A stretch of DNA of 64,000 bases, from NCBI GenBank assembly GCA_005883575.1, contig VBFH01000029.1, positions 1 to 64,000 of the forward strand, in the 5' to 3' direction. Position numbers and translations under genes: made by a program. Below the pieces are notes generated by a model. That model ran no database searches. It worked only from the letters and a program-made list of their open reading frames with translations, and had not been told where the DNA came from. Each line of letters starts with the position of its first letter. Positions within the stretch are counted from its first letter, which is position 1. This DNA comes from Chloroflexota bacterium (GTDB taxonomy: Bacteria > Chloroflexota > Dormibacteria > Dormibacterales > Dormibacteraceae). Positions 1 to 64,000 of the stretch are shown one piece after another.

Positions 1-5
1 GGACC

Positions 6-218
6 GTGACCACGCTCTTCGGCGTGATCACGGTGCTGCTTGCGTACGAGAGCTGGGCGCTGCTCACCGGGCACACGCCGGTCTCCGACTACATCCGTCC
101 CGCGGTCCACTCGTATCCCGGCTACGCGTTCGTCATCGCGGTCGTGGTCGGGATGCTGCTCGGCCATTTCCTGTGGGGACCCGCGTACGGGCCCGCCTCG
201 CCGGTGGACAAGAAGTGA
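6..218 (+). CDS. small two-helix membrane protein (paralogue 1)
   Basis: I do not recognise this 70-residue protein. It has two hydrophobic segments, about residues 2-21 and 40-58, joined by a short polar stretch, so it is probably an inner-membrane protein. The GTG at position 6 lies at the window edge and the gene may begin earlier. Its second helix ends in GMLLGHFLWG, and the next gene ends in nearly the same motif. The two genes are coupled, with the stop TGA overlapping the next GTG. Confidence 0.55.
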   Translation: MTTLFGVITVLLAYESWALLTGHTPVSDYIRPAVHSYPGYAFVIAVVVGMLLGHFLWGPAYGPASPVDKK

Positions 219-427
219 CGTTCACGCCCGAGGCGATCCTTTCCCTGATCACGACCGCCGCGTCGCTGATCGCCTTTCTGCTCATGCTGCAGGAGTCGCG
301 GGCCTTGAGCTCGGGCCAGGATCCGCTCAACAACGATGTCCGCTCGCTGGTTCGCCGCTTTCCCCGCGTCACCTACGCGTTCGCGGTCCTGATCGGCATG
401 CTGCTCGGCCACCTGCTCTGGCCGTAG
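215..427 (+). CDS. small two-helix membrane protein (paralogue 2)
   Basis: This 70-residue protein has the same layout as its upstream neighbour: an N-terminal helix, a polar middle, and a C-terminal helix ending in GMLLGHLLWP. The start is GTG 215, which overlaps the upstream stop as GTGA. A longer reading from 173 would overlap that gene heavily and is not needed. The tandem pair probably acts together, perhaps as a small heteromeric membrane component. No function is assigned. Confidence 0.55.
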   Translation: MTFTPEAILSLITTAASLIAFLLMLQESRALSSGQDPLNNDVRSLVRRFPRVTYAFAVLIGMLLGHLLWP

Positions 428-462
428 CTCCAATCGCGGCCACAAGCCGCAGGACCGAGTGG

Positions 463-1347
463 GTGGGGGTGGCGATGGTTCTCATCTCCGCCACCGCCTT
501 TGGCACCAACGCGATCCTGGCCAAGCTCGCCTACCGCGAAGGCCTGGGCACGTCGCAGACGCTGGCGTTCCGGTTCGTGCTCGCCGCGCTCGGGATGTGG
601 GGCCTCGCCCTGGTCCTCCGGCAGAATCCGCTGCGATTCGAGCGCCGCAGGCTCGTCACCCTGCTTGCGCTCGGCGGAATCTTCTATTTTGCCCAGTCGC
701 TGTCCTACTTCCTCGCCTTGCGCACCCTGCCCGCTTCGCTATGCGTGCTGATCGCATACATCTATCCAAGCCAGGTCGTGGTCGCAGGTTGGCTCTTCAT
801 GCGCAGGTCGGTGTCGATCTGGCACGCGGTCGCGTTGGTCGCGAGCTTCGCCGGCGTCGCGCTGCTCGTGGGCGGAGCCCAGCTCCGGTTCGCGTGGTCG
901 CTGGTCCTCGCCATCGCAGCGCCGACGATCTACACCGGGTACATCCTGGTCGGCGAGCGAGTCATGAGGGCGGTCCCCGCGGTCGGAGCGAGCGCCGTGA
1001 TCATGACCGGGGCGGGCATCGCGTTCAGCGTCCTGGCGCTGTTCCAGAGCGAGCTCGCGGTTCCAGGCACCGCGGGCGGATGGGCCATCGCATTCGCCTT
1101 CGCCCTGATCCCGACGATGATCGCGATCTCATTCTTCCTCGCCGGCCTGCCTCGCATCGGCGCGGCGCGCTCGTCTCTGCTCAGCACGTGGGAGCCGGTG
1201 GTCACGGTGGTGCTCGCGGTCGTGCTGTTCGGGGACACTTTCTCGCCGGTACAGCTGGTTGGCGGCGTGCTGATCATGGTCGCGGTGGTCGTCGTGCAGT
1301 CCGCGCACCTGTGGCGGCCGGGCCAGGCGAGCGCGCTCAAGCAGTAG
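463..1347 (+). CDS. EamA/DMT-family permease
   Basis: This is a drug/metabolite transporter superfamily protein of about 294 residues with roughly ten hydrophobic helices. They form two EamA repeats, the first opening with the typical TAFGTNAILAKLAYREG stretch. It probably exports a small metabolite, amino acid or drug across the inner membrane; the substrate cannot be read. The start is uncertain: GTG 463, GTG 469 and ATG 475 are all in frame with no clear Shine-Dalgarno, and an upstream extension would only read through the preceding small gene. Its last 11 bases overlap the 3' end of the convergent phosphodiesterase. Confidence 0.8.
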   Translation: MGVAMVLISATAFGTNAILAKLAYREGLGTSQTLAFRFVLAALGMWGLALVLRQNPLRFERRRLVTLLALGGIFYFAQSLSYFLALRTLPASLCVLIAYIYPSQVVVAGWLFMRRSVSIWHAVALVASFAGVALLVGGAQLRFAWSLVLAIAAPTIYTGYILVGERVMRAVPAVGASAVIMTGAGIAFSVLALFQSELAVPGTAGGWAIAFAFALIPTMIAISFFLAGLPRIGAARSSLLSTWEPVVTVVLAVVLFGDTFSPVQLVGGVLIMVAVVVVQSAHLWRPGQASALKQ

Positions 1348-2773
1348 ACGCCAGCTGGTCGCGGAGACGGGAGAGGATGGGATGGAGCTGGTGCGCGGCG
1401 TTGACGCGAGAGGTGTCGATGCTCCATTCCTTCTTGGCGAGGACGAACGGATGGAGCTGCTCGCCGCCGATCGATCCGTGGCCGCCGGCCTGGTTCTCGA
1501 AGTTGACCTGCTTGCCGTCGATGAATGCGCCGAACGCGATCACGTCGCCGCAGTTGCGAAACGAGTTGAGGCGAATCAGCTGCTCGAAGAGGATGTCGGG
1601 ATCGTCGTACTGGGCGAGCAGCGGCTTGACCGCTGCGCCGCGGAGCTCGCCTTGCGCATCGATAAAAACGTCTTCCTCTCCGTCGCGCGCCATCAGGAGC
1701 GCGACCTGGCGCAGCGCCGCGATTCTCGGGATGAGCTCCGGATGCCGGTTCATGAGCTCGCGATAGGTCATCCGCGTCGCGCGATCCGCGAAGTAGACAT
1801 GCGCTCCACCGCCCGACTTCGTCACCGTCACGTGTCCCCTGGCCTCGTCCTCCGGCGGACCATAGGCTTTGCCCTTGACCTCCTGGACGCGGAACCCGGC
1901 TAGGACCTCGGCGAGGACTGCGCCGAAAGTGCTCCCATGCGCCGCCGCGAAAGGCGTCGTCTCGACCTGTCCGTGGTCGGACAGCACGACCAGCTCGTAG
2001 CGGCCCTCTCGCGCGGCGGCGACCTTCTTGATGGTGTGGTCCACGTGCTTCAAGACGCGCAACGCGGAGGCGTCCCTCGGCCCGAACGCGTGCGCCGTCT
2101 CGTCGAAGGCGTAAAAGCCCGCATAGATCGGCGAGTAGCCCTCGCGCATCGCCTTTTGCACCGCGTAGCGCGTCAGGTGGTGAACGAAGATCTCCTCGGC
2201 CACGTCGGTCCAGACGTAGAGGGGAGCGGGGTGTCGGCCCACCGACCGCGCCAGCGAGTAGTCCTTGGCCGTGCGCCCGAACACGGCCAGGGTCTGCCAG
2301 ACCCAGTCGCCGAGGTGGACCGGGTTCGCGAGATACGGCACCAGCACGTTGGCCGCGGAGCGGGACTTCGCCTGCCGCCCGTAGCTGCGGTCCTGGTAGG
2401 CGATGCCGAAATCATCGGCCGCCTCGCCCGGATAGCACGCGGCGATGCATGCGCCGTCTTTGATGAGCGGCCGGCAACCTGCGAAGTATTTGTCCGCGAC
2501 TTTCTCGAATGTCGAGCCGGTGCCGAACTGCACCACGACGCGCCGCTCTCGGTCCCACCAGCGGAAGCTCGGAATCTCGGTGTTGTCGCCGTAGAGGATG
2601 CCGGCCTGCACGAACGGAGTGGTCGACGGCAATCCGCAGCGATAGCGGTACAGGTCGTATCCCTCGGCGTCGATGAGGTGCTGCAGATAGGGCATGTCGC
2701 CGTCGCGCAGCGCCTTCTCCAGCGAATCGGCGCTCAGGCCGTCGACATGAAGAATCACGAGCTTGCGGCTCAA
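1337..2773 (-). CDS. alkaline phosphatase superfamily / type I phosphodiesterase-like protein
   Basis: The 478-residue protein opens with KLVILHVDGLS, which carries the first metal-binding Asp. It has a Ser-Thr-Thr-Pro nucleophile region near residue 45 and a late VLSDHGQVE motif supplying further metal ligands. This is the pattern of the alkaline phosphatase/nucleotide pyrophosphatase superfamily. No signal peptide is seen, so it is probably cytoplasmic. TTG 2773 is chosen because a GGAG sits five bases before it and it overlaps the upstream stop as TTGA. A GTG at 2779 is the alternative. It is co-transcribed after the EEP nuclease gene. The substrate is unknown. Confidence 0.75.
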   Translation of the reverse strand: MSRKLVILHVDGLSADSLEKALRDGDMPYLQHLIDAEGYDLYRYRCGLPSTTPFVQAGILYGDNTEIPSFRWWDRERRVVVQFGTGSTFEKVADKYFAGCRPLIKDGACIAACYPGEAADDFGIAYQDRSYGRQAKSRSAANVLVPYLANPVHLGDWVWQTLAVFGRTAKDYSLARSVGRHPAPLYVWTDVAEEIFVHHLTRYAVQKAMREGYSPIYAGFYAFDETAHAFGPRDASALRVLKHVDHTIKKVAAAREGRYELVVLSDHGQVETTPFAAAHGSTFGAVLAEVLAGFRVQEVKGKAYGPPEDEARGHVTVTKSGGGAHVYFADRATRMTYRELMNRHPELIPRIAALRQVALLMARDGEEDVFIDAQGELRGAAVKPLLAQYDDPDILFEQLIRLNSFRNCGDVIAFGAFIDGKQVNFENQAGGHGSIGGEQLHPFVLAKKEWSIDTSRVNAAHQLHPILSRLRDQLASTA

Positions 2774-3495
2774 CGCCACTCCGCAAATACAGGTAGGTGG
2801 TCGGACGCGCGCACCGGGAGGGTCCAGGCGTGACGCCTGTCCGACACAACGGCGCTGGCGTAGATGGCGTCGAGCTTCTGAGCGGTCCAGTGCGTCCGCC
2901 GCAGTCCGCTCGTGAGCTCGACGAGCCCGGCGTCGTGGGCCGCCGCCCTGATCTTCCGCCACAGCTGCATACGCGGCGGCCCGAACGTGTTGAGGTCGCC
3001 GGCGACCAGCGTCAGAGGGACCGGCGGGCGGCTGGCGACGTCGTTGAGGATCGCGCGAAACTGTTCGAGCTTGTGGGTAAATCCAATCAAGTCCAGATGC
3101 ATCACATAAACGCGCAGTTGGCCCGATTCGGCGCGGATCGCGATCCGCTTCTGCGGAGGGATCGCGCGTAATAGCGTTCGCTCGAGGCGTCTCAACCGCA
3201 AGCCCGGCAGCTCGGAGAGGGAAAGCGTTTCAGGCGCCGCATCGAACAGGCCTTTGCGCCAGACCAATGCATTTGCCTGCTGGTGTCCGCGGAAGAGCTG
3301 AGCCGTCGCCTGGAAGCACTCGTAGCCGTCACCCAGTGCCTCTACGATCGCCTCCGCGTCGGTCCGGCCGTCGTGCACCGAAGCCTCCTGGATCGCGAAC
3401 AAGTCCAGGTCGTGAAAGTCCCGTCGCGTCCGTACGGTCTCCAGCACCTTGCTCAGGCGCATGCCGAGGAGGATGTTCCACGTGCAGATCCGCAC
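2770..3495 (-). CDS. endonuclease/exonuclease/phosphatase (EEP) family protein
   Basis: At 241 residues this is the normal size for a minimal EEP domain. It begins MRICTWNIL, with the metal-site Asn, then has FAIQEA with the catalytic Glu, VAGDLNTFG in the middle, and ends SDHLPVFAEW with the Asp-His pair. These motifs together indicate a Mg-dependent phosphoesterase acting on nucleic acid or a small phosphodiester. The GTG start lies 31 bases from a divergent gene. It forms a two-gene operon with the downstream phosphodiesterase-like gene, which suggests a shared phosphoester turnover role. Confidence 0.8.
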   Translation of the reverse strand: MRICTWNILLGMRLSKVLETVRTRRDFHDLDLFAIQEASVHDGRTDAEAIVEALGDGYECFQATAQLFRGHQQANALVWRKGLFDAAPETLSLSELPGLRLRRLERTLLRAIPPQKRIAIRAESGQLRVYVMHLDLIGFTHKLEQFRAILNDVASRPPVPLTLVAGDLNTFGPPRMQLWRKIRAAAHDAGLVELTSGLRRTHWTAQKLDAIYASAVVSDRRHAWTLPVRASDHLPVFAEWR

Positions 3496-3526
3496 GCCTC
3501 AATTGTTCCGACTATCCTCCCGGAGC

Positions 3527-4034
3527 ATGGACACCACCGAGCGCACGACCAAGATCCGCAATCTGGACGACCTGGCCGCGCTGGGCCCCGAGGAGCTCAT
3601 GGCCCTGTACATTTGCGGCGCGCACTCCCAGCCTCGAAGAGCTGGACCGCAAGCTTGTTGGTCGCATGCTCGCGGCTCCCCGCGCGCAGCAACCACATGT
3701 GCGCGCGTGGCTGGAAAAGTTCTCGCGCTCACCGCTCTTTCCGTGGCAGGGAAAGACCTTCAAGCACGAGACCGCCGACCACGGCCACGGCGTGAACCGC
3801 CTCCTCGGCGAGCGCTTGACGTGGTTTCGCTTCCACACCTTCGTCGGGCCCTCCCACGCTGGCGATTTCGACGCCGTGCATCTCGACTACAGCCACGACG
3901 GCAACCCGCCCCTGGTGCGCAAGGTCAAGGACGAGGTCCGTGAGGTGGCGCCCGGGCTGTACCTCGGACTTGCCTACCTCTCGATGAAGGACGGCGAGCA
4001 CCTGGGCTGCTTCTTCGGGATCGCGAAGTCCTGA
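3527..4034 (+). pseudogene. frameshifted conserved hypothetical protein
   Basis: Two frames are needed to read this gene. From ATG 3527 the first frame runs through DDLAALGPEELMALYICG. At about 3619-3624 coding sense moves one base forward and continues as PSLEELDRKLVGRMLAAP to the stop at 4034. The C-terminal half (DNPPL-like, EVAPGLYLGLAYLS, LGCFFGIAKS) has the feel of a small beta-barrel or lipocalin-like domain, but I cannot name the family. The start has TATCCT eight bases upstream. Either the gene is broken or the sequence has an indel error here. The next gene overlaps its stop. Confidence 0.55.
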
Positions 4035-4426
4035 ACCCTTTTCTGCAGCTCGACTATCTGTACACCCCGTCCAATGACGTCGCCACGGACGCGAAGTTCT
4101 TCGCCGACGTGCTTGGCGGCAAGCTCGCGTTCGCGATCGAGGGCATGGGCGCGCGCGTGGCGATGGTCCAGCTGACCGACGGGCCGCCTCACGTCTTGCT
4201 CACGGATCACCTCGAGGGCGACCGCGCGATCTACATCTATCGTGTCGACGACCTGCGCAAGACGGTCTCCGCGCTGAAACGCCGTGGCCTGAAGGGCGAG
4301 CACCGGCTCGAGATCCCGATGGGTCCATGCTCCTCGTTCGTGTTGCCCAACGGACATCGCGTCGCGCTCTACGAGGCGTCCCGACCCGGCGTCCTTGAAC
4401 ACTTCTTGGGCAGGCATGATTTCTGA
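4031..4426 (+). CDS. VOC (glyoxalase/bleomycin resistance) family protein
   Basis: The frame carries a typical VOC first half, LDYLYTPSNDVATDAKFF followed by DVLGGKL. A second repeat ends ALYEASRPGVLEHFLG. Such proteins bind a metal and a small substrate. No ATG, GTG or TTG precedes the conserved LDYLYT region. The best start is CTG 4031, which overlaps the upstream stop as CTGA in the same geometry as the ATGA and GTGA overlaps elsewhere here. The first conventional start, GTG 4109, would remove a conserved third of the domain. It lies just upstream of an MFS exporter. Confidence 0.7.
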   Translation: MNPFLQLDYLYTPSNDVATDAKFFADVLGGKLAFAIEGMGARVAMVQLTDGPPHVLLTDHLEGDRAIYIYRVDDLRKTVSALKRRGLKGEHRLEIPMGPCSSFVLPNGHRVALYEASRPGVLEHFLGRHDF

Positions 4427-4447
4427 GGCCAGGAAACTGCTGACGCT

Positions 4448-6031
4448 TTGACCACCAAGCGCTGGATCCTGGCCGCTGCGGTGCTCGGGTCGGGGATCGT
4501 GTTCCTCGACTCGACCGTCGTCAACGTTGCCTTGCCCCGGATCGGTCGCGACCTGCCGCGCTTCTTCCTCGGGGTGCTCGAGGGACAGTCGTACGTCTAC
4601 AACGCCTACCTGCTCACCCTCAGCGCGCTCCTGATCCTCGCTGGCGCGGTGAACGATTTCTACGGCCGCAAGCGGACGTTTCTGCTGGGCCTGCTCGGAT
4701 TTGGCATGACCTCGGTGCTGTGCGGTTTCGCACCGAACATGGAGCTGCTCGTCCTGTTTCGCGTCCTCCAAGGCGCGACCGGCGCGCTGCTCGTTCCGGG
4801 CTCGCTCGCTTTGATCACAGCCAACTTCTCGGGCGAGGATCAGGGACGCGCGTTCGGGACTTGGGCGGGGGCGTCGGGCGCGACGACGATCCTTGGGCCT
4901 CTGATCGGCGGCCTGCTCGTCGACACCGTTTCTTGGCGCGCGGCGTTCTTCATCAACGTTCCGCTCGTCGCGGTTGCGGCCTGGGCGACGTGGAAGCACG
5001 TGCCCGAAAGCCGGGCGGAGGGCAAGGCGCCAACCTTCGACTGGATCGGCGCAGCCATCGTCGCGATTTCGGTCGGCGGTCTCGCATTCGGCACGATCTA
5101 CGGCCAGCAGCGCGCGTGGCGCGATCCTCTCGGCTACGCGATCCTCGCCTTCGGTGTTCTCGCCACCGTGGCGCTCCCGTGGTGGATGATGCGTGCTAAG
5201 CACCCGCTGATCCCGCTCGAGCTGTTTCGCTCCCGAAACTTCACCGTCACCAACATCTCGACCCTGTTGATCTACGGCGCTCTCTATGTCACCTTCTACT
5301 ACGTCGGTTTGTTCCAACAGGGGACACTGGGCTACGCCGCCGCCGCCGCCGGTGCCGCGGGAATTCCGGGCACGCTCTTCCTCATCTTCTTCTCCAGTCG
5401 TTTCGGCAGCCTCGCGGCCAAGTACGGACCGCGCGTATTCATGGCGGTGGGGCCGGCGATCATGGCGCTGGGAGTGCTGCTCTACGCTCGCGTGCCGGCG
5501 AGCAGCACGCCCTGGAAGCTGCAGCCCGACAACCCCAGCACGTATCTCCCGCCGCTTGCGTACTTCACCGACTTCTTGCCCGCGTCGATCATCTTCGGGC
5601 TCGGCATCATGGTCATGGTCGCGCCGCTGACGACAGCCCTGATGACCTCGGTGCCGGTCCGGCACTCAGGATTGGGCTCGGCCATCAACAACGCGATCTC
5701 GCGCGTGGGACCGCAGCTGGCTGGGGCGGTGATCTTCGTCTTTCTGACGGCCAACTTCTACGCCACGCTCGCCTCCCGGCTGACTGGCGTCGACGTCTCT
5801 TCTGAAAGCTTCCGCAATCGGGTCAGCCCCCTGAACACACCTTCAGATCCGAGCCTCGTCTCGGTCGTGCGGGACGCATCGACCAGCTCGTTTCACCTTG
5901 CGGTCCTGGTCGGCGCCGGGTTGCTCCTCGCCGGCGCCATCGTCAACGCGGTGGGGATCCAGAACCGCGCGGACCGACCTCGGGAGGCCGGCGGCGCGGA
6001 GCAGGAAGCGGTCTCGGCCACTTCCGCCTAG
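4448..6031 (+). CDS. MFS transporter, DHA2 (14-helix) drug exporter type
   Basis: The 527-residue protein has about fourteen hydrophobic segments. It carries LDSTVVNVALP in helix 1, a DHA2 signature, and the motif-A stretch NDFYGRKRTF between helices 2 and 3. It is expected to export drugs or metabolites using the proton gradient. Start TTG 4448 follows the VOC gene by 21 bases, so the two are probably co-transcribed. A long periplasmic loop lies near residues 345-385, and a charged tail follows the last helix. Confidence 0.88.
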   Translation: MTTKRWILAAAVLGSGIVFLDSTVVNVALPRIGRDLPRFFLGVLEGQSYVYNAYLLTLSALLILAGAVNDFYGRKRTFLLGLLGFGMTSVLCGFAPNMELLVLFRVLQGATGALLVPGSLALITANFSGEDQGRAFGTWAGASGATTILGPLIGGLLVDTVSWRAAFFINVPLVAVAAWATWKHVPESRAEGKAPTFDWIGAAIVAISVGGLAFGTIYGQQRAWRDPLGYAILAFGVLATVALPWWMMRAKHPLIPLELFRSRNFTVTNISTLLIYGALYVTFYYVGLFQQGTLGYAAAAAGAAGIPGTLFLIFFSSRFGSLAAKYGPRVFMAVGPAIMALGVLLYARVPASSTPWKLQPDNPSTYLPPLAYFTDFLPASIIFGLGIMVMVAPLTTALMTSVPVRHSGLGSAINNAISRVGPQLAGAVIFVFLTANFYATLASRLTGVDVSSESFRNRVSPLNTPSDPSLVSVVRDASTSSFHLAVLVGAGLLLAGAIVNAVGIQNRADRPREAGGAEQEAVSATSA

Positions 6032-6035
6032 CTCC

Positions 6036-6041
6036 TAGGAT
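6036..6041 (+). promoter_or_regulatory. -10 box TAGGAT for leaderless rhodanese-CBS mRNA
   Basis: TAGGAT is followed by exactly six bases before ATG 6048, which would put the transcription start at or next to the start codon. The same spacing recurs at several other genes in the window. Confidence 0.45.
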
Positions 6042-6047
6042 GGGGTT

Positions 6048-6758
6048 ATGGCGGCGGCGATCGATCGCGACCGGCTCCGGGAACTGGTCGCTCGAGGCGC
6101 GCAACTGGTCGAGGTGCTTCCCGCCGAGGAGTTCCGCGAGGACCATCTGCGCGGTGCGGCGAGCATCCCGCTCCAGGATCTGGACCGCGACAGCGCGGCG
6201 CGACTCGATCCACATCGCGCGGTGATCGTGTACTGCTGGGACGCCGCTTGAGACATGTCGCCCAGGGCCGCGGCGCGGCTCGAGCAGCTCGACTTCACCG
6301 AGGTCCATGAGTACAGTGCGGGCAAGCTCGACTGGATGGCGGCCGGACTTGCCACCGAGGGAGAGAACGCGGCTCGCCCGCGCGCGGGCACCGTGGCGCG
6401 GACCGACGTCCCGATCTGCGGGGTCGACGATCGGCTCGGCGATGTGCGCGAGCGCACGCAAGCGGCGGGTTGGGACGTGGCCGTCGTCACCAACGCGAGT
6501 CGCGTCGTCGTCGGCATGCTGCGGGCGCAAGAGCTGGCGGGAGACGCCGACGTCCTGGTCGAGCGGGCGATGCGTCCGGGACCAAGCACCTTTCGGCCTT
6601 ACGTGCCGATCAAAGAGATGGCGGACTACATGAGTGAGCACAAGCTGGACAGCTCGCCGATCACGACGTCCGACGGCAGTCTCGCGGGCGTGCTGTTTCG
6701 CGCCGACGCGGTCCGGGAAGCGGAAGGTTGTCCCGACTGCGTGCGGAAGATGATCTAG
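6048..6758 (+). CDS. rhodanese-CBS protein with in-frame TGA (candidate selenoprotein)
   Basis: Residues 1-67 read as a rhodanese domain (EVLPAEEFREDHLRGAASIP, VIVYCWDAA). A TGA at 6249-6251 interrupts it, and the same frame continues DMSPRAAARLEQLDFTEV, YSAGKLDWMAAGL, then two CBS-type repeats to 6758. Read through, the product is 236 residues with the TGA at position 68, five residues after the catalytic-position Cys63. As I recall, homologues carry Cys there (CDLSPRAA-like). A selenocysteine is therefore plausible; a nonsense mutation or base-call error is the alternative. A possible SECIS-like hairpin lies at 6265-6281. The role would be sulfur or redox chemistry gated by the CBS pair. 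Confidence 0.6.
6265..6281 (+). promoter_or_regulatory. possible bacterial SECIS hairpin after TGA 6249
   Basis: The stem GGGCCG pairs with CGGCTC, including one G-U, around the loop CGGCG. The stem begins 13 bases after the TGA, and a G occupies the second loop position about 20 bases from it. This geometry fits bacterial SECIS elements. However, GC-rich sequence forms such hairpins easily, so this is only supportive. Confidence 0.3.
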
Positions 6759-7435
6759 TCGACCCGCGTCATCACGAGCTCGTGCGGCGGATCGAGTGGA
6801 CCGAAGAACTCGTCCAACCATTGAGGATGCTCCGGAGGCGGAGGGGCGGGCGCGACGATCCGCCGCCATCCGTGCTGCTCGAACCACTCCGGATGCTCGG
6901 GGCTGATCAAGGCGATCACTCCACCCGCGGCGGTGACTCGACGCAGCTCATCAAGAACGTTCGGCTCGGGTCCGAATGCACCGCACGCCGCCGTCAGCTG
7001 CGACGAACCGTCGGCGAGAGGCAGCGCCTCGGCCCACGCCGACAGGACCTGCACGCTAGGGAGGCGGGCGGTGAGGAGGGCGCGCAGCGGTGCGGACGGC
7101 TCAACCGCGATGACCCGCGTGCTGCGCCTTACGAGATGAGCCGTCAACCGGCCACTTCCTGCTCCCACGTCCAGCGCCAGTTCGGCCCCGCGGGGCAGCA
7201 CGTCGATCAGCTCCGAGGCGATCGGTTCGTGGCGCGCCAGCTCATCCCACCTGTCCGGGGCGAGGTGATAGACGAGCGTCCAGAAAAGACCCCGCAGGAT
7301 TCGCTCCTCGGTCTCTCCCGCCGGAACGCGCGCCATCTCATGATCGCGCACCGCATCCGGGAGACGCGCGACATCGTCGGTGGTGAAGTACCGCCAGCCA
7401 GGCGGCGCCCTGTCAACCGCCTCATCAAAGTCCAC
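6755..7435 (-). CDS. class I SAM-dependent methyltransferase
   Basis: The 226-residue protein has the glycine-rich SAM motif LALDVGAGSGRLTAHLV at about residues 86-102, followed by an acidic-end strand VIAVEPS. A later LPLADGSSQL stretch matches motif II of methyltransferase 11-type proteins. The substrate cannot be read; the HPEWFEQHGW region near the C-terminus is distinctive. GTG 7435 is the start. The gene overlaps the convergent rhodanese gene by four bases and diverges from the glycosyltransferase gene with only 29 bases between them. Confidence 0.75.
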   Translation of the reverse strand: MDFDEAVDRAPPGWRYFTTDDVARLPDAVRDHEMARVPAGETEERILRGLFWTLVYHLAPDRWDELARHEPIASELIDVLPRGAELALDVGAGSGRLTAHLVRRSTRVIAVEPSAPLRALLTARLPSVQVLSAWAEALPLADGSSQLTAACGAFGPEPNVLDELRRVTAAGGVIALISPEHPEWFEQHGWRRIVAPAPPPPEHPQWLDEFFGPLDPPHELVMTRVD

Positions 7436-7464
7436 GAGCAGCCCGATCAGACTAGAGCGAGGCC

Positions 7465-8490
7465 GTGAAGATCGCTGTCGTCGCCTCGCCGGTTACGCCG
7501 CTCCGCCCGGCGCAGCAGGGAGGCGCGCAAGCGTTTCTATGCGACCTCGCGACAGGCCTCGCCGAGAGGGGCCACGACGTCCGGCTTCACTGCGCGGAAG
7601 GTTCCGATGTCGCCGGCGTCCGGCTGGTCATGGTGCCCGCGCCGCGCGACGCTCGCGCCGCGCTCGTCATCCCCGGCGGCGCTCCTCCACCTCCCGCGCC
7701 CGGAGTCGCGGCCGCGCTCGAGGCGATGTTCGACGCCATCGCCGCCGATCGTGTGGACGCGGTCAGCCAGCACGCATTCGATGCGCTTGCGTTCACGCTC
7801 GCGCGCGGCCTGCCTGTCCTCCACACGCTGCATCTGCCGCCCATCGTCGAGAGCGTTGTGAGAGCCGCCGTGCAGGTCGAAGGCGCGCGCCTGGCGACGG
7901 TCTCGGCTTCGTGCCAGGCGGCTTGGCGTTCAGCGGGCGTGGAGGTGGGCGAGCTGCTGCCCAACGGCGTTGGTGACGAGCCGGTGCCGGCAAAGCCCGA
8001 TCACACAGCCCTAATCGCGGGCCGCATCTCGCCGGAGAAAGGGATCGAGCATGCGCTGGCCGCGGCGCGAAATGCTGGGTTGGCCGTCCGGATCGCAGGC
8101 GCGCCCTACGATCCGGCCTATGAGGTCGACCTGAGTGCAACCGAGCAGCTGGGCTCGCTCACTCGCCGCGACCTCCGGCTCGTGATGGCCCGCTCGGCCG
8201 TCACGATCTGCGCGATTCGGTGGGAGGAGCCGTTCGGCATGGTGGCGGCCGAAGCCCAGATGGCCGGCTGCCCGGTCGCGGCGTACCGTCGTGGCGCGTT
8301 GCCCGAAGTCGTAGAGGAAGGTGTGAGTGGGTATCTCGCCGCACCCGACGACATCGGCGACCTGTCACATGCCATCCGCCGCTGCCTGGCCCTCGACCGC
8401 GCCGCGGTGCGCGCGAGCGCAAGGCGTCGGCTCGGTCTTGGCGTTGCAGTCGACCGCTACGAGAAAGCGCTCGAGCGTGCGGCGCAATGA
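7465..8490 (+). CDS. GT4-family glycosyltransferase
   Basis: The 341-residue GT-B protein opens with KIAVVASPVTPLRP and GGAQAFLCDLATGLAERGHDV. It has a central LIAGRISPEKGIEHAL and the C-terminal EEPFGMVAAEAQMAGCPV, the donor-binding E-x7-E element of retaining GT4 enzymes. It is soluble with no signal peptide. GTG 7465 is preceded by TAGAGC with a six-base gap. Its stop overlaps the SDR start as ATGA, and that gene overlaps a pterin synthase gene. The acceptor is therefore probably the small molecule made by the two neighbours. Confidence 0.82.
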   Translation: MKIAVVASPVTPLRPAQQGGAQAFLCDLATGLAERGHDVRLHCAEGSDVAGVRLVMVPAPRDARAALVIPGGAPPPPAPGVAAALEAMFDAIAADRVDAVSQHAFDALAFTLARGLPVLHTLHLPPIVESVVRAAVQVEGARLATVSASCQAAWRSAGVEVGELLPNGVGDEPVPAKPDHTALIAGRISPEKGIEHALAAARNAGLAVRIAGAPYDPAYEVDLSATEQLGSLTRRDLRLVMARSAVTICAIRWEEPFGMVAAEAQMAGCPVAAYRRGALPEVVEEGVSGYLAAPDDIGDLSHAIRRCLALDRAAVRASARRRLGLGVAVDRYEKALERAAQ

Positions 8491-9107
8491 ATCCTGTCGC
8501 GGTGGTCACAGGGGGATCTGGCGGGATCGGAAGCGAGGTGGTTGCGCAGCTGCGCGGTAAAGGCTGGGACGTGACCTCGCTGAGCCGGCGCGAAGGCTGC
8601 GACGTGTCGGACGAGCACCAGGTCGCCAGGGCGTTCGCGCACCTCGACTCGCTCGACGCGCTGGTCCACTGCGCCGCGGAGCTGATCAAGCGGCCGTTCG
8701 CGGAGCTGAGCGCCGCAGAGTGGGACAGCCAGCTGGGGGCGAGCTTGCGGGGCGCGTTTCTCTGTTCCCGCGAAGCCTTCAGGTTGATGCGCGGCCGCGG
8801 AGGCACCATCGTGATGGTGTCGAGCTTTTCCGGTGTTTTCGGGGCCGAGAAATTTCCGGGCATGTCCGCCTATGTCGCCGCCAAGTCCGGACTCGCCGGG
8901 CTGACCGAGGCGCTGGCGGTCGAAGGCCGCTCCGCAGGCATCCGCGTCAACGCGATCAGCCCAGGCGCAGTCGACACGGCGATGCTGCGAATCGCCGGTG
9001 TCGAGGGACCGGCGCTCCAGCCGGCCGAGGTGGCGCGGATGATCGTCTGGCTGGCCTCACCCGAATCGGCGCCGCTGTCGGGCGCTAATTTGCGTATGGG
9101 CTCATGA
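8487..9107 (+). CDS. short-chain dehydrogenase/reductase
   Basis: The 206-residue classical SDR has the NAD(P)-binding TGGSGGIG at residues 8-15, Ser112-113, and the catalytic pair Tyr129 and Lys133 (YVAAK). It ends with the usual NAISPGAVDTAM. ATG 8487 overlaps the glycosyltransferase stop, and its own stop overlaps the next ATG, so translation is coupled across all three genes. Next to a 6-pyruvoyltetrahydropterin synthase family protein, a sepiapterin-reductase-like role is attractive. That is inference from position, not from a diagnostic residue. Confidence 0.82.
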   Translation: MNPVAVVTGGSGGIGSEVVAQLRGKGWDVTSLSRREGCDVSDEHQVARAFAHLDSLDALVHCAAELIKRPFAELSAAEWDSQLGASLRGAFLCSREAFRLMRGRGGTIVMVSSFSGVFGAEKFPGMSAYVAAKSGLAGLTEALAVEGRSAGIRVNAISPGAVDTAMLRIAGVEGPALQPAEVARMIVWLASPESAPLSGANLRMGS

Positions 9108-9514
9108 CCGCCAACATTCGCATCACCCGCCGGGCAACCTTCGCCGCGGCTCACATCCTCTGTCGAGACGACTGGAGTGAGGAGAAGAACCGCGAGGTCT
9201 TCGGCGCCTGCGTCACCGACCACGGGCACAACTACGTGATCGAGGTCACCGTCGGTGGTCCGCTCGACGCCGCAACGGGGATGGTCGTGAACCTGAAGCA
9301 CGTCGACAGCGTCCTGCGCCGCGAGTTCATCGACGCGGTCGACCACCGCCACCTCAATCGCGACGTCGACTTCATGCAAGGTGTCATACCGACGGCCGAA
9401 AACATCGCGATGGTGGCGTTTCATCGCCTGGAACCGCATTTCAAACCGGCGCGCCTGCTAAAGGTGCGAGTGGTCGAAACCGAGAACAACGCCGCCGAGG
9501 CCACCGTCGACTAG
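9104..9514 (+). CDS. 6-pyruvoyl/6-carboxy-tetrahydropterin synthase family protein
   Basis: The 136-residue protein has the expected zinc ligands His17 (FAAAHIL), His40 and His42 (DHGHNY), with Cys36 just before them. Later it has IPTAENIAMVAFHRLEP, the pterin-binding Glu region. Family members convert dihydroneopterin triphosphate to 6-pyruvoyl- or 6-carboxytetrahydropterin. The SDR plus glycosyltransferase context, with no queC or queE nearby, favours a biopterin-type product over queuosine synthesis. The start overlaps the SDR stop as ATGA. Confidence 0.85.
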   Translation: MTANIRITRRATFAAAHILCRDDWSEEKNREVFGACVTDHGHNYVIEVTVGGPLDAATGMVVNLKHVDSVLRREFIDAVDHRHLNRDVDFMQGVIPTAENIAMVAFHRLEPHFKPARLLKVRVVETENNAAEATVD

Positions 9515-9683
9515 TCCAGACCTCTCGCCAAGCTGAACAACGTCCGGGGCGGGATGGTGATGATCTTGCATTCGGCGGTCCGAATCAGCTGCCAGTGACC
9601 TTCGTGAACCAGGAAGTGATGCACCGTCGGATCTCGAGGAGCCGATAACCGATCTCGGCCTCCTCGGGCACCATGTGGAGCAT
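9511..9683 (-). pseudogene. possible frameshifted small gene in convergent gap
   Basis: Reading leftward from ATG 9683, one frame gives MVPEEAEIGYRLLE. About 9628-9632 the sense appears to move to another frame as DPTVHHFLVHEGHWQL and ends ITIPPRTLFSLARGLD at 9511. Each piece looks protein-like, but I recognise no family. It may be a decayed gene. The remainder of the gap, 9684-9787, is comparatively AT-rich and holds nothing I can name. Confidence 0.3.
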
Positions 9684-9787
9684 GCCAGAAGTCTACGAAA
9701 CGATGTTTGACATGTCTAGCCGAAACCAGAAGATTTATATTCAAAAAGTGCGCCGCGTCAAGCCGCCAATCCTGCCCCAAGCGCCCC

Positions 9788-10726
9788 TTATTCGATGGGG
9801 TGTGCGAGCTTGACCTCGACGATCCCGCCCCGCTCCCGCACCACCAGCGGCGGCTGGTCAAAGGTGGCCGGTCCCCCGACCACCCGCCCATCCCCAAACC
9901 GAAACCGTGAGCCGTGCCACGGGCACGTGACCACCTCCCCTTCCAGCTTCCCCTCGTCCAGCGGGCCCCCCGCATGCGCACACACCGCACCCATCGCGCG
10001 CAGCAACCCCTTTTGCCGCACGATCACCACCGGCAGCCCCTCCGACTCGACCCGACGCATCTCCCCTTCCGGAAAATCGTCACGCGTCCCGACCTTCACG
10101 TAATCCATCGGACCGTCGAAGAACGCGTTGTGATTCACGGCGGTGCCGATCCCAAAGCTGAGATGCCCGCCTACGTACGCCCCCGCGAGGGCGATCAGCC
10201 ATCCACCCGTCGCCAGCGCGATCGCCGTCATATGCGTCCCGGGCGCCCACAAGCGCAGGCCCAGCGACACCAGCTCGATCACAAGGACGAGCGACATGGT
10301 CAGGCCGTGCATGCTCGCCGTCCGCCGCTCGAACCCGTTGGTCTCATGAAAATCGGTAAAGCCGGTGATCGCGGCCAGGATGGCCGCCGCGACGCCGACG
10401 GCCAGAGCGAGGTCGCCGGCGACGGCAGGCACGCGCCCGGTTGCGACGAACAGCCAGTCCGCCAGCACCGCGACAGTCCATGCCCCGATGGGCACGTCCG
10501 TCAGCGCGGGATGCAGCGGGTGTCCGAAGACATAGGTCCCGTGCACAGCGTCCTTGAGCGTTTTTCCCGGTGCGCCTAGGACCTCGTAGAACGCGCCGAC
10601 CGCCGTCTGCACCGCCTCGGCAAGCGGGTCCAGCCACCCCTGGCGGCGCACGATTCGGTCCAGCGTCCGCTCCTTCGCGCGGTTCTGGCGGATCAGTCTG
10701 CGAATGCGCCTGCTGTCGATCTCCAT
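9788..10726 (-). CDS. membrane protein with C-terminal Rieske [2Fe-2S] domain
   Basis: Residues 1-200 form a DUF2231-like membrane region with about four helices, opening GTYVFGHPLHPALTDVPIG. Residues 205-312 are a Rieske domain with cluster ligands Cys249-x-His251 and Cys268-x2-His271 (TCPWHGSRF). It probably transfers electrons at the membrane to an unknown partner. ATG 10726 diverges from gnd. The arrangement is common in Actinobacteria and related phyla. Confidence 0.82.
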   Translation of the reverse strand: MEIDSRRIRRLIRQNRAKERTLDRIVRRQGWLDPLAEAVQTAVGAFYEVLGAPGKTLKDAVHGTYVFGHPLHPALTDVPIGAWTVAVLADWLFVATGRVPAVAGDLALAVGVAAAILAAITGFTDFHETNGFERRTASMHGLTMSLVLVIELVSLGLRLWAPGTHMTAIALATGGWLIALAGAYVGGHLSFGIGTAVNHNAFFDGPMDYVKVGTRDDFPEGEMRRVESEGLPVVIVRQKGLLRAMGAVCAHAGGPLDEGKLEGEVVTCPWHGSRFRFGDGRVVGGPATFDQPPLVVRERGGIVEVKLAHPIE

Positions 10727-10787
10727 GCGTCGTCCGTGGGTCGCGCCTCATTCCGGAAACGCGAGCGGCCAAAGACCTACTTACGAG

Positions 10788-10793
10788 TAAGGT
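10788..10793 (+). promoter_or_regulatory. -10 box TAAGGT, leaderless gnd promoter
   Basis: TAAGGT lies six bases before ATG 10800, which predicts a leaderless transcript. No good Shine-Dalgarno sequence lies at normal distance. Confidence 0.5.
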
Positions 10794-10799
10794 TGGAAG

Positions 10800-12227
10800 A
10801 TGCCCGAGAAGGAGATGGGCGTCGTCGGTCTGGCGACGATGGGCATGAACCTGGCACGCAACCTTGCGTCGCACGGCGTGCGCGTCGGCGTCTACAACCG
10901 GACCCGACAGCGGACCGACGAGTTCATGTCCGCGTACGAAAGGGACGGCGATTTCAGCGCCGCCTATTCGTTCGAAGACCTCGCGCGCATTCTCAAGCCG
11001 CCGCGCGCCGTGCTGGTCATGGTCAAGGCGGGCAAACCCGTGGATGACTCGATCGACGCGCTGACCAAGGTGCTCGAGAAAGGCGACACGATCATCGACG
11101 GTGGCAACTCCTTCTTTCAGGACACGCAGCGCCGCGCGGCTGCGGTCGAGAACCTGGGGCTTGGCTTCATCGGGTCGGGCGTGTCGGGTGGGGAAGAGGG
11201 CGCGCTGCACGGGCCGAGCCTGATGCCCGGCGGCACGCATCACTCCTACGAGCGAGTGGAGGACATGCTGACCGCGATCGCGGCCAAGGTCGACGGCGTC
11301 CCGTGCTGCACCTACATCGGCCCGGACGGCGCCGGGCACTTCGTGAAGATGGTCCACAACGGCATTGAGTACGCGGACATCCAGCTGATCGCGGAGTCGT
11401 ACGACCTCCTGCGGCACGCGCTGAACCTCTCGCCCGATGATCTGGCGGCGGTCTTCCGCGGATGGAACGAGGGGCGGCTGCATTCCTACCTCATCGAGAT
11501 CACTTCGCATGTGCTCGGGAAACACGACGACGGCGCGAAGTCATCTCTCGTGGACGCAATCGAAGACGAGGCGGAGCAAAAGGGCACCGGCCGCTGGACA
11601 AGCCAGTCCGCGCTTGAGCTCGGGGTCCCGCTGACCGGAATCACCGAGGCAGTCTTCGCGCGCATGCTCTCGAGCCAGAAGGCGCAGCGCGTGAGGGCAT
11701 CGGGAATCCTTGCCGGACCGGCAGCGGCGAAAGCACCGAGCGGCCTGGTGGACGACGTGCAGGCAGCCCTCTACGCGTCCAAGATCGTGGCCTACGCGCA
11801 GGGCTTTGAGCACCTCGCGGCGGGCTCCAGGGAGCACGGCTGGAATCTGGACCTCGGCGCGCTGGCGACGATCTGGCGCGGCGGCTGCATCATCCGGGCC
11901 AAGTTTCTCGACCGGATCAAAGATGCCTACGAGCAAGCTCCGGACCTGCCGAGCCTGATGCTGGCTCCCTTCTTCCAGGAGGCCCTCGCCACGGCCCAGC
12001 CGGCGTGGCGCCGCGTCGTCAAAACAGCCATCGACCAGGGGATTCCAATCCCCGCGTTCACGTCCTCGCTCGCCTACTACGACGGCTACCGGCGCGCGCG
12101 TGGACCGGCGAACCTGATCCAGGGGCTGCGCGACTATTTCGGGGCGCACACCTATCACCGCACCGACCGCGCCGGCGCTTATCACACCCGCTGGGCGCAG
12201 GACGGCAGAGAGGTAAAAACGGACTAG
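10800..12227 (+). CDS. gnd: 6-phosphogluconate dehydrogenase, decarboxylating
   Basis: The 475-residue protein is the full-length dimeric type. The N-terminal dinucleotide motif is VVGLATMGMNLARNLA, then NRT at the NADP site. IIDGGNSFFQDTQRR and FIGSGVSGGEEGALHGPSLM follow, with the catalytic KMVHNGIEY near residue 185 and a C-terminal FGAHTYHR. It catalyses oxidation of 6-phosphogluconate to ribulose 5-phosphate, CO2 and NADPH in the cytosol. It stands alone as a transcription unit with a leaderless-type promoter. Confidence 0.95.
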   Translation: MPEKEMGVVGLATMGMNLARNLASHGVRVGVYNRTRQRTDEFMSAYERDGDFSAAYSFEDLARILKPPRAVLVMVKAGKPVDDSIDALTKVLEKGDTIIDGGNSFFQDTQRRAAAVENLGLGFIGSGVSGGEEGALHGPSLMPGGTHHSYERVEDMLTAIAAKVDGVPCCTYIGPDGAGHFVKMVHNGIEYADIQLIAESYDLLRHALNLSPDDLAAVFRGWNEGRLHSYLIEITSHVLGKHDDGAKSSLVDAIEDEAEQKGTGRWTSQSALELGVPLTGITEAVFARMLSSQKAQRVRASGILAGPAAAKAPSGLVDDVQAALYASKIVAYAQGFEHLAAGSREHGWNLDLGALATIWRGGCIIRAKFLDRIKDAYEQAPDLPSLMLAPFFQEALATAQPAWRRVVKTAIDQGIPIPAFTSSLAYYDGYRRARGPANLIQGLRDYFGAHTYHRTDRAGAYHTRWAQDGREVKTD

Positions 12228-12247
12228 GGCGGGGCCGGTTCCCGACG

Positions 12248-12512
12248 TTAGACCGCCGCCACGATCACATTCAGCCCGATCGCGCCGGCCGGCCACACGA
12301 CCAGCGCGACGGCCAGCGTCGTCACGACGGCCCACCTCGTGACCCAGAGCGTGACCACGCTGGCAAAACCGACCATCGCCACGGCGCCGAGGACGGCGCC
12401 CAGGGAGTCGATAGACGCCTCTTCCTTGCCTTCCTTCTCTGAGCATCGCGAACGCGACCACCAGGGCACCGCCCGCGAGAACACGTATCGCCAGGAGAAC
12501 GAACTCTTTCAC
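12248..12512 (-). pseudogene. small membrane protein with apparent frameshift
   Basis: From GTG 12512 the frame reads KEFVLLAIRVLAGGALVVAFAML. The sense then moves to another frame, SEKEGKEEASIDSLGAVLG, and continues with helices to VGLNVIVAAV-like residues ending at 12248. The break is at about 12438-12442 in a CTC-rich dinucleotide run, as if CT or TC had been lost. Rejoined, it would be about 88 residues with three helices, somewhat like DUF3147 proteins. It is either decayed, phase-variable or miscalled. It overlaps the topoisomerase stop by four bases. Confidence 0.45.
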
Positions 12513-13621
12513 GCCGCCCTGGCGGGGCGCTGTGCGCGGGCCAACCTTCGCCGGAGGAGCAACATGACCGCCGCCTCGTCGGCGCGCAGACGTCCGGGAG
12601 TCCTCGCCATCGTGATGCTCAGCGCGACGGCGAGATCACCTTCCATGAAGGTGTCGATCACCGCCGGATGGACGTAGGAGCGGCGGCAGACCGCGCGTGT
12701 ATGACCCAGCTTTCGCGCCACGCTGTCGATCGCTTCGACTACCTTGCGCTTGGCTTCTGTCTCTGATTCGAAGCCCGCGGCTTCGCGCAGCGCGCACGCG
12801 GCGAGCACGGTCCCGGCCCAGGTACGAAAGTCCTTGGCGGTGAAGTCTCCACCTGTGGCGTCGCGCAGATACTGATTCACGTCGTCCGAGCTGACCGTGC
12901 TCCGGTCGTCGTCCGCATCGATGTATTGAAAGAGGTTCTGGCCGGGCAGCTCTTCACAACGCTTGATCACGCGCGCAACGCGTCGATCCGTCACACCGAC
13001 AGACACTTCAACGCCGCTCTTGCCCTTGAACAGAAAGCGGATCGTGGCCCCCTTGACGTCGACGTGCCGGTTACGCAGCGTGGTCAGGCCGAAGGAGTTG
13101 TTCTGCTTCGCGTACTCCTCGTTGCCGACCCGCGCGAATGTCGTCTCGAGCAGCCGGACGATCGTCGCCACGACCTTCTCCTTGGGCAGCCCGTCGCGAC
13201 GGAGGTCGCGCGTGACGCGACGCCTGATGCGCGGCAGCACTTTCCCGAACCCGGCCATGCGGTCGAACTTGTTCGCGTCTCGCGTCTCGCGCCAGCGGGC
13301 GTGGTAGCGGTGCTGCTTGCGCCCCCGCGCGTCCCGCCCGGTGGCCTGAAGATGGCCGCGCGGCCGGGTCGAGATCCATACCTGCTCCCAGGCGGGCGGG
13401 ATCGCCAGGGAGCGGATGCGATCGAGCGTGGCCTGGTCGCGAATGCGCGTGCCCTCACGAGAGATGTATTGGAACTGCTTGCCCTTGCGCACGCGACGGA
13501 TTCCGGGCTCCTCGTCGGAGGTGTAGACGAGGCCGGCTTCTGCCGCCGGGTCTACACCGCCGGCCTCTATGCCGCTGGCCCCTATGCCGCTGTTGGGGGC
13601 GTTACCCCTGGACCGCCCCAT
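12509..13621 (-). CDS. DNA topoisomerase IB
   Basis: The 370-residue protein matches the bacterial/poxvirus-like type IB enzyme. It has KGKQFQYISREG and the catalytic RIRSLAIPPAW region. The core is NEEYAKQNNSFGLTTLRNRH, then AKDFRTWAGTVLAA and the nucleophile Tyr in CRRSYVHPAVID. It relaxes supercoils through a 3'-phosphotyrosine intermediate. The first 25 residues are a low-complexity Gly/Ala repeat outside the usual domain, so a later start is possible. Its first 40 bases overlap the upstream small gene. Confidence 0.9.
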   Translation of the reverse strand: MGRSRGNAPNSGIGASGIEAGGVDPAAEAGLVYTSDEEPGIRRVRKGKQFQYISREGTRIRDQATLDRIRSLAIPPAWEQVWISTRPRGHLQATGRDARGRKQHRYHARWRETRDANKFDRMAGFGKVLPRIRRRVTRDLRRDGLPKEKVVATIVRLLETTFARVGNEEYAKQNNSFGLTTLRNRHVDVKGATIRFLFKGKSGVEVSVGVTDRRVARVIKRCEELPGQNLFQYIDADDDRSTVSSDDVNQYLRDATGGDFTAKDFRTWAGTVLAACALREAAGFESETEAKRKVVEAIDSVARKLGHTRAVCRRSYVHPAVIDTFMEGDLAVALSITMARTPGRLRADEAAVMLLLRRRLARAQRPARAA

Positions 13622-13833
13622 TCCGGCTGTATCGCCGTCTGCAGGGTGCGCTTGCGGGCCCAGAGCCTGGCGATCAGCTCCTCTCGCGAGGTGAGCTCAT
13701 TGCACGGAAAGCCGAGCTGGCACAGGCCCGTGCGGACCTCTGAGGGCAAGTCGTCATCCTCTGGCCTGTAGGGACGGGCGATCTTGGACAGCATCTCTCC
13801 CAGCTGGACCAGCATCCGCTCGTGCTCGCTCAT
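13582..13833 (-). CDS. small hypothetical protein upstream of topoisomerase IB
   Basis: This 83-residue soluble protein has no signal or helix of membrane type. Most of it is charged (MLSKIARPYRPEDDDLP, TSREELIARLWARKRT). It overlaps the topoisomerase start by 40 bases and ends in a Gly/Pro tail within that overlap. I do not recognise the family. Its position suggests translation coupling to the topoisomerase gene. Confidence 0.5.
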   Translation of the reverse strand: MSEHERMLVQLGEMLSKIARPYRPEDDDLPSEVRTGLCQLGFPCNELTSREELIARLWARKRTLQTAIQPEWGGPGVTPPTAA

Positions 13834-13862
13834 GTATCCGAAAAACGCTTTTCGGGGGCGCG

Positions 13863-15044
13863 CTACCGGCTCACCTCTTGGCGAGTCTCGACGAAGGCCC
13901 TGACCGCACGTTCCAGCTCTTCGGGGGAGTGGGCGGCCGAGACCTGGGCCCGGATCCGCGCCTTGCCCTGGGGCACGACGGGATACGAAAAGCCGACGAC
14001 GTAGACCCCCTTCTCGAGCATCGTCGCGGCCATCTTTCCCGCGAGCACGGCATCGCCGATCATCACCGGCACGATCGGGTGATCGCCTGGAATGATCTCG
14101 AATTCTTCCTCGCTCATCCGTGCGCGGAAAAGACTTGTGTTCTCCGCCAGGCGCCGGCGGAGGTCTTTGGCGCTTCGCAAAAGCTCGAGGACCTTGAGGC
14201 TCGCGGCCACGATCGCCGGCGCCACAGAGTTGGAAAAGAGGTAGGGCCGCGAGCGCTGCCGCAGCATGGCCACGAGCTCCTTCCGGCCGGACACATAGCC
14301 GCCGCTCGCCCCGCCGAGCGCTTTGCCCAGCGTGCCCGTGATGGCGTCAATCCGGCCCATCACGCCATGGTGTTCGTGGGTGCCGCGGCCGTTCTCGCCG
14401 ATGAAACCGACCGCGTGCGAGTCGTCCACCATAACCATCGCGTCGTAGCGCTCAGCGAGATCGCAGATCTCAGGCAGCGGCGCCATGTATCCGTCCATGG
14501 AGAAAACGCCGTCGGTCACCACCATCCGGAAGCGCGCAGCGGCGGCCTCCTTGAGCTGGCGCTCGAGGTCGGCCATGTCGCGGTTGGCGTAGCGAAGGCG
14601 CTGCGCCTTGGAGAGCCGGATGCCGTCGATGATGCTCGCGTGGTTGAGCGCGTCGGAGATCACGGCATCGCGCTCGTCGAGCAGGGCCTCGAAGATCCCG
14701 CCGTTGGCGTCGAAGCACGAGGAGTAGAGGATCGTGTCTTCGGTGCCCAGGAACTCCGTCAGCGCGTCCTCAAGCTCCTTGTGCACCTCCTGGGTGCCGC
14801 AGATGAAGCGCACTGACGCCATGCCGTAGCCCCAGCGGTCCAGCGCTTCTTTTGCCGCCTTGATGACCTCGGGATGATCGGCGAGGCCGAGATAGTTGTT
14901 GGCGCAGAGATTCAAGACATCGCGCTCCATGACCGCGACGGTCGAGCCCTGCGGCGAGCCGATCACGCGTTCGGGTTTTTCCAGACCGGCGTCGCGGATC
15001 TCCTGCAGCTGCTGGGTGAGGTGGGATCGCATTCTTTCGAACAT
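13863..15044 (-). CDS. kbl: glycine C-acetyltransferase (2-amino-3-ketobutyrate CoA ligase)
   Basis: The 393-residue alpha-oxoamine synthase has [14 protein letters not shown], the cofactor-side [14 protein letters not shown], and the PLP lysine near residue 241 in [14 protein letters not shown]. It cleaves 2-amino-3-ketobutyrate with CoA into glycine and acetyl-CoA. It follows tdh directly: GTGATG spans the tdh stop, with GGAG four bases before ATG 15044. The pair therefore forms the two-step threonine-to-glycine pathway. Confidence 0.93.
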
Positions 15045-16072
15045 CACACGCTCCAATCGAGTACGACCTTGCCGCAAAGGCCGGAGTGGGCGACGGCGAA
15101 AGCCTCCTTGTACTCCTGGTACGGGAAGCGATGCGTGATCACGGGTGAGATGTCGAGTCCGCTCTGTACGAACACGGACATCTGGTACCAGGTCTCGAAG
15201 ATCTGGCGGCCGTAGACACCCTTCACGCTGAGCATCTTGAAGACGACCTGCGACCAGTCGATCGCGAACTCATGGTCGGGCAGTCCCAGCACCGCGATGC
15301 GCCCGCCATGCGCCATGTTGTCGATCATTTCGCGCAAAGCGCTCGGAACGCCCGACATCTCGAACGCGACATCAAAGCCTTCTTTCATCCCGAGCTCCTC
15401 CTGAACTTTGCGCAGCGTCGTCTTCCGCACATCCACCGCGTGGGTGACGCCGACCTTGCGCGCGAGCTCGAGCCGGTAATCGCTGACGTCGGTGATGACG
15501 ACAAATCGCGCGCCGTTGTGGCGTGCCACCATCGCCGCCATCAGGCCGATAGGCCCGGCCCCGGTGATCAGGACGTCCTCGGCGACCAATCGGTACTGGG
15601 TGGCTGTGTGGACTGCGTTGCCAAATGGATCGAAGATCGACGCAACGTCGAGGTCGATCTTCGTCAGGTGCGGCCACAGGTTGCCGGCGGGCATGACGAT
15701 GAACTCCGCGAATGCGCCATCGCGCTGGACGCCAATGCCAACAGTGTTGGCGCACAACGCCCGCCGTCCGGCCATGCAGTTGCGGCAGCGCCCGCAGACG
15801 ATGTGACCTTCGGCCCCGACGATCTCGCCGGGGTAGACCGCCTCGACGCCGTCGCCGAGCTCGACCACCTCGCCCACGAACTCATGGCCGACCACGAGCG
15901 GCGGATGAATGGTGTGCTGCGCCCACTCGTTCCAGCTCTCGATATGGAGGTCTGTGCCGCAAATACCGGTACGCAGGACGCGGATCAATACCTCGCCGGG
16001 CCCAGGCTTCGGTTCGGGGACGTCTTGAAGCCACAGGCTTGGTTCCCCCTTCGCCTTGACCAGCGCCTTCAC
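15044..16072 (-). CDS. tdh: L-threonine 3-dehydrogenase
   Basis: The 342-residue zinc alcohol dehydrogenase superfamily enzyme has the catalytic zinc region [10 protein letters not shown] (Cys38) and GHEF (His63-Glu64). The structural zinc cysteines lie in [15 protein letters not shown], and the NAD-binding sequence is [15 protein letters not shown]. Its length and the downstream kbl fix the assignment as threonine 3-dehydrogenase rather than a generic alcohol dehydrogenase. The start is GTG 16072, with TATTCT nine bases upstream. It is the first gene of the tdh-kbl operon. Confidence 0.93.
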
Positions 16073-16189
16073 TAGCTCGTGAGAATAAGCGCTCCGGGAA
16101 AGTAGAATCCCGGCGCGGCGGTTGGGCTCGACCGCCGACTTTATGGTGTGCCGGGAAGGCTGGTCGGCAGGAGGTCGGCGGCCGCCCCG

Positions 16190-17401
16190 ATGAGCACTGC
16201 GCAGAGCTTTCTCTTCTTCCTGATCCTGCTCGGCGTCGCCGCCACGGGCTTGCGCCTCGTGTCCCGAACCGCGCCCATCGTCCCCTACCCGGTGCTGCTC
16301 GCCGTCGGCGGCATCCTGATCGGGATCGTCAGCCCGGAGATTGGGGGACTCCGGCTGCCGCCGGTCGGCCCCGATCTGATCCTGCTTGCCTTCGTTCCCG
16401 GGCTTGTGTTCGAGGCCTCGCTGTCACTCGATCTCGGTGAGATGTGGCGGCGTGTGATCCCGATCAGCCTGCTGGCCACGGTAGGAGTTTTCCTGACGGT
16501 CGTCCTGATCGGCTCGCTGGCCCACTACGGGCTCGGCCTGGACTGGGCAAGCGGTTTTCTGCTCGGCGCGATCGTGGCCGCGACCGACCCGATCGCCGTG
16601 GTCAGCCTCCTCCGTCAGCTTGGCGCGCCGCGTGGTCTCGAGGCGATCCTCGACGGAGAGAGCCTGTTCAACGATGGCACCGGTGTCGCCGTGTTCTCGG
16701 CCGTGCTGGGCACGATCCTCACAGGCCATCCCTCGCTCGGGGATGCGAGCCTGAGGTTTGTCTTCGTGACGGTTGCGGGGCTCGCGATCGGTTTGGCCGC
16801 CGGAACCGCCGGCGTCCTTCTCCTCCGACTCGTCCGGGAGGCCGAGCTCGAGATCCTGATCACGCTCGTCCTCGCGTACGGCTCGTACCTCGCGGCCGAC
16901 GTCATCCACGCGTCAGGCGTCGTGTCGGTGGTGACCGCCGGCATCGTGGTCGCTCGCTACGGGAGCCGGACGGGGCGCCTTCAGGGCACGCAGCTGCATG
17001 GTTTCTGGAACCTTCTCGCCTTCGTCCTCAACGCGATCCTCTTCCTCATGGTGGGCATCGCGCTGCCCGCCCAAAGGCTGGTGGCGGTGGCGGGCCTGGT
17101 CCTGGGCGCCTACGTGATCATGTTCGTGGCGCGGGTCATCCCCGTCTACACCTTGCTTGGCCTCGCGGATCTGCGGGGTTCTTCGATCCCGTGGCGCTGG
17201 CGGCACATGACGCTGTGGGGCGGGTTGAGGGGCGCGCTGTCCATCGCCCTCGCGCTTTCGGTGGCGGCGGAAGCGGGCGTCGACCCGAGGGTCTCCGTGC
17301 TGGCGTATGGCATGGTCGTGCTGTCGCTACTGGTGCAGGGCGGCCTGCTGCTGCCTGTGGCCGACCTGCTCGGACTCCGCAAAGCCGCCGTTCCTGTCTG
17401 A
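16190..17401 (+). CDS. CPA1-family sodium/proton antiporter
   Basis: The 403-residue protein has about twelve helices. It carries the CPA1 motifs [16 protein letters not shown] and [16 protein letters not shown], whose Asp residues form the ion-binding site, and the late [18 protein letters not shown]. It probably exchanges Na+ or K+ for H+ across the inner membrane. ATG 16190 is preferred; AGGAGG lies rather far upstream (15 bases). GTG 16148 is the longer alternative. Confidence 0.88.
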
Positions 17402-17439
17402 GCGCGCTGCGCGCGGACGTCGGATTAACGTTTTCCGCC

Positions 17440-18633
17440 ATGCGGGTGCGGGTGGGGATCGCTCTGCTCTTGATCGTTGCCGGCCTGGCGGCCTTCAACT
17501 ATCTACGACCCATCCCCGCGGTCGCGGCCAGACCTCTCCTGCCCAACTCTGACGTGGTCGCGGGTACGGCGCCGGCTCTGCCGTGGCCGGCCCGCGGCGC
17601 CGCGGCCGTGGGTGTCTCGGGCCTCGGCTTCATCGCCAGCTCCGGCAACGAACAGGCGATTCCCACCGCGAGCGTGACCAAGGTGATGACCGCGTTGGTC
17701 GTGCTCACGGACAAGCCGCTGAAGAAGGGCGAGACCGGACCGACGATCACGATGACGGATGCCGACGTGCAGGCCTACCAGACGGACCTGAAGAGCGAGC
17801 AGTCGGTGGTCAAGGTCGAGACAGGCGAGCAGCTGACCGAGTTCCAGGTCCTGCAGGGCATGTTGATTCCGTCGGCCAACAACCTGGCCGACACCCTCGC
17901 GCGCTGGGACGCGGGCTCGATCGATGCCTTCGTCTCGCGCATGAATGCCCGTGCGGCGGCGATGCATCTGAGGCACACGAAGTTCGCGGACACCAGCGGC
18001 GCGTCGGCCGCCAGCGTCAGCACACCGTCCGACCTCCTGGCCTTGGGCATGGTGGCGATGCAGGATCCGGTCTTCGCGCAGGTCGTCGGCCAGGCACAGG
18101 CGGACCTGCCCGTGGCCGGAACCGTCTTCAACGTGAACGGCGTCCTCGGGCAGAACGGCATCGTCGGCATCAAGACCGGTTCCGGGCTCAACACGGGCGC
18201 GAACTTTCTCTTCGCGGCGAGCGTCACAGTCGACAATCGCGAGATCTTCATCTACGGGTGTGTGATGGGCCAGCCGTCGCTGGCGATTGCATTCGCCGGC
18301 GCGAAGGCGCTGATCGGCGCCATGTCGCCGGCGCTGCACGTGCGGCGCGTCATCGCTCGCAACCAGTCGGTGGCCAACTACTCCTTGCCATGGGGCGCGG
18401 CGACAGACCTTGTGTCGGCCGTGGACGTCGATCTGGCCGTGTGGCCGGGCATGGTCCTGCGCCAGCATCTGAACGCAAGCCCACTCGTCGTCGACAAGCC
18501 GTTGCCCTCGAGCACGAAAGAGGGCACTGAGCACCTGGTGCTCGGCGACTATAAGCTGGACGTCCCCCTCGTCACGGCCGACCCGCTCTACCCCCCAGGC
18601 CGGCTTTGGAGGCTGACCCGCCTGAGCTTCTGA
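17440..18633 (+). CDS. D-alanyl-D-alanine carboxypeptidase (penicillin-binding protein, S11)
   Basis: The 397-residue protein has an N-terminal signal/anchor helix at residues 4-20. All three serine penicillin-binding motifs are present: SxxK in PTASVTKVMTAL, SxN in PSANN, and KTG in GIKTGSG. It trims D-Ala from peptidoglycan pentapeptides outside the membrane. A C-terminal region after residue 300 resembles the S11-associated beta domain. TAACGT sits eight bases before ATG 17440. Confidence 0.88.
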   Translation: MRVRVGIALLLIVAGLAAFNYLRPIPAVAARPLLPNSDVVAGTAPALPWPARGAAAVGVSGLGFIASSGNEQAIPTASVTKVMTALVVLTDKPLKKGETGPTITMTDADVQAYQTDLKSEQSVVKVETGEQLTEFQVLQGMLIPSANNLADTLARWDAGSIDAFVSRMNARAAAMHLRHTKFADTSGASAASVSTPSDLLALGMVAMQDPVFAQVVGQAQADLPVAGTVFNVNGVLGQNGIVGIKTGSGLNTGANFLFAASVTVDNREIFIYGCVMGQPSLAIAFAGAKALIGAMSPALHVRRVIARNQSVANYSLPWGAATDLVSAVDVDLAVWPGMVLRQHLNASPLVVDKPLPSSTKEGTEHLVLGDYKLDVPLVTADPLYPPGRLWRLTRLSF

Positions 18634-18672
18634 GGCGGAATCGGATCTCTTGTCGGGCGGTTGCATCGTGAC

Positions 18673-18951
18673 GTGATCAACCCGAAGCACGACGTGCGGA
18701 TCGAGTTCTGTGTCCCTTGAGACTACCTTGACCGGGCCGTGAGCCTGGCCGGCGACCTCCTCGCCAGGTGGGCCCCGATCATCCGCACCGTCGAGCTGCA
18801 GAGCGCCGCGCACGGGCGCTTCGAGGTGTCGCTCGACGGCGACCTGCTGTTCAGCAAGGCGTCGTCGGGACGTCACGCGAAACCCAGAGAGATAATCGAC
18901 CTCGCCGAAAAGAAATTGGGTCCGGCTCTGCTGTGGCGTAAGAACTCGTGA
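18673..18951 (+). CDS. SelW/Rdx-family protein with CxxU motif encoded by TGA (candidate selenoprotein)
   Basis: A frame opening at GTG 18673 (or GTG 18694) reads VRIEFCVP, then TGA at 18718-18720, then DYLDRAVSLAGDLLARW. It ends LLFSKASSGRHAKP and LGPALLWRKNS at 18951. This is the Rdx (SelW/SelT/SelH) thioredoxin-like fold, whose N-terminal redox motif is CxxC or CxxU. The TGA falls exactly on the second redox position, giving Cys-Val-Pro-Sec. The product is 92 residues, full length for the family. Automatic callers will start it late at GTG 18739 and lose the active site. A hairpin follows the TGA. Its stop is followed closely by a conserved hypothetical gene. Confidence 0.78.
18732..18752 (+). 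promoter_or_regulatory. putative bacterial SECIS element
   Basis: CCGG pairs with CCGG and, past a bulged G, CC pairs with GG, enclosing the loop GTGAGCCT. The hairpin starts 11 bases after the TGA. A G leads the loop, 19 bases from the TGA, as bacterial SelB-binding SECIS elements usually have. The loop contains the spurious GTG start 18739. Confidence 0.45.
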
Positions 18952-18968
18952 CGACACCGGAGGGGAGG

Positions 18969-19388
18969 ATGGGAAAGGCGACGATCAAGGGGTCTGGCAC
19001 CAGGCAGTCACCGTGGGAGCTGACGACGCCGAGCGGCTCGTCGCAATACCTGATGTACAGGGATGAGGCGGCAGATCCGCCCGCGATCGTGTGCATCGTT
19101 GGCAAAACGGAGCTGCGCTACCAGCTCCGGGCCATCGACGATCTGCACGCGATGCTGAAGAAGCACCGCGATTGGATGCCTCTCGGGAGCGCGGACGAGC
19201 AGAAGCCGGCCGCCGAAGGCACGGTCGAAGCGTGGGGCCGCTCGCCGAAGAACCCCGCCGGCGGCTGGTACGGACTCAAGAAGGGACTCCGCGGCCGCTT
19301 CGGGATGTACATGCCGCCGCTGCTCGAGGCCCTCGGGCTCGCCGAGGTCGAGCACAACCCCAAGAACAACCGGATGCGAGCGATCTGA
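18969..19388 (+). CDS. conserved hypothetical protein (DUF6855-like)
   Basis: The 139-residue soluble protein contains SPWELTTPSGSSQYLMYRD, VGKTELRYQLRAIDDLHAML, and GGWYGLKKGLRGRFGMYMPP. I recall similar proteins only as conserved hypotheticals in Actinobacteria. A GTG at 18948 overlaps the SelW stop, but ATG 18969 has GGAGG five bases upstream and is preferred. It is probably co-transcribed with the SelW-like gene. Confidence 0.65.
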   Translation: MGKATIKGSGTRQSPWELTTPSGSSQYLMYRDEAADPPAIVCIVGKTELRYQLRAIDDLHAMLKKHRDWMPLGSADEQKPAAEGTVEAWGRSPKNPAGGWYGLKKGLRGRFGMYMPPLLEALGLAEVEHNPKNNRMRAI

Positions 19389-19487
19389 CGACCGACTTGT
19401 AACGAAACGGCGCGCCCCGACACCAAAGAGTGATGTCGAGTTGCGCAGCCGTTGCCCGCTAGCCTGCGTCCTTATCCTGGATCCGCG

Positions 19488-20096
19488 GTGGGCGAGGGCT
19501 CAGAGCTGGATGCGCTCCGCCGCGGCGACGAGGCGGCCTTTGTGGACCTCATCCAGCGACTTCACGGCCCGATGTTGAGGCTCGCGATGGCCTACGTCGC
19601 GGACCACCACGTAGCGGAGGACGTGGTCCAGGAGGCCTGGTTGACTGCGATCCGCTCGCTTGACCGCTTCGAAGGCCGCTCGTCATTCAAGACCTGGATC
19701 TCAGGCATTGTCATCAACCACGCGCGCTCGCGACGGCGGAAAGAGTCGCGGTTCTTGACGTTCACGTCGCTCCTGCGCGGGGACGAGGCTGACCGCCGCG
19801 GTCCGACGGTCGATCCGTCTCGCTTCGGGCGCGACGGGGCCTGGCGTGAGCTGCCGACCACGTGGCAGAACATTCCGGAGGACAGGCTGATCGGCGCCGA
19901 GACGCTGGACAGGATTCGGTCGGCCATCCAGGACCTGCCTCCCAAGCATCGAGAGGTGATCGTCCTGCGCGACGTCGCCCAGCTCGACGCTGCGGCCGTC
20001 GGCGACCTGTTGGGAATCTCGGCGGAGAATCAGCGCGTGCGGCTGCACCGCGCTCGCGCGGCGGTGCGCAAATCGCTCGAGGAGTACCTCGCATGA
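19488..20096 (+). CDS. ECF-type RNA polymerase sigma factor
   Basis: The protein has about 202 residues. Region 2 lies in AAFVDLIQRLHGPMLRLAMAYV and DHHVAEDVVQEAWLTAIRSL. Region 4 lies in DLPPKHREVIVLRDVAQLD and ISAENQRVRLHRARAAVRK. The linker is longer than usual and includes a charged stretch. GTG 19488 follows TATCCT (19473-19478) by nine bases. Its stop overlaps the anti-sigma gene start as ATGA, so the pair is translationally coupled. Confidence 0.88.
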   Translation: MGEGSELDALRRGDEAAFVDLIQRLHGPMLRLAMAYVADHHVAEDVVQEAWLTAIRSLDRFEGRSSFKTWISGIVINHARSRRRKESRFLTFTSLLRGDEADRRGPTVDPSRFGRDGAWRELPTTWQNIPEDRLIGAETLDRIRSAIQDLPPKHREVIVLRDVAQLDAAAVGDLLGISAENQRVRLHRARAAVRKSLEEYLA

Positions 20097-20329
20097 GGTG
20101 CCGCGACGTCGTCGAGCTGATGACCGACTACCTCGAAGGCGCGCTGTCGGCGCGCGACCGGGAGCGCTTCGAGGAGCACATCGCCGGATGCGACGGCTGC
20201 CGCGCGTACCTCGAGCAGCTTCGCCTCACCCTGAAGGCGGTGAGCAGGCTGGCGGATGAGGCCATACCCGAGCCAGTGCAGGCGCAGCTGACCGAGGCGT
20301 TTCGCACCTGGACCTCAACCGCTCGCTGA
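20093..20329 (+). CDS. zinc-finger (zf-HC2) anti-sigma factor
   Basis: The 78-residue protein begins MRCRDVVELMTDYLEGALS and has the HxxxCxxC pattern HIAGCDGCRAYLEQ typical of zinc-binding anti-sigma domains. No membrane helix follows, so it is a soluble, ZAS-like regulator that would bind the upstream sigma factor. Redox or metal state may control release, as in related RsrA-type proteins. That part is family knowledge only. Confidence 0.8.
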   Translation: MRCRDVVELMTDYLEGALSARDRERFEEHIAGCDGCRAYLEQLRLTLKAVSRLADEAIPEPVQAQLTEAFRTWTSTAR

Positions 20330-20349
20330 TCGGCCCGTAACGCCCGGCG

Positions 20350-20398
20350 CAGCTCGCGGCACTGAACTGGGGGCGGCCGCGTGGGTGGCCGCGAGCTG
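20350..20398 (+). repeat. 11-bp inverted repeat before the beta-propeller gene
   Basis: CAGCTCGCGGC at 20350-20360 is the exact inverse of GCCGCGAGCTG at 20388-20398, separated by 27 bases. There is no T-run after it. It could be an mRNA stem that reduces read-through from the sigma operon, or an operator. Confidence 0.4.
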
Positions 20399-20425
20399 AG
20401 GGAGTGATCCCAGGAGGAAAGTTCT

Positions 20426-21595
20426 TTGCGATTTGTGTTTCGGGCCTTAAGCGCGTCCGGCCTGGCCGTGCTCATGGTGGCGGCCGGGTTCAGCGTCTCT
20501 GCCGCCTCGGATGTCACCGGGCACGTCTATGTCAACGACAACACCGCCGTCCAGAACACCATCGCCGGCTTCGACCGTCACAGCGACGGCTCGCTCACGC
20601 CGATGGCGGGTTCGCCTTTCGCGGCAGGCGGCCAGGGGACGGGGACCTTGGTCGGCTCCCAAGGTTCGCTGCAGGTGAGCAGTGACGGAAGATACCTGCT
20701 CGCCGCGGACGCGGGCAGCAACCAGATCTCGGTGCTTCGCATTCGCCCCGACGGATCGCTTGTGCCGGCTCAGGGCAGCCCCGTCAGCTCAGGAGGCATC
20801 GAGCCGATCAGCGTCGCCGTTCACGACGAGCTCGTCTTCGTCGCCAACGAGGGCAGCGCTGCCAGTGGCACGGGCAGCAACTACACGGGCTTCAGCCTGA
20901 ACGCCGGCGGGCACCTGGCACCGCTGGCGGGCTCGAACGTCCCGCTTCCGATCACGGCGAGCCCCGGCGACATCTTCTTCAACTCGACTGGCACGAAGCT
21001 GATCGGCGTCGAGGTCGGCACCACCGACCCAAGCACGTTCCGAATCGACAGTTTTACGGTGGCCAAGAATGGGACCCTGACCGCGGCGCCGGGCTCGCCC
21101 TTCGCGGCTGAGGCCGCGGGACCGTTCGGGAGCGAGTTCTCTCCCACCAACCCGTCGCACCTGTACGTCTCCAACGCTCACGCCGGCCCGGGCAACGGAT
21201 CGGTTTCGGTCTTCGACGTCGCCGGCAACGGAGCGCTGACTTCGATCGGGGCATCGCCTTACGCGGACACGCAGACCGCTCCGTGCTGGGTCGAGATCTC
21301 GCACGACGGCGCCTACCTGTTCGCGGTTAACACCGCCAGCACGACGATCTCCAGCTACCGGATCCAGGCGGACGGTTCGCTGACCTACCTCAGCTCGACT
21401 CCGTTCAAGAGCGGCGCAGGCATCCGCCCCTTCGACGCGCGCCTCGACCCGTCCGGCGCGACCCTTTACGTTGTCGACGCCGCGGTGGACGCGGTTAGCG
21501 GCTTCGCCGTCGATGGGGGTTCCCTGACCGAGCTGCCGGGATCGCCCTTCTTGCTTCCCGTGGGAGCCAAACCGTTTGGCATCGTCGCGATCTAG
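20426..21595 (+). CDS. secreted lactonase-type beta-propeller protein
   Basis: The 389-residue protein has a signal peptide (residues 1-27, ending VSAAS). Repeated blades follow, each with a pattern such as FDRHSDGSLTPMAGSPF and LRIRPDGSLVPAQGSP; about seven occur, as in 6-phosphogluconolactonase-like propellers (YncE/lactonase folds). An exported location and lack of a clear catalytic set make a structural or binding role more likely than cytosolic lactonase activity. TTG 20426 has AGGAGG eight bases upstream. It lies downstream of an ECF sigma/anti-sigma pair and may be its target. Confidence 0.75.
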   Translation: MRFVFRALSASGLAVLMVAAGFSVSAASDVTGHVYVNDNTAVQNTIAGFDRHSDGSLTPMAGSPFAAGGQGTGTLVGSQGSLQVSSDGRYLLAADAGSNQISVLRIRPDGSLVPAQGSPVSSGGIEPISVAVHDELVFVANEGSAASGTGSNYTGFSLNAGGHLAPLAGSNVPLPITASPGDIFFNSTGTKLIGVEVGTTDPSTFRIDSFTVAKNGTLTAAPGSPFAAEAAGPFGSEFSPTNPSHLYVSNAHAGPGNGSVSVFDVAGNGALTSIGASPYADTQTAPCWVEISHDGAYLFAVNTASTTISSYRIQADGSLTYLSSTPFKSGAGIRPFDARLDPSGATLYVVDAAVDAVSGFAVDGGSLTELPGSPFLLPVGAKPFGIVAI

Positions 21596-21655
21596 TTTTC
21601 ACAGCGTGTGCGGCGGCCACCAGGCCGCCGCATCATGCGCGATACTCATCCGCTG

Positions 21656-22261
21656 ATGGGTTTCGTCTCGCGCGGATTTCGCGGCAAACGGCGCGACACC
21701 GCATCGAGCGCGCGCGTCCCCCCCGGGCAGTACGTGGTCACAGACTTCCCGGTGCTGTCGGCCGGGCCGACGCCGCGAGTGAACCTCGATCAATGGACCT
21801 TTTCCATCGAGGGAGAGATCGACGAGCCGAAGCGATGGACCTGGAAAGAGTTCCGGGCGCTGGCCGCGGAAACCGTGACGAAAGACATCCACTGCGTGAC
21901 CAAGTGGTCCAAGCTCGACACCACCTGGAAAGGTGTCTCCGTGGATACCTTGATGGAAGGGGTCGAGACAGCCGCCGAGTTCACGACCGTCTTCTCCGAC
22001 GCTGGCTACACGACGAACATCCCGCTCGATGACATCACCGGAAACAAGGCCTGGGTCGTATACGAGTTCGACGGCCAGCCGCTGCATCCCGAGCACGGCG
22101 GCCCGGTCCGATTTCTCGTCCCACACCTTTACTTCTGGAAGAGCGCGAAGTGGGTTCGCGGCATCAGGCTGCAGAACGAAGAGCATCCGGGATTCTGGGA
22201 GTCGAACGGATACAACATGTACGGAGATCCTTGGCGAGAGCAGCGTTACTGGGGAGACTAG
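21656..22261 (+). CDS. sulfite-oxidase-like molybdopterin-binding protein
   Basis: The 201-residue protein is an oxidoreductase molybdopterin domain: SIEGEIDEPKRWTWKEFRAL, then the molybdenum-ligand Cys in IHCVTKWSKLD. GGPVRFLVPHLYFWKSAKWV and GFWESNGYNMYGDPW follow. No signal peptide or heme domain is present, so it is a short cytoplasmic YedY/SuOx-type enzyme of unknown substrate. ATG 21656 (MGFVSRGFRG) is preferred to ATG 21635. It is followed by a ferredoxin reductase-like flavoprotein and a DUF6510 protein, which probably supply electrons. Confidence 0.82.
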   Translation: MGFVSRGFRGKRRDTASSARVPPGQYVVTDFPVLSAGPTPRVNLDQWTFSIEGEIDEPKRWTWKEFRALAAETVTKDIHCVTKWSKLDTTWKGVSVDTLMEGVETAAEFTTVFSDAGYTTNIPLDDITGNKAWVVYEFDGQPLHPEHGGPVRFLVPHLYFWKSAKWVRGIRLQNEEHPGFWESNGYNMYGDPWREQRYWGD

Positions 22262-22265
22262 ATCA

Positions 22266-22294
22266 CGAAATCTGAGGCTTCGCCTGTGATTTCG
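22266..22294 (+). promoter_or_regulatory. hairpin over the start codon of the FNR-like gene
   Basis: CGAAATC-TG-AGGC-TTC-GCCT-GT-GATTTCG folds into an 11-bp stem with one internal mismatch pair and a three-base loop. The GTG start 22286 sits in the descending arm. It begins four bases after the upstream stop. It could limit translation or act as a processing or attenuation element. Confidence 0.4.
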
Positions 22295-23035
22295 CGGGGG
22301 CCCCGTTTAATAACCTGGCAGCTCGGCGTCCTCGCCGAGATCGTCCAGGAAACTCCCAGAGTCTCGAGCCTCTACTTCGACGCTCCCGATTGGCCGGGAC
22401 ATCTTGCCGGCCAGCACGTCGACGTCCGGCTGACCGCCGACGACGGCTACCAGGCCGAGCGCAGCTACTCGATCGCGTCGGCGCCAGAAGACCGGCGGCT
22501 CGCGCTTACTGTCGAGCGACTGGATGACGGCGAGGTATCGCCGTACCTCGTGGGGGAGCTTCGGGTGGGGGACAAGCTCGAGCTGCGCGGTCCCATCGGC
22601 GGCTACTTCGTCTGGCGCGGCGAAGAGGAGCGGCCGCTCCTTCTCATCGGTGGTGGCTCGGGTGTCGTGCCACTGATGTCGATGCTCCGTCACCGCTCGC
22701 ACGTCGCGCGCAAGGCGCCGGCCAGGCTTCTCTTTTCGTCGCGGACGCTGGCCGATGTCATCTATCACGCAGAGCTCGAACATCTCTCATCCGCGGACGG
22801 CGGCCTTCGCGTCTTCCACACGCTGACACGCGAGAAACCCGCCGGCTGGACCGGCTACACCAGGCGGATCGACGAGGCGATGGTGAAGGAGGTGGTGTGG
22901 CCCACGCAAGACATGGTGGACGTCTTCGTCTGCGGCCCGACGTCGTTCGTCGAGGCGGCGGCGTCGCTGCTGGTCGCTATGGGCTACGACCCGCGTGCGG
23001 TCAAGACGGAAAGGTTCGGGGCCACAGGAGGATAA
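22286..23035 (+). CDS. ferredoxin-NAD(P) reductase-like flavoprotein
   Basis: The 249-residue FNR-fold protein has an FAD-binding RSYSIASAPED, then LRGPIGGYFVW. The NAD(P)-binding IGGGSGVVPLMSMLR follows, and the C-terminal FVCGPTSFVEAAASLLV. No iron-sulfur domain is attached. It probably oxidises NAD(P)H and passes electrons to the molybdopterin enzyme encoded just upstream. GTG 22286 is the only early start and is buried in a hairpin. Confidence 0.85.
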   Translation: MISRGPRLITWQLGVLAEIVQETPRVSSLYFDAPDWPGHLAGQHVDVRLTADDGYQAERSYSIASAPEDRRLALTVERLDDGEVSPYLVGELRVGDKLELRGPIGGYFVWRGEEERPLLLIGGGSGVVPLMSMLRHRSHVARKAPARLLFSSRTLADVIYHAELEHLSSADGGLRVFHTLTREKPAGWTGYTRRIDEAMVKEVVWPTQDMVDVFVCGPTSFVEAAASLLVAMGYDPRAVKTERFGATGG

Positions 23036-23040
23036 ATCGC

Positions 23041-23304
23041 GTGCAAGAGATGAAACTCGACGGCAACGCCATCGGCGGGCTCCTGCGCGAGATCTTCACT
23101 GTGGAGATGACGGCGGCGCGGGGAACATGCGCCTCGTGCGGTGCGGTCAATGAGCTGGGTCGGGTGCAGGTGTACCTCCATGCCCCTGGGACCGTGGTCC
23201 GCTGCCCCGACTGCGAGCAGGTCCTCATGAAGATCGTCAGAAGCGGCGGACGCTACTGGGTCGACCTGACCGGGACGCGCTGCCTGGAGTTCGGCGAAGG
23301 CTGA
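23041..23304 (+). CDS. DUF6510-type zinc-ribbon protein
   Basis: The 87-residue protein has the conserved MKLDGNAIGGLLREIF start and two CxxC knuckles (GTCASCGAVNEL and VVRCPDCEQVL), so it is probably a zinc ribbon. It follows the flavoprotein by five bases, with AGGAGG nine bases before GTG 23041. The triad of molybdopterin oxidase, FNR and this protein recurs in Actinobacteria as I recall. Its precise role is unknown. Confidence 0.72.
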   Translation: MQEMKLDGNAIGGLLREIFTVEMTAARGTCASCGAVNELGRVQVYLHAPGTVVRCPDCEQVLMKIVRSGGRYWVDLTGTRCLEFGEG

Positions 23305-23340
23305 GTGTGGGCTCGAAGAGGTCTTCCCATCGGACGCCAA

Positions 23341-23355
23341 GCTATTTAAGATAGC
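23341..23355 (+). promoter_or_regulatory. AT-rich palindrome upstream of HD-GYP gene
   Basis: GCTAT-TTAAG-ATAGC is a short palindrome containing TAAGAT, a fair -10 box. It is the only AT-rich stretch in the 130-bp gap before the HD-GYP gene. A promoter with an operator is plausible. Confidence 0.3.
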
Positions 23356-23434
23356 CGGCGACTCCGAGGGAACTTCCGACCGTTGAGCTACTAGACGTTA
23401 GTAAGCAAGCATGCCTTCCTGGGAGGAAGACTCT

Positions 23435-24058
23435 TTGTCTGTACATCCGCCGGTACAGCAGCTGCGAGGTTGGTTCGACGCGGTCGTGGCCCTGGGCCTC
23501 AAGGTCAAAGACCGCGAGTCTCGAGCGCACAACCTCCGCGTCGCACGCCTGTGCGTGCACATCGGCCGCCAGCTTTCGATGAGCGCCTACGAGCTCCGGG
23601 TGCTCGCGCGTGCCGGTTTGATGCACGACATCGGCAAGCTCGGCATCCCGCAAACCGTGCTCGGCAAGCACTCGCCTCTCGACGAGTCCGAGTGGAGCCT
23701 GATGAGAACTCATCCGGAGATGGGCCTCACATTGCTCGACCACGCCGGCCAGTCGAGGCGCGAGGTGCTGGCGGTTCTCTATCACCACGAGAGGCTGGAC
23801 GGAAGCGGCTATCCCTATGGCCTCAAGGCCGAGTCGATCCCAATCGAAGCCCGCATCGTGGCCGTGGCCGACACCTATGACGCGCTGACGTCCGACCGCC
23901 CGTACCGCAAAGCATGCAGCCCGGCCGAGGCTCGCCGCGTGCTCGTCGAGGAGGCCGGATCGCGGCTCGACGCGAAGGCCGTTTCGGCTCTGTTCCTCGC
24001 CCTGGATGACGACGTCGCCCGTTTCGACGTCTCGCCAAGGAGAGCCCTCGCCTTCTAG
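23435..24058 (+). CDS. HD-GYP domain protein (cyclic di-GMP phosphodiesterase-like)
   Basis: The protein has about 207 residues with no receiver domain. It carries the metal-binding HDIGKLGIP, then HHERLDGSGYPYGL (the GYP motif) and VADTYDALTSDRPYRKA. It is expected to hydrolyse cyclic di-GMP. TTG 23435 is preferred because GGAGG lies eight bases upstream; ATG 23411 gives eight more residues. A second HD-GYP protein with a receiver is encoded at 34.6 kb. Confidence 0.85.
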   Translation: MSVHPPVQQLRGWFDAVVALGLKVKDRESRAHNLRVARLCVHIGRQLSMSAYELRVLARAGLMHDIGKLGIPQTVLGKHSPLDESEWSLMRTHPEMGLTLLDHAGQSRREVLAVLYHHERLDGSGYPYGLKAESIPIEARIVAVADTYDALTSDRPYRKACSPAEARRVLVEEAGSRLDAKAVSALFLALDDDVARFDVSPRRALAF

Positions 24059-24073
24059 CTCCGCCGCCCTCCG

Positions 24074-24079
24074 TACGAT
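24074..24079 (+). promoter_or_regulatory. -10 box TACGAT, leaderless LLM gene promoter
   Basis: TACGAT is followed by six bases and then GTG 24086. The same spacing occurs at gnd, the rhodanese gene, the XRE-TPR gene and the histidine kinase. Confidence 0.5.
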
Positions 24080-24085
24080 GAGTAG

Positions 24086-24919
24086 GTGAAGTTCGGCGTC
24101 GCGATCTTCCCGACCGAGTACGCGATCTCGATGGCCGAGCTAGCGCCCGCCGCGGAACAGCTGGGGTTCGAGTCGCTGTGGGTCGCCGAGCACTCCCACA
24201 TCCCCACCAGCCGCAAGACTCCATGGCCCGCCGGAGGCGAGCTTCCCAAGCATTACTGGCACACGATGGATCCTTTCGTCGCTCTGACGGCGGCGGCGTT
24301 GGCGAGCAAGACGATCCGCGTCGCGACCGGCATCTGCTTGCTCATCCAGCGCGACCCGATCCATACCGCCAAGGAGGTGGCCAGCGTCGACAACATCTCG
24401 GGCGGCCGGTTCATCTTCGGCATCGGCGGCGGTTGGAACCGCGAGGAGGTGGCCGATCACGGCACGGAGTTCAGCACGCGGTGGAAGCTGCTGCGGGAGA
24501 GGGTCGAGGCGATCAAGACGATCTGGACCAATGACGTGGCGGAGTACCACGGCGACATGGTCGACTTCGGCCCGATGTGGGCGTACCCGAAACCGGTGCA
24601 GAAACCGCATCCGCCGATCATCCTCGGCGGCAGCGGGCCGAAGATCCTGCAGCGCGTCGTCCGCTACGCCGACGGATGGATGCCCAACCGTGGCGATGTC
24701 GTCGAGCGGATCCCGGAGCTGCAGCGCTTGGCCAAGGACGCCGGCCGCGAGCCGATCCCGGTGACCTACTACCCGAAGGCGAGCGCCGACGAGATCGAGC
24801 GCCTCGCCAAGGTCGGGCTCGACCGGTTGATCTGGTACGTCCCGCCCGACGGCCGTGACTTGGCGCTGAAAAAGCTGGCCGAGCTGGGCAACCTGATCCG
24901 TCCTTATCTAAAGGATTAG
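24086..24919 (+). CDS. LLM-class F420-dependent oxidoreductase (TIGR03619-like)
   Basis: The 277-residue TIM-barrel protein has MKFGVAIFPTEYAIS, ESLWVAEHSHIP, and FIFGIGGGWNREEVADHG, then HPPIILGGSGPKILQRVVRYADG. It is typical of the luciferase-like family that uses coenzyme F420 (or FMN). The substrate is not readable. It is a single gene with a leaderless-type promoter, and overlaps the convergent agmatinase gene by four bases. Confidence 0.83.
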   Translation: MKFGVAIFPTEYAISMAELAPAAEQLGFESLWVAEHSHIPTSRKTPWPAGGELPKHYWHTMDPFVALTAAALASKTIRVATGICLLIQRDPIHTAKEVASVDNISGGRFIFGIGGGWNREEVADHGTEFSTRWKLLRERVEAIKTIWTNDVAEYHGDMVDFGPMWAYPKPVQKPHPPIILGGSGPKILQRVVRYADGWMPNRGDVVERIPELQRLAKDAGREPIPVTYYPKASADEIERLAKVGLDRLIWYVPPDGRDLALKKLAELGNLIRPYLKD

Positions 24920-25923
24920 GAGCGGCCTTCGAGCAGAGTTCGGGGGATCGCCTTCCACGTGCCCCCCTTGCGTCTGTAGGCGATGCCCGAAAGAATCTCC
25001 AGCACGACCCGGTTGGCCAGAAACGACGTGATCTCCGCTGAGTCGTAGGCGGGCGCGACCTCGACCACATCGATCCCCACGACCGGAAGCTCGATCGCGA
25101 TCCGGCGCACCGCGTCGAGCAGTTGGCGGCCCGTGATGCCCCCGGGCTCGGGCGTTCCGGTGCCGGGCGCCATGCCAGGATCCACCACATCCAGGTCGAC
25201 CGACACGAACACGCCATCACAGTCATCGACCGCGATGGCGAAGGAATCCTCCAGCACGGCGTCGAGGCCTCGCTTGACGACCTCGTGCATCTCGAACGAG
25301 CGCAACCCCTGCTCCGCCATCCACTGCAGAGTCGGCGGCTCCGGCCAGTAGCCGCGAAGGCCGATCTGCAGGAAACGGTCACCGCGACACGCGCCCGACT
25401 CGATGAGCCGGCGCATGGGGAGACCGTGACCGATGAGGCTGCCGTACTGCACGTCACCCGTGTCGGCGTGTGCGTCGAAATGTATGACCGCGACGCGCCC
25501 CCAGCCCTTGGCGTGTGCGACGCCTGTCACGTCCGGCCACGTGATGGTGTGGTCGCCGCCCAGGATCAAAGGGATCGCGCCCGCGTCGGCAGCCGTTCGC
25601 ACGGCGCGCTCCAGGGCGTCGAGAGCCGCCTTGCCCTCCACGCCCGGCATCAGGATGTCGCCGGCATCGACCACGCGAAGGTCGCGCAGCGGGTCCACGC
25701 GCAGAGTGAGGTGCGGGCGCGATGAATCGTGCTGCAGGTAGTCGGTGGTGCGGATCATCTTCGGCCCGAACCTCGCGCCGGCCCTGTACGAGGTGCCGGC
25801 GTCGTAGGGGGCGCCGATGATCACGACGTCCGCCCCCTGGAAGGTCGAGGGCTGGTCGAGGTCGCACCGCGGCACGCCGAGGAAGGTGAGGTCCGGGCCG
25901 AACATCCCGCCGAGGCGTGTCAC
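24916..25923 (-). CDS. agmatinase/arginase family ureohydrolase
   Basis: The 335-residue protein has the full di-manganese site: LGGDHTITWP, VIHFDAHADTGD, and SVDLDVVDPGMAPGTGTPEP. The overall length and the GGITGRQLL segment suit agmatinase-like enzymes; guanidino acids other than agmatine are possible. It is second in an operon behind a class III aminotransferase, 12 bases away. The pair suggests catabolism of a polyamine or guanidino compound taken up by the divergent permease. Confidence 0.8.
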   Translation of the reverse strand: MTRLGGMFGPDLTFLGVPRCDLDQPSTFQGADVVIIGAPYDAGTSYRAGARFGPKMIRTTDYLQHDSSRPHLTLRVDPLRDLRVVDAGDILMPGVEGKAALDALERAVRTAADAGAIPLILGGDHTITWPDVTGVAHAKGWGRVAVIHFDAHADTGDVQYGSLIGHGLPMRRLIESGACRGDRFLQIGLRGYWPEPPTLQWMAEQGLRSFEMHEVVKRGLDAVLEDSFAIAVDDCDGVFVSVDLDVVDPGMAPGTGTPEPGGITGRQLLDAVRRIAIELPVVGIDVVEVAPAYDSAEITSFLANRVVLEILSGIAYRRKGGTWKAIPRTLLEGRS

Positions 25924-25935
25924 GGGTCCGGGCCG

Positions 25936-27309
<1,374 letters not shown>

Positions 27310-27334
27310 CCCAATACCTCCCTAAAGACCCGCC

Positions 27335-27369
27335 TTGACAGGTCCCTGCCCTGGGACTGTAATTGTCCC
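27335..27369 (+). promoter_or_regulatory. sigma70-type promoter with overlapping operator for the APC permease
   Basis: TTGACA (27335-27340), a 17-base spacer and TGTAAT (27358-27363) form a near-consensus promoter. GGGAC at 27353-27357 and GTCCC at 27365-27369 form an inverted repeat astride the -10 box. A further GTCCC lies at 27342-27346 in the spacer. A repressor bound here would block the permease and could affect the divergent aminotransferase. Confidence 0.6.
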
Positions 27370-27413
27370 GATTTTGAGGCGTCAGTCAGTTGGTAACCAG
27401 GGGAGGGTAGCCA

Positions 27414-28934
27414 ATGGGGGAATCCGCAGCCGTAGCCGAGCTGGTGGCGGAGAAGCGCAAGCTCAAGAAATCGCTTTTCCGCTTCGACATGATCTTCTTC
27501 ACGGTCTGCGCCATCGTGGCGCTCGACACCATCGGGCAGTCGTCCTCGTACGGAGCCCAGGCGATCTTCTGGCTGATCGTCTCCGCTGTCACATTCCTCA
27601 TCCCGTACGGCCTCATCACCGCCGAGCTGGGGGCGGCCTTCCCGACCGAAGGCGCCACCTATGACTGGGTCCGGCTGGCGTACGGCCACTTCGCCGGCGC
27701 GGTGGTCAGCGTCCTCTACTGGCTCTCCAACCCAATCTGGCTCGGCGGCACGCTGACTGCGACCACGATCGCGGCGCTCGACGCCCTCTGGGGCAGCCAG
27801 CTCAATGGCAACCAGGGATGGGAGACGGTCATCGGCTTTCTGTTCATCTGGGGCGCGGTGACGATGAACATCCTGTCCCTGCGCTACATGAAGTGGGTGC
27901 CCAACCTTGGCGCCATCATCCGACTTGCGCTGCTTGCGTTCTTCGCCCTCCTTGTCGTCATCGCCGGGCTCAAGGGCGGGTTCCACGGCGGACTCGGCGG
28001 TTTCTTTCCGACCGACTTTGTCGTGATCATCGGCGTGATCGGGGTCATCGTCTTCCAGTGGATCGGCTTCGAGCTGCAGACCAACGCCAGCGAGGAGATG
28101 GAGAACCCGCAGCGCGACATCCCCCGCGCGGTCTATGCGTCGGGATTGATCTCGTTCATCGCTTACGCAGTCCCGATCGTCGGCGTCGTGCTGATCCTTT
28201 CGTCTAACCAGCTGAGCAATGTCTCCGGCTTCGTCAACGCGTACCAGTTCGGATCACAAACCGTGTTCGGCGGCGCGGCTCCGTTCTTCAACCACGTAGC
28301 CGCGCTTGCGTTTGTCTTCGTCCTGCTTTCGAGCGGCACGACCTGGCTGATGGGCTCAGACCGGCTCATGGCCATCGGGGCGCTGGCAGGCTCGGGTCCG
28401 AAGCAGCTCGGTTACTTCTCGGGGACGTTCGGCACGCCGATCGTGGTGAACGTGCTGTCCGGCGTGATCAGCACCATCTTTATGGTCATCACCTTCTACG
28501 TCACCGGTGGAGGGCTCCACAGCTTCTTTGCCGCGGTTCTGGGGCTGGTCATCTCGACCACCACCTTCTCGTACATCCTCATCTTCCCGGCGCTGATCAC
28601 GTTGCGCCGGAAGTATCCGAATGTCCGGCGGCCGTTCGTGGTACCTGGAGGGAACGCCGGTGCCTGGATCTGCGTGATCCTCGCTACCCTGTGGGTGCTC
28701 TTCGCGACCGTTTTCTCGATCTGGCCGGGTCTATTCACCTCGGCCTGGCTCGACGACTACGCTGACGTCAGCCGGACCACCTTCGAGCTCTACAACGTCA
28801 TCGCCATCGTCTTTCTGCTTGGGCTGGCGATAGTCTTCTGGGCGGTCGGGCGCGGACACGCGGTGCACACCCAACCCGGGGAAGCAGTGGTCGGGGTGAC
28901 GCCGATGCCGGCCGGAGCCACCGGGCAGCAGTAA
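27414..28934 (+). CDS. APC-family amino acid/polyamine permease
   Basis: The 506-residue protein has about twelve to fourteen helices and the APC signature TELGAAFPTEGATYDWVRLA-like region in helices 2-3 (read here as AELGAAFPTEGATYDWVR). FELQTNASEEMENPQRDIPR follows in the middle. It would import an amino acid or amine. The start is ATG 27414 with GGGGAGGG upstream. Divergent transcription with an aminotransferase-agmatinase operon suggests that its substrate feeds that pathway. Confidence 0.85.
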   Translation: MGESAAVAELVAEKRKLKKSLFRFDMIFFTVCAIVALDTIGQSSSYGAQAIFWLIVSAVTFLIPYGLITAELGAAFPTEGATYDWVRLAYGHFAGAVVSVLYWLSNPIWLGGTLTATTIAALDALWGSQLNGNQGWETVIGFLFIWGAVTMNILSLRYMKWVPNLGAIIRLALLAFFALLVVIAGLKGGFHGGLGGFFPTDFVVIIGVIGVIVFQWIGFELQTNASEEMENPQRDIPRAVYASGLISFIAYAVPIVGVVLILSSNQLSNVSGFVNAYQFGSQTVFGGAAPFFNHVAALAFVFVLLSSGTTWLMGSDRLMAIGALAGSGPKQLGYFSGTFGTPIVVNVLSGVISTIFMVITFYVTGGGLHSFFAAVLGLVISTTTFSYILIFPALITLRRKYPNVRRPFVVPGGNAGAWICVILATLWVLFATVFSIWPGLFTSAWLDDYADVSRTTFELYNVIAIVFLLGLAIVFWAVGRGHAVHTQPGEAVVGVTPMPAGATGQQ

Positions 28935-28940
28935 TTCAAC

Positions 28941-28969
28941 TGAGGGGCTGGGCCGTGCCCGGCCCCTCA
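28941..28969 (+). terminator. hairpin terminator after the permease gene
   Basis: TGAGGGGCTGGGC pairs with GCCCGGCCCCTCA around the loop CGT, a 13-bp stem with one G-T pair. It lies seven bases past the stop. No T-run follows, so termination may be weak or depend on other factors. Confidence 0.55.
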
Positions 28970-28982
28970 TGCTTCGCCGGAT

Positions 28983-29123
28983 TCACGCTCCGCCCGCGTC
29001 GACGATTCGAGAGGCGCGTGGGATCTCCAGATCGGAACCCACGGCGGCGATGCGCTCGCCTTTGATGGCGATCGCCGTCGCATCCGCCCGCCCCCAGACC
29101 TTGCCATCGTTGACCAGCAGCAT
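28983..29123 (-). pseudogene. N-terminal remnant of an amidohydrolase
   Basis: From ATG 29123 the minus strand reads MLLVNDGKVWGRADATAI, then IKGERIAAVGSDLEI and RIVDAGGA, and stops at 28983. This is the small N-terminal beta domain of a YtcJ/imidazolonepropionase-type amidohydrolase. The metal-binding barrel that should follow is absent. The gene is truncated, probably by deletion next to the permease terminator. Confidence 0.6.
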
Positions 29124-29153
29124 GGCGGCATTTGTAGCGCACACCGCGCGACA

Positions 29154-30260
29154 ATGGCGGCGATGGCGAAGTTGGAAAGTGAGGTCGCACGCGCGTCGAC
29201 CCTGCCCTCGGAGGTCTACCTCGACCCGGCCGTGCTCGAGCTCGAGAAAGACCGCATCTTTGCGCGCACCTGGCAGCTCGTCGCGCACCGGACCGAGCTT
29301 GCGCGACCCGGGGACTTCAAGCCCGCAACGATTCTCGACGAGCCAATCCTGCTGACCCACGGGCTGGACGGAAGGCTGCGCGGCTTCTACAACGTGTGCC
29401 GGCACCGGGCGGCGCAGGTCGTGACCACGCGCGGCAACCGCAAATCGCTGCAGTGCGGCTACCACGGTTGGGTCTACGGCCTCGACGGAACGCTGCAGAC
29501 GGCGCGCGAGATGGAGGGGACCGAAGACTTCGACAAGGCCGACTTCGGCCTGGTGCCGATCCGCGTCGACACCCTGGGACCGTTCGTCTTCGCCAACCTC
29601 GACTCCCGCGCCGCCCCTCTCGCGGACTGGATCGGCGCCATTCCTTCAGAAATTGCCAGGGCCGGCTACGACATCGACACGATGCGCCTGATCGAAAGGC
29701 GCGACTACGACATCGCGTGCAACTGGAAGGTCTACGTCGACAACTACCTCGAGGGCTATCACCTGCCGATCGCGCATCCAGGTCTTTTCAAAGAGCTCGA
29801 GTACGACAACTATCGCGTCGAGACCTTTCGTTACTACTCCAAGCAGCACGCGCCGATTCGGGAGTTGAAGCCTGGCGAGGTGCCTGGCCGCGATCGGCGA
29901 TACATCCGCATGCCGGGCGCCGAGGAAGACGCGCTCTACTACTGGATCTTCCCGAACACGATGCTGAACATCTACCAGGACAACCTCAGCACCAACGTCA
30001 TCCTGCCCCTTGGCGTCGATCGCACGTTGACGATCTTCGAGTGGTATTTCGCGGAGCCTGGCACCGGAGCCGGCTGGGAGTCGATGCAGCAGACGATCGC
30101 GTTCTCCGACCAGATCCAGCAGGAGGACATCGGGGTCTGCGAGCAGGTGCAGCGTGGCTTGCGCTCGCGCTCCTACAGCCGCGGACGTTTCTCGGCGCTG
30201 CGTGAGAACGGAGTGCACCATTTCCAGTCGCTGGTGACCGAGTTCCTGGACCGGGCCTAG
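29154..30260 (+). CDS. Rieske-type aromatic-ring hydroxylase alpha subunit-like oxygenase
   Basis: The 368-residue protein has the Rieske cluster ligands in NVCRHRAAQV and CGYHGWVYGL, then the mononuclear iron site in DNYLEGYHLPIAHPGL. This layout is shared with choline/carnitine-type monooxygenases and ring hydroxylases. No reductase or beta subunit lies nearby, so its electron partner is elsewhere. Start ATG 29154, or ATG 29163. It overlaps the convergent kinase gene by four bases. Confidence 0.85.
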   Translation: MAAMAKLESEVARASTLPSEVYLDPAVLELEKDRIFARTWQLVAHRTELARPGDFKPATILDEPILLTHGLDGRLRGFYNVCRHRAAQVVTTRGNRKSLQCGYHGWVYGLDGTLQTAREMEGTEDFDKADFGLVPIRVDTLGPFVFANLDSRAAPLADWIGAIPSEIARAGYDIDTMRLIERRDYDIACNWKVYVDNYLEGYHLPIAHPGLFKELEYDNYRVETFRYYSKQHAPIRELKPGEVPGRDRRYIRMPGAEEDALYYWIFPNTMLNIYQDNLSTNVILPLGVDRTLTIFEWYFAEPGTGAGWESMQQTIAFSDQIQQEDIGVCEQVQRGLRSRSYSRGRFSALRENGVHHFQSLVTEFLDRA

Positions 30261-32428
30261 ACTTTCGCGACCTCCGCGGTCGGCGCCGCTGTCAGCGGAA
30301 CCGTGAAGTGGAAGTCGGAGCCGCTGCCCGGCTCGCTGTCCACCCAGATCTTGCCCCCGTGCATCTCGATGATCTGCCGCGTGATGGCGAGGCCGAGACC
30401 CGTGCCGAGGATCTTGTTCGCCGTCTTCTCGTATCGCTCGTAGCGACTGAACAGGCGCTGGATGAACTCGGGCGCGATCCCGATGCCATGGTCCCGGATG
30501 CTCACGTCCACGTGCCCATCGCGGACGACGGTGCTCACCGCGATCTCGCCGCCGTCGGGCGAGTACTTGATCGCGTTGCTCAGGAGGTTGGCCGCGACCT
30601 GGGCGATTCGGTCGGGGTCGCACTGGACCGATGGTGTCCCGTCGAAGTTGCACACGATGAAGTGGCGAGCGCTGGAGGCGCGCGCCCGGTCAACCGCGTC
30701 TTCGAGCAGCGTGGTGAGGTCGACCTGCTGCAGGTGGAGGGTCAGGCGGCCGGCCTCGATGCGGTCAAGGTCCAGCATATCGTTGATCATCCGATTCAGA
30801 CGCTCGGCATCCTTGTTGATGTCGCCGGCGTAGGTCTTGGCCTCGTCGAGCGATACGTCCTCGTCGCGGATCATCTCGCTGAAGCCCGAGATGCCGACCA
30901 GCGCGGTTCGGAACTCGTGACTCACGAGCGAGACGAACTCGCTCTTCAGCCGGTTCAGGCGCTCGAGTCCAGCGAGGTGGGCGGCCGCCGCTTCGTTGGC
31001 CGCGTGCTCGGCGTCGGCGTCTTCGTACATCGCCAGGAAGTAGTCGATGCGGCCGGACGCATTGCGAACCGCGGTGGCGCTCCAGTGCAGCCACACCTCG
31101 GTGTTGTCGGCCCTGACGGCATGGCTCTCGGACTCGATCGTGTCGACGGCTCCCTTCCAGAGTGGCTGAAATTCCTGAAAGACGCGCGCGAACTCCTCCG
31201 GCTGAAGGTACTTGGCGACCGGTGTGCCGATCATCTTTTGGGGGTCGGTCCGGAGCAGCGCTGCCATCCGCGGATTGACGTCGATGACGTTCATGTCGAT
31301 CCCGACGCGCGCGATACCCAGCGGCGCATGCGTGACGATCTCGTCCAGCAGGCTGTTGCGGCGGCCAAGCTGAGTTTCGGCGCGCTGGCTCTTCCGCAAC
31401 AGGTCCAGCGAGTCGCGATGGGTGAGCACCTGGTTGGCGACGAGGAGGATCCCGATCCCTCCCGCCAACACGGTGGAGAAGCTGTCCAGGTTCTGACCGA
31501 TCACGGCCTGCCTGATCGCCGTCACCGCCGCCGCGAAGACGGCGACCCACGGCAGCCCCAGCTGCCACAGCTCGATCGGACCCTCCGCGCGCCTCTCGTC
31601 GGAAGAGCGCGTTGGCCACAACGGGGCGAGCGCGATCATCAGGTAACCCGCGACCCAGCCGGCGTCGAGGACGCTGCCCATCGCGCCGTAGGTGCCGTTC
31701 GCTGTGAGGTACGCGAACGCACTGTCCGCCAGCGCGTTGCACGCTAGGCCGCCGAGCAGCAAGAGCATGCGGCCCACCTCGGCCCGTCTCGCCCGCCGGA
31801 GGGCGACGACCACCACGGTCGCAGTGACGATGTCGCCGATCGGATAGGCGAGACCGATCAGCTGTGCCTCAGGGCTCGTGCTGGAGGTGTCATAGACCTT
31901 GCCCAGACCGAACGACCAGGCGATGAAGAGCAGGGAAAGGGCGACGATCGACCCGGCGAGCACTGTTTCGCCTCGGGTCGCCAGCCGGGTGGGCGCCGAC
32001 GTGAACGCGAAAACGCCAGCAATCGCAAGCGGGATCGCGAGCAGGTAAGCTCCGTCCGCCGAAGAGGGGAACGGGACGGCCTCACCCTGGATGACCTCGT
32101 TCCAGGACCAGATGACCTCGCCCACCGCCCAGCTCAGGGCGGACAGGCCAAGCAGGGCCCACGCCATTCGCACCCGGCCGCTGTTTCGCCACGCCGCGAA
32201 CCCGCAGCTTCCGGCCGCGATGAATGCCGCGACTGCCTCGCCGATGTCGTCGATGCCGATCGTCACGTCGTCGCTGACCCAGCGATTGGCGGTCCAGGCG
32301 ATGAAGAGGATCGAGACGATGACAGCGGAGGCCGCGGACGCGGCAAATGGCCCCCAGCCCTCGATGCCCAGGCCCGTCACGACGATTGGCCGCCGCTGGA
32401 CAAGGGTCAGGCTGGGAGCTTGCTGCAC
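30257..32428 (-). CDS. membrane PAS sensor histidine kinase
   Basis: This protein has about 723 residues. An N-terminal region of eight or nine helices (residues about 20-340) is followed by a PAS domain (GIARVGIDMNVIDVNPRMAAL). The HisKA H-box SHEFRTALVGISGF has Ala where Pro is usual. The ATPase boxes NLLSNAIKYSPDG, DHGIGIAPEF and GTGLGLAI follow. No cognate regulator is adjacent, although a receiver/HD-GYP gene lies 2.2 kb away. GTG 32428 is chosen because TACGCT lies exactly six bases upstream; ATG 32455 is the longer reading. Confidence 0.85.
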   Translation of the reverse strand: MQQAPSLTLVQRRPIVVTGLGIEGWGPFAASAASAVIVSILFIAWTANRWVSDDVTIGIDDIGEAVAAFIAAGSCGFAAWRNSGRVRMAWALLGLSALSWAVGEVIWSWNEVIQGEAVPFPSSADGAYLLAIPLAIAGVFAFTSAPTRLATRGETVLAGSIVALSLLFIAWSFGLGKVYDTSSTSPEAQLIGLAYPIGDIVTATVVVVALRRARRAEVGRMLLLLGGLACNALADSAFAYLTANGTYGAMGSVLDAGWVAGYLMIALAPLWPTRSSDERRAEGPIELWQLGLPWVAVFAAAVTAIRQAVIGQNLDSFSTVLAGGIGILLVANQVLTHRDSLDLLRKSQRAETQLGRRNSLLDEIVTHAPLGIARVGIDMNVIDVNPRMAALLRTDPQKMIGTPVAKYLQPEEFARVFQEFQPLWKGAVDTIESESHAVRADNTEVWLHWSATAVRNASGRIDYFLAMYEDADAEHAANEAAAAHLAGLERLNRLKSEFVSLVSHEFRTALVGISGFSEMIRDEDVSLDEAKTYAGDINKDAERLNRMINDMLDLDRIEAGRLTLHLQQVDLTTLLEDAVDRARASSARHFIVCNFDGTPSVQCDPDRIAQVAANLLSNAIKYSPDGGEIAVSTVVRDGHVDVSIRDHGIGIAPEFIQRLFSRYERYEKTANKILGTGLGLAITRQIIEMHGGKIWVDSEPGSGSDFHFTVPLTAAPTAEVAKV

Positions 32429-32434
32429 CCCCCG

Positions 32435-32440
32435 AGCGTA
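32435..32440 (-). promoter_or_regulatory. -10 box TACGCT for leaderless histidine kinase mRNA
   Basis: On the minus strand TACGCT is followed by CGGGGG and then GTG 32428. It decides the start: the ATG at 32455 would lie upstream of the predicted transcript. Confidence 0.4.
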
Positions 32441-32597
32441 AGCCTGGCTACACATGCTCAGGCCGTGAATACGAAAAATCGCGCGCGGTCGTTAAGTGGC
32501 GGGAGATTTGATTTAACATGGCGGGGCAGTTACTTGTAGCACAGCCGCAAGGGTGTAGAGCACGGCTTACGGGAGGACTGCGATTCCAGCGGAAATC

Positions 32598-32891
32598 TTG
32601 AGGCAGGGGTTGGCGCGCAAGGTCATCGACCGGGAGGAGGAGGTGGCCGAGGCGAGCGCCAGCCGCACGATCGCACTGATCGTGGTCGTGGCTCTCGTGG
32701 TCGTCGTGGCTGTGCTGCCAGCGGCCGTTGCGCTCGCGCTGACGAGCGGAGTGTCCGGGCCTTTGGCCGCGGGATTGGGCGGCCTGGTTGCGGTCATAGG
32801 TGGGGGGAAGTTGGCGGCGGCGCTTTGGGGCCTGGGGTCTCGCGTTCTGGCCCATCCAAGGCTTCGGATGGGCGCGGCCTCCATCGAGTAG
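32598..32891 (+). CDS. small membrane protein upstream of the peptide/XRE-TPR locus
   Basis: The 97-residue protein has an acidic N-terminal stretch (DREEEVAEASAS) and two hydrophobic segments at about 24-50 and 55-75. I recognise no family. TTG 32598 overlaps the stop of a 27-residue upstream frame (ATG 32518) as TTGA, so that frame could be a leader that couples translation. The protein might act as a membrane partner for the adjacent secreted peptide, but only position suggests this. Confidence 0.5.
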   Translation: MRQGLARKVIDREEEVAEASASRTIALIVVVALVVVVAVLPAAVALALTSGVSGPLAAGLGGLVAVIGGGKLAAALWGLGSRVLAHPRLRMGAASIE

Positions 32892-32950
32892 CGGTCCGTC
32901 TAACACCGTCTGTCCCAACCCTTGGCCGGCAGGCAAAGGAGGTGAGTTGA

Positions 32951-33046
32951 ATGCGCAAATTGCTGTTTGCCGCCATTCTGGCGGTCTCGGCGATGATGAC
33001 CCTGGCGGTGACCGTCGCCGCTGATGGTATCGGCCCCTGTTGCTGA
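32951..33046 (+). CDS. 31-residue secreted peptide, candidate signal
   Basis: The reading frame encodes an Arg-Lys n-region and a hydrophobic core (LLFAAILAVSAMMTLAV). A VAA signal-peptidase-like site follows, leaving DGIGPCC at the end. Its ribosome site AAAGGAGGTGA (32935-32945), eight bases upstream by core spacing, is almost the full anti-Shine-Dalgarno complement, so this tiny frame is very likely translated. The XRE-TPR regulator starts 58 bases downstream. The layout resembles RNPP-type peptide-sensing pairs, where a short C-terminal peptide is exported, matured and re-imported. The function is inference. Confidence 0.6.
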   Translation: MRKLLFAAILAVSAMMTLAVTVAADGIGPCC

Positions 33047-33092
33047 TTCTCTAAACCCTTCTAAACAATCGTCAAGTCAAAGGGACCTGCGT

Positions 33093-33098
33093 TAAGCT
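33093..33098 (+). promoter_or_regulatory. -10 box TAAGCT, leaderless XRE-TPR promoter
   Basis: TAAGCT lies six bases before GTG 33105, so the regulator probably has its own start site separate from the peptide gene, whose stop is at 33046. Confidence 0.45.
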
Positions 33099-33104
33099 GG
33101 CCAC

Positions 33105-34502
33105 GTGCCAGACGTGCGCGCGTACCCGATGACCCAGGCGGACGGCTCGAGTGAGCAAGGGAGAGCTCCCTCGGGCCGCCGTCGCGGGCGCCGCCGCGGC
33201 CTAGAAGTGCGGCCAGGCTCTGTCAAGCAAGCCCGCATGGAGGCAGGACTGAGTCTCGGCCAGGTCGCCCAGGGCGACATCAGCCGGACCGCCATCTACT
33301 TCGTCGAGACGGGCAAGGCCAAACCCTCCCTCGAAACGCTCCAGCTCATCGCCCAGCGGACGAGCAAGCCGCTGGAGTACTTCCTCGGTGACGCCGTCGG
33401 ACTCAGCGATGAGGCCGCGCTGGGACAGCTCGAGCGGTTGGTCGCAATCGGCGACAACGCCGGCGCAGTTGCCGCCGGCGACGCCATGCTGACCCGGACC
33501 TCGGACGGCAGCAACGCAGCACACGCCAGGATGCTCCTGGCGATCGCGCATGTCCGGCTGGCTCAGCCTGTGCGGGCACGCAGCCACGCTTCCGCCGCAC
33601 GAGCTTATTTCGAGCGGACCCAGGACGTCCTAATGACGGCCGAGTCCATGAGCTGGGAGGCTGCAAGCGCGATGTTGATGCAGGACCCAGTCGCGCTGGA
33701 CCTGGCCGAGGACGCGCTCGCAAGATGCCGTTCCCTCAACCCCGTGCCGAACACGACCGAAGCCAAGCTGCTCGCGATCGTCGGCCATGTCCGCAATGCG
33801 CGACACGAGTACGCGAAGGCGATCCAGGCCTACGAGGAAGCGGTTGCAGTCGGCTCATCCCTGCAGGATTTGCGCCGGCTCTCCTATGTGTACGGCAACC
33901 TGAGCCTCGCCTATTCAGAAACCGGTCAGCACGGCCAAGCTGCGCATTACGCCCACCGCGCCATGGCGCTCTACGAAACTCTTCATGACCGGCTTTCGCT
34001 GGCCTGGGCGAAAAACAACCTTGCGCTTCTTGTCTTCAAGCAGGGCGATCTCGCCGCTGCGCTCCGGCACGCCGAGAGCTCGATCACGCTGATCGAAGAG
34101 CTCGGAGTCGAGGCCGGAAAGGCTCACGTCCTGATGACGCTCTGTGAGCTCGAGCTCGCGAGATCGAACCACGACGAGGCGACCCGGCACGCGTCGGCCG
34201 CGCTCGAAGTGGCCGAACGGCTGGGTGAGACGACGAACGTCGGCGAAGCCCACGTCTGGCTCGGCAGCATCGCGGCGGCTCAAAACGACGCGGCCGCGGC
34301 GGACGAGGAGTTTGCGATCGCATTCGAGAGGTTCGATCTCGCCGAGGCTGTCGACTGGCAGGCTCGTGGGCACGCCGTCTACGCGGAGATTCTCGAGGCG
34401 CGCGGGAACCTCGTCGGGGCCAACCGCGAGCTAAGGTTGGCGCTGGCCGCCGTCGGCACCTGTACAAGCTCCGTGGAGGGCGCTCGCTTCGCCATCGCCT
34501 GA
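33105..34502 (+). CDS. XRE-family regulator with C-terminal TPR domain
   Basis: The 465-residue protein has a basic N-terminal tail, then a helix-turn-helix at about residues 36-96 (KQARMEAGLSLGQVAQ, ISRTAIYFVETGKAKPSLET). A long array of TPR-like helix pairs follows (LSLAYSETGQHGQAAHYAHRA, NLALLVFKQGDLAAALRHAE). An HTH plus TPR array is the architecture of RNPP/Rgg-type peptide receptors and of other TPR regulators. A small secreted peptide is encoded directly upstream. Targets are unknown; the peptide gene and the small membrane gene are natural candidates. Confidence 0.82.
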   Translation: MPDVRAYPMTQADGSSEQGRAPSGRRRGRRRGLEVRPGSVKQARMEAGLSLGQVAQGDISRTAIYFVETGKAKPSLETLQLIAQRTSKPLEYFLGDAVGLSDEAALGQLERLVAIGDNAGAVAAGDAMLTRTSDGSNAAHARMLLAIAHVRLAQPVRARSHASAARAYFERTQDVLMTAESMSWEAASAMLMQDPVALDLAEDALARCRSLNPVPNTTEAKLLAIVGHVRNARHEYAKAIQAYEEAVAVGSSLQDLRRLSYVYGNLSLAYSETGQHGQAAHYAHRAMALYETLHDRLSLAWAKNNLALLVFKQGDLAAALRHAESSITLIEELGVEAGKAHVLMTLCELELARSNHDEATRHASAALEVAERLGETTNVGEAHVWLGSIAAAQNDAAAADEEFAIAFERFDLAEAVDWQARGHAVYAEILEARGNLVGANRELRLALAAVGTCTSSVEGARFAIA

Positions 34503-34572
34503 CGAGGTTCGGTTGGCGCTCTAGCGGCCAGCGTTCTTACTTGCGAGCAGCCGCCAGGCTGGGTTCACAATA

Positions 34573-34592
34573 GGAGCGGATTTCTTGGCTCC
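34573..34592 (+). repeat. 6-bp inverted repeat in the gap before the receiver/HD-GYP gene
   Basis: AGGAGC and GCTCCT lie ten bases apart, 19 bases before ATG 34611. It could be an operator or a small mRNA stem. The rest of the 108-bp gap shows only a weak CACAAT box. Confidence 0.25.
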
Positions 34593-34610
34593 TGGGGGAA
34601 TTTGGAACTG

Positions 34611-35570
34611 ATGCCGATCGTGTTGGTGGTCGACGACGGTGCGGCGAACCGCGAATTGATCCGCATGTACCTGTCGACTATCGATTGCGAGGTGTTGCTC
34701 GCGGCCGACGGTCCCTCAGCCCTCGCGTTGATCGAAACCACCCCGCCGGACCTGGTCCTGCTCGACGTGCGCATGCCGCGCATGGACGGTTACGAGGTGT
34801 GCCGCCGCATCAAGGCGATGCCGCGCGGGCGATTGCTGCCAGTGGTCATGATCACCGGGCTGAGCCAGACCACGCACCGGGTCATGGCACTCGAGGCCGG
34901 CGCGGACGATTTCATGGCCAAGCCGGTCGAAGGCGCCGAGCTGATCGCTCGCGTGCGGTCCGCGCTCCGGCTCAAAGAGCTCTACAACACGCTCGACGGC
35001 GCCGAGCACGTCATCTTCTCGCTGGCTACCGCGGTCGAGGCGAAGGACTCCTTCACCGAGCGGCACACGCAGCGGGTGGGCGAGGCGGCCCGCCTGCTCG
35101 GCCAGAAGCTGGGGCTGCCGGAGCACACGCTCGACACGCTGTACCGCGGCGGGATCATCCACGACATCGGCAAGATCGGCGTCTCGGATTCGATCCTGCA
35201 CAAGCCGGGTCCGCTGGATGCGATCGAACTTCCGCAGATGCAGGCGCACGTGGCGATCGGCGAGAGCATCGTGCGTCCGCTCCACTCGACGTCCGGACTG
35301 CTGCCCATCATCCGCCACCATCACGAGCGCTTCGACGGGTCTGGTTATCCGGACGGCCTGCGCTCGCGGGAGATCCCGCGAGCCGCGAGGATCGTTTCCG
35401 TCTGCGACGCCTTCGACGCCCTGGTCAACGACCGGCCGTACCGCACGCGGCGCTCGACCGAGGAAGCGCTGGCGGTGCTGCGGGCGGGCGCAGGGACGCA
35501 GTGGGACCCCGAGACGGTCGACCTCCTGGCGAGCGAGCTGCCGACCATCCGGCATCTCGGCGCTGCCTAA
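34611..35570 (+). CDS. response regulator with HD-GYP output domain
   Basis: In this 319-residue protein the receiver (1-125) has the acidic pair in LVVDDGAAN, the phospho-acceptor Asp52 in LVLLDVRMPRMDG, and Lys in MAKPVEG. The HD-GYP domain has IIHDIGKIG, RHHHERFDGSGYPDGL and VCDAFDALVNDRPYRT. It is probably a phosphorylation-controlled cyclic di-GMP phosphodiesterase of the RpfG class. ATG 34611 is preferred to TTG 34602. The orphan kinase at 30.3-32.4 kb is a possible partner. Confidence 0.88.
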   Translation: MPIVLVVDDGAANRELIRMYLSTIDCEVLLAADGPSALALIETTPPDLVLLDVRMPRMDGYEVCRRIKAMPRGRLLPVVMITGLSQTTHRVMALEAGADDFMAKPVEGAELIARVRSALRLKELYNTLDGAEHVIFSLATAVEAKDSFTERHTQRVGEAARLLGQKLGLPEHTLDTLYRGGIIHDIGKIGVSDSILHKPGPLDAIELPQMQAHVAIGESIVRPLHSTSGLLPIIRHHHERFDGSGYPDGLRSREIPRAARIVSVCDAFDALVNDRPYRTRRSTEEALAVLRAGAGTQWDPETVDLLASELPTIRHLGAA

Positions 35571-35578
35571 CAACTTAA

Positions 35579-35603
35579 GGCCCTCTCCCCGATCGCCAGA
35601 GGG
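35579..35603. terminator. possible bidirectional hairpin between convergent genes
   Basis: GCCCTCT pairs imperfectly with AGAGGGGC across an 11-base loop in the 36-base gap between the HD-GYP and ppc ends. There is no T-run in either direction, so this is tentative. Confidence 0.25.
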
Positions 35604-35606
35604 GCA

Positions 35607-38150
35607 TCAGCCTGTGTTCTGCAGGCCGGCCGCTACTCCGTTCACGCTCAGCTGAAAGACCCGCTCCGCCCTCGCGCGGTCGGAGCGCGGCGTCCTGCGC
35701 TCGCGCATCGCGCGCAGCGCCCGCAGCTGCAGGTGCGACAACGCGTCGACGTATGGATTGCGCAGCTCGATCGCCCAGGAAAGGACACGGCGATCCTCAA
35801 GCAGCCGGCGATGCCCGGTCACGGCGAGGACGCGGTCCAAGGTGAGTTCGTACTCGCGCAGCAGCATCTCCTCGAGGTCTGGCCGCTCGCCCAGGGCAAG
35901 GTAGCGTTCGGCGATCCGGCGGTCGGTCTTGGCCAGGCTCATCTCTGCGTTGTCGAGCATCGCGTTGAACAGCGGCCACTCCGCGTAGGCGCGTCTCAGC
36001 TCACGGAGCGGCGCCGCGGCGAGCCCGCTCCCGATCCCGTACCAGCCCGGAAGGTTGAGACGCATCTGCGACCAGGCGAACACCCAGGGGATCGCCCTCA
36101 AGTCGTCGAGCCGGCCGCCGACCCTGCGCCGCGCCGGCCTCGAAGCGATCCTCAGGCGGCCGAGCTCTTCAACCGGGCTCACCTGGAGGAACCAATTCTC
36201 GAAGCCCGGCGCTTCGACCAGCTTGCGGTACGCGGAGCGCGACGGCGCGTCGATGAGCGAGGCAAGCCGGCGAAATCCACGTGCTGGATCGCGTCGGGTG
36301 GCTCCAGGCGCCGATGCCTCGAGCACCGCGGACGTCACCTGCTCGAGGTGGCGGCGAGCGATCGCGCGGTTGCCGTAGCGGGCGAAGATCACCTCGCCCT
36401 GCTCGGTGACCTTGAAGACGCCGCCGACCGAACCGGGCGCCTGTGCGCGCACCGCGCGGTTGGCCGGACCGCCGCCCCTGCCCAGCGCGCCGCCGCGTCC
36501 ATGGAACAGTGTCAGTCGCAAGCCATTCTTCTTCGCCCATGCGGTGAGCGCGGCCTGCGCGTCATGGAGCGCCAGCGTTGCGGACAGCGGCCCGATCTCC
36601 TTGGCAGAGTCGGAGTAGCCGAGCATGACCTCGATCCTTTGGCCATTGGCGGCGAGACGTTTGCGGACGGGCTTGAGCCGCAGCATCTCGTCCAGGACTT
36701 CGGTCGCGCGCGCAAGGTCGTCGAGCGTCTCGAACAGCGGCACAACATCGAGCACCGGGACCCGGCCGCCGGTGGCATGACGCGCAAGCTGGTAGACCGC
36801 TGCTATGTCGCTCGCCCCACGCGTAAAGCTGACCACGTATCGGCGGCAGCACTCGACGCCGTACGTTGACTGAAGGGCCGCCACCACCCCGAGTGTGTCG
36901 AGCACATCCCGAGTCGGCTCCGACAACTGACCGCCGCCGCGGATCTCGATCAGCGCCCGCTCGTGCACGTTGCTGTGCTGCCGGACCTCGAGCTCCGCCA
37001 GGTGAAAACCAAAGGTCTGCGCCTGCCACACCAGGTGCTGCAGCTCGCCGGACGCGAGGCGAGGGGCGCCGGCGGCGGCGAGCGAATCCTGCACCGCGCG
37101 CAGGTCGTCGAGCAGCTCCGCAGCGGTTTGGTATGCGAGGTCCTTCTCACCCAGGCGCGTCGCGCGGATCCGGCGCACGACGTGAAGCAGAAACTCCCGG
37201 TGTGGCTCGGACGAGGTCTCAGGCAGTCGCTGCCGCAGCGCGCGCGACGGTGGTGTCGTCTCGGAATCGACGGTCATCGCGCGGCCCACCCGATTGGTCA
37301 CGGCCTCGAGCGCGAGCAGCGCGTGCTCCGCGTGGATCGCCATCGTCTCCGCCGTAACCTGGGGCGTGACAGCTGGGTTGCCGTCGCGATCGCCTCCGAT
37401 CCAGCTCCCGAAGCGAAGGAATGCAGGCGCGCGGGTTCCGAGGGCGGTGTCGAGGGCACGCAAGACCTCGGGCACCATGCGGAACAGCGTCTCGTCGAAG
37501 ACGGCCATGAACGACCGCACCTCGTCCAACGGCCGGACGTGCGCAGTGCGCATCTGGGCTGTGCGCCACAGAGTGTCGATCTCTTCGCCGAGCCGCCGCT
37601 GCGCCTCCGCCCGCTCGGAGTCCGAGATCTTCGGATCGTCGATCGCCTCGAGCTGCTCGCCGATCCGCCGAATCGCGGTCACAACCGCGCGGCGCCTCGC
37701 CTCCGTCGGATGCGCCGTGAAGACAGGATGGATCTCCAGGGTCGCGAGCAGAGCGTCAAGCCTCTTCCTGCCCACTTTGGTCCGCAGCTCGGCGACGGTC
37801 GCCGCGATTGACTCCGGAAGCGGCTCCGGTCCCCGATCGCGATCCCGGATAACCCGGGCGCGATGGTGCTCTTCGGCCAGGTTCGCGAGGTGGAAGTAGC
37901 AGGTGAAGGCCCGAGCCACGAGCTCGGCACGGTCAAGAGGCCACGAGGCGACGAGCTTCTCGGCCTCGCGCTCGAAGCGACCGTCCTCACGCGCCCGGAT
38001 CGCCAGACCGCGCAGCTTCTCCACGTCATGCAGGAGACTCGCGCCGCCGAAGTCGGCGATGACGTTGCCCAGCAGCTCCCCGAGCAGCCGCACGTCGCGC
38101 CTCAGCTCCGGCGGTATCTCCTGTCGGGCAGCGTCTCTCGACTGCCCCAT
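35607..38150 (-). CDS. ppc: phosphoenolpyruvate carboxylase
   Basis: The 847-residue protein is of normal bacterial length. The catalytic His is in FTAHPTEARRR, the Lys in LGYSDSAKEIG, and the glycine/arginine loop is FHGRGGALGRGGGP. The signature C-terminal QNTG is intact. It carboxylates PEP to oxaloacetate. It lies 12 bases downstream of cimA on the same strand, so the isoleucine attenuator before cimA probably controls it too. Confidence 0.95.
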   Translation of the reverse strand: MGQSRDAARQEIPPELRRDVRLLGELLGNVIADFGGASLLHDVEKLRGLAIRAREDGRFEREAEKLVASWPLDRAELVARAFTCYFHLANLAEEHHRARVIRDRDRGPEPLPESIAATVAELRTKVGRKRLDALLATLEIHPVFTAHPTEARRRAVVTAIRRIGEQLEAIDDPKISDSERAEAQRRLGEEIDTLWRTAQMRTAHVRPLDEVRSFMAVFDETLFRMVPEVLRALDTALGTRAPAFLRFGSWIGGDRDGNPAVTPQVTAETMAIHAEHALLALEAVTNRVGRAMTVDSETTPPSRALRQRLPETSSEPHREFLLHVVRRIRATRLGEKDLAYQTAAELLDDLRAVQDSLAAAGAPRLASGELQHLVWQAQTFGFHLAELEVRQHSNVHERALIEIRGGGQLSEPTRDVLDTLGVVAALQSTYGVECCRRYVVSFTRGASDIAAVYQLARHATGGRVPVLDVVPLFETLDDLARATEVLDEMLRLKPVRKRLAANGQRIEVMLGYSDSAKEIGPLSATLALHDAQAALTAWAKKNGLRLTLFHGRGGALGRGGGPANRAVRAQAPGSVGGVFKVTEQGEVIFARYGNRAIARRHLEQVTSAVLEASAPGATRRDPARGFRRLASLIDAPSRSAYRKLVEAPGFENWFLQVSPVEELGRLRIASRPARRRVGGRLDDLRAIPWVFAWSQMRLNLPGWYGIGSGLAAAPLRELRRAYAEWPLFNAMLDNAEMSLAKTDRRIAERYLALGERPDLEEMLLREYELTLDRVLAVTGHRRLLEDRRVLSWAIELRNPYVDALSHLQLRALRAMRERRTPRSDRARAERVFQLSVNGVAAGLQNTG

Positions 38151-38162
38151 CAGGCCGGTTCG

Positions 38163-39770
38163 CTACGCGAGCAGGCCGACTTCCCCGCGAGTGGGGAAGA
38201 GGACGGCAAACTCGAGCGAGTCGATCAGGGCGAGCAGCGACGCCTCGATGATGTTGCTCGAACAGCCCACGGTCGTCCAGCGCGCGGTGCCCTTACCGCT
38301 TTCGATCAGGACGCGCGTGGTCGCGGCTGTGCCGGCGTCGCCGTTGAGGATGCGCACCTTGTAATCGTGCAAGCTCACGCCGTCGAGCGCGGGGAACTGC
38401 GGAGTCAGCGCCTTGCGCAGCGCCGCATCGAGCGCGTTGACCGGGCCGTTTCCCGACGCGGCGGTGTGATAGACCGCGCCTTCGACCTCGACCTTGACCG
38501 TCGCCTCGGCGTGAACCGATCCACCGTTCTTGCGCACCTGGGTGGTGAAATCGGCCACCGTCCATGGCGCCGCGTACCCGGGCTGAAGCCGCCGCACGAG
38601 CATCTCAAACGACGCGTCCGCCGCCTCGTACGCGTATCCCTGGTGCTCCAGCTCCTTGAGGTGGTTCACGAGCCACCGCGTCTGCGGGTCGTCACGGTCG
38701 AGCTCGAGCCCGAACTCTCGCGCCTTCGCCAAAACGTTGCCGCGCCCAGAGAGCTCAGACACGAGCACGCGCGCCTCGTTTCCCACCCGGGCCGGATCGA
38801 TGTGCTGATAAGCATCCTTGTGCCGCAGGACTGCGGCCACGTGCTGCCCGCCCTTGTGCGCGAAAGCGCCGTGGCCGACGAACGGCTGCTGCAGCGGCAG
38901 CGCGAGGTTGGCGATCTCTGCCACCGTGCGCGAAAGCTCAGTGAACCGCTGCACCGACCCCTGGGGGAGTGCCTCGATGTCGAGCTTGAGCACGAGGTTC
39001 GAGATCACAGACACAAGGTTGGCGTTGCCGCAGCGCTCGCCATAGCCGTTGATGGTGCCCTGGACCATGTCCGCGCCGCCCATCACCCCTTCCAGCGTGT
39101 TCGCGACCGCAAGCTCGCAATCGTTGTGCGTGTGGATGCCCACGCGCGTTGAGGCCCCGGCATGGGCCAGCGCCGACCTCACCGCCTCGACGCCAGAGCG
39201 GATCTCAGCAGGCTGGCTGCCGCCGTTGGTGTCGCACAGGACCACCCATGCGGCGCCCGCGCGCGACGCGGAAAGGCAGACCTCGAGTGCGTACTCGGCG
39301 TCCCGCGCGTACCCGTCAAAGAAATGCTCCGCGTCAAAGATGACCTCGCGGCCGAGGTCGACTCCGTACGCGACCGACTCCTCGACCATGGCGAGGTTTT
39401 CGTTGTTCGTCGTCTGTAGGACCGTCGCCACCTGCCAGGTGTCGCTCTTGCCGACGAGCGTCCAAACGGGCGCCTTGCTCGCGATCAGCGCATCCAGATT
39501 CGGGTCGTCCTCACAGCGTCCGCCGGCGCGGCGCGTGGCGCCGAACGCGGCCAGGCGCGCGCTCTCGAGCGGCTGCTTCGCAAGGCTCGTGAAAAGCTCC
39601 TCGTCTTTCGGGTTGGAGCCGGGAAATCCACCTTCGACGTAGTCGAAGCCGAGGCCGTCCAGGAGGCGCGCGATGCGCTCTTTGTCCGCGGCAGAGAAGG
39701 AGACGTCCGGGCCCTGCGCGCCGTCCCGCAGGGTGGTGTCGTAGACGACGATTCTTCTTTTGGCGGACAT
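38163..39770 (-). CDS. cimA: (R)-citramalate synthase
   Basis: The 535-residue HMGL-like enzyme has VYDTTLRDGAQGPDVSFS, VGIHTHNDCELAVAN, and the C-terminal LeuA-type regulatory domain (SGNGPVNALDAALRKALT, YKVRILNGDAGTAATTRV). The PDVSF variant after RDGAQ and the overall form match TIGR00977 citramalate synthases rather than 2-isopropylmalate synthase. It condenses pyruvate and acetyl-CoA to citramalate for isoleucine. ATG 39770 directly follows a terminator T-run on the minus strand, which marks attenuation control. Confidence 0.92.
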   Translation of the reverse strand: MSAKRRIVVYDTTLRDGAQGPDVSFSAADKERIARLLDGLGFDYVEGGFPGSNPKDEELFTSLAKQPLESARLAAFGATRRAGGRCEDDPNLDALIASKAPVWTLVGKSDTWQVATVLQTTNNENLAMVEESVAYGVDLGREVIFDAEHFFDGYARDAEYALEVCLSASRAGAAWVVLCDTNGGSQPAEIRSGVEAVRSALAHAGASTRVGIHTHNDCELAVANTLEGVMGGADMVQGTINGYGERCGNANLVSVISNLVLKLDIEALPQGSVQRFTELSRTVAEIANLALPLQQPFVGHGAFAHKGGQHVAAVLRHKDAYQHIDPARVGNEARVLVSELSGRGNVLAKAREFGLELDRDDPQTRWLVNHLKELEHQGYAYEAADASFEMLVRRLQPGYAAPWTVADFTTQVRKNGGSVHAEATVKVEVEGAVYHTAASGNGPVNALDAALRKALTPQFPALDGVSLHDYKVRILNGDAGTAATTRVLIESGKGTARWTTVGCSSNIIEASLLALIDSLEFAVLFPTRGEVGLLA

Positions 39771-39802
39771 AAAAAAACCTCCCGACCTTCTGGCCGGGAG
39801 GT
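39771..39802 (-). terminator. intrinsic terminator of the cimA leader (attenuator)
   Basis: On the minus strand ACCTCCCGGCC pairs with GGTCGGGAGGT (11 bp, one G-U) around AGAA, followed at once by seven Ts. The ATG of cimA comes immediately after the T-run. A strong terminator between promoter and gene is meaningful only as an attenuator. Confidence 0.85.
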
Positions 39803-39844
39803 CCAACCGACATAAGCGCGGCGCGCTACGTCGGGGGACCTCCC
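39796..39844 (-). promoter_or_regulatory. antiterminator of the cimA leader
   Basis: GGGAGGTCC (39844-39836) is exactly complementary to GGACCTCCC (39804-39796). The latter overlaps the ascending arm of the terminator, so the two folds exclude each other. Between the arms, CCGAC/GTCGG and AGCGC/GCGCT form an inner stem that extends the antiterminator. Confidence 0.75.
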
Positions 39845-39882
39845 CGGATAATCTCGATGGCGATCGCGCGGCGATTGCGCAT
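39826..39882 (-). CDS. isoleucine-rich leader peptide of cimA
   Basis: An 18-codon frame on the minus strand encodes MRNRRAIAIEIIRGGPPT. Four of its codons are Ile (two ATC, then ATT and ATC), at codons 7, 9, 11 and 12. Its stop TAG lies eight bases past the 5' arm of the antiterminator. Stalling at the first Ile codons would leave that arm free, while a ribosome reaching the stop would cover it. TAGGCT (39897-39892) nine bases upstream could start a nearly leaderless transcript. Confidence 0.7.
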   Translation of the reverse strand: MRNRRAIAIEIIRGGPPT

Positions 39883-40014
39883 GTGGCCGCAAGCCTAAGG
39901 CATCGCGGACGCGGCATGCATGGTCTTGGGCACCAAGCACGGGTCTGGCCGTTAGTGGCACACCGACAGCCGCGGTGTGGCGGCAGGAGTTCGCCGTGCT
40001 GTGGAATCTTTCTC

Positions 40015-40043
40015 TTGACAAAAGGAAATGGGAGGGGTACGGT
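40015..40043 (+). promoter_or_regulatory. sigma70-type promoter of the aquaporin-dha operon
   Basis: TTGACA (40015-40020), 17 bases, then TACGGT (40038-40043). A transcription start near 40050 leaves a leader of about 55 bases with GAGGGGG before ATG 40105. Confidence 0.65.
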
Positions 40044-40055
40044 TTGCGAAGTCGA

Positions 40056-40070
40056 TTCGACAATGTCGAA
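40056..40070 (+). promoter_or_regulatory. 15-bp palindromic operator downstream of the dha promoter
   Basis: TTCGACA-A-TGTCGAA is a perfect palindrome just after the predicted start site. A near copy overlaps the IclR start codon at 44878-44892, so both are probably IclR sites. Binding here would repress the operon. Confidence 0.6.
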
Positions 40071-40104
40071 CGGTAGTCAGGATTAACGAGGGGGTTCAAC
40101 CGCC

Positions 40105-40884
40105 ATGTACTCGATTCGACAGCGTGCGCTGGCCGAGGTCCTGGGCACCGCCGCCCTGGTGCTCGTCGGCCCCGGATCCGTGATCGCGACTCTGACGCTG
40201 GCGGGCAAGGCCGTGCCGGCCGTGACCGAAGCCGACCTGCTGGGGATCAGCTTCGCTTTCGGCTTCATCATCACCGCGCTCGTCTACGCCATCGGCAAGG
40301 TGTCTGGATGCCACATCAACCCGGCCGTGACCTTCGCCCTGGCGGCGACCAAGCGTTTTCCATGGCGCGAGGTCCCGACCTACTGGGCGGCCCAGTACGC
40401 GGGCGGGATCATCGGCGCCTTCGCGATCTGGGGAGTCTTCGGCCAGCACGCGGTGGCGTTTGGCATGGGCCAGACCCACTTCGCCGCCGATGCGTCGACC
40501 TCTTACTACCTGCAGGCGGCGCTCGCCGAGGCCGTCGGCACCGGGCTCCTGCTTTTCGCGATCCTCGGCATCGTCGACGGGCGCTCGCCGCAGCAACTGG
40601 CGGGTCTCGTCATCGGCGGCGCGGTGGTCGGCATCATTCTGGTCTTCGGACCGGTCACAGGCGCATCGCTCAACCCGTCGCGCGCCTTCGGTCCCGAGCT
40701 TGTGCAGGCGATCGCCGGCGGAACGACCTTCTGGGCGCAGTACATCCCCGTCTACTTGATCCCCGGGCTCGTCGGGGCGGCCCTCGCCTCATTCGCCTAC
40801 GACTACCTCGCCAACCCCCGCGTCGTCGAGAAGCCGATCAAAGAAGCCGTGACGCGCGAAGAAGCGCGCGCCGCCGCCAGCTGA
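40105..40884 (+). CDS. MIP-family channel (aquaglyceroporin-like)
   Basis: The 259-residue protein has six helices and two half-helix motifs: GCHINPAVTFALA is canonical, but the second reads SLNPSRAFGPEL, with Ser in place of the NPA Ala. As first gene of an operon with DhaK and DhaL it probably admits dihydroxyacetone or glycerol. The start is ATG 40105. Confidence 0.85.
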   Translation: MYSIRQRALAEVLGTAALVLVGPGSVIATLTLAGKAVPAVTEADLLGISFAFGFIITALVYAIGKVSGCHINPAVTFALAATKRFPWREVPTYWAAQYAGGIIGAFAIWGVFGQHAVAFGMGQTHFAADASTSYYLQAALAEAVGTGLLLFAILGIVDGRSPQQLAGLVIGGAVVGIILVFGPVTGASLNPSRAFGPELVQAIAGGTTFWAQYIPVYLIPGLVGAALASFAYDYLANPRVVEKPIKEAVTREEARAAAS

Positions 40885-40903
40885 CCGTAAGGAGAAATCG
40901 AGA

Positions 40904-41926
40904 ATGGCAGTCGAAACCAACCAGATGCGCAAGTTCCTCAACGATCCGGCCCGGGTTGTCAAGGAGTCGCTGGCCGGGCTCGCCGCGGCGCACCCGGACC
41001 TCGTCCGGTACGACGCGGCGGCGCAGATCATCGTCCGCAAAGACGCGCCCCGGCGCGGCAAGGTAGCCCTGATCTCGGGTGGGGGGTCGGGACACGAGCC
41101 CCTGCACGGCGGATTCGTCGGCCACGGCATGCTCGACGCGGCATGCCCGGGCGAAGTTTTCACCTCGCCCGTGCCCGCCCAGATGCTCGCCGCCACCAAA
41201 GCGGTCGACGGCGGCGCGGGTGTGGTTCACATCGTCAAGAACTACACGGGCGACGTCCTCAACTTCAAGCTCGCGGCAGGGGACGCGGCGGACGAGGGGA
41301 TCAAGGTCACCTCGATCGTCATCGATGACGACGTCGCGGTCCAGGACTCGCTCTACACAGCGGGGCGCCGCGGCGTGGGCGCAACCGTGCTCGCGGAAAA
41401 GATCGCCGGCGCGGCCGCAGAAGGTGGCGCCGACCTGGCGAAGGTGACCGACACCGTGAGGCAGGTCAATGAGCGCTCGCGCTCATTTGGCGTGGCGCTT
41501 TCCTCCTGCGTACCGCCCGCGTCGGGCAAGCCGATCTTCGAGCTCCCCGAAGGACAGATCGAGCTCGGGATCGGGATCCATGGCGAGCCCGGGCGCAAGC
41601 GCGCCCAGCTCGCGTCGGCGAGCGACATCGTCGACGTCATGGTCGAGGCGGTCGTGTCCGACCTCAAGCCGAAGAAGGGCGCGAAAGTGCTCGCCTTCGT
41701 CAACGGCATGGGCGGTACTCCTCTGCTCGAGCTGTACCTCCTCTATGCCGAGGTCGACAAGAAGCTCCGCGCCGCCGGCGTCGAGCCGGTCCGCAATCTC
41801 GTCGGCAGCTACATCACCTCGCTCGAGATGGCGGGCGCTTCGTTGACCGTGCTCGAGCTCGACGAAGACTTGACCAGGTTCTGGGACTCGCCGGTTCACA
41901 CCCCCGCGCTCCGCTGGGGCGTCTAG
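40904..41926 (+). CDS. dhaK: PTS-type dihydroxyacetone kinase, DhaK subunit
   Basis: The 340-residue protein has LISGGGSGHEPLHGGFVG and VKNYTGDVLNF. The His that covalently binds dihydroxyacetone is in GIGIHGEPGRKR, with VNGMGGTPLLELYL later. It holds the substrate for phosphoryl transfer from ADP-bound DhaL. It lies 19 bases after the channel gene, with AAGGAG before its ATG. Confidence 0.94.
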   Translation: MAVETNQMRKFLNDPARVVKESLAGLAAAHPDLVRYDAAAQIIVRKDAPRRGKVALISGGGSGHEPLHGGFVGHGMLDAACPGEVFTSPVPAQMLAATKAVDGGAGVVHIVKNYTGDVLNFKLAAGDAADEGIKVTSIVIDDDVAVQDSLYTAGRRGVGATVLAEKIAGAAAEGGADLAKVTDTVRQVNERSRSFGVALSSCVPPASGKPIFELPEGQIELGIGIHGEPGRKRAQLASASDIVDVMVEAVVSDLKPKKGAKVLAFVNGMGGTPLLELYLLYAEVDKKLRAAGVEPVRNLVGSYITSLEMAGASLTVLELDEDLTRFWDSPVHTPALRWGV

Positions 41927-41952
41927 GCGCTAAGTTGATCAGCGAAAGGGTC

Positions 41953-42582
41953 ATGGACGCGGCCACGATCACCTCCTGGATGCGCGAGATCGACGTCGCG
42001 GTGCGCGCCGAGAAAGACCATCTGGTCCAGCTCGACGCGGCCATCGGCGATGGCGACCACGGCACCAACATGGTCAGGGGATTCGAGGCCGTCGTTCAGG
42101 CCCTGGACGCTGACGGCGGATCGCCGCCGGGCAAGCTCTTGATCCTTGCCGGTCGCACCCTCGTCTCGACCGTGGGCGGGGCGAGCGGACCGCTGTGGGG
42201 CAGCGCGCTGCGCAGCGGCGGTCGGGTGCTCGGCGACCAGTCGTCGTTCGAGGGTGCCGAGCTGGTCGAGGTCCTGGCCGCAGCGCTGGCGTCGGTCAAA
42301 GACCTCGGCACCGCGGCCGTCGGCGACAAGACGATGGTGGATGCGCTGGAGCCGGCGGTCGACGCGCTCCGGACCCGGCTCGGCCAGGGTGCATCGCTCG
42401 ACGAGGCGCTTGACGCCGCGGGGGCGGCAGGGGAGTCAGGCATGCGCTCGACCATCCCGCTCCAGGCGCGCAAAGGACGCGCGTCGTATCTCGGCGAGCG
42501 TTCGGTTGGCCACCAGGATCCAGGCGCGACGTCGACGGCGCTGATCCTCCGCGCACTGCAGAGGGCGGCCAGGGCGACCTAG
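41953..42582 (+). CDS. dhaL: dihydroxyacetone kinase, DhaL subunit
   Basis: The 209-residue protein binds ADP through the Asp cluster DAAIGDGDHGTNM. SGPLWGSALRSGG and SYLGERSVGHQDPGATS follow, as in DhaL. In this type ADP is a fixed cofactor rephosphorylated by DhaM. ATG 41953 (MDAATITSWM) is preferred to TTG 41935. The EI-like gene follows four bases after its stop. Confidence 0.93.
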   Translation: MDAATITSWMREIDVAVRAEKDHLVQLDAAIGDGDHGTNMVRGFEAVVQALDADGGSPPGKLLILAGRTLVSTVGGASGPLWGSALRSGGRVLGDQSSFEGAELVEVLAAALASVKDLGTAAVGDKTMVDALEPAVDALRTRLGQGASLDEALDAAGAAGESGMRSTIPLQARKGRASYLGERSVGHQDPGATSTALILRALQRAARAT

Positions 42583-42585
42583 TAG

Positions 42586-44211
42586 ATGGGCGAAAAGGCC
42601 CTCCAAGGGGTGAGCGCCGCCCCGGGCATCACGGTCGGGGCCGCGGTCGTGCTCGACCGTCCCGGCGCCGCGCGTGTGGCGCTTGGCGCCGACCCTGAGG
42701 CTGAGGCGATCCGAGCGCGCGATGCCCTGCACCGAGTCGCGACCGACCTCGAAGACATTGCTTCGGCCCTGAGGCGGGAGGGCCGCGGCGAAGAGGCCGA
42801 CATCATCGAAACAGGAGTTTTGATGGCGATGGACCCGCAGCTGATCGCCCGCGTAGAAACGCTGGTCGTCGATGCGGGCCTCGGGCCAGCCGAAGCACTG
42901 TCCGAGGCGGCGGAAGAGACCGCGCTCGAGCTCTCGCGACTCCCCGACGCGATGCTCGCAGAGCGAGCCGACGACGTCCGCAGCGTCGGCCGGCGCGCCG
43001 CCGCATATGTGGAGGGTCGAGCGCGCACCGCGACCGATGGGGTGCTCATCGCGACCACACTTGGCCCGGCCGATGTGGCCGAACTGGCGCCCACTGCGAA
43101 GGGCATAGTCCTCGCGGCCGGGGGCGTCACAGCTCACGCCGCGATCGTCGCCCGCTCGCTGGGCCTGCCGATGGTCGTCGGCGCCGGCCCTGAGCTCCTG
43201 GATATCCAGGACGGGGAAGAGGTCGTCGTCGACGGCGACCGCGGGCTGGTCGTGCGCCGCCCCGACCCAGAGCGGGTCGACCTGGCGCGCGGCGACGCCG
43301 AACGCCGCAGGCTCGCCCGGAACACCGCGGTCGCGCGCCGCGACCAACCGGCGGAGACAAAGGACGGCCACAGGGTCCGCGTGCTCGCCAACGCCTCGAC
43401 CGCAGCCGAGCTGCAGGAGGCGACCAAGCAGGGAGCAGAAGGCGTGGGGCTGCTCCGGACCGAGCTTCTCTTTCTCGAGGCGTCCGAGTGGCCGTCCCAG
43501 GCTCAGCAGCTGAGCTCGCTGCGTCCGGTCCTTTCGCGGCTGGCTGGCCGCACGGCGACGGTGCGCCTGTTCGATTTCGGGGCCGACAAGACGCCACCTT
43601 TCCTACGCGGCACCTCCGCGCGCGGCATCGACCTGCTGCTGGAATCGCCGCGCGCTCTGACGACGCAGCTCGCCGCGATCGTCGAGGCCGGTGCGGGGAC
43701 CGACCTGCGAATCCTCATTCCGATGGTGACGAGCACCACGCAGCTCGCGGCCGTTCGCGAGGCGCTCGACGGCGTTCTTGATGGGCGGCCGAGACCACAG
43801 CTCGGAGCCATGATCGAGACGCCTGAAGCTGCGCTTGGCGCCGGCGCCATCGCTCAGACGGCCGATTTCCTGAGCATCGGCACCAACGACCTGACCCAGC
43901 TTGTGCTCGGGCTCGACCGCGAGCAATCCAGAACGGCCCCGGTGATGGACCTACGGGTTCTCGGTTTGATCACCGCCACGATTGACGCCGCGCACGCGGC
44001 GCGAATCCTGGTCGATGTCTGTGGCGAGGCTGCTTCCGACCTCAAGGCTATGCCGGTTCTCGTGGGTCTGGGTGTCGACGAGCTCAGCGTCGCCGCCGCG
44101 CGTGTCGGGCAGGCGCGTCAGCAGGTGCGAGAGCTGAACTTCGTCGCAGCGCAGCAAGAGGCGGAAAAACTACTCCACCAGACCGGTCACGCAAGCCGCG
44201 AGCGCGTCTAA
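42586..44211 (+). CDS. PTS enzyme I-like phosphotransferase
   Basis: The 541-residue protein has the phospho-acceptor His in GGVTAHAAIVARSLGLP, then GVGLLRTELLFLE, LFDFGADKTPPFL, and IGTNDLTQLVLGLDREQ. These are the PEP-utilising enzyme features of enzyme I. It would pass phosphate from PEP to HPr. Position in the dha operon suggests a dedicated chain rather than sugar transport. Its last 42 bases overlap the convergent HPr gene. Confidence 0.92.
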   Translation: MGEKALQGVSAAPGITVGAAVVLDRPGAARVALGADPEAEAIRARDALHRVATDLEDIASALRREGRGEEADIIETGVLMAMDPQLIARVETLVVDAGLGPAEALSEAAEETALELSRLPDAMLAERADDVRSVGRRAAAYVEGRARTATDGVLIATTLGPADVAELAPTAKGIVLAAGGVTAHAAIVARSLGLPMVVGAGPELLDIQDGEEVVVDGDRGLVVRRPDPERVDLARGDAERRRLARNTAVARRDQPAETKDGHRVRVLANASTAAELQEATKQGAEGVGLLRTELLFLEASEWPSQAQQLSSLRPVLSRLAGRTATVRLFDFGADKTPPFLRGTSARGIDLLLESPRALTTQLAAIVEAGAGTDLRILIPMVTSTTQLAAVREALDGVLDGRPRPQLGAMIETPEAALGAGAIAQTADFLSIGTNDLTQLVLGLDREQSRTAPVMDLRVLGLITATIDAAHAARILVDVCGEAASDLKAMPVLVGLGVDELSVAAARVGQARQQVRELNFVAAQQEAEKLLHQTGHASRERV

Positions 44212-44439
44212 AGCGGCCGGCGCGTCCTCACCGTCGGCGCTCAGGCTCAGCGTTGTACCGCCTATCGCGCCCAGAGCTAGGACCGCGAGGATGCTCTTCG
44301 CGTCCGCGAACCTGCCGTCGACACCGACCGTCACGCGCGACCGAAACCGCATCGCAGTCTTGACGAAGTTGGCGGCCGGCCGGGCGTGCAGCGCCACCGA
44401 GTCTGGGAGCGCGACCTTGAGCTCAGAACTTGTGTGCAC
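44170..44439 (-). CDS. HPr phosphocarrier protein
   Basis: The 89-residue protein has the active His in VALHARPAANFVK and the segment DAKSILAVLALG around the Ser46 equivalent. It should relay phosphate from enzyme I to DhaM. It overlaps the end of dhaM by 17 bases and the end of the enzyme I gene by 42, so the whole phosphorelay is packed tail to tail. Confidence 0.92.
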   Translation of the reverse strand: MHTSSELKVALPDSVALHARPAANFVKTAMRFRSRVTVGVDGRFADAKSILAVLALGAIGGTTLSLSADGEDAPAALDALAACVTGLVE

Positions 44440-44809
44440 CGCGTGCCTCTTCCGCCGCCCTCGCTACATCATCGAGGTCTTGCCCGGCCGACGACATCAC
44501 CGCCGCCGCGATCGCCCCCTCGACGAACGGAGCATCGACGAGTCGGATGTGGCCGTTGCGACGGCCGTCTTCCATCAGGTGGCGGACCGTGAGGACCGAG
44601 CTGCCGAGATCCGCCAGCACTACGACTCCCTGGCCCCGGTCGGCGCGCATGATGGCGTTCCAGACCACGTCCCCGGTCGTGCCCAGCGTCCCGTCCGGAC
44701 CCCCGCCGGCCGGCTCGACGCGGACGTCGTCGCCAGCCATCTGGGAGGCCAGCGCCGCCAGGCCATGAGCCAGCTCGTAGCTATGCGAGACCAGTACAAT
44801 CCCGACCAA
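44423..44809 (-). CDS. dhaM: PTS-dependent dihydroxyacetone kinase, phosphotransferase subunit DhaM
   Basis: The 128-residue EIIA-mannose-fold protein begins MVGIVLVSHSYELAHGLAAL, with the phospho-His in SHS. VLADLGSSVLTVRHLME follows. It phosphorylates DhaL-bound ADP. Unlike E. coli DhaM, it has no fused HPr or enzyme I domains; those are separate genes beside it. It is transcribed divergently from the IclR gene. Confidence 0.92.
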   Translation of the reverse strand: MVGIVLVSHSYELAHGLAALASQMAGDDVRVEPAGGGPDGTLGTTGDVVWNAIMRADRGQGVVVLADLGSSVLTVRHLMEDGRRNGHIRLVDAPFVEGAIAAAVMSSAGQDLDDVARAAEEARGAHKF

Positions 44810-44877
44810 TCAATCACCTTCCGCCGATGGCGGCGTTAATTCCAGACGACCGGGCTAGTCTACACTACCGACAGCAA

Positions 44878-44892
44878 TTCAGCAATGCCGAA
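44878..44892 (+). promoter_or_regulatory. near-palindromic operator over the IclR start codon
   Basis: TTCAGCA-A-TGCCGAA differs from the dha operator TTCGACA-A-TGTCGAA at three positions and keeps its outer ends and spacing. It overlaps ATG 44885, consistent with autoregulation. A TACACT -10 box lies at 44861-44866. Confidence 0.5.
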
Positions 44893-45688
44893 TCCTAGCG
44901 AAGATCGAAGACGCAGCTCGATTCAGTCCATCGACCGCGCCACAGCGATCCTGAAAGCACTCGCAAGCGGCCCGAGGCGCCTCGGCGTCAGCGAGCTGGC
45001 GGACCGCCTCGGCCTGGCTCGGCCTACTGTGCACGGTCTGCTCCAGACGCTCCAGTCGCATGGCTTTGTTGAGCAGGACCGGCACTCGGACAAATATCAG
45101 CTCGGTCCCGGCCTGCTGCAGCTGGGGTACTCGTACCTCGACCTGAACGAGCTGCGCGCGCGCTCGATCACCTATGCCGACCACCTCGCGACGCGGACAG
45201 GTGCCGCCGTGCGCGTCGGCGTGATGCACGGCGCCAGCGTCGTGATCGTGCACCACGTATTCCGGCCGGACGCCGCCTTCGGGATCCTCGAGGTCGGCCT
45301 CCAGCTGCCCTTGCACGCGAGCGCGCTCGGCAAGGCGGTGCTCGCGTTCTCACCCGCCCAGGTTCTCGCCGACCTGGTCGCAGAGCCGCTCCCACGCCTG
45401 ACGAAGCAGACCCTCGACGAGTCGGGCCTACGGCGAGAGCTGGACGTGATTCGGGACAGCGGCGTCGCCACCGAGAGAGATGAGGCTGTGCTTGGTGAAT
45501 CCAGCCTCGCCGCGCCCATCTTCGACCACGGCGGCCAGGCCGTCGGGGCGATCGGCGTCGTCGATTCCACCGAACGAATCTTTCCGCGGGGCCTGGCGCG
45601 CGGGCTGACGGCGGCGCTAGGCGAGGCGGCCCGCGGCATCTCGCGCGAGCTGGGCGCGCCGCGCTGGCCTTACGCCGCGGAGGCCTAG
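44885..45688 (+). CDS. IclR-family transcriptional regulator
   Basis: The 267-residue protein has the N-terminal winged helix (SIDRATAILKALASGPRRLG, SELADRLGLARPTVHGLLQ) and the IclR effector domain (GVMHGASVVIVHHVF, LHASALGKAVLAFSP). It sits between the dhaM-HPr unit and downstream genes and probably controls the dihydroxyacetone locus through the two matching palindromes. The effector could be dihydroxyacetone or a phosphate derivative; this is inference. Confidence 0.88.
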   Translation: MPNPSEDRRRSSIQSIDRATAILKALASGPRRLGVSELADRLGLARPTVHGLLQTLQSHGFVEQDRHSDKYQLGPGLLQLGYSYLDLNELRARSITYADHLATRTGAAVRVGVMHGASVVIVHHVFRPDAAFGILEVGLQLPLHASALGKAVLAFSPAQVLADLVAEPLPRLTKQTLDESGLRRELDVIRDSGVATERDEAVLGESSLAAPIFDHGGQAVGAIGVVDSTERIFPRGLARGLTAALGEAARGISRELGAPRWPYAAEA

Positions 45689-45706
45689 CTTTTATCGTTC
45701 TCGCCC

Positions 45707-46369
45707 ATGATCGGGCCTGAGACCACTGGCCTCCTGGTCGAATGCCGCGACGAGCCGGGGGTGCTTTATCGCATCACCGAGGCGATCTTTCGCCACGGCG
45801 CCAACATCACATACGTCGCCGGGGGCGCGCGGCGCGAAGCCATCGCCGAGCTCCAGCTCGAGGTCTCCGGCGCCCCCGACGGCCGCCGCCTGATCGGCGA
45901 CCTGGAGGCCGTGCCAGGTGTGACGCACGTCGGCGTCGTGCCGACTTTCCAGACCATCTACGGCAAACGCGTGATTGTGATCGGCGGCGGCGCCCAGGTC
46001 GGCATGGTCGCGCAGGGCGCGATCTCGGAGGCGGACCGCCACAACATCCGCGGCGAGCGGATCTCGGTCGACACGATCCCTCTGGTCGGGGAGGAGCAGC
46101 TGGCCGATGCGGTCCGCGCCGTCGCGAGGCTGCACCGCGCCCGCGCGCTTGTGCTGGCCGGCGCGCTTATGGGCGGCGAGATCACGAACGCGGTGCGGGA
46201 GATTCGGGAGGCGGGAATCCTCGTTCTCTGCACGAACATGGCGGGCTCGGTTCCCGACGCCGCCGACGTGGTGGTGAGCGACCCGGTCGAGGCTGGGGTC
46301 ATGGCCGTGATGCTGATCGCGGACACGGCAAAGTTCTCGATCGAGCACGTGCGTGGCCGCCGCTTTTAG
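45707..46369 (+). CDS. ACT domain protein with DUF5612-like domain
   Basis: The 220-residue protein has an N-terminal ACT domain (GLLVECRDEPGVLYRITEAIF) and a C-terminal Rossmann-like part (KRVIVIGGGAQVGMVAQGAI, ARALVLAGALMGGEITNAV). It matches what I recall as ACT/DUF5612 proteins, known mostly from archaea. It probably binds an amino acid ligand; the output is unknown. TATCGT lies eight bases before ATG 45707. Confidence 0.65.
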   Translation: MIGPETTGLLVECRDEPGVLYRITEAIFRHGANITYVAGGARREAIAELQLEVSGAPDGRRLIGDLEAVPGVTHVGVVPTFQTIYGKRVIVIGGGAQVGMVAQGAISEADRHNIRGERISVDTIPLVGEEQLADAVRAVARLHRARALVLAGALMGGEITNAVREIREAGILVLCTNMAGSVPDAADVVVSDPVEAGVMAVMLIADTAKFSIEHVRGRRF

Positions 46370-46398
46370 CGGCGACCACGCGGAGTTCCGGGGACCGA

Positions 46399-47211
46399 TC
46401 AGTTCGTGAGCTCGCGCGTCCTCACGCTGATCGTCATGGTGCTCGCGGCCGACCCGACGTAGACCCCCCGCGTCGGCGCCGCGTCGGTGTAGTCCCGGCC
46501 CACCGCAAGCCGGACGTGGTGCGGGGTCGTGCGCACGGGATGCGTTGCGTCGAAGCCGATCCATCCCCGTCTCGCCACCCAGGCCTCCGCCCAGGCGTGT
46601 GACGCGGTGCTGATCTTCTCGCCCGGGAAATGGATGTAGCCGCTTACATAGCGTGCCGGGACGCCCATCGCCCGCGCCACCGCGACGACAAGGTGCGCGA
46701 AGTCCTGACATACGCCCGCCCGCAGCTTGAGCACGTCGTCGACGCCGCTGTAGACGTTCGTCACGGTGCGGTCGTAGGTGAACTCACGGCTGATCGTGGT
46801 CGTGAGCTCGTCGAGGGCGTGCTCGACCGATTCGGGTGACGCTGGATCGTTGATTGCGTGGCGTTGCGCCAGCTCGTGCACCCCGTCGATGTCCTTGACC
46901 GGGGAGCGAAAGCGAAGAAAGTCCTGCACCAGCTCCTCGCCGGGGTTCTCGTCCGGGCTTATCCCTGTCTCGACTATGGATCGGCTGACCACACTGATGC
47001 CCGAGTGCGGGCGCACGAGGTTGAAGTAGTGGACGTGGTTGCCGAAACCGTCGATGTAGGCACGCGCCTTCACGCCGTGGCTCAGCTCGAGCCTGAAGTC
47101 ATGACAGCGCTGGCCGTTGCCGTCCATCGGCTGCAGCCGGAGCTCCATCACGGTCTCCGCGATGGGGCCCGTATACCGATAGCGGGTGCTGTGGACGATG
47201 TCCAGCTTCAT
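46399..47211 (-). CDS. transglutaminase-like protein 1
   Basis: The 270-residue protein has a bacterial transglutaminase N-terminal region (IVHSTRYRYTGPIAETVMEL). The triad is intact: Cys168 in GVCQDFAHL, His205 in STASHAWAEAWV and Asp221 in GFDATHP. It probably hydrolyses or forms amide bonds in a peptide. ATG 47211 overlaps the alpha-E stop as ATGA, making it third in an operon behind the ATP-grasp and alpha-E genes. Confidence 0.87.
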   Translation of the reverse strand: MKLDIVHSTRYRYTGPIAETVMELRLQPMDGNGQRCHDFRLELSHGVKARAYIDGFGNHVHYFNLVRPHSGISVVSRSIVETGISPDENPGEELVQDFLRFRSPVKDIDGVHELAQRHAINDPASPESVEHALDELTTTISREFTYDRTVTNVYSGVDDVLKLRAGVCQDFAHLVVAVARAMGVPARYVSGYIHFPGEKISTASHAWAEAWVARRGWIGFDATHPVRTTPHHVRLAVGRDYTDAAPTRGVYVGSAASTMTISVRTRELTN

Positions 47212-48158
47212 TGCTGCTGCTGCTGTGGCATCCCGCGCCCCTCTTCGCCGGCGACCGCTGCCGGCACCTTGCTCGGATGGAAATATGTTTCGCGCAGCGC
47301 GATCTCGAGCGTGCGCAGCAAGGCGCGGCATTCGCCATCGAACTCCAGCGGACTCTGGGCGATGGACTGCGTGTTGGCCTGCTGGTAAATTCCGTTGAGC
47401 CGGATCAGCAGGCGCAGAGGCTTCGAGCGCCGGGACTTGCCTTCGATTCTCGCCACCGACTCGAGCGCTGTCGACGCCGCAAAGCGAGCCGATCGCGGCA
47501 GGGCGCGGTCCAGCATCAAGCATTCGATGACGCGATCCGCCGTCACCCCACCGGCATAGCGCGCCTGGAAGGACTCGAACGCAAAACAGGACTTGAGCAC
47601 AGCCGTCCACTCGAGCGCATCCTCGGGTGTGTCCGCGAGCTCCGCCGCCTTGTGAGTCACGACCCCAGTGACGTTCGCCGTGCGCTCGACGAACTTCCCC
47701 AGCCGGACGAAGTCGCGCGCCTCGTCGTGAAACATCGTGTCCTCGAGCAGCCCGTCGACGAGTCGGATGCTCATCTGCACGTCCATGAGGAACCGGTAGA
47801 GGTCCGGCTGCCAGACGGCCTCCTGCACCCGCCAGTGCAGGGCGTTGACCTGCTCGTACAGCTCGGTGGGCAGCGCCGGGCGAACCGTCTGCGCCGCCAG
47901 ACGGGCGGCGGCGATGCTCGCTCGGACCGAGGGGCCGAGCGTGCCCGCGACGACAAACTCGACCGCCTGCTCGCGGCGGCCGGTGTCGCTGCCCCGCCAG
48001 CCCGCAAGCTCCATGAAGCGGACCCAGAACTCCGGTCCGGGCTCGTCGGAGCGGTCGAGCGACAGCGCGACATGCACGCCCAGGATCCGGGCGAGGTGGT
48101 CAGCGCGTTCGAGGTGGCGCCCCAGGAGGGTGAGCGAGGTCGCGGCCCGGCTAAGCAT
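47208..48158 (-). CDS. alpha-E domain protein
   Basis: The 316-residue, almost all-helical protein starts MLSRAATSLTLLGRHLERADHLARIL, the alpha-E (DUF403) signature. It ends in five glutamines encoded by a CAG run. In amidoligase gene clusters it accompanies circularly permuted ATP-grasp proteins and transglutaminases. It overlaps the ATP-grasp end by eight bases. Biochemical function is not established. Confidence 0.87.
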   Translation of the reverse strand: MLSRAATSLTLLGRHLERADHLARILGVHVALSLDRSDEPGPEFWVRFMELAGWRGSDTGRREQAVEFVVAGTLGPSVRASIAAARLAAQTVRPALPTELYEQVNALHWRVQEAVWQPDLYRFLMDVQMSIRLVDGLLEDTMFHDEARDFVRLGKFVERTANVTGVVTHKAAELADTPEDALEWTAVLKSCFAFESFQARYAGGVTADRVIECLMLDRALPRSARFAASTALESVARIEGKSRRSKPLRLLIRLNGIYQQANTQSIAQSPLEFDGECRALLRTLEIALRETYFHPSKVPAAVAGEEGRGMPQQQQQ

Positions 48159-49620
48159 CCCGATCCTCGACCGCGTCGTCCGCGATCACCCACGTGTCGC
48201 GGCTGCCCCCGCCCTGCGAGCTGTTGACCACCAGCGAACCAGGTGTCAGGGCGACGCGTGTAAGCCCGCCCGGCGTGACATAGATGTCAGGGCCCGTGAG
48301 GACAAACGGCCTAAGGTCCTGGTGGCCGGGCCGCAGCCGGCCGCCGTCGAGCACCGGCTGCACCGACAGCGCGATCACGGGCTGGGCGATGAAGGCGCGC
48401 GGCCGGGCGAGGATGCGCCGCCGAAACTCCTCGCGCTCTTCGCTGGTCGAAACTGGGCCGATCAACATCCCGTATCCGCCGGAGGCGTCGGTGGTCTTGA
48501 CGACCAGGCTGTCCAGATGTGCGAGCACGTGCTCGCGCTCGGAGTCGATCGCGCACAGGTATGTCTCGACATTGGGTAGGATCGGGTCCTCGTCGAGGTA
48601 GTACCGGACGATTTTCGGCACGAACGCGTAGACCGCCTTGTCGTCGGCGACCCCGTTGCCCAGCGCGTTGGCGATCGCGACGTTGCCGGCACGGTACGCG
48701 TTGACGAGGCCGGCGACTCCGACAAGCGACTCCTGGCGGCCGAAGATCGGATCCAGCCATTCATCGTCGATCCGCCTGTAAATGACGTGGATGGGATGCA
48801 GGCCGCGGGTGGTCCGCATGAACACCTTGTCCTCGTCGACGACAAGGTCACTGCCCTCTACCAGCTCGACTCCCATCTGCTTGGCGAGGTAGAGGTGCTC
48901 GTAGTACGCGGCGTTGTTGATGCCGGGCGTGAGCAGGACGACGGTCGGATCGTCCACACCCGCCGGCGCGAGCCAGCGCAGGTGACGCAGCAGCTCGTGC
49001 ACATAGCCCTCGACCGGCCGGACCGGATAGCCCGCAAACAGGTCAGGGAGGATGCGTTTCATCACGTAGCGGTTGGCCTGCACATACGAAGCGCCCGATG
49101 GCGTGCGGAGGTTGTCCTCGAGAACGAAGAAATCACCCTTCTCATCCCTCACCAGGTCGATGCCCGCGATGTGGCAGTGGATGCCGTGCGGAACCGCGAG
49201 CCCCTCGATCTCGCGGACGTAGAGAGAGCTGGTGAGAACGACCTCGGTCGGGATGGCGCGCTGCTTGAGGATCAGCTTGCGCCCGTAGACGTCGTCCAGG
49301 AACAGGTTCAGCGCCCTCAACCGCTGCTTGAGCCCCTCCTCCAGGCGGCGCCAGGTGTGCGCCTCGATCAGCCTCGGGATGACGTCGAACGGGAAGACTT
49401 TCTCCGTGCCCTGGGCGTCCGGGTAGACGGCAAACGTGATCCCGTGGTTACGAAACATCTCCATGGCCAGAGCCCAGCGGCGCTGGAGCTCGGCCGGGCC
49501 CAGCCGGTTCAGCTCCTCGTAGAGTCGACGGTAGGCAGGTCGCGGCCGGCCGGCGGCCGCAAGCATCTCGTCATAGAAGCTGTTGACCTTGTAGTTGGCA
49601 TCGAGATTCACGAAACCCAC
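48151..49620 (-). CDS. circularly permuted ATP-grasp protein
   Basis: The protein has about 489 residues. It contains ANYKVNSFYDEMLAAAGRPR, FFVLEDNLRTPSGASYVQANR, and LAKQMGVELVEGSDLVV, then VVKTTDASGGYGMLIGP. These are hallmarks of the permuted type 2 ATP-grasp family, proposed to be peptide ligases. Start choice is uncertain: GTG 49620, GTG 49611 or TTG 49647. A TATA-like patch lies just upstream, shared with the divergent transglutaminase gene. Confidence 0.87.
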   Translation of the reverse strand: MGFVNLDANYKVNSFYDEMLAAAGRPRPAYRRLYEELNRLGPAELQRRWALAMEMFRNHGITFAVYPDAQGTEKVFPFDVIPRLIEAHTWRRLEEGLKQRLRALNLFLDDVYGRKLILKQRAIPTEVVLTSSLYVREIEGLAVPHGIHCHIAGIDLVRDEKGDFFVLEDNLRTPSGASYVQANRYVMKRILPDLFAGYPVRPVEGYVHELLRHLRWLAPAGVDDPTVVLLTPGINNAAYYEHLYLAKQMGVELVEGSDLVVDEDKVFMRTTRGLHPIHVIYRRIDDEWLDPIFGRQESLVGVAGLVNAYRAGNVAIANALGNGVADDKAVYAFVPKIVRYYLDEDPILPNVETYLCAIDSEREHVLAHLDSLVVKTTDASGGYGMLIGPVSTSEEREEFRRRILARPRAFIAQPVIALSVQPVLDGGRLRPGHQDLRPFVLTGPDIYVTPGGLTRVALTPGSLVVNSSQGGGSRDTWVIADDAVEDRDA

Positions 49621-49638
49621 CGCTATAGTGTCTGCGCC

Positions 49639-50469
49639 ATCCCGCAACCTGAGAAGACGCTCAACCTACGGGTCGGCTGCGAGTTCAAATACGACGTGAG
49701 CGCTCCGACTGTCGCCACGGTTCAGGTGCGCCCGCGCTCAGATGCGCGCCACCAGCTGGTCAGCGAGACCTGGGGCACCCACCCACCGGTGCCGATGGAC
49801 GAGTATGCCGATTTCTACGGCAACCCGGTCAAGCGGCTCGTCATGCCGGTGGGGGAGCTGGCGCTCCGCTACGACGCGGTAGTGTCGGTGCCGGACGAGC
49901 CGGACCTCGACGCCACCGCTGCGCCGCAGCTGGCCGTAGACGACATCCCAGGTGAGCTGCTCCACTTCACGCTTCCCAGTCGGTACTGCCTGTCCGACCA
50001 TCTCATGGGCATGGCTTGGGAGCTGTTCGGTCAGACGGAACCGAGCGGAGCCCGCGTCCATGCGGTCTGCGACTGGGTGCACGACAACATCACCTTTCAG
50101 TACGGCGCGAGCAATCCGCTGACGACCGCGGTCGACGTGCTCGAGCAGCGCAAGGGCGTGTGCCGGGACCTGGCGCATCTCGCGATCACGTTCTGCCGCG
50201 CGCTCAACATCCCGGCGCGGTACGTGTTTGGATACCTGCCGGACCTGTACGTGCCGCCGCCGGACAGCCCAATGGACTTCGCCGCCTGGATGGAGGTTTA
50301 CCTCGGCGACCGGTGGTGGACGTTCGATCCTAGGAATAACGCGCGCCGGGTCGGACGCGTTCTGATTGGTCGTGGACGCGATGCACTCGACGTGGCGATG
50401 CTGACCACTTTTGGCGCTGCGGCGTTTAGATCCATGGTGGTTTGGGCCGACAAGGACAAGCATTCCTGA
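49639..50469 (+). CDS. transglutaminase-like protein 2 (catalytic His replaced)
   Basis: The protein has about 276 residues. The Cys is present in GVCRDLAHLAITFCRALN, and Asp in WWTFDPRNN. The position normally occupied by His in HAWxE reads AAW in MDFAAWMEVYL, so the triad is incomplete. No ATG, GTG or TTG lies before the conserved LRVGCEFKYD region. ATC 49639, nine bases after TATAGT, is the best N-terminus; GTG 49696 is the next conventional start. It overlaps the next gene by one base. Confidence 0.75.
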   Translation: MPQPEKTLNLRVGCEFKYDVSAPTVATVQVRPRSDARHQLVSETWGTHPPVPMDEYADFYGNPVKRLVMPVGELALRYDAVVSVPDEPDLDATAAPQLAVDDIPGELLHFTLPSRYCLSDHLMGMAWELFGQTEPSGARVHAVCDWVHDNITFQYGASNPLTTAVDVLEQRKGVCRDLAHLAITFCRALNIPARYVFGYLPDLYVPPPDSPMDFAAWMEVYLGDRWWTFDPRNNARRVGRVLIGRGRDALDVAMLTTFGAAAFRSMVVWADKDKHS

Positions 50470-51332
50470 TGGCGATCGATCCAGCGCCGGTCGACTGGGC
50501 CTCGGCGCGCCGGGCGTCCTATCAGCTGCGGCAGACCTTCCGTTACGAGTACCCGCAGCCGATCCGCGACCTGAGCCATCGCCTGATCGTCATCCCGCCG
50601 GAGCGGTTCGGCGACCAGCGAAGGCTGTCCCACAACGTGTCGGTGGCGCTGCACGGCGCAAGGCTCGAGAACAGCAGCGACCGCTTCGGCAACGTGATCG
50701 TGGACGTGTTCGCTCCCCGCGTGTCGGACGCGATCGAGTTCGTCGCCGAGGTCTCGGTCGAGCGCCAGGCGTCCCAGCCGAATCGCTTGCCGGACGGCTG
50801 GCTGGCCGACGAGTACCTGCTCGAGCCGTCGCGACTGACCGAGGCCGACGACCGGATCCTTCGCGCCGCCGACGACCTGTTCGAGGCGGCCGAGTGGGGC
50901 CTGCCCCTGGCCGACCGGATCAATGACTGGGTCTACCAGTCGATGACCTATAGGCATGGGGTGACCGGGGTGAGGACCACGGCGGCGGAAGCGCTTGCGC
51001 TCGGCGCCGGGGTGTGCCAGGACTACGCGCACGTGATGCTTGCGCTCTGCCGAGCCTCTGGCTTGCCCTCCCGGTACGTGTCGGGCCACCTGCTGGGCCA
51101 GGGCGGGACGCACGCGTGGGTGGAGGTGGTGCTGCCCGCGAACGACGGCACGGGGGACGCGATCGCCCACGCGTTCGACCCGACCCACGCCAGCCGGGGC
51201 GGAATTGCGTACGTGACGGTGGCGGTCGGCGCGGACTATTCCGACGTCGCGCCGACCTCCGGGACCTATCTCTCGGGTGCTCGCGGGCGGCTGATCGCCA
51301 GCAAGCGGGTGTCGCTAACCGAGATCGAGTAG
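50469..51332 (+). CDS. transglutaminase-like protein 3
   Basis: The 287-residue protein has an N-terminal beta region (YQLRQTFRYEYPQPIRDLSH). The triad is intact: Cys in GAGVCQDYAHVML, His in GGTHAWVEVVLP, and Asp in HAFDPTHAS. ATG 50469 shares a base with the upstream stop TGA. With the divergent ATP-grasp/alpha-E/transglutaminase operon it completes a peptide-bond metabolism cluster. Confidence 0.87.
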   Translation: MAIDPAPVDWASARRASYQLRQTFRYEYPQPIRDLSHRLIVIPPERFGDQRRLSHNVSVALHGARLENSSDRFGNVIVDVFAPRVSDAIEFVAEVSVERQASQPNRLPDGWLADEYLLEPSRLTEADDRILRAADDLFEAAEWGLPLADRINDWVYQSMTYRHGVTGVRTTAAEALALGAGVCQDYAHVMLALCRASGLPSRYVSGHLLGQGGTHAWVEVVLPANDGTGDAIAHAFDPTHASRGGIAYVTVAVGADYSDVAPTSGTYLSGARGRLIASKRVSLTEIE

Positions 51333-51341
51333 CCGCCCTTC

Positions 51342-51659
51342 CTACATCGCGGGCGTGACTTCGTAGACCGTGATCTTGCCGCCCGATTGCAGCACCGGGC
51401 AGCCCTTTGCGAGCTCGGCGGCCGCGTTCAGCGAGTCGGCCTTCAGGATCGAGTAGCCGGTCGCCGGCGTGCCGATCGCGCCGTCGTGTACTGCCCCGTC
51501 AGCGACGTTCTTGGAGTGTTCGCTGAAGGGGTTGCCCATGTCCACGATCTTGTCGCCGAGCTTGCCGAACCACGCGCCCCAGGCTTGCATCACCTTGTCG
51601 CGCTCGCCTGGGGTCGTCCCCGCGCTGCCGCCCGTGTACAGAAGAACGAAGTTCGCCAT
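51342..51659 (-). CDS. YCII-related protein
   Basis: The 105-residue protein begins MANFVLLYTGG and has TGYSILKADSLNAAAELAKG and VYEVTPAM, as in YCII/DGPF-type ferredoxin-like folds. The family is mostly uncharacterised and may bind small molecules. AAGGAGGAG precedes ATG 51659. It is convergent with the transglutaminase gene, nine bases away. Confidence 0.75.
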   Translation of the reverse strand: MANFVLLYTGGSAGTTPGERDKVMQAWGAWFGKLGDKIVDMGNPFSEHSKNVADGAVHDGAIGTPATGYSILKADSLNAAAELAKGCPVLQSGGKITVYEVTPAM

Positions 51660-51791
51660 CGCTGCTCCTCCTTGAATTTGGGATCACCTCAGACGACGAA
51701 CCACCTACGCCTAAATCGACATCTCTTATCGAATTCACATCCGCCGGCTCATAAATCGATTGGATGAGACCCAGACGTTTTCATTGAGGCA

Positions 51792-52550
51792 GTGTTGTAC
51801 GTGGGGACGTCTGGATGGCAGTACCGACACTGGAAGCGCATCTTCTATCCCGAGAAGCTGCTCCCACGCATGTGGCTGCCCTTCTTTGCTGAGCGTTTCC
51901 AGACCGTTGAGGTCAACAACACGTTCTACCGCCTCCCAGAAAGATCGGTCTTCGAGCAGTGGAGGCAAAACTCGCCGAGCGATTTCATCTTCGCGCTGAA
52001 GATGAGCCGCTACCTCACACACCTGAAGCGGCTCCACGATCCCGCAGAGCCCGTCCGCCGATTCATGGAGCGCGCCGAGGGGCTCGGTCCAAAGCTTGGT
52101 CCGATCCTGATCCAGCTCCCCCCGCGCCACACCGCCGACCTCGAGCTGCTGGATGGGACACTGCAGCTGTTCCACTCCTCCGTCCGCGTCGCCATAGAAT
52201 TCCGCGACGAGCAGTGGTTCACGGCCGAAACCGCGGCGCTGCTCGAGCGTCGCGGAGTGGCGCTGTGTCTCGGCGACACCCCGCGGCGCAAGCAGCCAAC
52301 ATGGCGGACTGCAGAGTGGGGCTTCGTCCGCTTTCACGAGGGCACGGGCCCGCAAGCGCCCGGCTATGAGCGTGATGTGTTGCGCGGGTGGGTGGATCGC
52401 ATCGCTGAGTTGTGGCAGGAATCCGACGTCTACATCTACTTCAACAACGACACCGGCGGCTACGCAATCAGGGACGCGGTCGTGTTTGCCGAGCTCGCGG
52501 CTGCCGCCGGCCTCAGACCGACGCGCGTGCCTTCAACGAACGCCGCTTGA
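51792..52550 (+). CDS. DUF72 family protein
   Basis: The 252-residue TIM-barrel-like protein has YVGTSGWQYRHWKRIFYP, VEVNNTFYRLPERSVFEQW, and VRFHEGTGPQAPGY, then YIYFNNDTGGYAIRDA. The family is widespread; its activity is not established. GTG 51792 is the start. The last 38 bases overlap the convergent HExxH gene. Confidence 0.83.
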   Translation: MLYVGTSGWQYRHWKRIFYPEKLLPRMWLPFFAERFQTVEVNNTFYRLPERSVFEQWRQNSPSDFIFALKMSRYLTHLKRLHDPAEPVRRFMERAEGLGPKLGPILIQLPPRHTADLELLDGTLQLFHSSVRVAIEFRDEQWFTAETAALLERRGVALCLGDTPRRKQPTWRTAEWGFVRFHEGTGPQAPGYERDVLRGWVDRIAELWQESDVYIYFNNDTGGYAIRDAVVFAELAAAAGLRPTRVPSTNAA

Positions 52551-52989
52551 GGGCCAGGTCGGCGTCGTCCGTCGTCACGTAGCGGCGCCGGAAGTTGCGA
52601 AGGGCGAATCGGTCGCACGCGGTTTCGGCCGAGGATCCTTTGCCCAACACCTCATGCAGGTACCAATGCATCCACTCGTGGCAGTAGAGAAATCGCAGCA
52701 CGTCGCGGCGGCCGCGGAAATAAACGGTCTCGGACGCCCAGGCGAACCGCATGCCTGCACCTCGCTTGCGCCGCGCAGCGTAGATCACCGGCTCTTTGAA
52801 GGCTCGGAACGGAATCGGAACCTGCAGCACGATCCGCCTCTCCTCGAACTCGCACCGCGCGGCGAGGTGGGGCGCCCAGCGGTAACGGAGCGGCTTGATC
52901 ACGATCTCGTAATCGCAGCGGGGGAGGCCCTCCAGGACCCCGCGGGCCTGGGTGGTGCTGAACCCCGGGAGCTCGGAGCGGATGGCCAT
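52513..52989 (-). CDS. SprT-like putative zinc metalloprotein
   Basis: The 158-residue protein contains LRFLYCHEWMHWYLHEVLG, an HExxH motif with a further His-Glu, as in SprT-like domains. The rest is basic at the C-terminus (RRRYVTTDDADLALKRRSL). It could be a metallopeptidase or a metal-binding protein on DNA. ATG 52989 follows TATCCT by nine bases; an upstream extension would run into the divergent gene. Confidence 0.65.
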   Translation of the reverse strand: MAIRSELPGFSTTQARGVLEGLPRCDYEIVIKPLRYRWAPHLAARCEFEERRIVLQVPIPFRAFKEPVIYAARRKRGAGMRFAWASETVYFRGRRDVLRFLYCHEWMHWYLHEVLGKGSSAETACDRFALRNFRRRYVTTDDADLALKRRSLKARASV

Positions 52990-53044
52990 GGCCGAAACAG
53001 GATAGGGGCTGCCGGTGGGCGTTATGACTGGATAGGAGGAGTTG

Positions 53045-53545
53045 ATGCCAGACACTGTCGTCGGCCTGTTCAGAACCCGCCCGGAAGCCGAGCGGGCCCT
53101 TCGAAAACTCGAGGAGGCGGGCTTCCGTCCCGACCAGATCTCGCTCGCCACGCCCCGTCGGGGCCGGCGCGGCCACTACGGCTTGAAGGTAGGTGTGGGC
53201 ATCGTGGCCGGCACCCTACTGGGCGCCCTCGCCGGAGCGGTCGCCACCGGCCTGGTCCCCGGCGTCCACCCCTTGATTGCCGGCAACGTCCTCGCCACCT
53301 TCCTGTTCGCCGCCGTGGCGGGCGCGGCCACCGGCGGTGTGGCCGGCGCGCTCGTGAGCATGGCCGCATCGGGCGACCGGGCCCTCTACTACGAGCAGGA
53401 GGTCGAAGCTGGACGCTATCTCGTCAGCGTGGCCGGGCCGGGATTGGAGGACGCCGAGGAGATCATGAGAGTGGCCGGTGCCATGGAGGCGGCTCCGATC
53501 GAAGCTCCTCTCGAGAAAGGACATCCTCGACCGGAGGGCGGCTGA
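53045..53545 (+). CDS. membrane protein with glycine-zipper-like segment
   Basis: The 166-residue protein has an N-terminal soluble part (VVGLFRTRPEAERALRKLEE, a general-stress-protein 17M-like start). Two Gly/Ala-rich helices follow at about 50-75 and 80-105 (GVGIVAGTLLGALAGAVATG), then a soluble tail. AGGAGG lies five bases before ATG 53045. The function is unknown; similar proteins are often stress-related. Confidence 0.65.
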   Translation: MPDTVVGLFRTRPEAERALRKLEEAGFRPDQISLATPRRGRRGHYGLKVGVGIVAGTLLGALAGAVATGLVPGVHPLIAGNVLATFLFAAVAGAATGGVAGALVSMAASGDRALYYEQEVEAGRYLVSVAGPGLEDAEEIMRVAGAMEAAPIEAPLEKGHPRPEGG

Positions 53546-53560
53546 GCAAAGCTCCGCGGC

Positions 53561-53944
53561 CTAGTTGTTCGGCTCGGCCCGGCTGATGTCCTCTTGGACA
53601 TCCTCCCCTTCGCCGCGTCGCGAAAGGTCACCGAGGGACACGATGCCTTCGAGCTTGTGGTCCGTCATCACCAGCACCCGCTTGACATCGTGCGACTTCA
53701 TCATGTCCATGGCATCGTCACTGCAGATGTCTGCGAGCCGTGTCTTCGACGGATCGCTGCCGGTCGCAACCGCGCGCACGGTGATGTCCCTGTCGGTGAC
53801 GATTCCGCACGGCTTGTCCGCCTCCATGACGATGACGGAACCGATGCGCAGGTCGCTCATCGCCTTGGCCGCCTCGGTCACCGACGTCTCGGAGCTCATC
53901 GACACCGGATCTCGCGTCATAACGTCGCGAACTGTTTTGGCCAT
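53561..53944 (-). CDS. CBS-domain protein with shortened second repeat
   Basis: The 127-residue protein has a full first CBS motif (MAKTVRDVMTRDPVSM, KPCGIVTDRDITVRAV). The linker into the second repeat reads LADICSDDAMDMMKSHDVKRVLVM. In comparable proteins a dozen or so residues (a V-x-PDD-like strand and turn) lie between ICS and the helix, so an in-frame deletion seems to have removed part of the second CBS motif. Adenosyl ligand binding may be altered. GGAGG precedes ATG 53944. Confidence 0.8.
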   Translation of the reverse strand: MAKTVRDVMTRDPVSMSSETSVTEAAKAMSDLRIGSVIVMEADKPCGIVTDRDITVRAVATGSDPSKTRLADICSDDAMDMMKSHDVKRVLVMTDHKLEGIVSLGDLSRRGEGEDVQEDISRAEPNN

Positions 53945-54124
53945 GAAAGCGCCTCCAGATGTCGGATGAGTCTATTACGAGAAAAAACGCGTGAGCGATC
54001 GAGCGTTACTCGCGGCCGGCGTTTGTCCGTGACCACCAAAGACTCAAAGTAGTCGATAGTCCTGACCCGTTAACCAATTGGGGGCGCTTGGCCAGCAATG
54101 GCCGAGCCCTCCACTTACGCAGAC

Positions 54125-54682
54125 CTAGATCGCCTTCGGAACGCGGAAGATCCAGGCGAGAAATGTTCCGCTTGCGACCCCGAGCAGACCGCCCACGGCG
54201 ACGTCGCTGGGAAAGTGATGGCCGAGGTGCACGCGCGAGAGTCCAACGCCTGTCGCCAGCGCGTAAACGAGCGGAGCGGCGTGGGGATAGAAAGTCGCGA
54301 GAGCTGTCGCCGCAGCGAATGATGACGCCGAGTGTCCGGATGGGAACGAGGCATCGGTGGTCCTGATGCCGACGACGAGCACGTCGCGGTCGACCCAGGG
54401 ACGCTTTCGTCTGAACACTGGTTTGACGAGTCGCTGGACAACGTAAGTTGTGCCCAGAGAGGCGACCGCGGTCGCAAGTCCCGCTCTTCGCCCCTTCGGC
54501 CCACCGAGCCATGCGAGGGCGGCGCCGCCCGCGACCCAGCCGAGCCCTTCGCCGAGGTCGGAAAGGGTGGTCACGTACTGGTCTCCGAGTGGAGAGTGGG
54601 GCAGCCCGTGGATCATGCGGTACAGGCGCCGATCTACCGACTCGGGCAGGATCCGGGGTGGCTCCAGGGAAGGAGACTGCAT
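54125..54682 (-). CDS. PAP2-family phosphatase
   Basis: The 185-residue membrane protein has the three acid-phosphatase motifs: KPVFRRKRPW, SFPSGHSASS, and SRVHLGHHFPSD. It probably dephosphorylates a lipid phosphate such as undecaprenyl pyrophosphate or phosphatidate. The 180-bp gap on its 3' side (53945-54124) holds only the CBS promoter region and no clear element. Confidence 0.87.
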   Translation of the reverse strand: MQSPSLEPPRILPESVDRRLYRMIHGLPHSPLGDQYVTTLSDLGEGLGWVAGGAALAWLGGPKGRRAGLATAVASLGTTYVVQRLVKPVFRRKRPWVDRDVLVVGIRTTDASFPSGHSASSFAAATALATFYPHAAPLVYALATGVGLSRVHLGHHFPSDVAVGGLLGVASGTFLAWIFRVPKAI

Positions 54683-54740
54683 CCTTTAAGGAACGCGGGC
54701 CTGCGGTGAAGGCAGCGGAGGCAAGCGTTCTGGTTCTGGG

Positions 54741-55325
54741 ATGAGGCGGCAAGAGCGCGCTGGACCGCGCATCGACGCCTGGTGGGATGCGGTGCTCGCC
54801 GGGGAAACCGGGGAAGCACATCCGATCTTTGGGGACCAGGTGAAAGTGCACCTGCGCGAAGGCCGTCTGACGCTGTCGGGCGACCTCGATCGGCGCGAAG
54901 ACCGCTCGGCGCTCTTGCGCCAGGCCAGCTCCCGTATCGGGCGCGGCATCAGCCATGTCGACGCTTCCGCCCTACGGGTGGCCGACCGACATGAGAAGGC
55001 CGGCATCCTCGAGCAAACGCTCGTCGCCGCCTATCCCGACCGCGCGACCGCCGGCCTCGCGCGCAAGCTCGTCCTCGAGCACAGCCGCGTCGCGCCCAAA
55101 GAGGAGGGGATCGTCGACCACGCGGATGCGCGACGGCTGCGCGAGCTCGTGCCGAAAGAATTTGTCGATGACGCGACAAAGCGCATCGAACACGGCGACG
55201 CGCTGCTCATCCTTCGCGTCGACGAAACGGCAGGCTTCAAGGTCCGCGAGCTGCTGGAGGAGGACACGCGCAGCACATGGACCATCGCCACTCCGCCGCG
55301 CCTCAGCTCCGGGAATGGCAAATAA
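54741..55325 (+). CDS. hypothetical protein with BON-like segment
   Basis: Residues about 28-75 of this 194-residue soluble protein (VKVHLREGRLTLSGDLDRRE) look like a BON-type fold. The C-terminal half is an unrecognised domain with charged helices. Its stop TAA abuts the NRAMP-like gene start, so the two are probably co-transcribed. It could have a metal-linked or envelope role, but nothing in the sequence shows it. Confidence 0.6.
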   Translation: MRRQERAGPRIDAWWDAVLAGETGEAHPIFGDQVKVHLREGRLTLSGDLDRREDRSALLRQASSRIGRGISHVDASALRVADRHEKAGILEQTLVAAYPDRATAGLARKLVLEHSRVAPKEEGIVDHADARRLRELVPKEFVDDATKRIEHGDALLILRVDETAGFKVRELLEEDTRSTWTIATPPRLSSGNGK

Positions 55326-56624
55326 ATGTCTGAGCTAGGCAGCCGCGGCGCTAGAGTCCGGCGGCGCGTTTCGGCCCGGGAAGCCGTGTCGGAACACCTC
55401 GGCGTCCGAGATGTCGTGCGCTCGATCGGGCCGGGCGTGATCACGGGAGGCGCCGACAACGACCCGTCCGGGATCGCGAGCTACTCCATCATCGGCGCGA
55501 CAGCGGGTTTCGCCCAGAACTGGCTGCTCCTGCTCGCCACCCCGATGCTGATCGCCGTCATCCAGATGTCGGCCAAGGTCGCCAACGTGACGAAGAGCGA
55601 CCTCGCCACAGTGTTGCGCACCACATTCGGCGCACGCATCGCCACCCCCGCCGTGCTCCTGATGGTGATTCCGAGCGTGATCACGATGGGCGCCGACCTG
55701 CTCGCGATGGCGGCGGCGCTGCAGTTGATCACAGGCGTCAGGTACATCTACTGGGTCGTTCCGATGGCTGCGATCATGGCCGTCGTCACGATCTTTCTCG
55801 ACTACCGAGTCGTAAGTCGTTACATGCTCGGGCTGGTGGCCTTCCTGGCCACGTACATCGTGGCCGCGTTCCTCGCCAAGCCGGATTGGCTGGATGTTGT
55901 GCGGAGCACTTTCGTGCCGCAGGTCAGCCTCACCCCCGGCTACATGCTCGCGGCGGTCGCCATGCTCGGCACCACGATCACTCCCTATCTGTTCTTCTGG
56001 CAGACGAGCGGCGAGGTCGAGGAGAAGCGCGGCGTGCAGCAGCTCACGCGCACCAATCTGGACATTACGGTCGGCATCATCTGGTCGAACCTGACCGCGT
56101 TCTTCGTCATCGTCGCCACCGGTGCGGTTCTCTTCTCCCACCAGACGCAGATCCGCACCGCCGCCGACGCAGCGCGGGCGCTGGAACCCTTCGCGGGCCA
56201 TTACGCGCCGGATATCTTCGCGGTCGGCATCATCGGCGCAGGCCTGCTCGCGATCCCGGTCCTGGCCGCGTCCTCGGCGTTCGGGATAGCGGGTCTGGCG
56301 GGTTGGCGACGTGGCCTCGGCCGCAACCCTAAGAACGCGCCGCAGTTCTACATCGTCATCGGACTGGCGTTCCTCGTCGCGATGGAACTCGCCGTATCTT
56401 CTGTCGACCCCGTGAAGGCCCTCTTCTACTCGCAGGTGCTGAACGGTCTGGTGGCGCCGGTGATGATCATCCTCATGCTGGTCCTGACCTCGAGCCGCAA
56501 GCTCATGGGCGACTTCGTCAACGGTTGGCTGACCAATGCCATCGGTTTGGCGGCCGCCGTCGTGATGGTGCTCGCCGACATCGCCCTCTCCTACCAGATC
56601 GCGGCCAAAGGCGTTCCGAGTTAG
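55326..56624 (+). CDS. NRAMP-related metal-ion transporter
   Basis: The 432-residue protein has about eleven helices. The helix-1 site reads [14 protein letters not shown], where classical NRAMPs have DPGN. The helix-6 site reads [15 protein letters not shown], without the Met-Pro-His of manganese/iron transporters. Loss of that Met suggests selectivity other than soft transition metals, perhaps Mg2+ as in NRAMP-related magnesium transporters. This is inference. It follows the BON-like gene with no gap. Confidence 0.8.
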
Positions 56625-56639
56625 TGGTCCGCGAGGCGG

Positions 56640-56850
56640 CGGCGCTCCTGCGTGCGGGAAGACGTCGCGCTCATAGAAGCGCATGAAGGCTTCCTGCTCC
56701 GGACCTACATGGCGCACGTACACGTGGTCGAAACCGTCCTTGACGAACTCCGCGATGCCGTCGAAATTTCGCTGCGGATCAGGCCCGCAAACGATCTCCT
56801 TCTAGATCGCCTCGGGCGTCACCACCGGCCGAGTAGCCGATCTCGACCCT
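56640..56850 (-). pseudogene. C-terminal remnant of an F420-dependent LLM oxidoreductase
   Basis: On the minus strand the frame TPEAI, a TAG stop, KEIVCGPDPQRNFDGIAEFV, then DGFDHVYVRHVGPEQEAFMR and FYERDVFPHAG matches the end of TIGR03557-type F420 enzymes. The N-terminal barrel is missing and an internal TAG is present. It is a decayed remnant beside the NRAMP-like gene. Confidence 0.6.
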
Positions 56851-56935
56851 CGACTGGCCCTGGCTTCATCCCCACTTAAGAGCTAACGCGCGCGCGTACG
56901 CCCAATACGCGGGGCGTTGAACCTGTGAGGCAAGA

Positions 56936-57349
56936 GTGCGAGCGCCAGTCGAAGAAAGCGTCAAAAAGGACCAGACCCTGAGCTCGCGAGGCCTGATCGC
57001 TTCGGTGATCGGCGACGCGCAGCGCCTGGTCGCGCTCGAGATCGCGCTCGCCAAGCAAGAGGTCAAAGAGCTGGCGACCGGAAACGCCATCGCCGGCGGG
57101 CTGATCGCGTTCGGCGGGCTTCTCGTGATGCTCGCCATCCTCGTCGCGGTTCCGTCTCTGGTCGTGATCCTTGTGCCGTGGCACTGGCAGGCGGCCGCGG
57201 TGTGGATCGCCGCTTATGCGGTCATCGGACTGCTGCTCGTGGTTGTCGGCAAGGCGCGCATGCAGATGCGGCTTCCCCCGCGCACTGTCGAGAGCTTGAA
57301 GGAGAACAAGGAATGGGCGCTTCGGCGCGTGAAATCGAACGGCAGATAA
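56936..57349 (+). CDS. holin-superfamily-III-like membrane protein
   Basis: The 137-residue protein has an amphipathic N-terminal stretch (ASVIGDAQRLVALEIALAKQEVKE). Two membrane helices follow at about 48-75 and 84-106, as in the actinobacterial phage-holin III family (PF07332-like). It overlaps the next gene by 37 bases and precedes a YihY protein. The set is common in Actinobacteria as an envelope cluster, not a phage. Confidence 0.75.
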   Translation: MRAPVEESVKKDQTLSSRGLIASVIGDAQRLVALEIALAKQEVKELATGNAIAGGLIAFGGLLVMLAILVAVPSLVVILVPWHWQAAAVWIAAYAVIGLLLVVVGKARMQMRLPPRTVESLKENKEWALRRVKSNGR

Positions 57350-57759
57350 AAGAGACCCGTGAGCGCATGGACAGCAACCTGACCCAGCTGGAAGGGCGCG
57401 CCGCCACGAACGCCGTGCGCTACGGTCGCATCGCCGCCATCGGGCTCGGGGTGCTCGCGCTGGCGGGCGTTGCGTTCTTCATCTACCGCCGCACACACCG
57501 GCCGACCCTGCGCGATCGCCTCGACGATCTGTCCGTCGACAACCTTCGCTCCCTTGCGGATGAGCTGTCGGTAAGGCTGCGAGAGAAGCTTCCGTCGGTG
57601 ACCGTGCGGGTCAACGAGAAGACCGAGCACGAGCCTGGCACCGTCGAGGGCATCCTGCGGAAGGTTGCACCCGCTCTGGTCGGTGCGGCGGGCTCGGCGC
57701 TGATCGAGCGCGTGGTGAGCGCGCCAGACAGCGAGTTCGCAGCGCCCCAGGCGGAATAA
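57313..57759 (+). CDS. DUF3618-type membrane protein
   Basis: The 148-residue protein begins with the DUF3618 helix (REIERQIKETRERMDSNLTQLEG), then one membrane helix at about 37-58. A cytoplasmic tail with coiled-coil character follows. ATG 57313 lies inside the upstream gene in another frame, with AAGGA before it. It is probably co-translated with the holin-like protein. Confidence 0.75.
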   Translation: MGASAREIERQIKETRERMDSNLTQLEGRAATNAVRYGRIAAIGLGVLALAGVAFFIYRRTHRPTLRDRLDDLSVDNLRSLADELSVRLREKLPSVTVRVNEKTEHEPGTVEGILRKVAPALVGAAGSALIERVVSAPDSEFAAPQAE

Positions 57760-57762
57760 TCT
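57757..57762 (+). promoter_or_regulatory. -10 box TAATCT before the YihY gene
   Basis: TAATCT overlaps the upstream stop codon and lies seven bases before GTG 57770. This suggests a separate leaderless start in addition to read-through. Confidence 0.35.
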
Positions 57763-57769
57763 GTCGTCC

Positions 57770-58789
57770 GTGAAGGCGCGCATCCAGCGGTTGGTTCAAC
57801 GCGCGCAGGCCACGCTGCCGGCCCGGGTTCTGATCGCCTACGGTGAGAGCCAGGCCAGCAACTACGCGTTGGCGCTCGCCTTCGCCGGATTCATGGCCAT
57901 GTTTCCGATGATGCTCGGCGCGCTGTCGATCCTCGGCCTCGCCATCCGTGACCCCGCCACGGAGGCGCACATTCAATCGCTGGTGCTGCAGGTGTTCCCC
58001 GCGAGCGCCCAGCCGGAGCTGGAGAAAGCGCTCCACGGGGTGAAGCAGTCCTGGGGATGGTTGGGCATCGTCTCTCTGGCTGGCCTGCTGTGGAGCGCCG
58101 GCAGCATCTTCGCGACGATGGAGTTCGCCCTGACGCAGATCTTCGGCAGCAAGCAGCGCGACATGCTGCGCCAGCGGCTGATGGGTCTCGTGATGATGCT
58201 GCTCCTCGTCGCCGCCATCGTTGTGACGGTGGCGATCAACGCGGTACCGGCCTTCTTCCCGCTCGCGTCGTGGATCACCTGGATCATCGGCTTCGTCGCC
58301 GGCGCGGTGGTGATGATCGCGCTCCTGGTTGCGCTCTACCGCTTCGTGCCCAATAGGACATTCCGATTGACCGACGTCCTCCCGGGCGCGGTTCTGGCGG
58401 GTTTGCTCATCGAGGCCCTTTCGTTCGCTTTTCCTCTCTACGCGAAGATCGCAGGCGGCTTCAACACCTACGGCGCGCAGTTCGCGCTCTTCTTTCTCCT
58501 CGCGACATGGTTTTACCTGCTCAGCCAGCTCGTTCTGCTCGGCGCCGTGTTCAACCGCTTCCGGCTCGGCGAGCCGGCGACCCTCGGCATCGTGGCCAGC
58601 CCGATGCATCTGTCGCGCAACAAGGGCAAGCCGGTGGAGTCGATCAAGGAGAAGCAGGCGGAGAGCGCGCCTCCGGAGCCTCCTCGGCGTTCGATCTTTC
58701 AGCGCGCGGCCCTGGCGGCGGTTGTGGCCGTGGCCCTGGCGGCCGGCGTGGTGAGGCGCCGGCGGCCCAAAACCGTGAACCAGGGCTGA
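57770..58789 (+). CDS. YihY/UPF0761 family membrane protein
   Basis: The 339-residue protein has six helices and the family pattern SNYALALAFAGFMAMFPMML, LLWSAGSIFATMEFALTQIF, and FNTYGAQFALFFLLATWFYL. A basic tail follows. Members were once thought to be RNase BN but are now regarded as membrane proteins of unknown transport or envelope function. It ends the holin-DUF3618-YihY run. Confidence 0.83.
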   Translation: MKARIQRLVQRAQATLPARVLIAYGESQASNYALALAFAGFMAMFPMMLGALSILGLAIRDPATEAHIQSLVLQVFPASAQPELEKALHGVKQSWGWLGIVSLAGLLWSAGSIFATMEFALTQIFGSKQRDMLRQRLMGLVMMLLLVAAIVVTVAINAVPAFFPLASWITWIIGFVAGAVVMIALLVALYRFVPNRTFRLTDVLPGAVLAGLLIEALSFAFPLYAKIAGGFNTYGAQFALFFLLATWFYLLSQLVLLGAVFNRFRLGEPATLGIVASPMHLSRNKGKPVESIKEKQAESAPPEPPRRSIFQRAALAAVVAVALAAGVVRRRRPKTVNQG

Positions 58790-58906
58790 ATTCGGCCTGA
58801 ACTCGGCCGGTAGGTAGTCGCCGGGTCCCTGGGCGTTACCGAGACGAGCGGCCCACGCGGCGACTTGTGAGGAAGCAAGGGTCGTCCAGGAACTCAAAGG
58901 AGGTTC

Positions 58907-59245
58907 GTGCGTTTGGGAACTCTGCTATTCATCCTGCTCGTCATTCTGGTTCTCGCCGTGCTCCTCGGGGCGGGCGGGTACAGCGTTCGCCGGTACTGGA
59001 GTCCGGCGGGCTCTGAGGTCGTCGAGACAGGCGACACCGGCTCGGGAGCAGGCGCGGGTATTGCGGCCGCGATTCTCGCTCTGCTGGTGCTGATGCTTCT
59101 GTTCTTCGGCTTCACGCAGTGGAACTGGTTCGGCACACGCTCGGCCGTCCAGAACAACCCGGTCGTAACGTCACCTCAGCAAGGACAGCAAAGCCCGAGC
59201 GGCGGCGGTAACGCTTCACCGAGCGCCAAGCCGTCTCCGTCGTAA
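58907..59245 (+). CDS. small two-helix membrane protein with Ser/Gln-rich tail
   Basis: The 112-residue protein has a first helix at about 3-25, a Gly-rich loop, and a second helix at about 51-72. A low-complexity tail of Ser, Gly, Gln and Pro follows. AAAGGAGG lies upstream of GTG 58907. A strong terminator follows, so it is a single-gene unit. No family is assigned. Confidence 0.6.
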   Translation: MRLGTLLFILLVILVLAVLLGAGGYSVRRYWSPAGSEVVETGDTGSGAGAGIAAAILALLVLMLLFFGFTQWNWFGTRSAVQNNPVVTSPQQGQQSPSGGGNASPSAKPSPS

Positions 59246-59250
59246 GAGGT

Positions 59251-59274
59251 CTCCCCTGACCCTCCTCAGGGGAG
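59251..59274 (+). terminator. first hairpin after the small membrane gene
   Basis: CTCCCCTGA and TCAGGGGAG form a perfect 9-bp stem with a six-base loop, six bases past the stop. There is no T-run; it is followed closely by a second hairpin that has one. Confidence 0.6.
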
Positions 59275-59278
59275 CTGC

Positions 59279-59313
59279 GGGGCCGCGTCTTTCGGGACCG
59301 GCCCTCTTTTTTT
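59279..59313 (+). terminator. intrinsic terminator with seven-T tail
   Basis: GGGCCGCGTC and GGACCGGCCC pair imperfectly around TTTCG and are followed by CTCTTTTTTT. Together with the preceding hairpin it forms a tandem terminator. Confidence 0.7.
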
Positions 59314-59381
59314 GCAAGTAGGCCCCGCCGTCGAGGCGTTGCCTGATTAGGGAGGAATCTCGCTCCAAAAGGAGGTCCAGA

Positions 59382-59744
59382 ATGGCCACCACCCGCCAGA
59401 AGGCTGCTGCGCGCCGCAACATCAAGAAGGCTCGAAACGTGCAGAGCCGCCGCGCCAACAGCGCGCGGATTCCAAAGCGCTCGCCGGGTCTGCGCACGTC
59501 GCAGAAGAACCGGATGTCCACCGGCACCTTCGCCTTCCCCCAGGAGCGCAAGGAGCCGTTGAACGACGCCCGGCATGTCCGCAACGCGGTGGCGCGTTTC
59601 GACCAGGTCGAGGGCGTCACCGACAAAGAGCGGGACGCTGCCTGGAGGCGAATCCGCGCCGCCGCCCGCAAGTACGGCGTCGAGATCCAGGCGAAGGGTT
59701 GGCGGTCGCTGATGAAGGGCGGCCGGACAGGGCGTTCTCGCTGA
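59382..59744 (+). CDS. small basic protein (DUF6582-like)
   Basis: In this 120-residue protein the first 40 residues are strongly basic with many Arg, Lys and Ser. The rest reads FAFPQERKEPLNDARHVRNA, VARFDQVEGVTDKERDAAW and KYGVEIQAKGW. I recall this second part as DUF6582. It could bind nucleic acid through the tail; function is unknown. AAAAGGAGG precedes ATG 59382. Confidence 0.7.
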   Translation: MATTRQKAAARRNIKKARNVQSRRANSARIPKRSPGLRTSQKNRMSTGTFAFPQERKEPLNDARHVRNAVARFDQVEGVTDKERDAAWRRIRAAARKYGVEIQAKGWRSLMKGGRTGRSR

Positions 59745-59833
59745 GCCTTCACCCCAAGTAAGGAGACAGGCGTTTCCTGAAAGAGGAGCTAAACGCGGCT
59801 GGGTGATCCAGCTCGAAAGGAGGTAAATCCAAA

Positions 59834-60001
59834 GTGGTTGCGTTGATCGTCTTGATCCTGCTGCTGCTGCTTCTCGGTGGAGGCGGTCTGCTGGCACCAG
59901 CGCTTCACATCCTCTGGATTCTGCTCGTCATCGGGCTGATCCTCTGGGCGCTCGGCTTCTTCGTCAGAGCCGCCGAAGGCGGTCGCTGGTATTACTGGTA
60001 G
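59834..60001 (+). CDS. 55-residue hydrophobic membrane protein
   Basis: GTG 59834 begins VALIVLILLLLLLGGGGLLA, then a second helix (HILWILLVIGLILWALGFFV) and the tail RAAEGGRWYYW. It resembles lmo0937-type small membrane proteins, often stress-linked. AAAGGAGGTAA precedes it. An intrinsic terminator follows. Confidence 0.6.
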   Translation: MVALIVLILLLLLLGGGGLLAPALHILWILLVIGLILWALGFFVRAAEGGRWYYW

Positions 60002-60020
60002 CGAAACGGCAGCGGTGAGA

Positions 60021-60051
60021 GGCGCCTGCTTCACGCCGGCGCCCTTTTTTT
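60021..60051 (+). terminator. intrinsic terminator
   Basis: GGCGCC and GGCGCC flank an 11-base loop and are followed by C and seven Ts, 20 bases after the small membrane gene. Confidence 0.7.
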
Positions 60052-60079
60052 CATTTTCTTAAATATCCGCTTACGTCTC

Positions 60080-60099
60080 GTAGGAGTCTTGTCTCCTAC
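60080..60099 (+). repeat. inverted repeat in the 120-bp gap before the zinc-binding gene
   Basis: GTAGGAG and CTCCTAC are separated by six bases, inside the AT-rich gap 60052-60173. An 8-bp palindrome CCGTACGG follows at about 60102-60109. Both could be operators of the downstream promoter. Confidence 0.3.
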
Positions 60100-60173
60100 A
60101 TCCGTACGGTGACAGAATTCGTGCGACGTCGATACTTGCCATGTCGCCTGGAGTTCTGGGCTTGGAGGCGGGA

Positions 60174-60410
60174 ATGGGGATCGTGCAGTTCCCTGTCGGG
60201 AGGCTGCCGGGGCGTGGGGAGCGAATCGCTTTTCGTCAAGGAGCGGCCCGGCTCAACCCGGGCCGGCCGCCGCTCCGTGTGGTGGCGAAGGGGCCGACAC
60301 CGACGTACTGCGCGGCTTGCGCGGCGCCGATCGACTTCGGCGCGGTCTGGCGGGGGGAGGAGGCGTTCTGCAGCGTCGAGTGCTCGCTAGGGAGTAACCG
60401 ACCCGCGTAA
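60174..60410 (+). CDS. small zinc-ribbon-like protein
   Basis: The 78-residue protein's C-terminal half has YCAACAAPIDFG and FCSVECSLG, two Cys pairs that could bind zinc. ATG 60174 is preferred because GGAGG lies five bases upstream; an earlier GTG/ATG reading from 60141 lacks this. Family and role are unknown. Confidence 0.55.
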   Translation: MGIVQFPVGRLPGRGERIAFRQGAARLNPGRPPLRVVAKGPTPTYCAACAAPIDFGAVWRGEEAFCSVECSLGSNRPA

Positions 60411-60484
60411 CTAGCTGCCGGCTGGATCCGGCCTGCGTTACCGTGATGCGGGCCTGAATGCGAAATCGGTTGGGTGTACGGAAG

Positions 60485-61354
60485 ATGCACGCGCATGAGG
60501 TGCACACCGACGTCGCCCTGGTCCTAGGACTGCTCGAAGCCCAGTTCCCCGACTGGGCCTCACTGCCTCTCGAGCGGCTCCAGACCGCCGGGACCGTCAA
60601 CGCCCTCTACAGGCTCGGCACGGACCTGCTCGTCCGGCTCCCGCGGACTGACTGGGGGATAGGCGCAGTGGAGCGAGAGATCCGCTGGCTCCCGCGCCTG
60701 GCGCCCCGGCTTCCGGTTCGGGTCCCGGTGCCGCTCGCCAAAGGCATGCCCGCGGGCGACTACCCGTACGAGTGGGGTGTCTACCCCTGGCTCGAAGGCG
60801 AGAACCCGACGGTGGGCGCGATCAGCGATCCGAGATCTCTTGCGAAGGAACTCGCGCGGTTTGTCACGGCACTGCACGGGGTCGACCCCGCAGGCGCTCC
60901 CGCGGCGGTTCGAGGCTCTTCGCTGCGGCCGTGGGACCAACCAACCCGCGCCGCCCTCGCGTCTCTTTCGGGAGTCGTCGACACCGATGCGGCGACCGCG
61001 GTGTGGGACGCGGCTCTGCGCACTCCTGGATGGTCGGCGCCTGGGGTTTGGGTCCACGGAGACCTCATGCCTGGAAACCTGCTGCTCCAGGGCGCCTCGC
61101 TGAGCGGTGTCATCGACTGGGGAGGGATGGGCCTCGCCGATCCGGCCTGCGATCTGATGGTGGCGTGGAACCTGCTGTCCGCCGAGACCCGCGGCGTCTT
61201 CCGCGCGGAGCTCGAGGTCGACGACGCCACCTGGGCGCGCGGGCGCGGCTGGGCTCTGTGGACTGGGCTGGTCGCGCTTCCCTACTACAAGGACGCGAAT
61301 CCGGAGCTCGCGGAGAACGCCCGATTTCGGATCGCCGAGGTCCTTGCCGATTGA
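60485..61354 (+). CDS. aminoglycoside phosphotransferase-family kinase
   Basis: The 289-residue protein has the kinase-like fold signatures VWVHGDLMPGNLLL (catalytic Asp) and GVIDWGGMGLADPACDLM (metal Asp). The N-terminal LQTAGTVNALYRLG and VRLPR are as in APH family proteins. Small-molecule kinase activity is likely; resistance function is not implied. ATG 60485 is favoured over ATG 60458. Confidence 0.82.
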   Translation: MHAHEVHTDVALVLGLLEAQFPDWASLPLERLQTAGTVNALYRLGTDLLVRLPRTDWGIGAVEREIRWLPRLAPRLPVRVPVPLAKGMPAGDYPYEWGVYPWLEGENPTVGAISDPRSLAKELARFVTALHGVDPAGAPAAVRGSSLRPWDQPTRAALASLSGVVDTDAATAVWDAALRTPGWSAPGVWVHGDLMPGNLLLQGASLSGVIDWGGMGLADPACDLMVAWNLLSAETRGVFRAELEVDDATWARGRGWALWTGLVALPYYKDANPELAENARFRIAEVLAD

Positions 61355-61394
61355 CCCCGCGCGACCGCGAGTCATATACCTTGATGTGGGCCTG

Positions 61395-62306
61395 ATGCGA
61401 AGCCTGCTTTTGTGGTGTGCGCAGAACCAGTGGCTCGCCGCCCACGTTCCGCGTTGGCGCTTTGCCCGCCGCGCCGTCAGGCGGTTCCTTCCCGGGGAAG
61501 GCTTTGAGGCCGCGCTCAAGTCCGCGGTGGACTTCAAGGCGAAGGGGGTTGGGGCTCTGTTCACCCTCCTCGGCGAGAACGTCACCGATCTTGCCGACGC
61601 CAACCGCGTGGTCGAGCACTACGAAGAGGTCCTCGCGGCGTCGGCCGACGTCCAGGCGGAGGTGTCGGTGAAGCCGACCCAGCTCGGCCTCGACATCGAT
61701 CAGGAAGCTGCCTACGCGAACCTTCGCCGCCTGGCGCGCGCCGCAGCCAACGCCAGGAGCTTTCTATGGGTCGACATGGAGGGCAGCGCCTACACGGAGC
61801 GGACGCTCGACCTCTACAAGAGCCTTCGCGCGGAGCATCTCCACGTCGGTGTGGCGCTGCAGGCTTACCTGCATCGCACCGTGAGTGACGTCACGAGCCT
61901 TCTGCCGCTGAAGCCTGCGATCAGGTTGGTGAAGGGCGCTTATGCCGAATCGCCGCAGGTCGCCTTCACCGCCAAGCGCGAGGTGGATGAGAACTACCTC
62001 GCGCTTTGCGGGCTCATGCTGCCCGAGGTCAAGCGGCGCAACCTGCGCCTGGTGCTCGCCACCCATGACACGACGCTGATCGCCAAGGCCTGGAGGTTTG
62101 CGCAGGCGCTGGCCATCGAGCGCCCGCACTTCGAGGTCGCGATGCTGTACGGCATCCGCACCGGCGAGCAGCTGCGCCTGGCACGAGAAGGGTTCACTGT
62201 CAAAGACCTCATCGCCTACGGCGACGCGTGGTACGCCTGGTATCTGCGCCGCCTGGCGGAGCGCCCCGCCAACGTTTGGTTCGTGGCGAGGCAGCTCCTA
62301 CCCTGA
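61395..62306 (+). CDS. proline dehydrogenase-family protein
   Basis: The 303-residue FAD barrel has VSVKPTQLGLDI, FLWVDMEGSAYTERTLDLY, IRLVKGAYAESP, LATHDTTLI, and MLYGIRTGEQ. These match monofunctional bacterial ProDH. It would oxidise proline to pyrroline-5-carboxylate, passing electrons to quinone. No P5C dehydrogenase lies nearby. ATG 61395 is preferred over an earlier overlapping start. Confidence 0.85.
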   Translation: MRSLLLWCAQNQWLAAHVPRWRFARRAVRRFLPGEGFEAALKSAVDFKAKGVGALFTLLGENVTDLADANRVVEHYEEVLAASADVQAEVSVKPTQLGLDIDQEAAYANLRRLARAAANARSFLWVDMEGSAYTERTLDLYKSLRAEHLHVGVALQAYLHRTVSDVTSLLPLKPAIRLVKGAYAESPQVAFTAKREVDENYLALCGLMLPEVKRRNLRLVLATHDTTLIAKAWRFAQALAIERPHFEVAMLYGIRTGEQLRLAREGFTVKDLIAYGDAWYAWYLRRLAERPANVWFVARQLLP

Positions 62307-62316
62307 CACCGCTTCC

Positions 62317-62574
62317 TTAAGGGACCGTCGGGACCTGTCCGGCGTTTTCCTGCGCCTCACGCGCGGCACTCTCGGTCGCCTCGTGAGCCGGGTCCTCGTT
62401 CGGGACGAACTTGCCCGATGAGGTGCCGGCGGAACCGCTCGACGGACTCGGCGACGGCGAAGCCGCCGCGGCGGAAAGGGTCGTCGCATACAGGGCGGCG
62501 CCTCCAACCCCTCCGATTAGCATCGACCCCACGACTGCTCCAGCAACAACCAACCTGCGAACTCCGTTTACCAT
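62317..62574 (-). CDS. small secreted or membrane-anchored Ser/Pro-rich protein
   Basis: The 85-residue protein has a hydrophobic N-terminal segment (LVVAGAVVGSMLIGGVGGAA), then a low-complexity Ser/Pro tail with acidic ending. AAAGGAGG lies five bases before ATG 62574, stronger than for the ATG at 62601. It is convergent with the ProDH gene. The function is unknown. Confidence 0.55.
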   Translation of the reverse strand: MVNGVRRLVVAGAVVGSMLIGGVGGAALYATTLSAAAASPSPSPSSGSAGTSSGKFVPNEDPAHEATESAAREAQENAGQVPTVP

Positions 62575-62713
62575 GCTGGCCTCCTTTTGTTGATCGCCCA
62601 ACGCGAGCGTCGAGACCTAGACTGGCGGCGGCCGCTCAAGGCGCCGTGGGAAGAGGCTGTGAGTTGGCCGAGTCGAAGTGATCCACCGCAAGCGCTATTT
62701 CGTAGGGGTTGAT

Positions 62714-63637
62714 ATGAGCTTCAGCATCGAGCGGTACAAGGAAGAGTCCAGGAAGGTCGACGTCACGGGAATAGCCTGGGACGAAGTCACGGCCTATCCG
62801 CTCTCGAAGGGCGACCTGTTTTGCCTGCACTACATGATGGACATCGAAAACCACGTTCCCCTCTACCTCTCTCACCTTCTCGTCACGCGGGCCTGCATGG
62901 ACCCGATCCTCACGGCGTTCCTCGCCTGCTGGAACTACGAGGAGCTCTGGCACGGCGAGAACATCGGACGGCTGCTGAATCTCTACGGCATTGAGTTCGA
63001 CACTCAGGAGCGCATCGCCAACGTGCGAGCGAACCTCGGTTTCCAGAACAGCGTCAGCATCCTCTCGACCATGGCCGGATCGTGGCTGATGAAGGACTTC
63101 TCCGCCGTCTACCTGTCGATCGGCGCCATCAACGAGCTGTCGACCCTCACCGGCTATGGGGCTCTGATCCGCAAGTCCGGCCACCCCGTGCTCAAAGACC
63201 TGTTGAGCCGGATCATCAAGGACGAGAGACGGCACTACGCCTTCTACTACAACTCGGCAAAGGAGTGGCTCAGCGGCAATGAGCATGCGCAGAAGGTCGA
63301 CCGCTGGATGCTCGACCGCGTCTGGGTGCCGGTCGGCCAGGGCGTGAAGAAGCAAGAAGAGGTGGACGCGCTCGCCATGTACCTGTTCGACGACGAGCAG
63401 GGAGAGGAAGAGCTGCTCGAGCTCGACGCGAAGATCGGCAAGCTGCCAGGCCTGTCCGGCATCAAGCTTATGTCCAGGGCCCTCTACGCCGCGCGGCAGC
63501 GCGTGCGAAGCAACCCACGGTGGGCCTGGCGGCTGATCGAGAACGAGGAATGGGCGATCAAGCCGCCGAAGAAGTCACCGGTGGGTGAGCTGACGACCAG
63601 GCGTACAAGAGAGCCACAGGAGGCGGGCGCGTCGTAG
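62714..63637 (+). CDS. ferritin-like diiron protein, acyl-ACP desaturase-like
   Basis: The 307-residue helical protein has two EExxH-type metal motifs, NYEELWHGENIG and IIKDERRHYAFYY, plus an earlier Glu in MMDIENHVPLYLS. This is the pattern of soluble stearoyl-ACP desaturase-type diiron enzymes. It would act on an acyl carrier or a related substrate, but no partner is adjacent. ATG 62714 has AGGGG upstream; GTG 62678 is longer. Confidence 0.75.
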   Translation: MSFSIERYKEESRKVDVTGIAWDEVTAYPLSKGDLFCLHYMMDIENHVPLYLSHLLVTRACMDPILTAFLACWNYEELWHGENIGRLLNLYGIEFDTQERIANVRANLGFQNSVSILSTMAGSWLMKDFSAVYLSIGAINELSTLTGYGALIRKSGHPVLKDLLSRIIKDERRHYAFYYNSAKEWLSGNEHAQKVDRWMLDRVWVPVGQGVKKQEEVDALAMYLFDDEQGEEELLELDAKIGKLPGLSGIKLMSRALYAARQRVRSNPRWAWRLIENEEWAIKPPKKSPVGELTTRRTREPQEAGAS

Positions 63638-64000
63638 CCACCGCCGGCGACCAGGAGCTCGCCGCGGGGCTCGCGGCCGGCAATCATGAGGCGCTCGCCG
63701 AGCTCTACGACCGCTATGCGGGCATGGCTTACGGTGTCGCGATCAGGGTGCTCGGCGACCCCGGGCGCGCCGAAGACGCGGTGCAGGACGCGTTCATGAA
63801 CGTCTGGAACCACGCCGCAAACTTCGACGCGGAGCGGGGCTCGCTGCGTGCCTGGCTTCTGACCTCTGTCCGCAACCGTTGCATCGACTACCTTCGCGGT
63901 CGGGGCGGCCGGGAACGCAAGGAATTGGAATTGGTCGGGGACCTGGAGCCGGAGGCGGCCTATGCGTTGTCGCCCTCCGACCCGTGGCGGGAGGTGTCGC
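63634..64000 (+). CDS. ECF-type RNA polymerase sigma factor (partial, runs off window)
   Basis: The frame DQELAAGLAAGNHEALAELY, then YAGMAYGVAIRVLGDPGRAE, DAVQDAFMNVWNHAANF and LRAWLLTSVRNRCIDYLRGR is sigma region 2 and its linker; region 4 lies beyond the edge. No standard start lies upstream of region 2. AGGAGG at 63618-63623 points to GTC 63631 or to GTA 63634, which overlaps the preceding stop as GTAG. Confidence 0.8.

Follow-up and report, generated by a model that had tools for sequence, protein, structure and literature searches.

Several selenoproteins with rhodanese-like domains have been described. Table 1 of PMC13188914 (2026) lists 119 selenoprotein families, in which the rhodanese entries carry the motifs UxxS, UxxG, CxU and UxxG (rhodanese-like selenoprotein forms 1–4) and UxxxxU (TsoB), none of those listed being CxxxxU. 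Forms 1–4 are given in that table as rhodanese proteins with a predicted selenocysteine (Sec), as is the protein described here, and one of them has its own NCBIfam model (NF041203, rhodanese (seleno)protein, CxU). TsoB (NF045694, Rhodanese/DsbD fusion-like selenoprotein) carries two Sec, spaced five residues from each other, in a loop of the rhodanese type, and an older list (PMC5029168, 2016) includes a "Sulfurtransferase homologous to a rhodanese-like protein". Among solved structures, BH2092 of Bacillus halodurans (PDB 3nhv) is a rhodanese domain with Cys at both loop positions (YCWGPAC).

In the stretch of DNA analysed here (64,000 nucleotides, referred to as the window) a rhodanese-CBS gene is apparently broken by a stop codon, and sequence comparison strongly supports reading it as an intact gene in which TGA codes for selenocysteine (see the table below for coordinates). 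This TGA, at residue 68, is the only one in frame, and the frame closes with TAG. The original prediction was of one frame running through the TGA in the rhodanese loop and on into a CBS pair; the read-through translation (VIVYCWDAA-TGA-DMSPRAA) agrees, as does a match to rhodanese PF00581 that spans the TGA (residues 8–98, E-value 3.7e-9, 37.4 bits against a gathering score of 22.2). For the second part Pfam detected a single CBS repeat (PF00571, residues 171–224, 33.3 bits against a gathering score of 24); as the predicted fold (mean pLDDT 90.1, 16 aligned sequences) matches solved CBS pairs in Foldseek (2ef7, TMt 0.78), the label "CBS pair" appears reasonable. The best solved match was the rhodanese BH2092, also among the Foldseek hits of the predicted fold (TMt 0.74), and a phmmer alignment placed residue 68 with a Cys of its YCWGPAC loop. 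Cys63 we take to be the canonical rhodanese cysteine, with Sec68 at the far end of the same loop, a position that is usually Arg or Lys in canonical rhodaneses.

Features of the window discussed in the text (forward-strand coordinates)
Feature	Position	Strand	Basis
MFS transporter gene, directly upstream, possibly co-transcribed	4448..6031	+	PF07690, 156 bits
Putative rhodanese-CBS selenoprotein gene, 236 aa (Sec = residue 68)	6048..6758	+	Frame translation, Pfam, homologues, predicted structure
Predicted active-site loop, Cys63 (6234-6236) to Sec68 (6249-6251), motif CxxxxU	6234..6251	+	Y-C-x-x-x-x-U-D in Sec homologues
In-frame TGA, probably read as selenocysteine	6249..6251	+	TGA in 40/40 phylum matches; Cys in aligned Cys homologues
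Predicted bacterial SECIS hairpin; 6265-6270 pairs with 6276-6281, loop 6271-6275 (CGGCG)	6264..6282	+	Codons, folding
SelW-like Rdx gene, second selenoprotein candidate; CVPU, TGA at 18718-18720	18634..18948	+	PF10262, 58.2 bits

When the read-through protein was searched against 400 phylum genomes (E-value of 1e-20 or less), 40 matches were identified in 39 of them, and all 40 have TGA as the codon for residue 68, which rules out a single-base error. YCxxxx-TGA-D is found at the equivalent place in 39 of these; in the fortieth (G158) the sequence is YCHNHQ-TGA-DMSAR, with a frame shift a few codons on. At the level of the class there were 53 matches in 50 of 110 genomes, every one with an in-frame TGA, whose position was verified for the matches common to the phylum search. 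Across 13 related loci the differences per codon position were 0.26/0.20/0.50 upstream of the TGA and 0.23/0.19/0.49 downstream, counted from codon +13, and this prevalence of third-position differences on both sides indicates that the downstream part is translated in the same frame. A pseudogene or a one-base sequencing error, for which nothing speaks other than the stop codon itself, is refuted by the third-position bias and by the recurrence of the TGA in 40/40 phylum matches and on three plasmids of another phylum, leaving that explanation a practically negligible chance. Some genomes have two copies of the Sec gene (G167, with loci L050 and L069; G448; G454). Four phylum matches (L045 in genome G316, L035, L036 and L043) have a second in-frame TGA, be it an error, a second Sec or the mark of a pseudogene; that of L045 lies upstream, in the rhodanese half (LPQ-TGA-EDAE).

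Homologues had been expected to have Cys at residue 68, and this was borne out. A scan of genome contigs with a Cys pattern, by which Cys forms alone were retrievable, found 16 loci in Actinomycetota and Acidobacteriota; in the 15 that were aligned end to end (alignment A4) residue 68 is Cys throughout, as it is in locus L082. A tblastn search of plasmids identified four relatives with at least 80% query coverage: one from Nonomuraea, with Cys, and two from Pseudonocardia and one from Rubrobacter, all three with TGA. In the annotation each Pseudonocardia copy is split into a "rhodanese-like" CDS and a "CBS" CDS, and the third TGA-bearing copy appears as a CBS CDS alone; in the case of the P. 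autotrophica plasmid pPA12743CP, the two annotated CDS are likely one selenoprotein gene. When Sec and Cys were mapped onto a tree of 58 rows, three changes were required, two of which cannot be avoided given well-supported branches, and the Pseudonocardia Sec forms were nested among Actinomycetota Cys forms.

The original prediction had also pointed to a hairpin at 6252-6290 as a possible SECIS, and the core found inside it (6265-6281) has the features expected of one. It starts 13 nt past the TGA, with its apical loop 19 nt past it, and folds by itself at -12.1 kcal/mol (z -2.57). According to the legend of Fig. 2 in PMC13188914, a bSECIS has a loop of 3–9 nt, a stem of 4–16 bp, a spacing of 16–37 nt, a G within the first two loop positions, an MFE of -7.5 or lower and the loop pattern N1-G-[G/U]-N-N2; going by that legend the core fits in loop size, stem length, loop pattern, spacing and energy. 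Counting against it, a longer 48-nt stretch of the window folded no better than its shuffles (z +0.50); folding energy at that length is uninformative in so GC-rich a window. Codons +6, +7, +9 and +10 past the TGA are GCC, GCG, CGG and CTC in 37/37 Sec genes, and among 32 conserved four- or sixfold degenerate columns (one residue in at least 90%) these are the only ones fixed for one codon; the same codons occur in just 6, 3, 7 and 6 of 14 Cys genes, and none of the 14 has all four. At the 13 related loci, codons +5 to +11 differ by 0.12/0.07/0.04 per codon position. The Arg codon at +5 (AGG, CGA, CGG or AGA) invariably ends in a purine (A/G), so that pairing with the opposite U is kept. No compensatory base changes were found in the stem because the stem is almost invariant, hence our use of the codon comparison with the Cys homologues. 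Pairing of N1 with N2 is not universal, since the loop of the Pseudonocardia copies ends in C. A SECIS model (R1) gave 54–69 bits for the three plasmid Sec genes versus 13–49 bits for Cys genes, scores that partly reflect shared protein sequence, the model having been built on protein-coding DNA. R1 was also tried as a means of detecting other selenoproteins in the genome of the window, and for that use it was set aside: this site alone stood above noise (60.4 bits, the next being 17.1). In the Cys form of Streptomyces albicerus (L063 5193-5240) all six SECIS stem pairs are kept and the loop G is not, which may be a remnant of Sec ancestry or a coincidence.

These data bear on whether the locus could instead produce two proteins, a 67-residue rhodanese fragment ending at the TGA and a CBS protein restarted at the ATG at 6255. 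That ATG lies two codons past the TGA in the window gene, and the annotation of the Pseudonocardia plasmid copies as two CDS is in keeping with such a split. However, at 12 of 37 Sec loci there is no ATG in codons +1 to +11, codon +2 there being CTG, CTC, ATT, GTC, ATC or CTT; moreover, the split would halve the rhodanese domain although its second half is conserved in frame, and it would leave both the fixed stem codons and the exchange of UGA and Cys unexplained. We consider two separate products very unlikely.

Sec machinery, which was to be looked for in the genome of the window (127 contigs, 95.5% complete), is present: selA (510.6 bits), an adjoining selB (345.3 bits) and selD (336.9 bits) all score above their cut-offs, and there is a tRNA-Sec that scores 71.4 bits (gathering score 47) and has the anticodon TCA by ARAGORN. 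The selD gene (L011 1501-2412 (-); C86:204596-205507) has an in-frame TGA of its own near the N-terminus (HGAG-TGA-ACKL). As to a second Sec candidate about 12 kb away from the first, this turned out to be the SelW-like Rdx gene of the table above, which is a member of a known selenoprotein family. Across the phylum, selA is found in 38 of the 39 genomes that carry the Sec gene, a weak association given that 322 of 400 genomes have it; the one carrier with no selA match (G095) does have a tRNA-Sec. In addition, selA is present in 9/15 Cys-form genomes, so the Sec form cannot be predicted from the machinery alone, and on these two counts a strict rule that the Sec form occurs only where selA exists was dropped. 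The openness of the frame past the TGA would also be compatible with TGA coding for an ordinary amino acid in this lineage (a changed code) or with unspecific read-through. Against this, 4 of the window's 20 long, GC3-rich ORFs (not all of them necessarily genes) terminate in TGA, which indicates that this codon is not generally reassigned; furthermore, the genome has Sec machinery, homologues carry Cys rather than Trp at the site, and the hairpin constraint is specific to the TGA genes, which makes a changed code or read-through extremely unlikely. The comparative basis for selenocysteine, i.e., the conserved UGA, its exchange with Cys, the constraint on the putative SECIS and the presence of the machinery, is demonstrated at the level of sequence. 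We hold it to be very probable that the gene encodes a selenoprotein: SelB and tRNA-Sec would decode the UGA at 6249-6251 as Sec with the aid of the SECIS hairpin 13 nt on, yielding a single 236-residue protein with an N-terminal rhodanese domain, its loop being C63-W-D-A-A-U68, and a C-terminal CBS module. Selenocysteine had been proposed as likelier here than two independent errors, a judgement that the recurrence of the TGA, the Cys homologues, the sel genes and the hairpin uphold.

With regard to function, we infer that C63 and U68 are a redox or metal-binding pair. They would form a thiol/selenol (selenenylsulfide) pair and would act in sulfur transfer, reduction or soft-metal chemistry, and the CBS module would serve as an adenine-nucleotide-type sensor. 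We surveyed the neighbourhoods of all 40 Sec loci, up to 6 kb per side and often ended by contig ends. Close MerA homologues (54–100% identity to the MerA of L107) were found at four (G153, G241, G105 and G158); the three that were scanned against TIGR02053 (those other than L134) pass its cut-off, and L127 has a more distant MerA relative (35%). The genes in G153, G241 and G105, all of family f41, are in the order arsR-merA-rhodanese (L097 3799-6654, L107 1038-3831 and L134 3679-6642). In G316 there is an arsR near the Sec locus along with a MerE-like gene, whose 41.5 bits fall short of the cut-off of 80, as well as TlpA-like and CcdA-like genes, named by the look of their sequences. On the P. 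autotrophica plasmid (L080 2484-5000) there are, one after another, a merR-like gene, a gene for a MerB-family lyase (MerB; PF03243, 93.9 bits), one for a small protein with a CPH motif and the rhodanese-Sec-CBS gene, followed by an unnamed gene and an MFS transporter; the small CPH-motif protein is also encoded upstream of the Cys form in L053 (52% identity).

These merA, merB and arsR neighbours, present in some lineages, suggest that the substrates include mercury or a comparable soft electrophile. More specifically, Sec68 might be a soft-metal ligand or redox residue that takes Hg(II) or organomercury and hands it on to MerA or MerB, making the protein a working part of some mer operons; we put this forward tentatively and think it rather improbable. 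Beside the window gene itself there are no mer genes; elsewhere the gene has a close MerA nearby at 4/40 phylum loci, a MerE-like gene that scores below cut-off at 1/40 and MerB on one Pseudonocardia plasmid. A mercury role in the window's own genome was rejected: a profile search there found no MerA above cut-off. The chance is about even that the protein works as a sulfurtransferase or in thiol redox chemistry and has no metal role, the mer genes beside it simply being carried along on resistance islands. Rhodaneses typically transfer persulfide, which counts in favour of this, as do the 36/40 Sec loci that lack a close MerA within the region surveyed and the neighbours in the genus of the window (the window, L091, L119 and L120), which are not mer genes: the gene immediately upstream encodes the MFS transporter, and a methyltransferase gene is convergent from downstream. 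On the other hand, lineages that are separate from one another have MerA or MerB next to the gene (families f41 and f59, and Pseudonocardia). Mercury chemistry is accordingly best seen as a hint from a few lineages, a predicted role at most, and these same neighbours make a role of selenocysteine in mercury handling directly testable.

Regarding novelty, no NCBIfam model reaches its cut-off with the rhodanese-CBS protein, and full-text searches for CxxxxU and for selenocysteine with rhodanese and CBS domain returned no paper; in the open-access article text covered, no rhodanese-CBS selenoprotein was found. Membership of the CxU rhodanese (seleno)protein family was rejected on a score of 16.1 bits against the NF041203 cut-off of 115, as was membership of TsoB, the profile of which gave 22 bits over residues 20–114 against a cut-off of 805. 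Databases can split genes of this kind in two, as they have on the two Pseudonocardia plasmids, and in the rhodanese-CBS Sec genes the SECIS constraint can be read codon by codon.

The protein of the window differs from the known systems in several respects. BH2092 is a single rhodanese domain, with neither Sec nor a CBS module. The Cys rhodanese-CBS proteins of Actinomycetota and Acidobacteriota (L053-L067) share the two-part architecture, have 38–49% identity and have a CxxxxC loop in 14 of 15 cases (L065 has Ser at the first position), but in these Cys replaces Sec and the SECIS codons are not retained. TsoB carries a DsbD-like part and a second Sec, whereas the window protein has one predicted Sec, Cys at the first position and a CBS module. 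Forms 1–4 (UxxS, UxxG, CxU and UxxG) differ from CxxxxU by their motifs as listed in PMC13188914, the table of which mentions no CBS module. The CxxxxU rhodanese-CBS form, which is found in many families of one phylum and on Actinomycetota plasmids, is here filed as a new subfamily of rhodanese selenoproteins that lies outside TsoB, the other forms being compared by their listed motifs; with it the prokaryotic selenoproteome gains a well-supported subfamily whose Sec occupies a loop position unlike that of the single-Sec rhodanese forms in that list.

Follow-up and report, generated by a model that had tools for sequence, protein, structure and literature searches.

We found that the 64,000-nucleotide stretch of DNA analysed here, hereafter the window, carries a gene for a small thioredoxin-fold redox protein of the Rdx (SelW-like) family, with the predicted active site Cys-Val-Pro-Sec and an internal UGA that would be decoded as selenocysteine (Sec). 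Judged from sequence, the probability of this reading is about 97%. Three lines of evidence support it, namely a conserved in-frame UGA, a conserved SECIS-type hairpin behind it, and a complete set of genes for Sec synthesis and insertion. Because the genome contains the whole Sec machinery and related species retain the UGA together with the same type of hairpin, UGA 18718 is a selenocysteine codon in a SelW-like redox protein and no error. Hence, UGA is very probably translated as selenocysteine in this lineage, as a sequence-only reading of the window had proposed; of the checks suggested there, all those that were run gave positive results. The features discussed below are collected in Table 1.

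Table 1. Coordinates of the SelW-like gene and of its recoding elements in the window.
Feature	Position	Strand	Description
Sec-containing Rdx/SelW-like gene	18673..18951	+	Codes for 92 residues, from a GTG start to the stop codon TGA 18949-18951
In-frame TGA read as selenocysteine	18718..18720	+	Residue 16, second redox position of CVPU
Bacterial SECIS-like hairpin	18732..18748	+	6-bp stem CCGGGC/GCCTGG, loop CGTGA, -8.8 kcal/mol
Apical loop CGUGA	18738..18742	+	G at loop position 2 in 43/43 aligned relatives, U or G at position 3 in 43/43

The SelW-like frame, its relatives and the selenocysteine machinery

The frame reads VINPKHDVRIEFCVP-TGA-DYLDRAVSLAGDLLARWAPIIRTVELQSAAHGRFEVSLDGDLLFSKASSGRHAKPREIIDLAEKKLGPALLWRKNS-TGA, and the TGA at 18718-18720 is its only interruption. 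The read-through protein matches the Pfam Rdx domain (PF10262) with an E-value of 6e-16 (58.8 bits, cut-off 22.6), and this match covers residues 8-77, that is, both sides of the TGA. The NCBIfam model of the SelT/SelW/SelH family, TIGR02174 CXXU_selWTH, is also matched above its cut-off (46.1 against 34.2 bits). The redox motif is C13-V14-P15-U16 (CxxU), with the TGA at the second of the two redox positions of CxxC/CxxU. These data bear out the sequence-only reading, which had described a SelW-like protein with TGA at the redox-active Sec position and continuous SelW/Rdx sequence flanking it. In an AlphaFold model (pLDDT 94.4), a strand at residues 6-13 is followed by a helix at 19-36, and the CVPU motif at 13-16 comes after the first strand of a thioredoxin-like fold. 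The best PDB matches of this model are the bacterial SelW-related structures 2obk, 2oka, 2fa8, 3dex and 2p0g (TM about 0.8); mouse SelW (2npb) and thioredoxins rank lower. Most likely, to judge from motif and family, the product is a thiol/selenol oxidoreductase, and it would work through a Cys13-Sec16 selenenylsulfide.

The start codon is supported by the relatives, in which GTG 18673 aligns with ATG or GTG; most of them open with M/V-I-[ND]-P-[KR]-H at the equivalent position. A plain ORF caller misses the full gene and returns a 70-residue fragment (18739-18951) that begins with a GTG in the SECIS loop, and the annotation of such genes will be truncated in this way. This 70-residue ORF does exist, but it is highly improbable that translation starts at the internal GTG 18739 to yield a form without the redox motif. 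The residues 5' of the TGA, start context included, are conserved in relatives, the GTG within the hairpin loop has no start counterpart in species where the hairpin has another register, and in the short form the fold would be left without its first strand and its active site. Even less credible is the view that translation truly ends at the UGA and that the conserved upstream stretch is a short leader peptide regulating the downstream ORF. Such leaders exist in general and no result here points to one, while the 15 upstream residues belong to the same Rdx domain, to which they contribute the first strand and one half of the active site, and Cys homologues have both parts as one protein.

The full-length, Sec-containing reading is further sustained by the comparison with related genomes. 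An Rdx gene was found in 22 of the 42 genomes of the taxonomic family, and all 22 copies contain exactly one internal stop, always TGA and always at the same codon. In the phylum, 184 of 400 genomes searched carry Rdx. Among 150 phylum matches listed, 96 have one TGA and 54 no stop (table count), and neither TAA nor TAG was seen inside any of these 150. The sequence 3' of the TGA is conserved in relatives as well. It could be argued that an ordinary Cys-type Rdx gene has recently acquired a nonsense mutation, or that the TGA was introduced in assembly, given that a stop codon is present and that the source is a draft assembly of 127 contigs; nothing else speaks for a pseudogene or a sequencing error. 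This explanation, to which we assign almost no probability, is already refuted by cross-species conservation: the same TGA recurs in all 22 family species with the gene and in roughly two of every three phylum matches listed, with TAA and TAG in none, and it is followed by conserved sequence.

In the 33 loci that were read, drawn from the phylum search and from a contig scan for Cys forms, the residue aligned with the TGA is Sec or Cys only. Close relatives all have TGA, distant homologues Cys or TGA, and neither an unrelated residue nor a true stop occupies the position in these loci. The contig scan used a query with Cys back-translated, which detects Cys forms only, and its three matches are all Chloroflexi metagenome-assembled genomes (MAGs). 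Of note, these three MAGs with a Cys-type Rdx also have selB; thus, Sec and Cys forms both occur in SelB organisms.

The genome itself (3.6 Mb in the draft assembly, 95.5% complete) has all the genes that decoding of UGA as Sec calls for, and selA, selB, selC and selD, which the sequence-only reading had named as the genes to look for, were all recovered. The tRNA-Sec gene (selC) scores 71.4 bits in Rfam, against a gathering score of 47, and ARAGORN also calls it tRNA-Sec, with anticodon tca (UCA). selA (511 bits) and the full-length selB (345 bits) directly behind it overlap by 4 nt, and selD (337 bits) has a TGA in its own frame at the catalytic position, HGAG-U-ACK. For this selD TGA, no simple hairpin fitting the bacterial SECIS (bSECIS) model was found; the folded stretch forms a longer imperfect stem (L020). 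Moreover, two formate dehydrogenase alpha genes, of the kind also suggested for a search, have TGA at the canonical Sec site, in the contexts CNRT-U-HAPSVAGL and QARV-U-HGPTVVSL. Their hairpins, GTCGCC-GGTCT-GGCGAC and GGTGGTC-AGTTT-GGCCGCC, are of the same form as that of the Rdx gene and both lie at spacing 18. Altogether, UGA occupies a known Sec position in at least four genes of this genome.

The in-frame UGA might in principle be decoded otherwise, through a reassigned code (Trp or Gly) or through misincorporation of Cys. This is very unlikely, as genes here end in TGA, among them the Rdx gene and the upstream peptidase gene, the genome encodes a tRNA-Sec with a UCA anticodon and full SelA, SelB and SelD, and non-TGA homologues that were read have Cys, never Trp or Gly. 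Decoding as Sec would then follow the established bacterial pathways. SelA would convert Ser-tRNA-Sec into Sec-tRNA-Sec with selenophosphate from SelD, SelB would bind both Sec-tRNA-Sec and the hairpin, and the ribosome would insert Sec at UGA 18718 and continue to UGA 18949, where it would stop.

Regarding the gene neighbourhood, a DUF6855 gene (18948-19388) shares 4 nt (GTGA) with the Rdx gene at its stop. In three species of another genus (L024, L025 and L026), DUF6855 lies directly upstream of Rdx, near 1064-1480. The two genes adjoin in 4 of the 22 family loci, in two orders, and were not found side by side elsewhere in the family. We considered DUF6855 as a functional partner of Rdx, but the pairing is not obligate: the two are on other contigs in G016, G024 and G040, and DUF6855 is present without Rdx in G005, G010, G025, G030, G036 and G041. 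Upstream, at 16148-18633, lie a Na+/H+ exchanger-like gene and a D-Ala-D-Ala carboxypeptidase-like (Peptidase_S11) gene, the latter with a TGA stop at 18631-18633.

The hairpin behind the TGA

In the published bSECIS model, the loop has 3-9 nt, the stem 4-16 bp, and a G stands in the first two loop positions; spacing is limited to 16-37 nt and energy to at most -7.5 kcal/mol (PMC13188914). The hairpin at 18732-18748 falls within all these limits (5-nt loop with G as its second base, 6-bp stem, UGA-to-loop spacing 17 nt, -8.8 kcal/mol), as is the case for only 161 of the 1483 TGAs (10.9%) on both strands of the window. The sequence-only reading had placed a hairpin with a loop-leading G 11 bases past the TGA. 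The distance holds, as the stem begins 11 nt past the TGA, while the conserved G turned out to be the second base of the 5-nt loop.

The energy of this hairpin is not exceptional relative to shuffled sequence (z -0.01), and the case for it rests on comparative evidence. A synonymous recoding test of the hairpin gave P about 0.09; across single sequences such tests were weak (P 0.005-0.35). Neither these tests nor the shuffles reached significance for single sequences, and they were not used as evidence. An Rfam search of the window returned no match. We also tried a looser bSECIS search with loops of up to 14 nt, which chose other hairpins in several sequences; it was the comparative register that identified the conserved one.

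When the hairpin was defined comparatively (4 or more stem pairs closing a 5-nt loop whose second base is G, spacing 17 or 21), 43 of the 45 Sec genes had it and none of the 10 Cys homologues did; these spacings were picked after viewing the Sec genes, so that the Cys genes are the fair part of the test. The two exceptions, L054 and L055, have a 6-nt loop (CGTGGA) on the stem GCGCCG/CGGCGC, a third variant between the two registers. With the strict energy threshold, 24 of the 45 Rdx genes pass the bSECIS model.

The stem also covaries across species. In the loop-anchored alignment, 90% of cells pair, and two-sided changes occur in 30 cells as against 9.5 in shuffles and at most 10 when the partner strand is slid out of register. 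The covariation score is 0.556, compared with 0.150 in shuffled alignments (0 of 500 reach it) and at most 0.292 with a slid partner, and in the +21 set alone it is 0.353 against 0.184 (0 of 500 shuffles); all these figures overstate independence, since the sequences are related and the alignment was chosen by structure. The contrast between Sec and Cys genes agrees with them, and so does the codon-level compensatory pattern of the +21 set, in which ACC goes with GGT, GTC with GAC and GCC with GGC. Among the 15 distinct +17 sequences we detected no compensatory stem change, because 4 of the 6 pairs never vary.

Two registers of the hairpin

Two registers of the hairpin were observed. In the majority of the phylum sequences read and in six family members (L034, L035, L039, L040, L042 and L043), the loop lies 21 nt past the UGA; in the window gene and 15 other family members it lies 17 nt past it. 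The +17 register is near the spacing of 18 of the genome's own formate dehydrogenase hairpins. The codons that make up this shared loop motif differ, being GC[C GTG A]GC in the window and GT[C CGT G] in the others, and the protein alignment is free of gaps at the hairpin. Since 4 nt does not correspond to whole codons and the proteins align without a gap, the hairpin must have been rebuilt rather than shifted by an indel. These data favour the view that this SECIS hairpin, with its NG[U/G]NN loop and roughly 4-7 closing pairs, moved between the +21 and the +17 register in evolution. It seems rather likely, too, that in this move the RNA element was rebuilt over other codons and residues (AV-R to AV-S) with the reading frame of the protein preserved. 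If this is true, an RNA recoding signal has slid along a coding sequence. We found no description of such a register shift in a literature search that was not exhaustive; the rest of the case is already known.

In the family, selB is above the cut-off in 34 of the 42 family genomes and is thus retained in most of the family; two Rdx-bearing genomes with selB below the cut-off, G021 and G038, are 71% complete, and in G038 selB is in two pieces on one contig. Rdx is patchy, with 3 of 17 genomes in the window's genus carrying it, and since many selB-bearing family members are without Rdx, the gene is dispensable. Moreover, G007, which belongs to the same genus as the window, has the +21 form, and transfer or repeated change is therefore possible. 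Taken together, the patchy distribution of Rdx and the other register in G007 suggest loss and perhaps transfer. Aligned together, the Sec genes (hairpin in 43 of 45) and the Cys genes (hairpin in none) make a clean test case for SECIS constraint and movement in coding sequence.

Comparison with known SelW-like proteins

The Cys-type bacterial Rdx structures (2obk, 2fa8, 2oka and 3dex) share the fold of the modelled protein, and in 2fa8 a Cys aligns at the Sec position of the window protein. Cys-type Rdx proteins differ in having Cys instead of Sec, and the 10 Cys homologues examined as DNA all lack the hairpin. Eukaryotic SelW, such as the mouse protein, belongs to the same family and has the CxxU motif. 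Sec insertion in eukaryotes involves a SECIS element in the 3'-UTR and other factors, whereas the hairpin described here forms part of the coding sequence, which is the bacterial arrangement.

The closest counterparts are the bacterial SelW-like selenoproteins (PF10262/TIGR02174), which have the same domain and a CxxU motif with Sec second, and likewise a SECIS-type hairpin directly behind the UGA and the Sec machinery in the genome (PMC1088965, PMC1794560, PMC13188914). SelW-like proteins were the most abundant selenoprotein family in the Sargasso Sea set (PMC1088965), were counted in bacterial genomes in 2006 (PMC1794560), and are listed as PF10262 with CxxU in a 2026 review (PMC13188914). 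SelW-like genes are thus well known in bacteria, and the gene of the window is a clear example of a kind known since about 2005, from which it differs in nothing essential. The window's clade has CVPU where many phylum relatives have CTSU, and its hairpin lies 4 nt nearer the UGA than in most SelW-like relatives of the phylum.

Follow-up and report, generated by a model that had tools for sequence, protein, structure and literature searches.

The locus lies near the middle of a 64,000-nucleotide stretch of Dormibacteria DNA (hereafter, the window), and its features are collected in the table below. A sequence-only reading had described a 31-residue frame with a near-perfect Shine-Dalgarno sequence, placed 58 bases before an HTH and TPR gene, with a small membrane gene just upstream. 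All three points were borne out. The sequence and the ORF list gave a full Shine-Dalgarno sequence, AAAGGAGGTGA, and the coordinates and Pfam gave 58 nt between the propeptide stop codon and the GTG (33105) of an HTH-TPR regulator; the small membrane-protein frame was found where it had been proposed.

Table. Features of the peptide-regulator locus in the window.
Feature	Position	Strand	Remarks
PAS-histidine kinase	30257-32455	-	Pfam; divergent, start faces the dyad; synteny conserved
Promoter/operator-like dyad GTTAAGT-N14-TTTAACATG	32491-32520	+	before the membrane-gene/peptide transcript
Small membrane-protein frame	32583/32598-32891	+	about 97-102 aa, two hydrophobic stretches
Shine-Dalgarno sequence AAAGGAGGTGA	32935-32945	+	full; kept in relatives
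Propeptide gene MRKLLFAAILAVSAMMTLAVTVAADGIGPCC	32951-33046	+	31 codons; sequence and ORF list
Signal-peptide part of the propeptide gene	32951-33022	+	
Predicted signal DGIGPCC	33023-33043	+	C-terminal end of the propeptide
GTCAAGT half-site	33071-33077	+	between propeptide and regulator
TTAAGCT, -10-like element	33092-33098	+	just before the regulator start
Regulator/receptor candidate, HTH + TPR	33105-34502	+	465 aa, GTG start; Pfam, AlphaFold2
Response regulator with HD_5 domain	34602-35570	+	Pfam; downstream neighbour of the regulator

The membrane-protein frame has 97 codons from the listed TTG start at 32598, or 102 from a possible ATT start at 32583. This ATT is in frame and six bases after GGGAGG, and a similar IPA/IPS start is seen in several relatives; if true, ATT would be a rare start codon. 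Neither Pfam nor NCBIfam assigned the frame to a family. Counterparts are present in most members of the regulator clade to which the window belongs, called here the xxCC clade after the ends of its peptides. The response regulator-HD_5 gene is retained downstream in most of the loci compared, and both this protein and the divergent PAS-histidine kinase are possible targets of the regulator.

Pfam found HTH_3 (residues 40-93) and TPR_12 in the regulator, both above the Pfam cut-offs, and the TPR superhelix spans about residues 97-452. The best bacterial matches of the AlphaFold2 model (pLDDT 90.8, 66 aligned sequences) were Rap 4gyo (Z 29.2 over 342 residues, rmsd 4.3) and NprR 5dbk (Z 28.8 over 345 residues, rmsd 4.7). 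The modelled fold suits a peptide receptor. We rejected the fold match as proof of common descent with the known RRNPPA subfamilies (Rap, Rgg, NprR, PlcR, PrgX, AimR, ComR), because eukaryotic LGN matches at least as well (Z 32.2, slightly above Rap and NprR); the TPR fold of the regulator is generic. No RRNPP-specific Pfam model matched the regulator at E<=1. The NsdA family of Streptomyces (NCBIfam NF053720) resembles it weakly, below the cut-off, in a match that covers the TPR part only; we know of no peptide partner of NsdA.

Regulator homologues were sought in 60 relatives, which are known here as draft or MAG-type assemblies only and whose named records are Chloroflexi/Ca. Dormibacterota soil MAGs. 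The earlier suggestion of an RNPP-like pair outside the Firmicutes agrees with this lineage. Upstream of most close homologues we found frames of about 31-36 codons that encode a hydrophobic core, begin MR[KR] (one MRS) and usually have a strong Shine-Dalgarno sequence; propeptide length is 31 aa in the window and 26-36 aa in most relatives. The pairing is present in two families of the class Dormibacteria, with frames of 28-36 codons at the same place. In the second family, the partner frame has 28 codons, mostly starts with GTG, and precedes regulators of 454 aa; its tails are, for example, EVWPNPM and GVWPNPT. When a peptide profile was used in a six-frame search of 42 family genomes, 33 had matches. 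In genomes whose regulators had been located as well, fewer than 400 nt separated 40 of the 41 strong matches (E<1e-5) from a regulator downstream on the same strand, and the 41st lay at a contig end. The matches in four further genomes also adjoined regulators.

Three frames stood apart. In one relative (L060, G036:C343), the frame MKPSRLRIVRALAVLALLAALNGSWTAFPPCC has a Shine-Dalgarno sequence, ends in PPCC and overlaps the stop-to-stop regulator frame, and its signal-peptide part is unlike those of the other propeptides. Another (L216) is a 60-codon frame upstream of a regulator with two similar tails, QAVIWPNGAP and ADIWPNDRTL, and resembles the repeated-pheromone propeptides of Bacilli. 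The genome of the window holds a second, weak profile match (L162, G000:C38:109308-109397; E 0.001), in a frame that is longer than the propeptides and may be unrelated.

Such a mini-frame was present upstream of 28/48 regulators and of 0/219 other long ORFs (Fisher p = 2.5e-25, a value that overstates independence because the loci are related). Of 39 distant XRE-TPR homologues in the phylum's other families, none had one on its upstream side. The mini-frame upstream of the regulator is more than chance, because the same kind of frame precedes most relatives' regulators. Nucleotide differences between close pairs fell 43/31/81 on the three codon positions (p = 2e-6), and this excess at the third position is as expected for a translated frame. 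The pN/pS of the propeptides was 0.54 in the signal part and 0.67 in the tail.

XRE-TPR genes that lack an upstream frame, which had been named beforehand as counter-evidence, do exist. Most of them form one coherent orphan clade, however, so that their existence is not decisive. A search of both flanks of the orphan set found no peptide genes for these paralogues. The window species has one such orphan (L041 / L168, G000:C81:49615-50952), which has no peptide gene; the gene next to it encodes a prephenate dehydratase, and ketol-acid reductoisomerase and a TPP-enzyme (acetolactate-synthase-like) are encoded nearby.

We next consider what the small gene may encode. The propeptides have a positive start and a hydrophobic core, and a signal-peptidase-type site could be placed in all 38 peptides by the -3/-1 rule, with Ala at -1 in 38/38 and Val/Ala at -3 in 38/38. 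The tail after the site has 7 residues in 24 peptides, 8 in 13 and 9 in one; the sites were placed by eye, and the constant Ala at -1 and tail length are therefore a finding and not proof of cleavage. Since the frame is small and hydrophobic and adjoins the gene of an XRE-type protein, the two could also be read as a toxin-antitoxin-like pair, in which a membrane-active peptide is controlled by the regulator. We regard this as very improbable, as the -3/-1 site is strict, the tails are conserved and clade-specific, the chromosomal synteny is conserved and an antitoxin has no need of a 350-residue TPR domain.

Gly and Pro are abundant in the tails, and in the window's clade Cys-Cys stands at or near the tail end, with one exception in clade A (GVIPPVG, without CC). 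The pairing with DGIGPCC-like tails that had been predicted for related genomes was thus found, with xxCC in nearly all members of the closest clade and other conserved tails in other clades. The types xxCC, STGPG[IV], IGPTP and WPP group by receptor clade on the regulator tree, and VWPNP is a further type that follows its clade. Several genomes hold at least two tail types; one (G022) has DGWPPHI, ETIGPTPK, DSIGPTGR and DSTGPHI. Within the genus, identity averages 69% in the signal part but only 25% in the residues before CC. Freely varying, untranslated tails had been named as a second refutation. The tails do vary, but they do so by clade, at a fixed distance from the A-x-A-type site and with substitution of the coding type; this is not decisive either. 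Tails of this composition, with CC almost constant in the window's clade, would also fit a secreted effector, either antimicrobial or metal-/redox-active through Cys-Cys, under the control of a regulator that senses something else, and the conserved small membrane protein next door could export such a peptide or give immunity. We consider an effector unlikely: CC is absent from the other receptor clades, where the tails are equally conserved, the tail type tracks the receptor clade, and no modification gene or dedicated export gene was seen in the syntenic block. As for the steps that a secreted signal would need, an S26 signal peptidase is encoded in the genome of the window, and SBP_bac_5 was matched there eight times, although genes of this family are widespread and not specific.

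The receptor side varies as well. The regulator is the least conserved large protein of the syntenic block in the pairs compared, and its TPR part is less conserved in peptide-linked regulators than in the orphan paralogues in 52/55 species pairs (means 50% vs 68%). Residues 61-68, a helix of the HTH, show no variation within the peptide-linked clade. Mantel correlations were 0.63 between tail and TPR distances and 0.67 between signal-peptide and TPR distances. Because the second is no lower than the first, the tail-TPR correlation alone is no proof of co-evolution, and common descent could explain it.

We also examined the DNA around the two genes for regulatory elements. TTAACA, within the dyad ahead of the membrane-gene/peptide transcript, is a possible -35 element. 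The dyad had one match each in 14/17 genus genomes (13 at this locus, the other close to the end of a contig); the reversed pattern had no match. With a single dyad per genome, the regulon could be very small. In the regulon search, the single block GCAGTTACTTGTAG gave nothing useful, and the orphan's ACTTAACNNNGTTAAGT was perfect only at its own gene. Just after the dyad, at 32513-32585, lie GGCAGTTACTTGTAGCACAGCC and a hairpin-like stretch, GCCG...CGGC. Both show strong conservation, within the genus and outside it, that exceeds what a coding frame would give, and the region is probably promoter plus leader. We do not claim it as a structured RNA: the hairpin is weak and shows little covariation, RNAalifold support is weak, and an Rfam search of 32300-33300 gave nothing credible.

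In most of the xxCC clade, GTCAAGT is followed 14 nt on by TTAAGCTGGC, just before the regulator start codon, and in the window the corresponding elements (33071-33098) probably form the regulator's own promoter. In the window's regulator and in the orphans, -10-like elements (TTAAGCT; TATAAAGT) stand a few bases before GTG/ATG starts that have no Shine-Dalgarno sequence, suggesting leaderless mRNAs; judged by its sequence, the regulator mRNA is apparently leaderless. Upstream of the orphan regulators we found ACTTAAC-N3-GTTAAGT; TGAAAC..GTTTCA also occurs upstream in the orphan clade, and the operator-like ACTTAACATTGTTAAGT upstream of the window species' orphan is the only perfect copy in that genome. 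Relative to controls, the density of the half-site GT[C/T]AAGT was raised about 16- to 28-fold upstream of peptide genes and orphans. Its recurrence at promoters suggests that the regulator family may control its own genes through GT[C/T]AAGT.

These arrangements bear on the possibility that the mini-gene is a leader peptide (uORF) whose translation acts on the regulator in cis, through attenuation or coupling, and whose product has no signalling role. The mini-frame always lies just upstream on the same strand and sometimes overlaps the stop-to-stop regulator frame, as a uORF might. However, its distance from the regulator varies widely among relatives, and the regulator seems to own a promoter between the two genes. 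A cis leader would need no signal peptide, no A-x-A-type site and no clade-specific tail, and all of these are kept while third positions change. Like the effector, a leader peptide has in our opinion a small chance of being the correct explanation.

We compared the pair with the RRNPP systems, whose genes are nearly all in Bacilli (PMC9765709). A survey limited to Firmicutes and viruses (PMC10075063) used five computable criteria: a propeptide of 10-100 aa, Sec export, a receptor of 250-500 aa, TPRs in the receptor, usually with an HTH, and genes -60 to 400 bp apart. The window agrees with four of them, having a propeptide of 31 aa, a regulator of 465 aa, TPR_12 with HTH_3 and a distance of 58 bp; Sec export agrees by the -3/-1 rule only. 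The likeness to PlcR-PapR and NprR-NprX is close, with an HTH and TPR receptor of similar length, an adjacent small propeptide of predicted Sec type and a C-terminal signal of heptapeptide size (PapR7 is ADLPFEF; PMC6568020). Receptors without a propeptide are described in Firmicutes (PMC9765709), as here, where they make up a whole clade. The differences are that the host is not a Firmicute, that the predicted signal-peptidase cut would itself leave the signal, with no pro-region, and that the tails carry Cys-Cys. The propeptide gene also lies upstream of the receptor here, whereas in the Bacillus PlcR and NprR systems it lies downstream. Rap-Phr systems are alike in the TPR fold over the whole repeat part and in having several receptor-peptide pairs per genome. 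Rap proteins are not known to bind DNA and regulate response regulators, whereas the present regulator carries HTH_3. In AimR-AimP and Rgg/ComR-SHP/ComS, too, the HTH receptor contains TPRs and is encoded next to a small peptide gene (PMC9765709). Unlike AimR, the regulator has no phage context, and no relatives were found in the viral contigs searched; unlike SHP/ComS-type peptides, which are exported by PptAB and have no cleavable Sec signal (PMC9765709), the Dormibacteria propeptides show a predicted cleavable one. We call the system RNPP-like because its lineage, the upstream peptide, the lack of a pro-region and the Cys-Cys tails differ. A search of the open-licence PMC literature for RRNPP systems or peptide pheromones in Dormibacteria, Chloroflexota and Actinobacteria returned nothing relevant.

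Taken together, we favour, with a probability of roughly 0.7, an RNPP-like circuit of secreted peptide and cytoplasmic receptor outside the Firmicutes, in which export, uptake, binding, the direction of regulation and density dependence are the inferred parts. The 31-residue propeptide would be exported by the Sec route, and signal peptidase I would cut after Ala24 and so directly release the 7-residue DGIGPCC. This peptide would be taken back up, probably via an oligopeptide ABC importer, and bind the neighbouring HTH regulator in the groove of its TPR superhelix. Binding would alter the contact of the regulator with GT[C/T]AAGT, both at the membrane-gene/peptide promoter and in the promoter of the regulator gene itself. 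The circuit would thereby be autoregulated and might also act on the divergent histidine kinase and on the small membrane protein.

More tentatively, and at somewhat less than even odds, the circuit may be a peptide-pheromone system specific to Dormibacteria, which evolved out of a local XRE-TPR regulator and independently of RRNPPA. Signals of 7-8 residues, including possibly redox-dependent Cys-Cys heptapeptides, would then be products of signal peptidase alone, each cell would have several orthogonal channels, and the orphan receptors would share the operator half-site.

If the circuit is real, peptide quorum sensing extends to an uncultured soil lineage, the Dormibacteria, and the question arises whether the receptor-peptide design evolved twice. 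For dozens of species the loci predict the exact sequence of the signal, and these peptides are open to chemical synthesis and to assay on purified receptors, for which no culture would be needed.

Follow-up and report, generated by a model that had tools for sequence, protein, structure and literature searches.

The region upstream of the cimA–ppc gene pair is very probably a ribosome-mediated transcription attenuator. It would respond to charged tRNA-Ile and govern cimA and, together with it, ppc. The whole stretch of DNA that was analysed (64,000 nucleotides, referred to as the window) belongs to contig C24 of a draft genome of 3.6 Mb. As far as the sequence itself can show, the anatomy of the leader is confirmed throughout, and the following features were annotated:

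39920..39936, minus strand: conserved TTGG-N9-CCAT box where a -35 element would be expected, a possible activator site (alignment of 28 leaders)
39892..39897, minus strand: -10-like box TAGGCT, separated by 9 bases from the leader ATG (TANNNT conserved)
39826..39882, minus strand: leader frame MRNRRAIAIEIIRGGPPT*, 18 codons, with Ile codons 7, 9, 11 and 12 (translation and alignment of 28 leaders)
39836..39844, minus strand: antiterminator, outer 5' arm (folding and paired cells)
39832..39846, minus strand: small hairpin CGGGG/CCCCG in codons 13-17, a possible competitor of the antiterminator (paired cells)
39807..39834, minus strand: antiterminator, inner stem-loop containing the leader stop codon (folding and paired cells)
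39796..39804, minus strand: antiterminator, outer 3' arm, overlapping the terminator 5' arm (folding and paired cells)
39777..39802, minus strand: terminator hairpin of 11 bp, with GGAGG, the cimA Shine-Dalgarno site, in its 3' arm (folding)
39771..39777, minus strand: seven-T run of the terminator (T7-ATG in 28 of 28 leaders)
38163..39770, minus strand: cimA, citramalate synthase, 535 aa (TIGR00977, 641.6 bits, cut-off 450)
35607..38150, minus strand: ppc, phosphoenolpyruvate carboxylase (Pfam PF00311, 794.5 bits)

The TIGR00977 score agrees with the preliminary description of this DNA, according to which cimA opens an isoleucine pathway, and the distance of 12 bases between the cimA stop and the ppc start is also as described there. 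The ppc product scored 766 bits against NCBIfam NF000584, slightly below the cut-off of 815. The citramalate route consumes pyruvate and acetyl-CoA, and PEP carboxylase supplies oxaloacetate. On the minus strand, the cimA ATG (39770-39768) directly follows the T run (39777-39771). The next gene upstream of cimA encodes a MIP-family channel and has the opposite orientation; no gene reading toward cimA from upstream was found in the window.

The translation of the leader frame gave the tiny peptide with four Ile in eighteen codons that had been noticed before, that is, the clustered end-product codons by which attenuators are recognized. The antiterminator 5' arm consists of the last leader codons and its outer 3' arm (GGACCUCCC) overlaps the beginning of the 11-bp terminator; the two hairpins are mutually exclusive. 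The 59-nt antiterminator segment has a folding energy of -38.3 kcal/mol (z -4.63, a value equalled by 0 of 200 shuffles), and the terminator (arms 39802-39792 and 39787-39777) reaches -23.7 kcal/mol (z -5.18, 0 of 200 shuffles). The long antiterminator and the succession of an 11-bp terminator, seven Ts and the cimA ATG claimed earlier are confirmed. The terminator was also recovered by a consensus scan, which found 5 terminator-like sites in a stretch of 2.5 kb against 1.7 expected and is weak evidence when taken alone. For the small hairpin, 94.3% of cells were paired (-9.6 kcal/mol, z -1.0), with 0 cells changed on both sides in the 28 leaders; being weak alone, its role as an antiterminator competitor is kept as a mere possibility.

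To define the distribution of the leader, 42 genomes of the family were used, and cimA was counted as present when the CimA protein query matched at E <= 1e-60, which was the case in 29 of them. The leader element was detected with an RNA model in all 29 cimA-bearing genomes and in none of the other 13, where the matches to 28 of the 29 are by construction since the model was built from them. Independently of the model, each of these 28 leaders was recognized in the DNA preceding cimA. In the 29th genome (G004), the leader was located by the RNA model on a separate contig beside a front piece of cimA. One of the 13 genomes without a cimA match (G034) has a 52-residue cimA fragment. The leader of L003, the family's one named relative (Chloroflexi MAG, isolate CF_54), is identical to that of L108 and was excluded from the counts as a duplicate. 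The pattern CCTCCC-N(8-26)-GGAGGT7ATG was found once each in 36 of the 110 class genomes, and its reversed version was never found.

Each of the 28 leaders contains 3 to 6 Ile codons. Counted from the stop codon, Ile occupies position -8 in 28, position -10 in 26 and position -12 in 24 of the 28 leaders; at position -7, it is found in 5. The Ile codon at -12 is ATC in 15 leaders and ATT in 9, and the third position of this codon is twice as variable as the first two. Leader lengths of 17, 18, 19, 20, 28 and 29 codons were recorded, and the frame was kept throughout, running from a start (ATG in 21 leaders, GTG in 7) near the -10-like box to a stop whose place is fixed by the hairpins. Conservation of the leader and of its Ile codons in relatives had been named as a check in the preliminary description, and missing conservation of leader frame or stems as a refutation; both are present, the isoleucine being retained through synonymous change, and the refutation did not materialize. 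The invariant codon at -8 (39852-39850 in the window) is ATT in 27 of the 28 leaders, and ATC predominates at the other Ile positions. In L101 and L110, in-frame insertions of about 30 bases share a 21-base word. This word (CGCCGGGCGCGCGCAGGGCGC) is a dispersed repeat that is present in 34 of the 42 family genomes, with up to 33 copies in one genome when one mismatch is allowed; the reversed control gave one match overall. It is located inside the leader peptides of two species (L101:1209-1353 and L110:1620-1771), in different frames, and also near the cimA start in a third species (G015). The flanks of ten copies had little in common beyond the word itself.

The stems were analyzed in the same alignment. 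The outer antiterminator stem had 98.8% of cells paired in the 28 leaders, and the terminator had 95.5% (94.5% in the 43 sequences described below). At least one terminator mismatch was found in 12 of the 28 leaders, including all seven g10 and g12 leaders, at one position. Covariation within the 28 cimA leaders was nearly absent (changes on both sides in 0 antiterminator and 2 terminator cells) because sequence variation is too low. The DNA before the TTGG box has diverged to a mean pairwise identity of 0.43, against 0.63 for the 5' part of the leader and 0.857 for the hairpin part, which has thus stayed much more alike. When 15 leaders of a sister family (f2) were added to give 43 sequences, changes on both sides that preserve pairs were found in 11 terminator and 32 antiterminator cells, a level reached by 0 of 500 shuffles, with family-wide changes counted many times in these cells and hence not independent events. 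Slid controls were also lower by this measure. A measure counting pairs instead of cells was not above shuffles in the 43 sequences (70 and 359 of 500). Thus, the covarying stems proposed as a further check were found across two families by cells, but hardly at all within the cimA set.

Of the 27 relatives with enough downstream DNA, 23 have ppc next to cimA in the same orientation, a count from which L110 and L111 were left out as having too little DNA. The gene was not found within 1.5 kb of cimA in L096, L098, L099 and L100 (genera g9 and g11). The suggestion that ppc shares the isoleucine control fits those relatives in which it adjoins cimA and fails for the other four; such control would be common in the family, but not universal. 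As for the rival isoleucine route, no threonine deaminase reached the TIGR01127 cut-off in the 42 family genomes, among the matches listed. Matches extending to profile position 359 or beyond were found, again among those listed, in G022, G026, G039, G040 and G041, and all five genomes are without cimA, a distribution that is suggestive only.

Upstream of the leader frame, all 28 leaders carry TTG[GT] at a distance of 52-56 bases from the leader start and TANNNT at a distance of 7-12 bases. The latter spacing leaves no space for a Shine-Dalgarno sequence between the transcription start and the leader start codon, and GAGG was found between the -10-like box and the leader start in 1 of 28 leaders, where it overlaps the -10 box. 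The position of this box allows us to assume that the leader frame is probably leaderless. The conserved promoter-like parts reach approximately 39936, beyond the range covered by the preliminary description, and a transcription start below 39830, the other refuting condition named there, is made less likely by the conserved -10-like box (39897-39892). The same TANNNT spacing precedes the 15 f2 leaders, a count that is not independent, as the spacing was the condition for choosing their start codon.

In order to estimate the effect of ribosome position, the transcript was folded as it is before synthesis of the terminator 3' arm, minus everything up to the ribosome edge, which was assumed to be 9, 11 or 13 bases beyond the first base of the waiting codon. 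With the ribosome waiting at positions -14 to -10, the antiterminator captured CCUCCC in 28 of 28 leaders at all three edges. At -8 (codon 11), capture was found in 28, 6 and 2 of the 28 leaders depending on the edge, and at -7 (codon 12) in 7, 2 and 2. From -7 through the stop codon, CCUCCC was mostly free (0 to 9 of 28 leaders above one half). In these models of the truncated transcript, and in them only, the control codons permit the antiterminator and the stop position blocks it: the first two control codons would be clearly productive and the third borderline, and the sole Ile codon without exception in the 28 leaders (-8) is also the one with the least clear productive effect. The earlier statement that a ribosome at the stop covers the antiterminator arm is in line with these folds. 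The accompanying caution, that stalling at codons 11-12 would also cover the arm, was right and can be sharpened, since codon 12 mostly blocks, codon 11 depends on the edge, and codons 7 and 9 permit capture. CCUCCC was captured by the antiterminator in 28 of 28 leaders without a ribosome as well, and for this reason the leader was not assigned to the trp-type attenuator subtype; in the trp attenuator, the antiterminator does not form without a ribosome, its arm being sequestered by another hairpin so that termination follows.

No switch was apparent when the complete leader was folded at equilibrium. The terminator of the window dominated at nearly all ribosome positions (probability 0.98 with the ribosome at -12), and the means over the 28 leaders were 0.64-0.80 with the ribosome at -12 and -10. 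Equilibrium folding was set aside as a measure of the switch, as the terminator wins almost whatever the ribosome position. Since the equilibrium favours the terminator, the antiterminator must form first, during transcription, and attenuators of such a type generally depend on co-transcriptional order.

The proposed mechanism is as follows. RNA polymerase would start a few bases from the leader AUG, and a ribosome would enter the leader frame at once. When charged tRNA-Ile is plentiful, the ribosome would get to the stop codon and cover the antiterminator 5' arm, the terminator would fold, and transcription would end in the U run before the cimA AUG. When isoleucine is short, the ribosome would wait at the first Ile codons (-12 and -10 from the stop), the antiterminator would capture CCUCCC and transcription would continue; the freed GGAGG would then serve as the ribosome site of cimA.

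This GGAGG is located seven bases from the cimA ATG in the terminator 3' arm, it is kept in 28 of 28 leaders, and no other Shine-Dalgarno candidate was found between it and the ATG. Such an arrangement would also suit a switch acting on translation, in which the hairpin 39802-39777 hides GGAGG, the alternative hairpin frees it when the leader ribosome waits at the Ile codons, and the T run is incidental. We consider this improbable, because in every one of the 28 leaders the GC-rich stem of 11 bp runs directly into exactly seven Ts, which is needed by an intrinsic terminator and not by a purely translational switch. The transcriptional and translational layers may also operate together.

The TTGG-N9-CCAT box, conserved in 28 of 28 leaders, could instead bind a protein that controls cimA, with the hairpin being an ordinary terminator or part of a conserved untranslated region and the Ile frame being due to chance or vestigial. 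There is a precedent in the ilvB leader of Streptomyces coelicolor, where, according to the published study (PMC1262725), changing the supposed control codons left regulation unaltered. However, a plain terminator would stop cimA only, since no upstream gene reads toward cimA in the window; the leader frame and its Ile codons have outlasted changes in length and synonymous change; and the sister family f2 keeps the scaffold with different codons that fit the product. Thus, this explanation appears very unlikely. Elements that sense isoleucine or tRNA-Ile directly, riboswitch or T-box, control isoleucine genes in other phyla, but such a reading has a negligible probability here, as neither any Rfam family nor the T-box covariance model matched anywhere in the window at the gathering score, approximately 110 nt are too short for a T-box, and conservation is confined to a reading frame and a pair of hairpins.

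The ribosome-mediated attenuator was also sought outside the family. The class has 35 further cimA loci (E <= 1e-60), of which 33, from families f2 and f3, were examined with upstream DNA; G052 and G069 were left out as matches without a gene start, and L223, which is not cimA, was not counted. An Ile leader with a terminator before cimA was found in 0 of these 33 loci, and the same detector recovered 28 of 28 known leaders as a control. A loose filter applied to 80 named loci passed four. Of these, L003 has the same leader as L108; the Ile run of L007 was rejected, as it looks like the tail of an upstream coding frame, presumably leuD; and L026 and L078 gave no match in an Rfam scan. As far as tested, the cimA version of the attenuator appears to be confined to one family. 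An RNA model based on both families (R2) matched 23 of 400 phylum genomes, 20 of them in the class. The three matches outside the class (G245, G331 and G367) are weak and were not counted: the match in G245 is an unrelated aromatic leader, and those in G331 and G367, of which G331 alone was inspected, cover a shortened stretch. The leader of G245 (L250:319-390) encodes the Phe/Tyr-rich MPRFFWGYYYFTFSRHPGGLGMA* and has a terminator behind it; the start of the following frame resembles what we take to be DAHP synthase.

The model built from the cimA leaders only (R1) matched 15 of 68 other class genomes, all from the family f2, with E values of 2.5e-10 to 7.8e-4. The common scaffold consists of a probably leaderless frame ending in -GGxxT*, an antiterminator, a terminator with the Shine-Dalgarno sequence in its 3' arm, a T run and ATG. 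In 14 of the 15 cases, the scaffold directly precedes a thrC-like gene (L153-L160 and L162-L167; for example, L153:309-395). Two of the encoded proteins were scanned and gave 264.9 and 264.7 bits with TIGR00260 (cut-off 167.1), and a thrC match above the cut-off was found beside the element in at least 10 of the 14 genomes. These leaders contain MIM or MMM followed by a -RGGFRT*-like end: Met is found at -8 and -10 in 14 of 14 (L161 being counted apart), and position -9 is Ile in 8 and Met in 6. In both genomes examined, htpX follows the thrC-like gene. The leader of the fifteenth scaffold (G046) is MCSTRIRGIVGPGGSRT*, and it precedes a gene whose product of 85 residues matches an IlvM model below threshold (E 0.019), and then ilvB (TIGR00118, 627.9 bits). 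In folds of the f2 leaders, a ribosome waiting at -14 to -10 allowed capture of CCUCCC in 15 of 15; release at the stop was less clean (8, 9 and 8 of 15 above one half). The last control codon is at -8 in all versions of the scaffold, and in each of three versions the codons agree with the product of the gene behind them, namely Ile before cimA, Met before the Met-linked gene and Ile/Val before ilvB.

The same frame, spacing to the stop and ends make it likely that the Ile and Met scaffolds are homologous. The shared need for GGAGG as both a hairpin arm and a ribosome site could have made unrelated leaders converge, but the ilvB leader of the window genome uses other hairpins, and so a likeness of scaffold is not automatic. 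This leader (MTASARLTDLVLSLLGLIGIRMGARAT*; L238:3250-3415, minus strand, contig C81) contains Leu, Ile and Val codons, has a -10-like TAAGAT 10 bases upstream and a strong terminator, and was not matched by R1. The window genome would then have a candidate mixed branched-chain attenuator before ilvB besides the Ile-only one before cimA.

Among the matches listed, most class genomes have two genes of the thrC family. In the family f4, ten SAM riboswitches (RF00162), namely those with both coordinates listed from 13 f4 genomes with SAM matches, precede the lower-scoring paralogue, at 223-295 bases from the point where its match to the thrC model begins (an example is L246:461-563, minus strand; the genomes are among G093-G109). 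If about 70 residues precede the thrC model, the riboswitch is just before the start codon of the paralogue. This suggests a role in the methionine pathway for a gene annotated as threonine synthase. MetX was found in 1 of 110 class genomes by a search for MetX alone, in which the control was detected in only 6 of 14 genomes, none above the cut-off. In PMC12172450, MetM is described as a Streptomyces homocysteine synthase with a SAM riboswitch before its gene and with relatives that include proteins annotated as ThrC. With this precedent, the Met codons of the f2 leaders make sense, and it supports, by analogy, the assumption that the regulated amino acid can be told from the codons. On balance, we incline to the view that one inherited scaffold was re-used with swapped codons (Ile for cimA–ppc, Met for the thrC paralogue, and Ile/Val for the ilvM-like gene and ilvB) and that the Met/SAM-linked paralogue is of the MetM type. 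If so, the Met scaffold and the SAM riboswitch would indicate that this paralogue makes homocysteine from O-phosphohomoserine, in a class that is almost devoid of the usual MetX.

The attenuator would place citramalate synthase, the entry of the threonine-independent isoleucine route, under a codon-reading switch in a little-studied phylum, and in most relatives it would tie PEP carboxylase to the same isoleucine signal. The comparison across families indicates that the specificity of the switch can be read from a few codons and was apparently changed by them. The codon rule thereby becomes testable, and it provides a regulatory argument for the function of the second annotated threonine synthase.

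A search of open full-text papers revealed no report of a cimA attenuator, nothing relevant on leader peptides of Chloroflexi or Chloroflexota and nothing related to Met-codon leaders. A paper from 2010 (PMC2965389) describes leader-peptide systems as unproven outside Proteobacteria and Actinobacteria before its own example from Firmicutes. The mechanism proposed here is of a known kind, and the gene, the phylum and the codon swap appear to be new. The trp, his, thr and ilvGMEDA leaders of enteric bacteria are ribosome-mediated transcription attenuators. The cimA leader resembles them in having codons of the product, a mutually exclusive antiterminator and terminator, a U run and a predicted dependence on ribosome position. 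It differs from them in its target, cimA–ppc, in its Chloroflexota host family, in the overlap of the frame with the antiterminator arm, in the terminator arm that doubles as a Shine-Dalgarno site, and in lacking an obvious hairpin by which termination would be imposed when no ribosome is present. The candidate leaders before ilvB in Actinobacteria (PMC1262725) also combine branched-chain codons with terminators, but their codons are mixed (Ile/Val/Leu) and their mode is uncertain, whereas the cimA leader has Ile alone. The LEU element before leuA of Actinobacteria, described in the same paper, likewise has a leader frame and a pairing that involves the Shine-Dalgarno sequence; it is, however, a pseudoknot with Leu codons, in contrast to the antiterminator/terminator pair of the cimA leader. 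Finally, the SAM riboswitch of the family f4 is found where f2 has the Met-codon scaffold, in front of a paralogue of the same kind, but it binds a metabolite and operates without a leader peptide.
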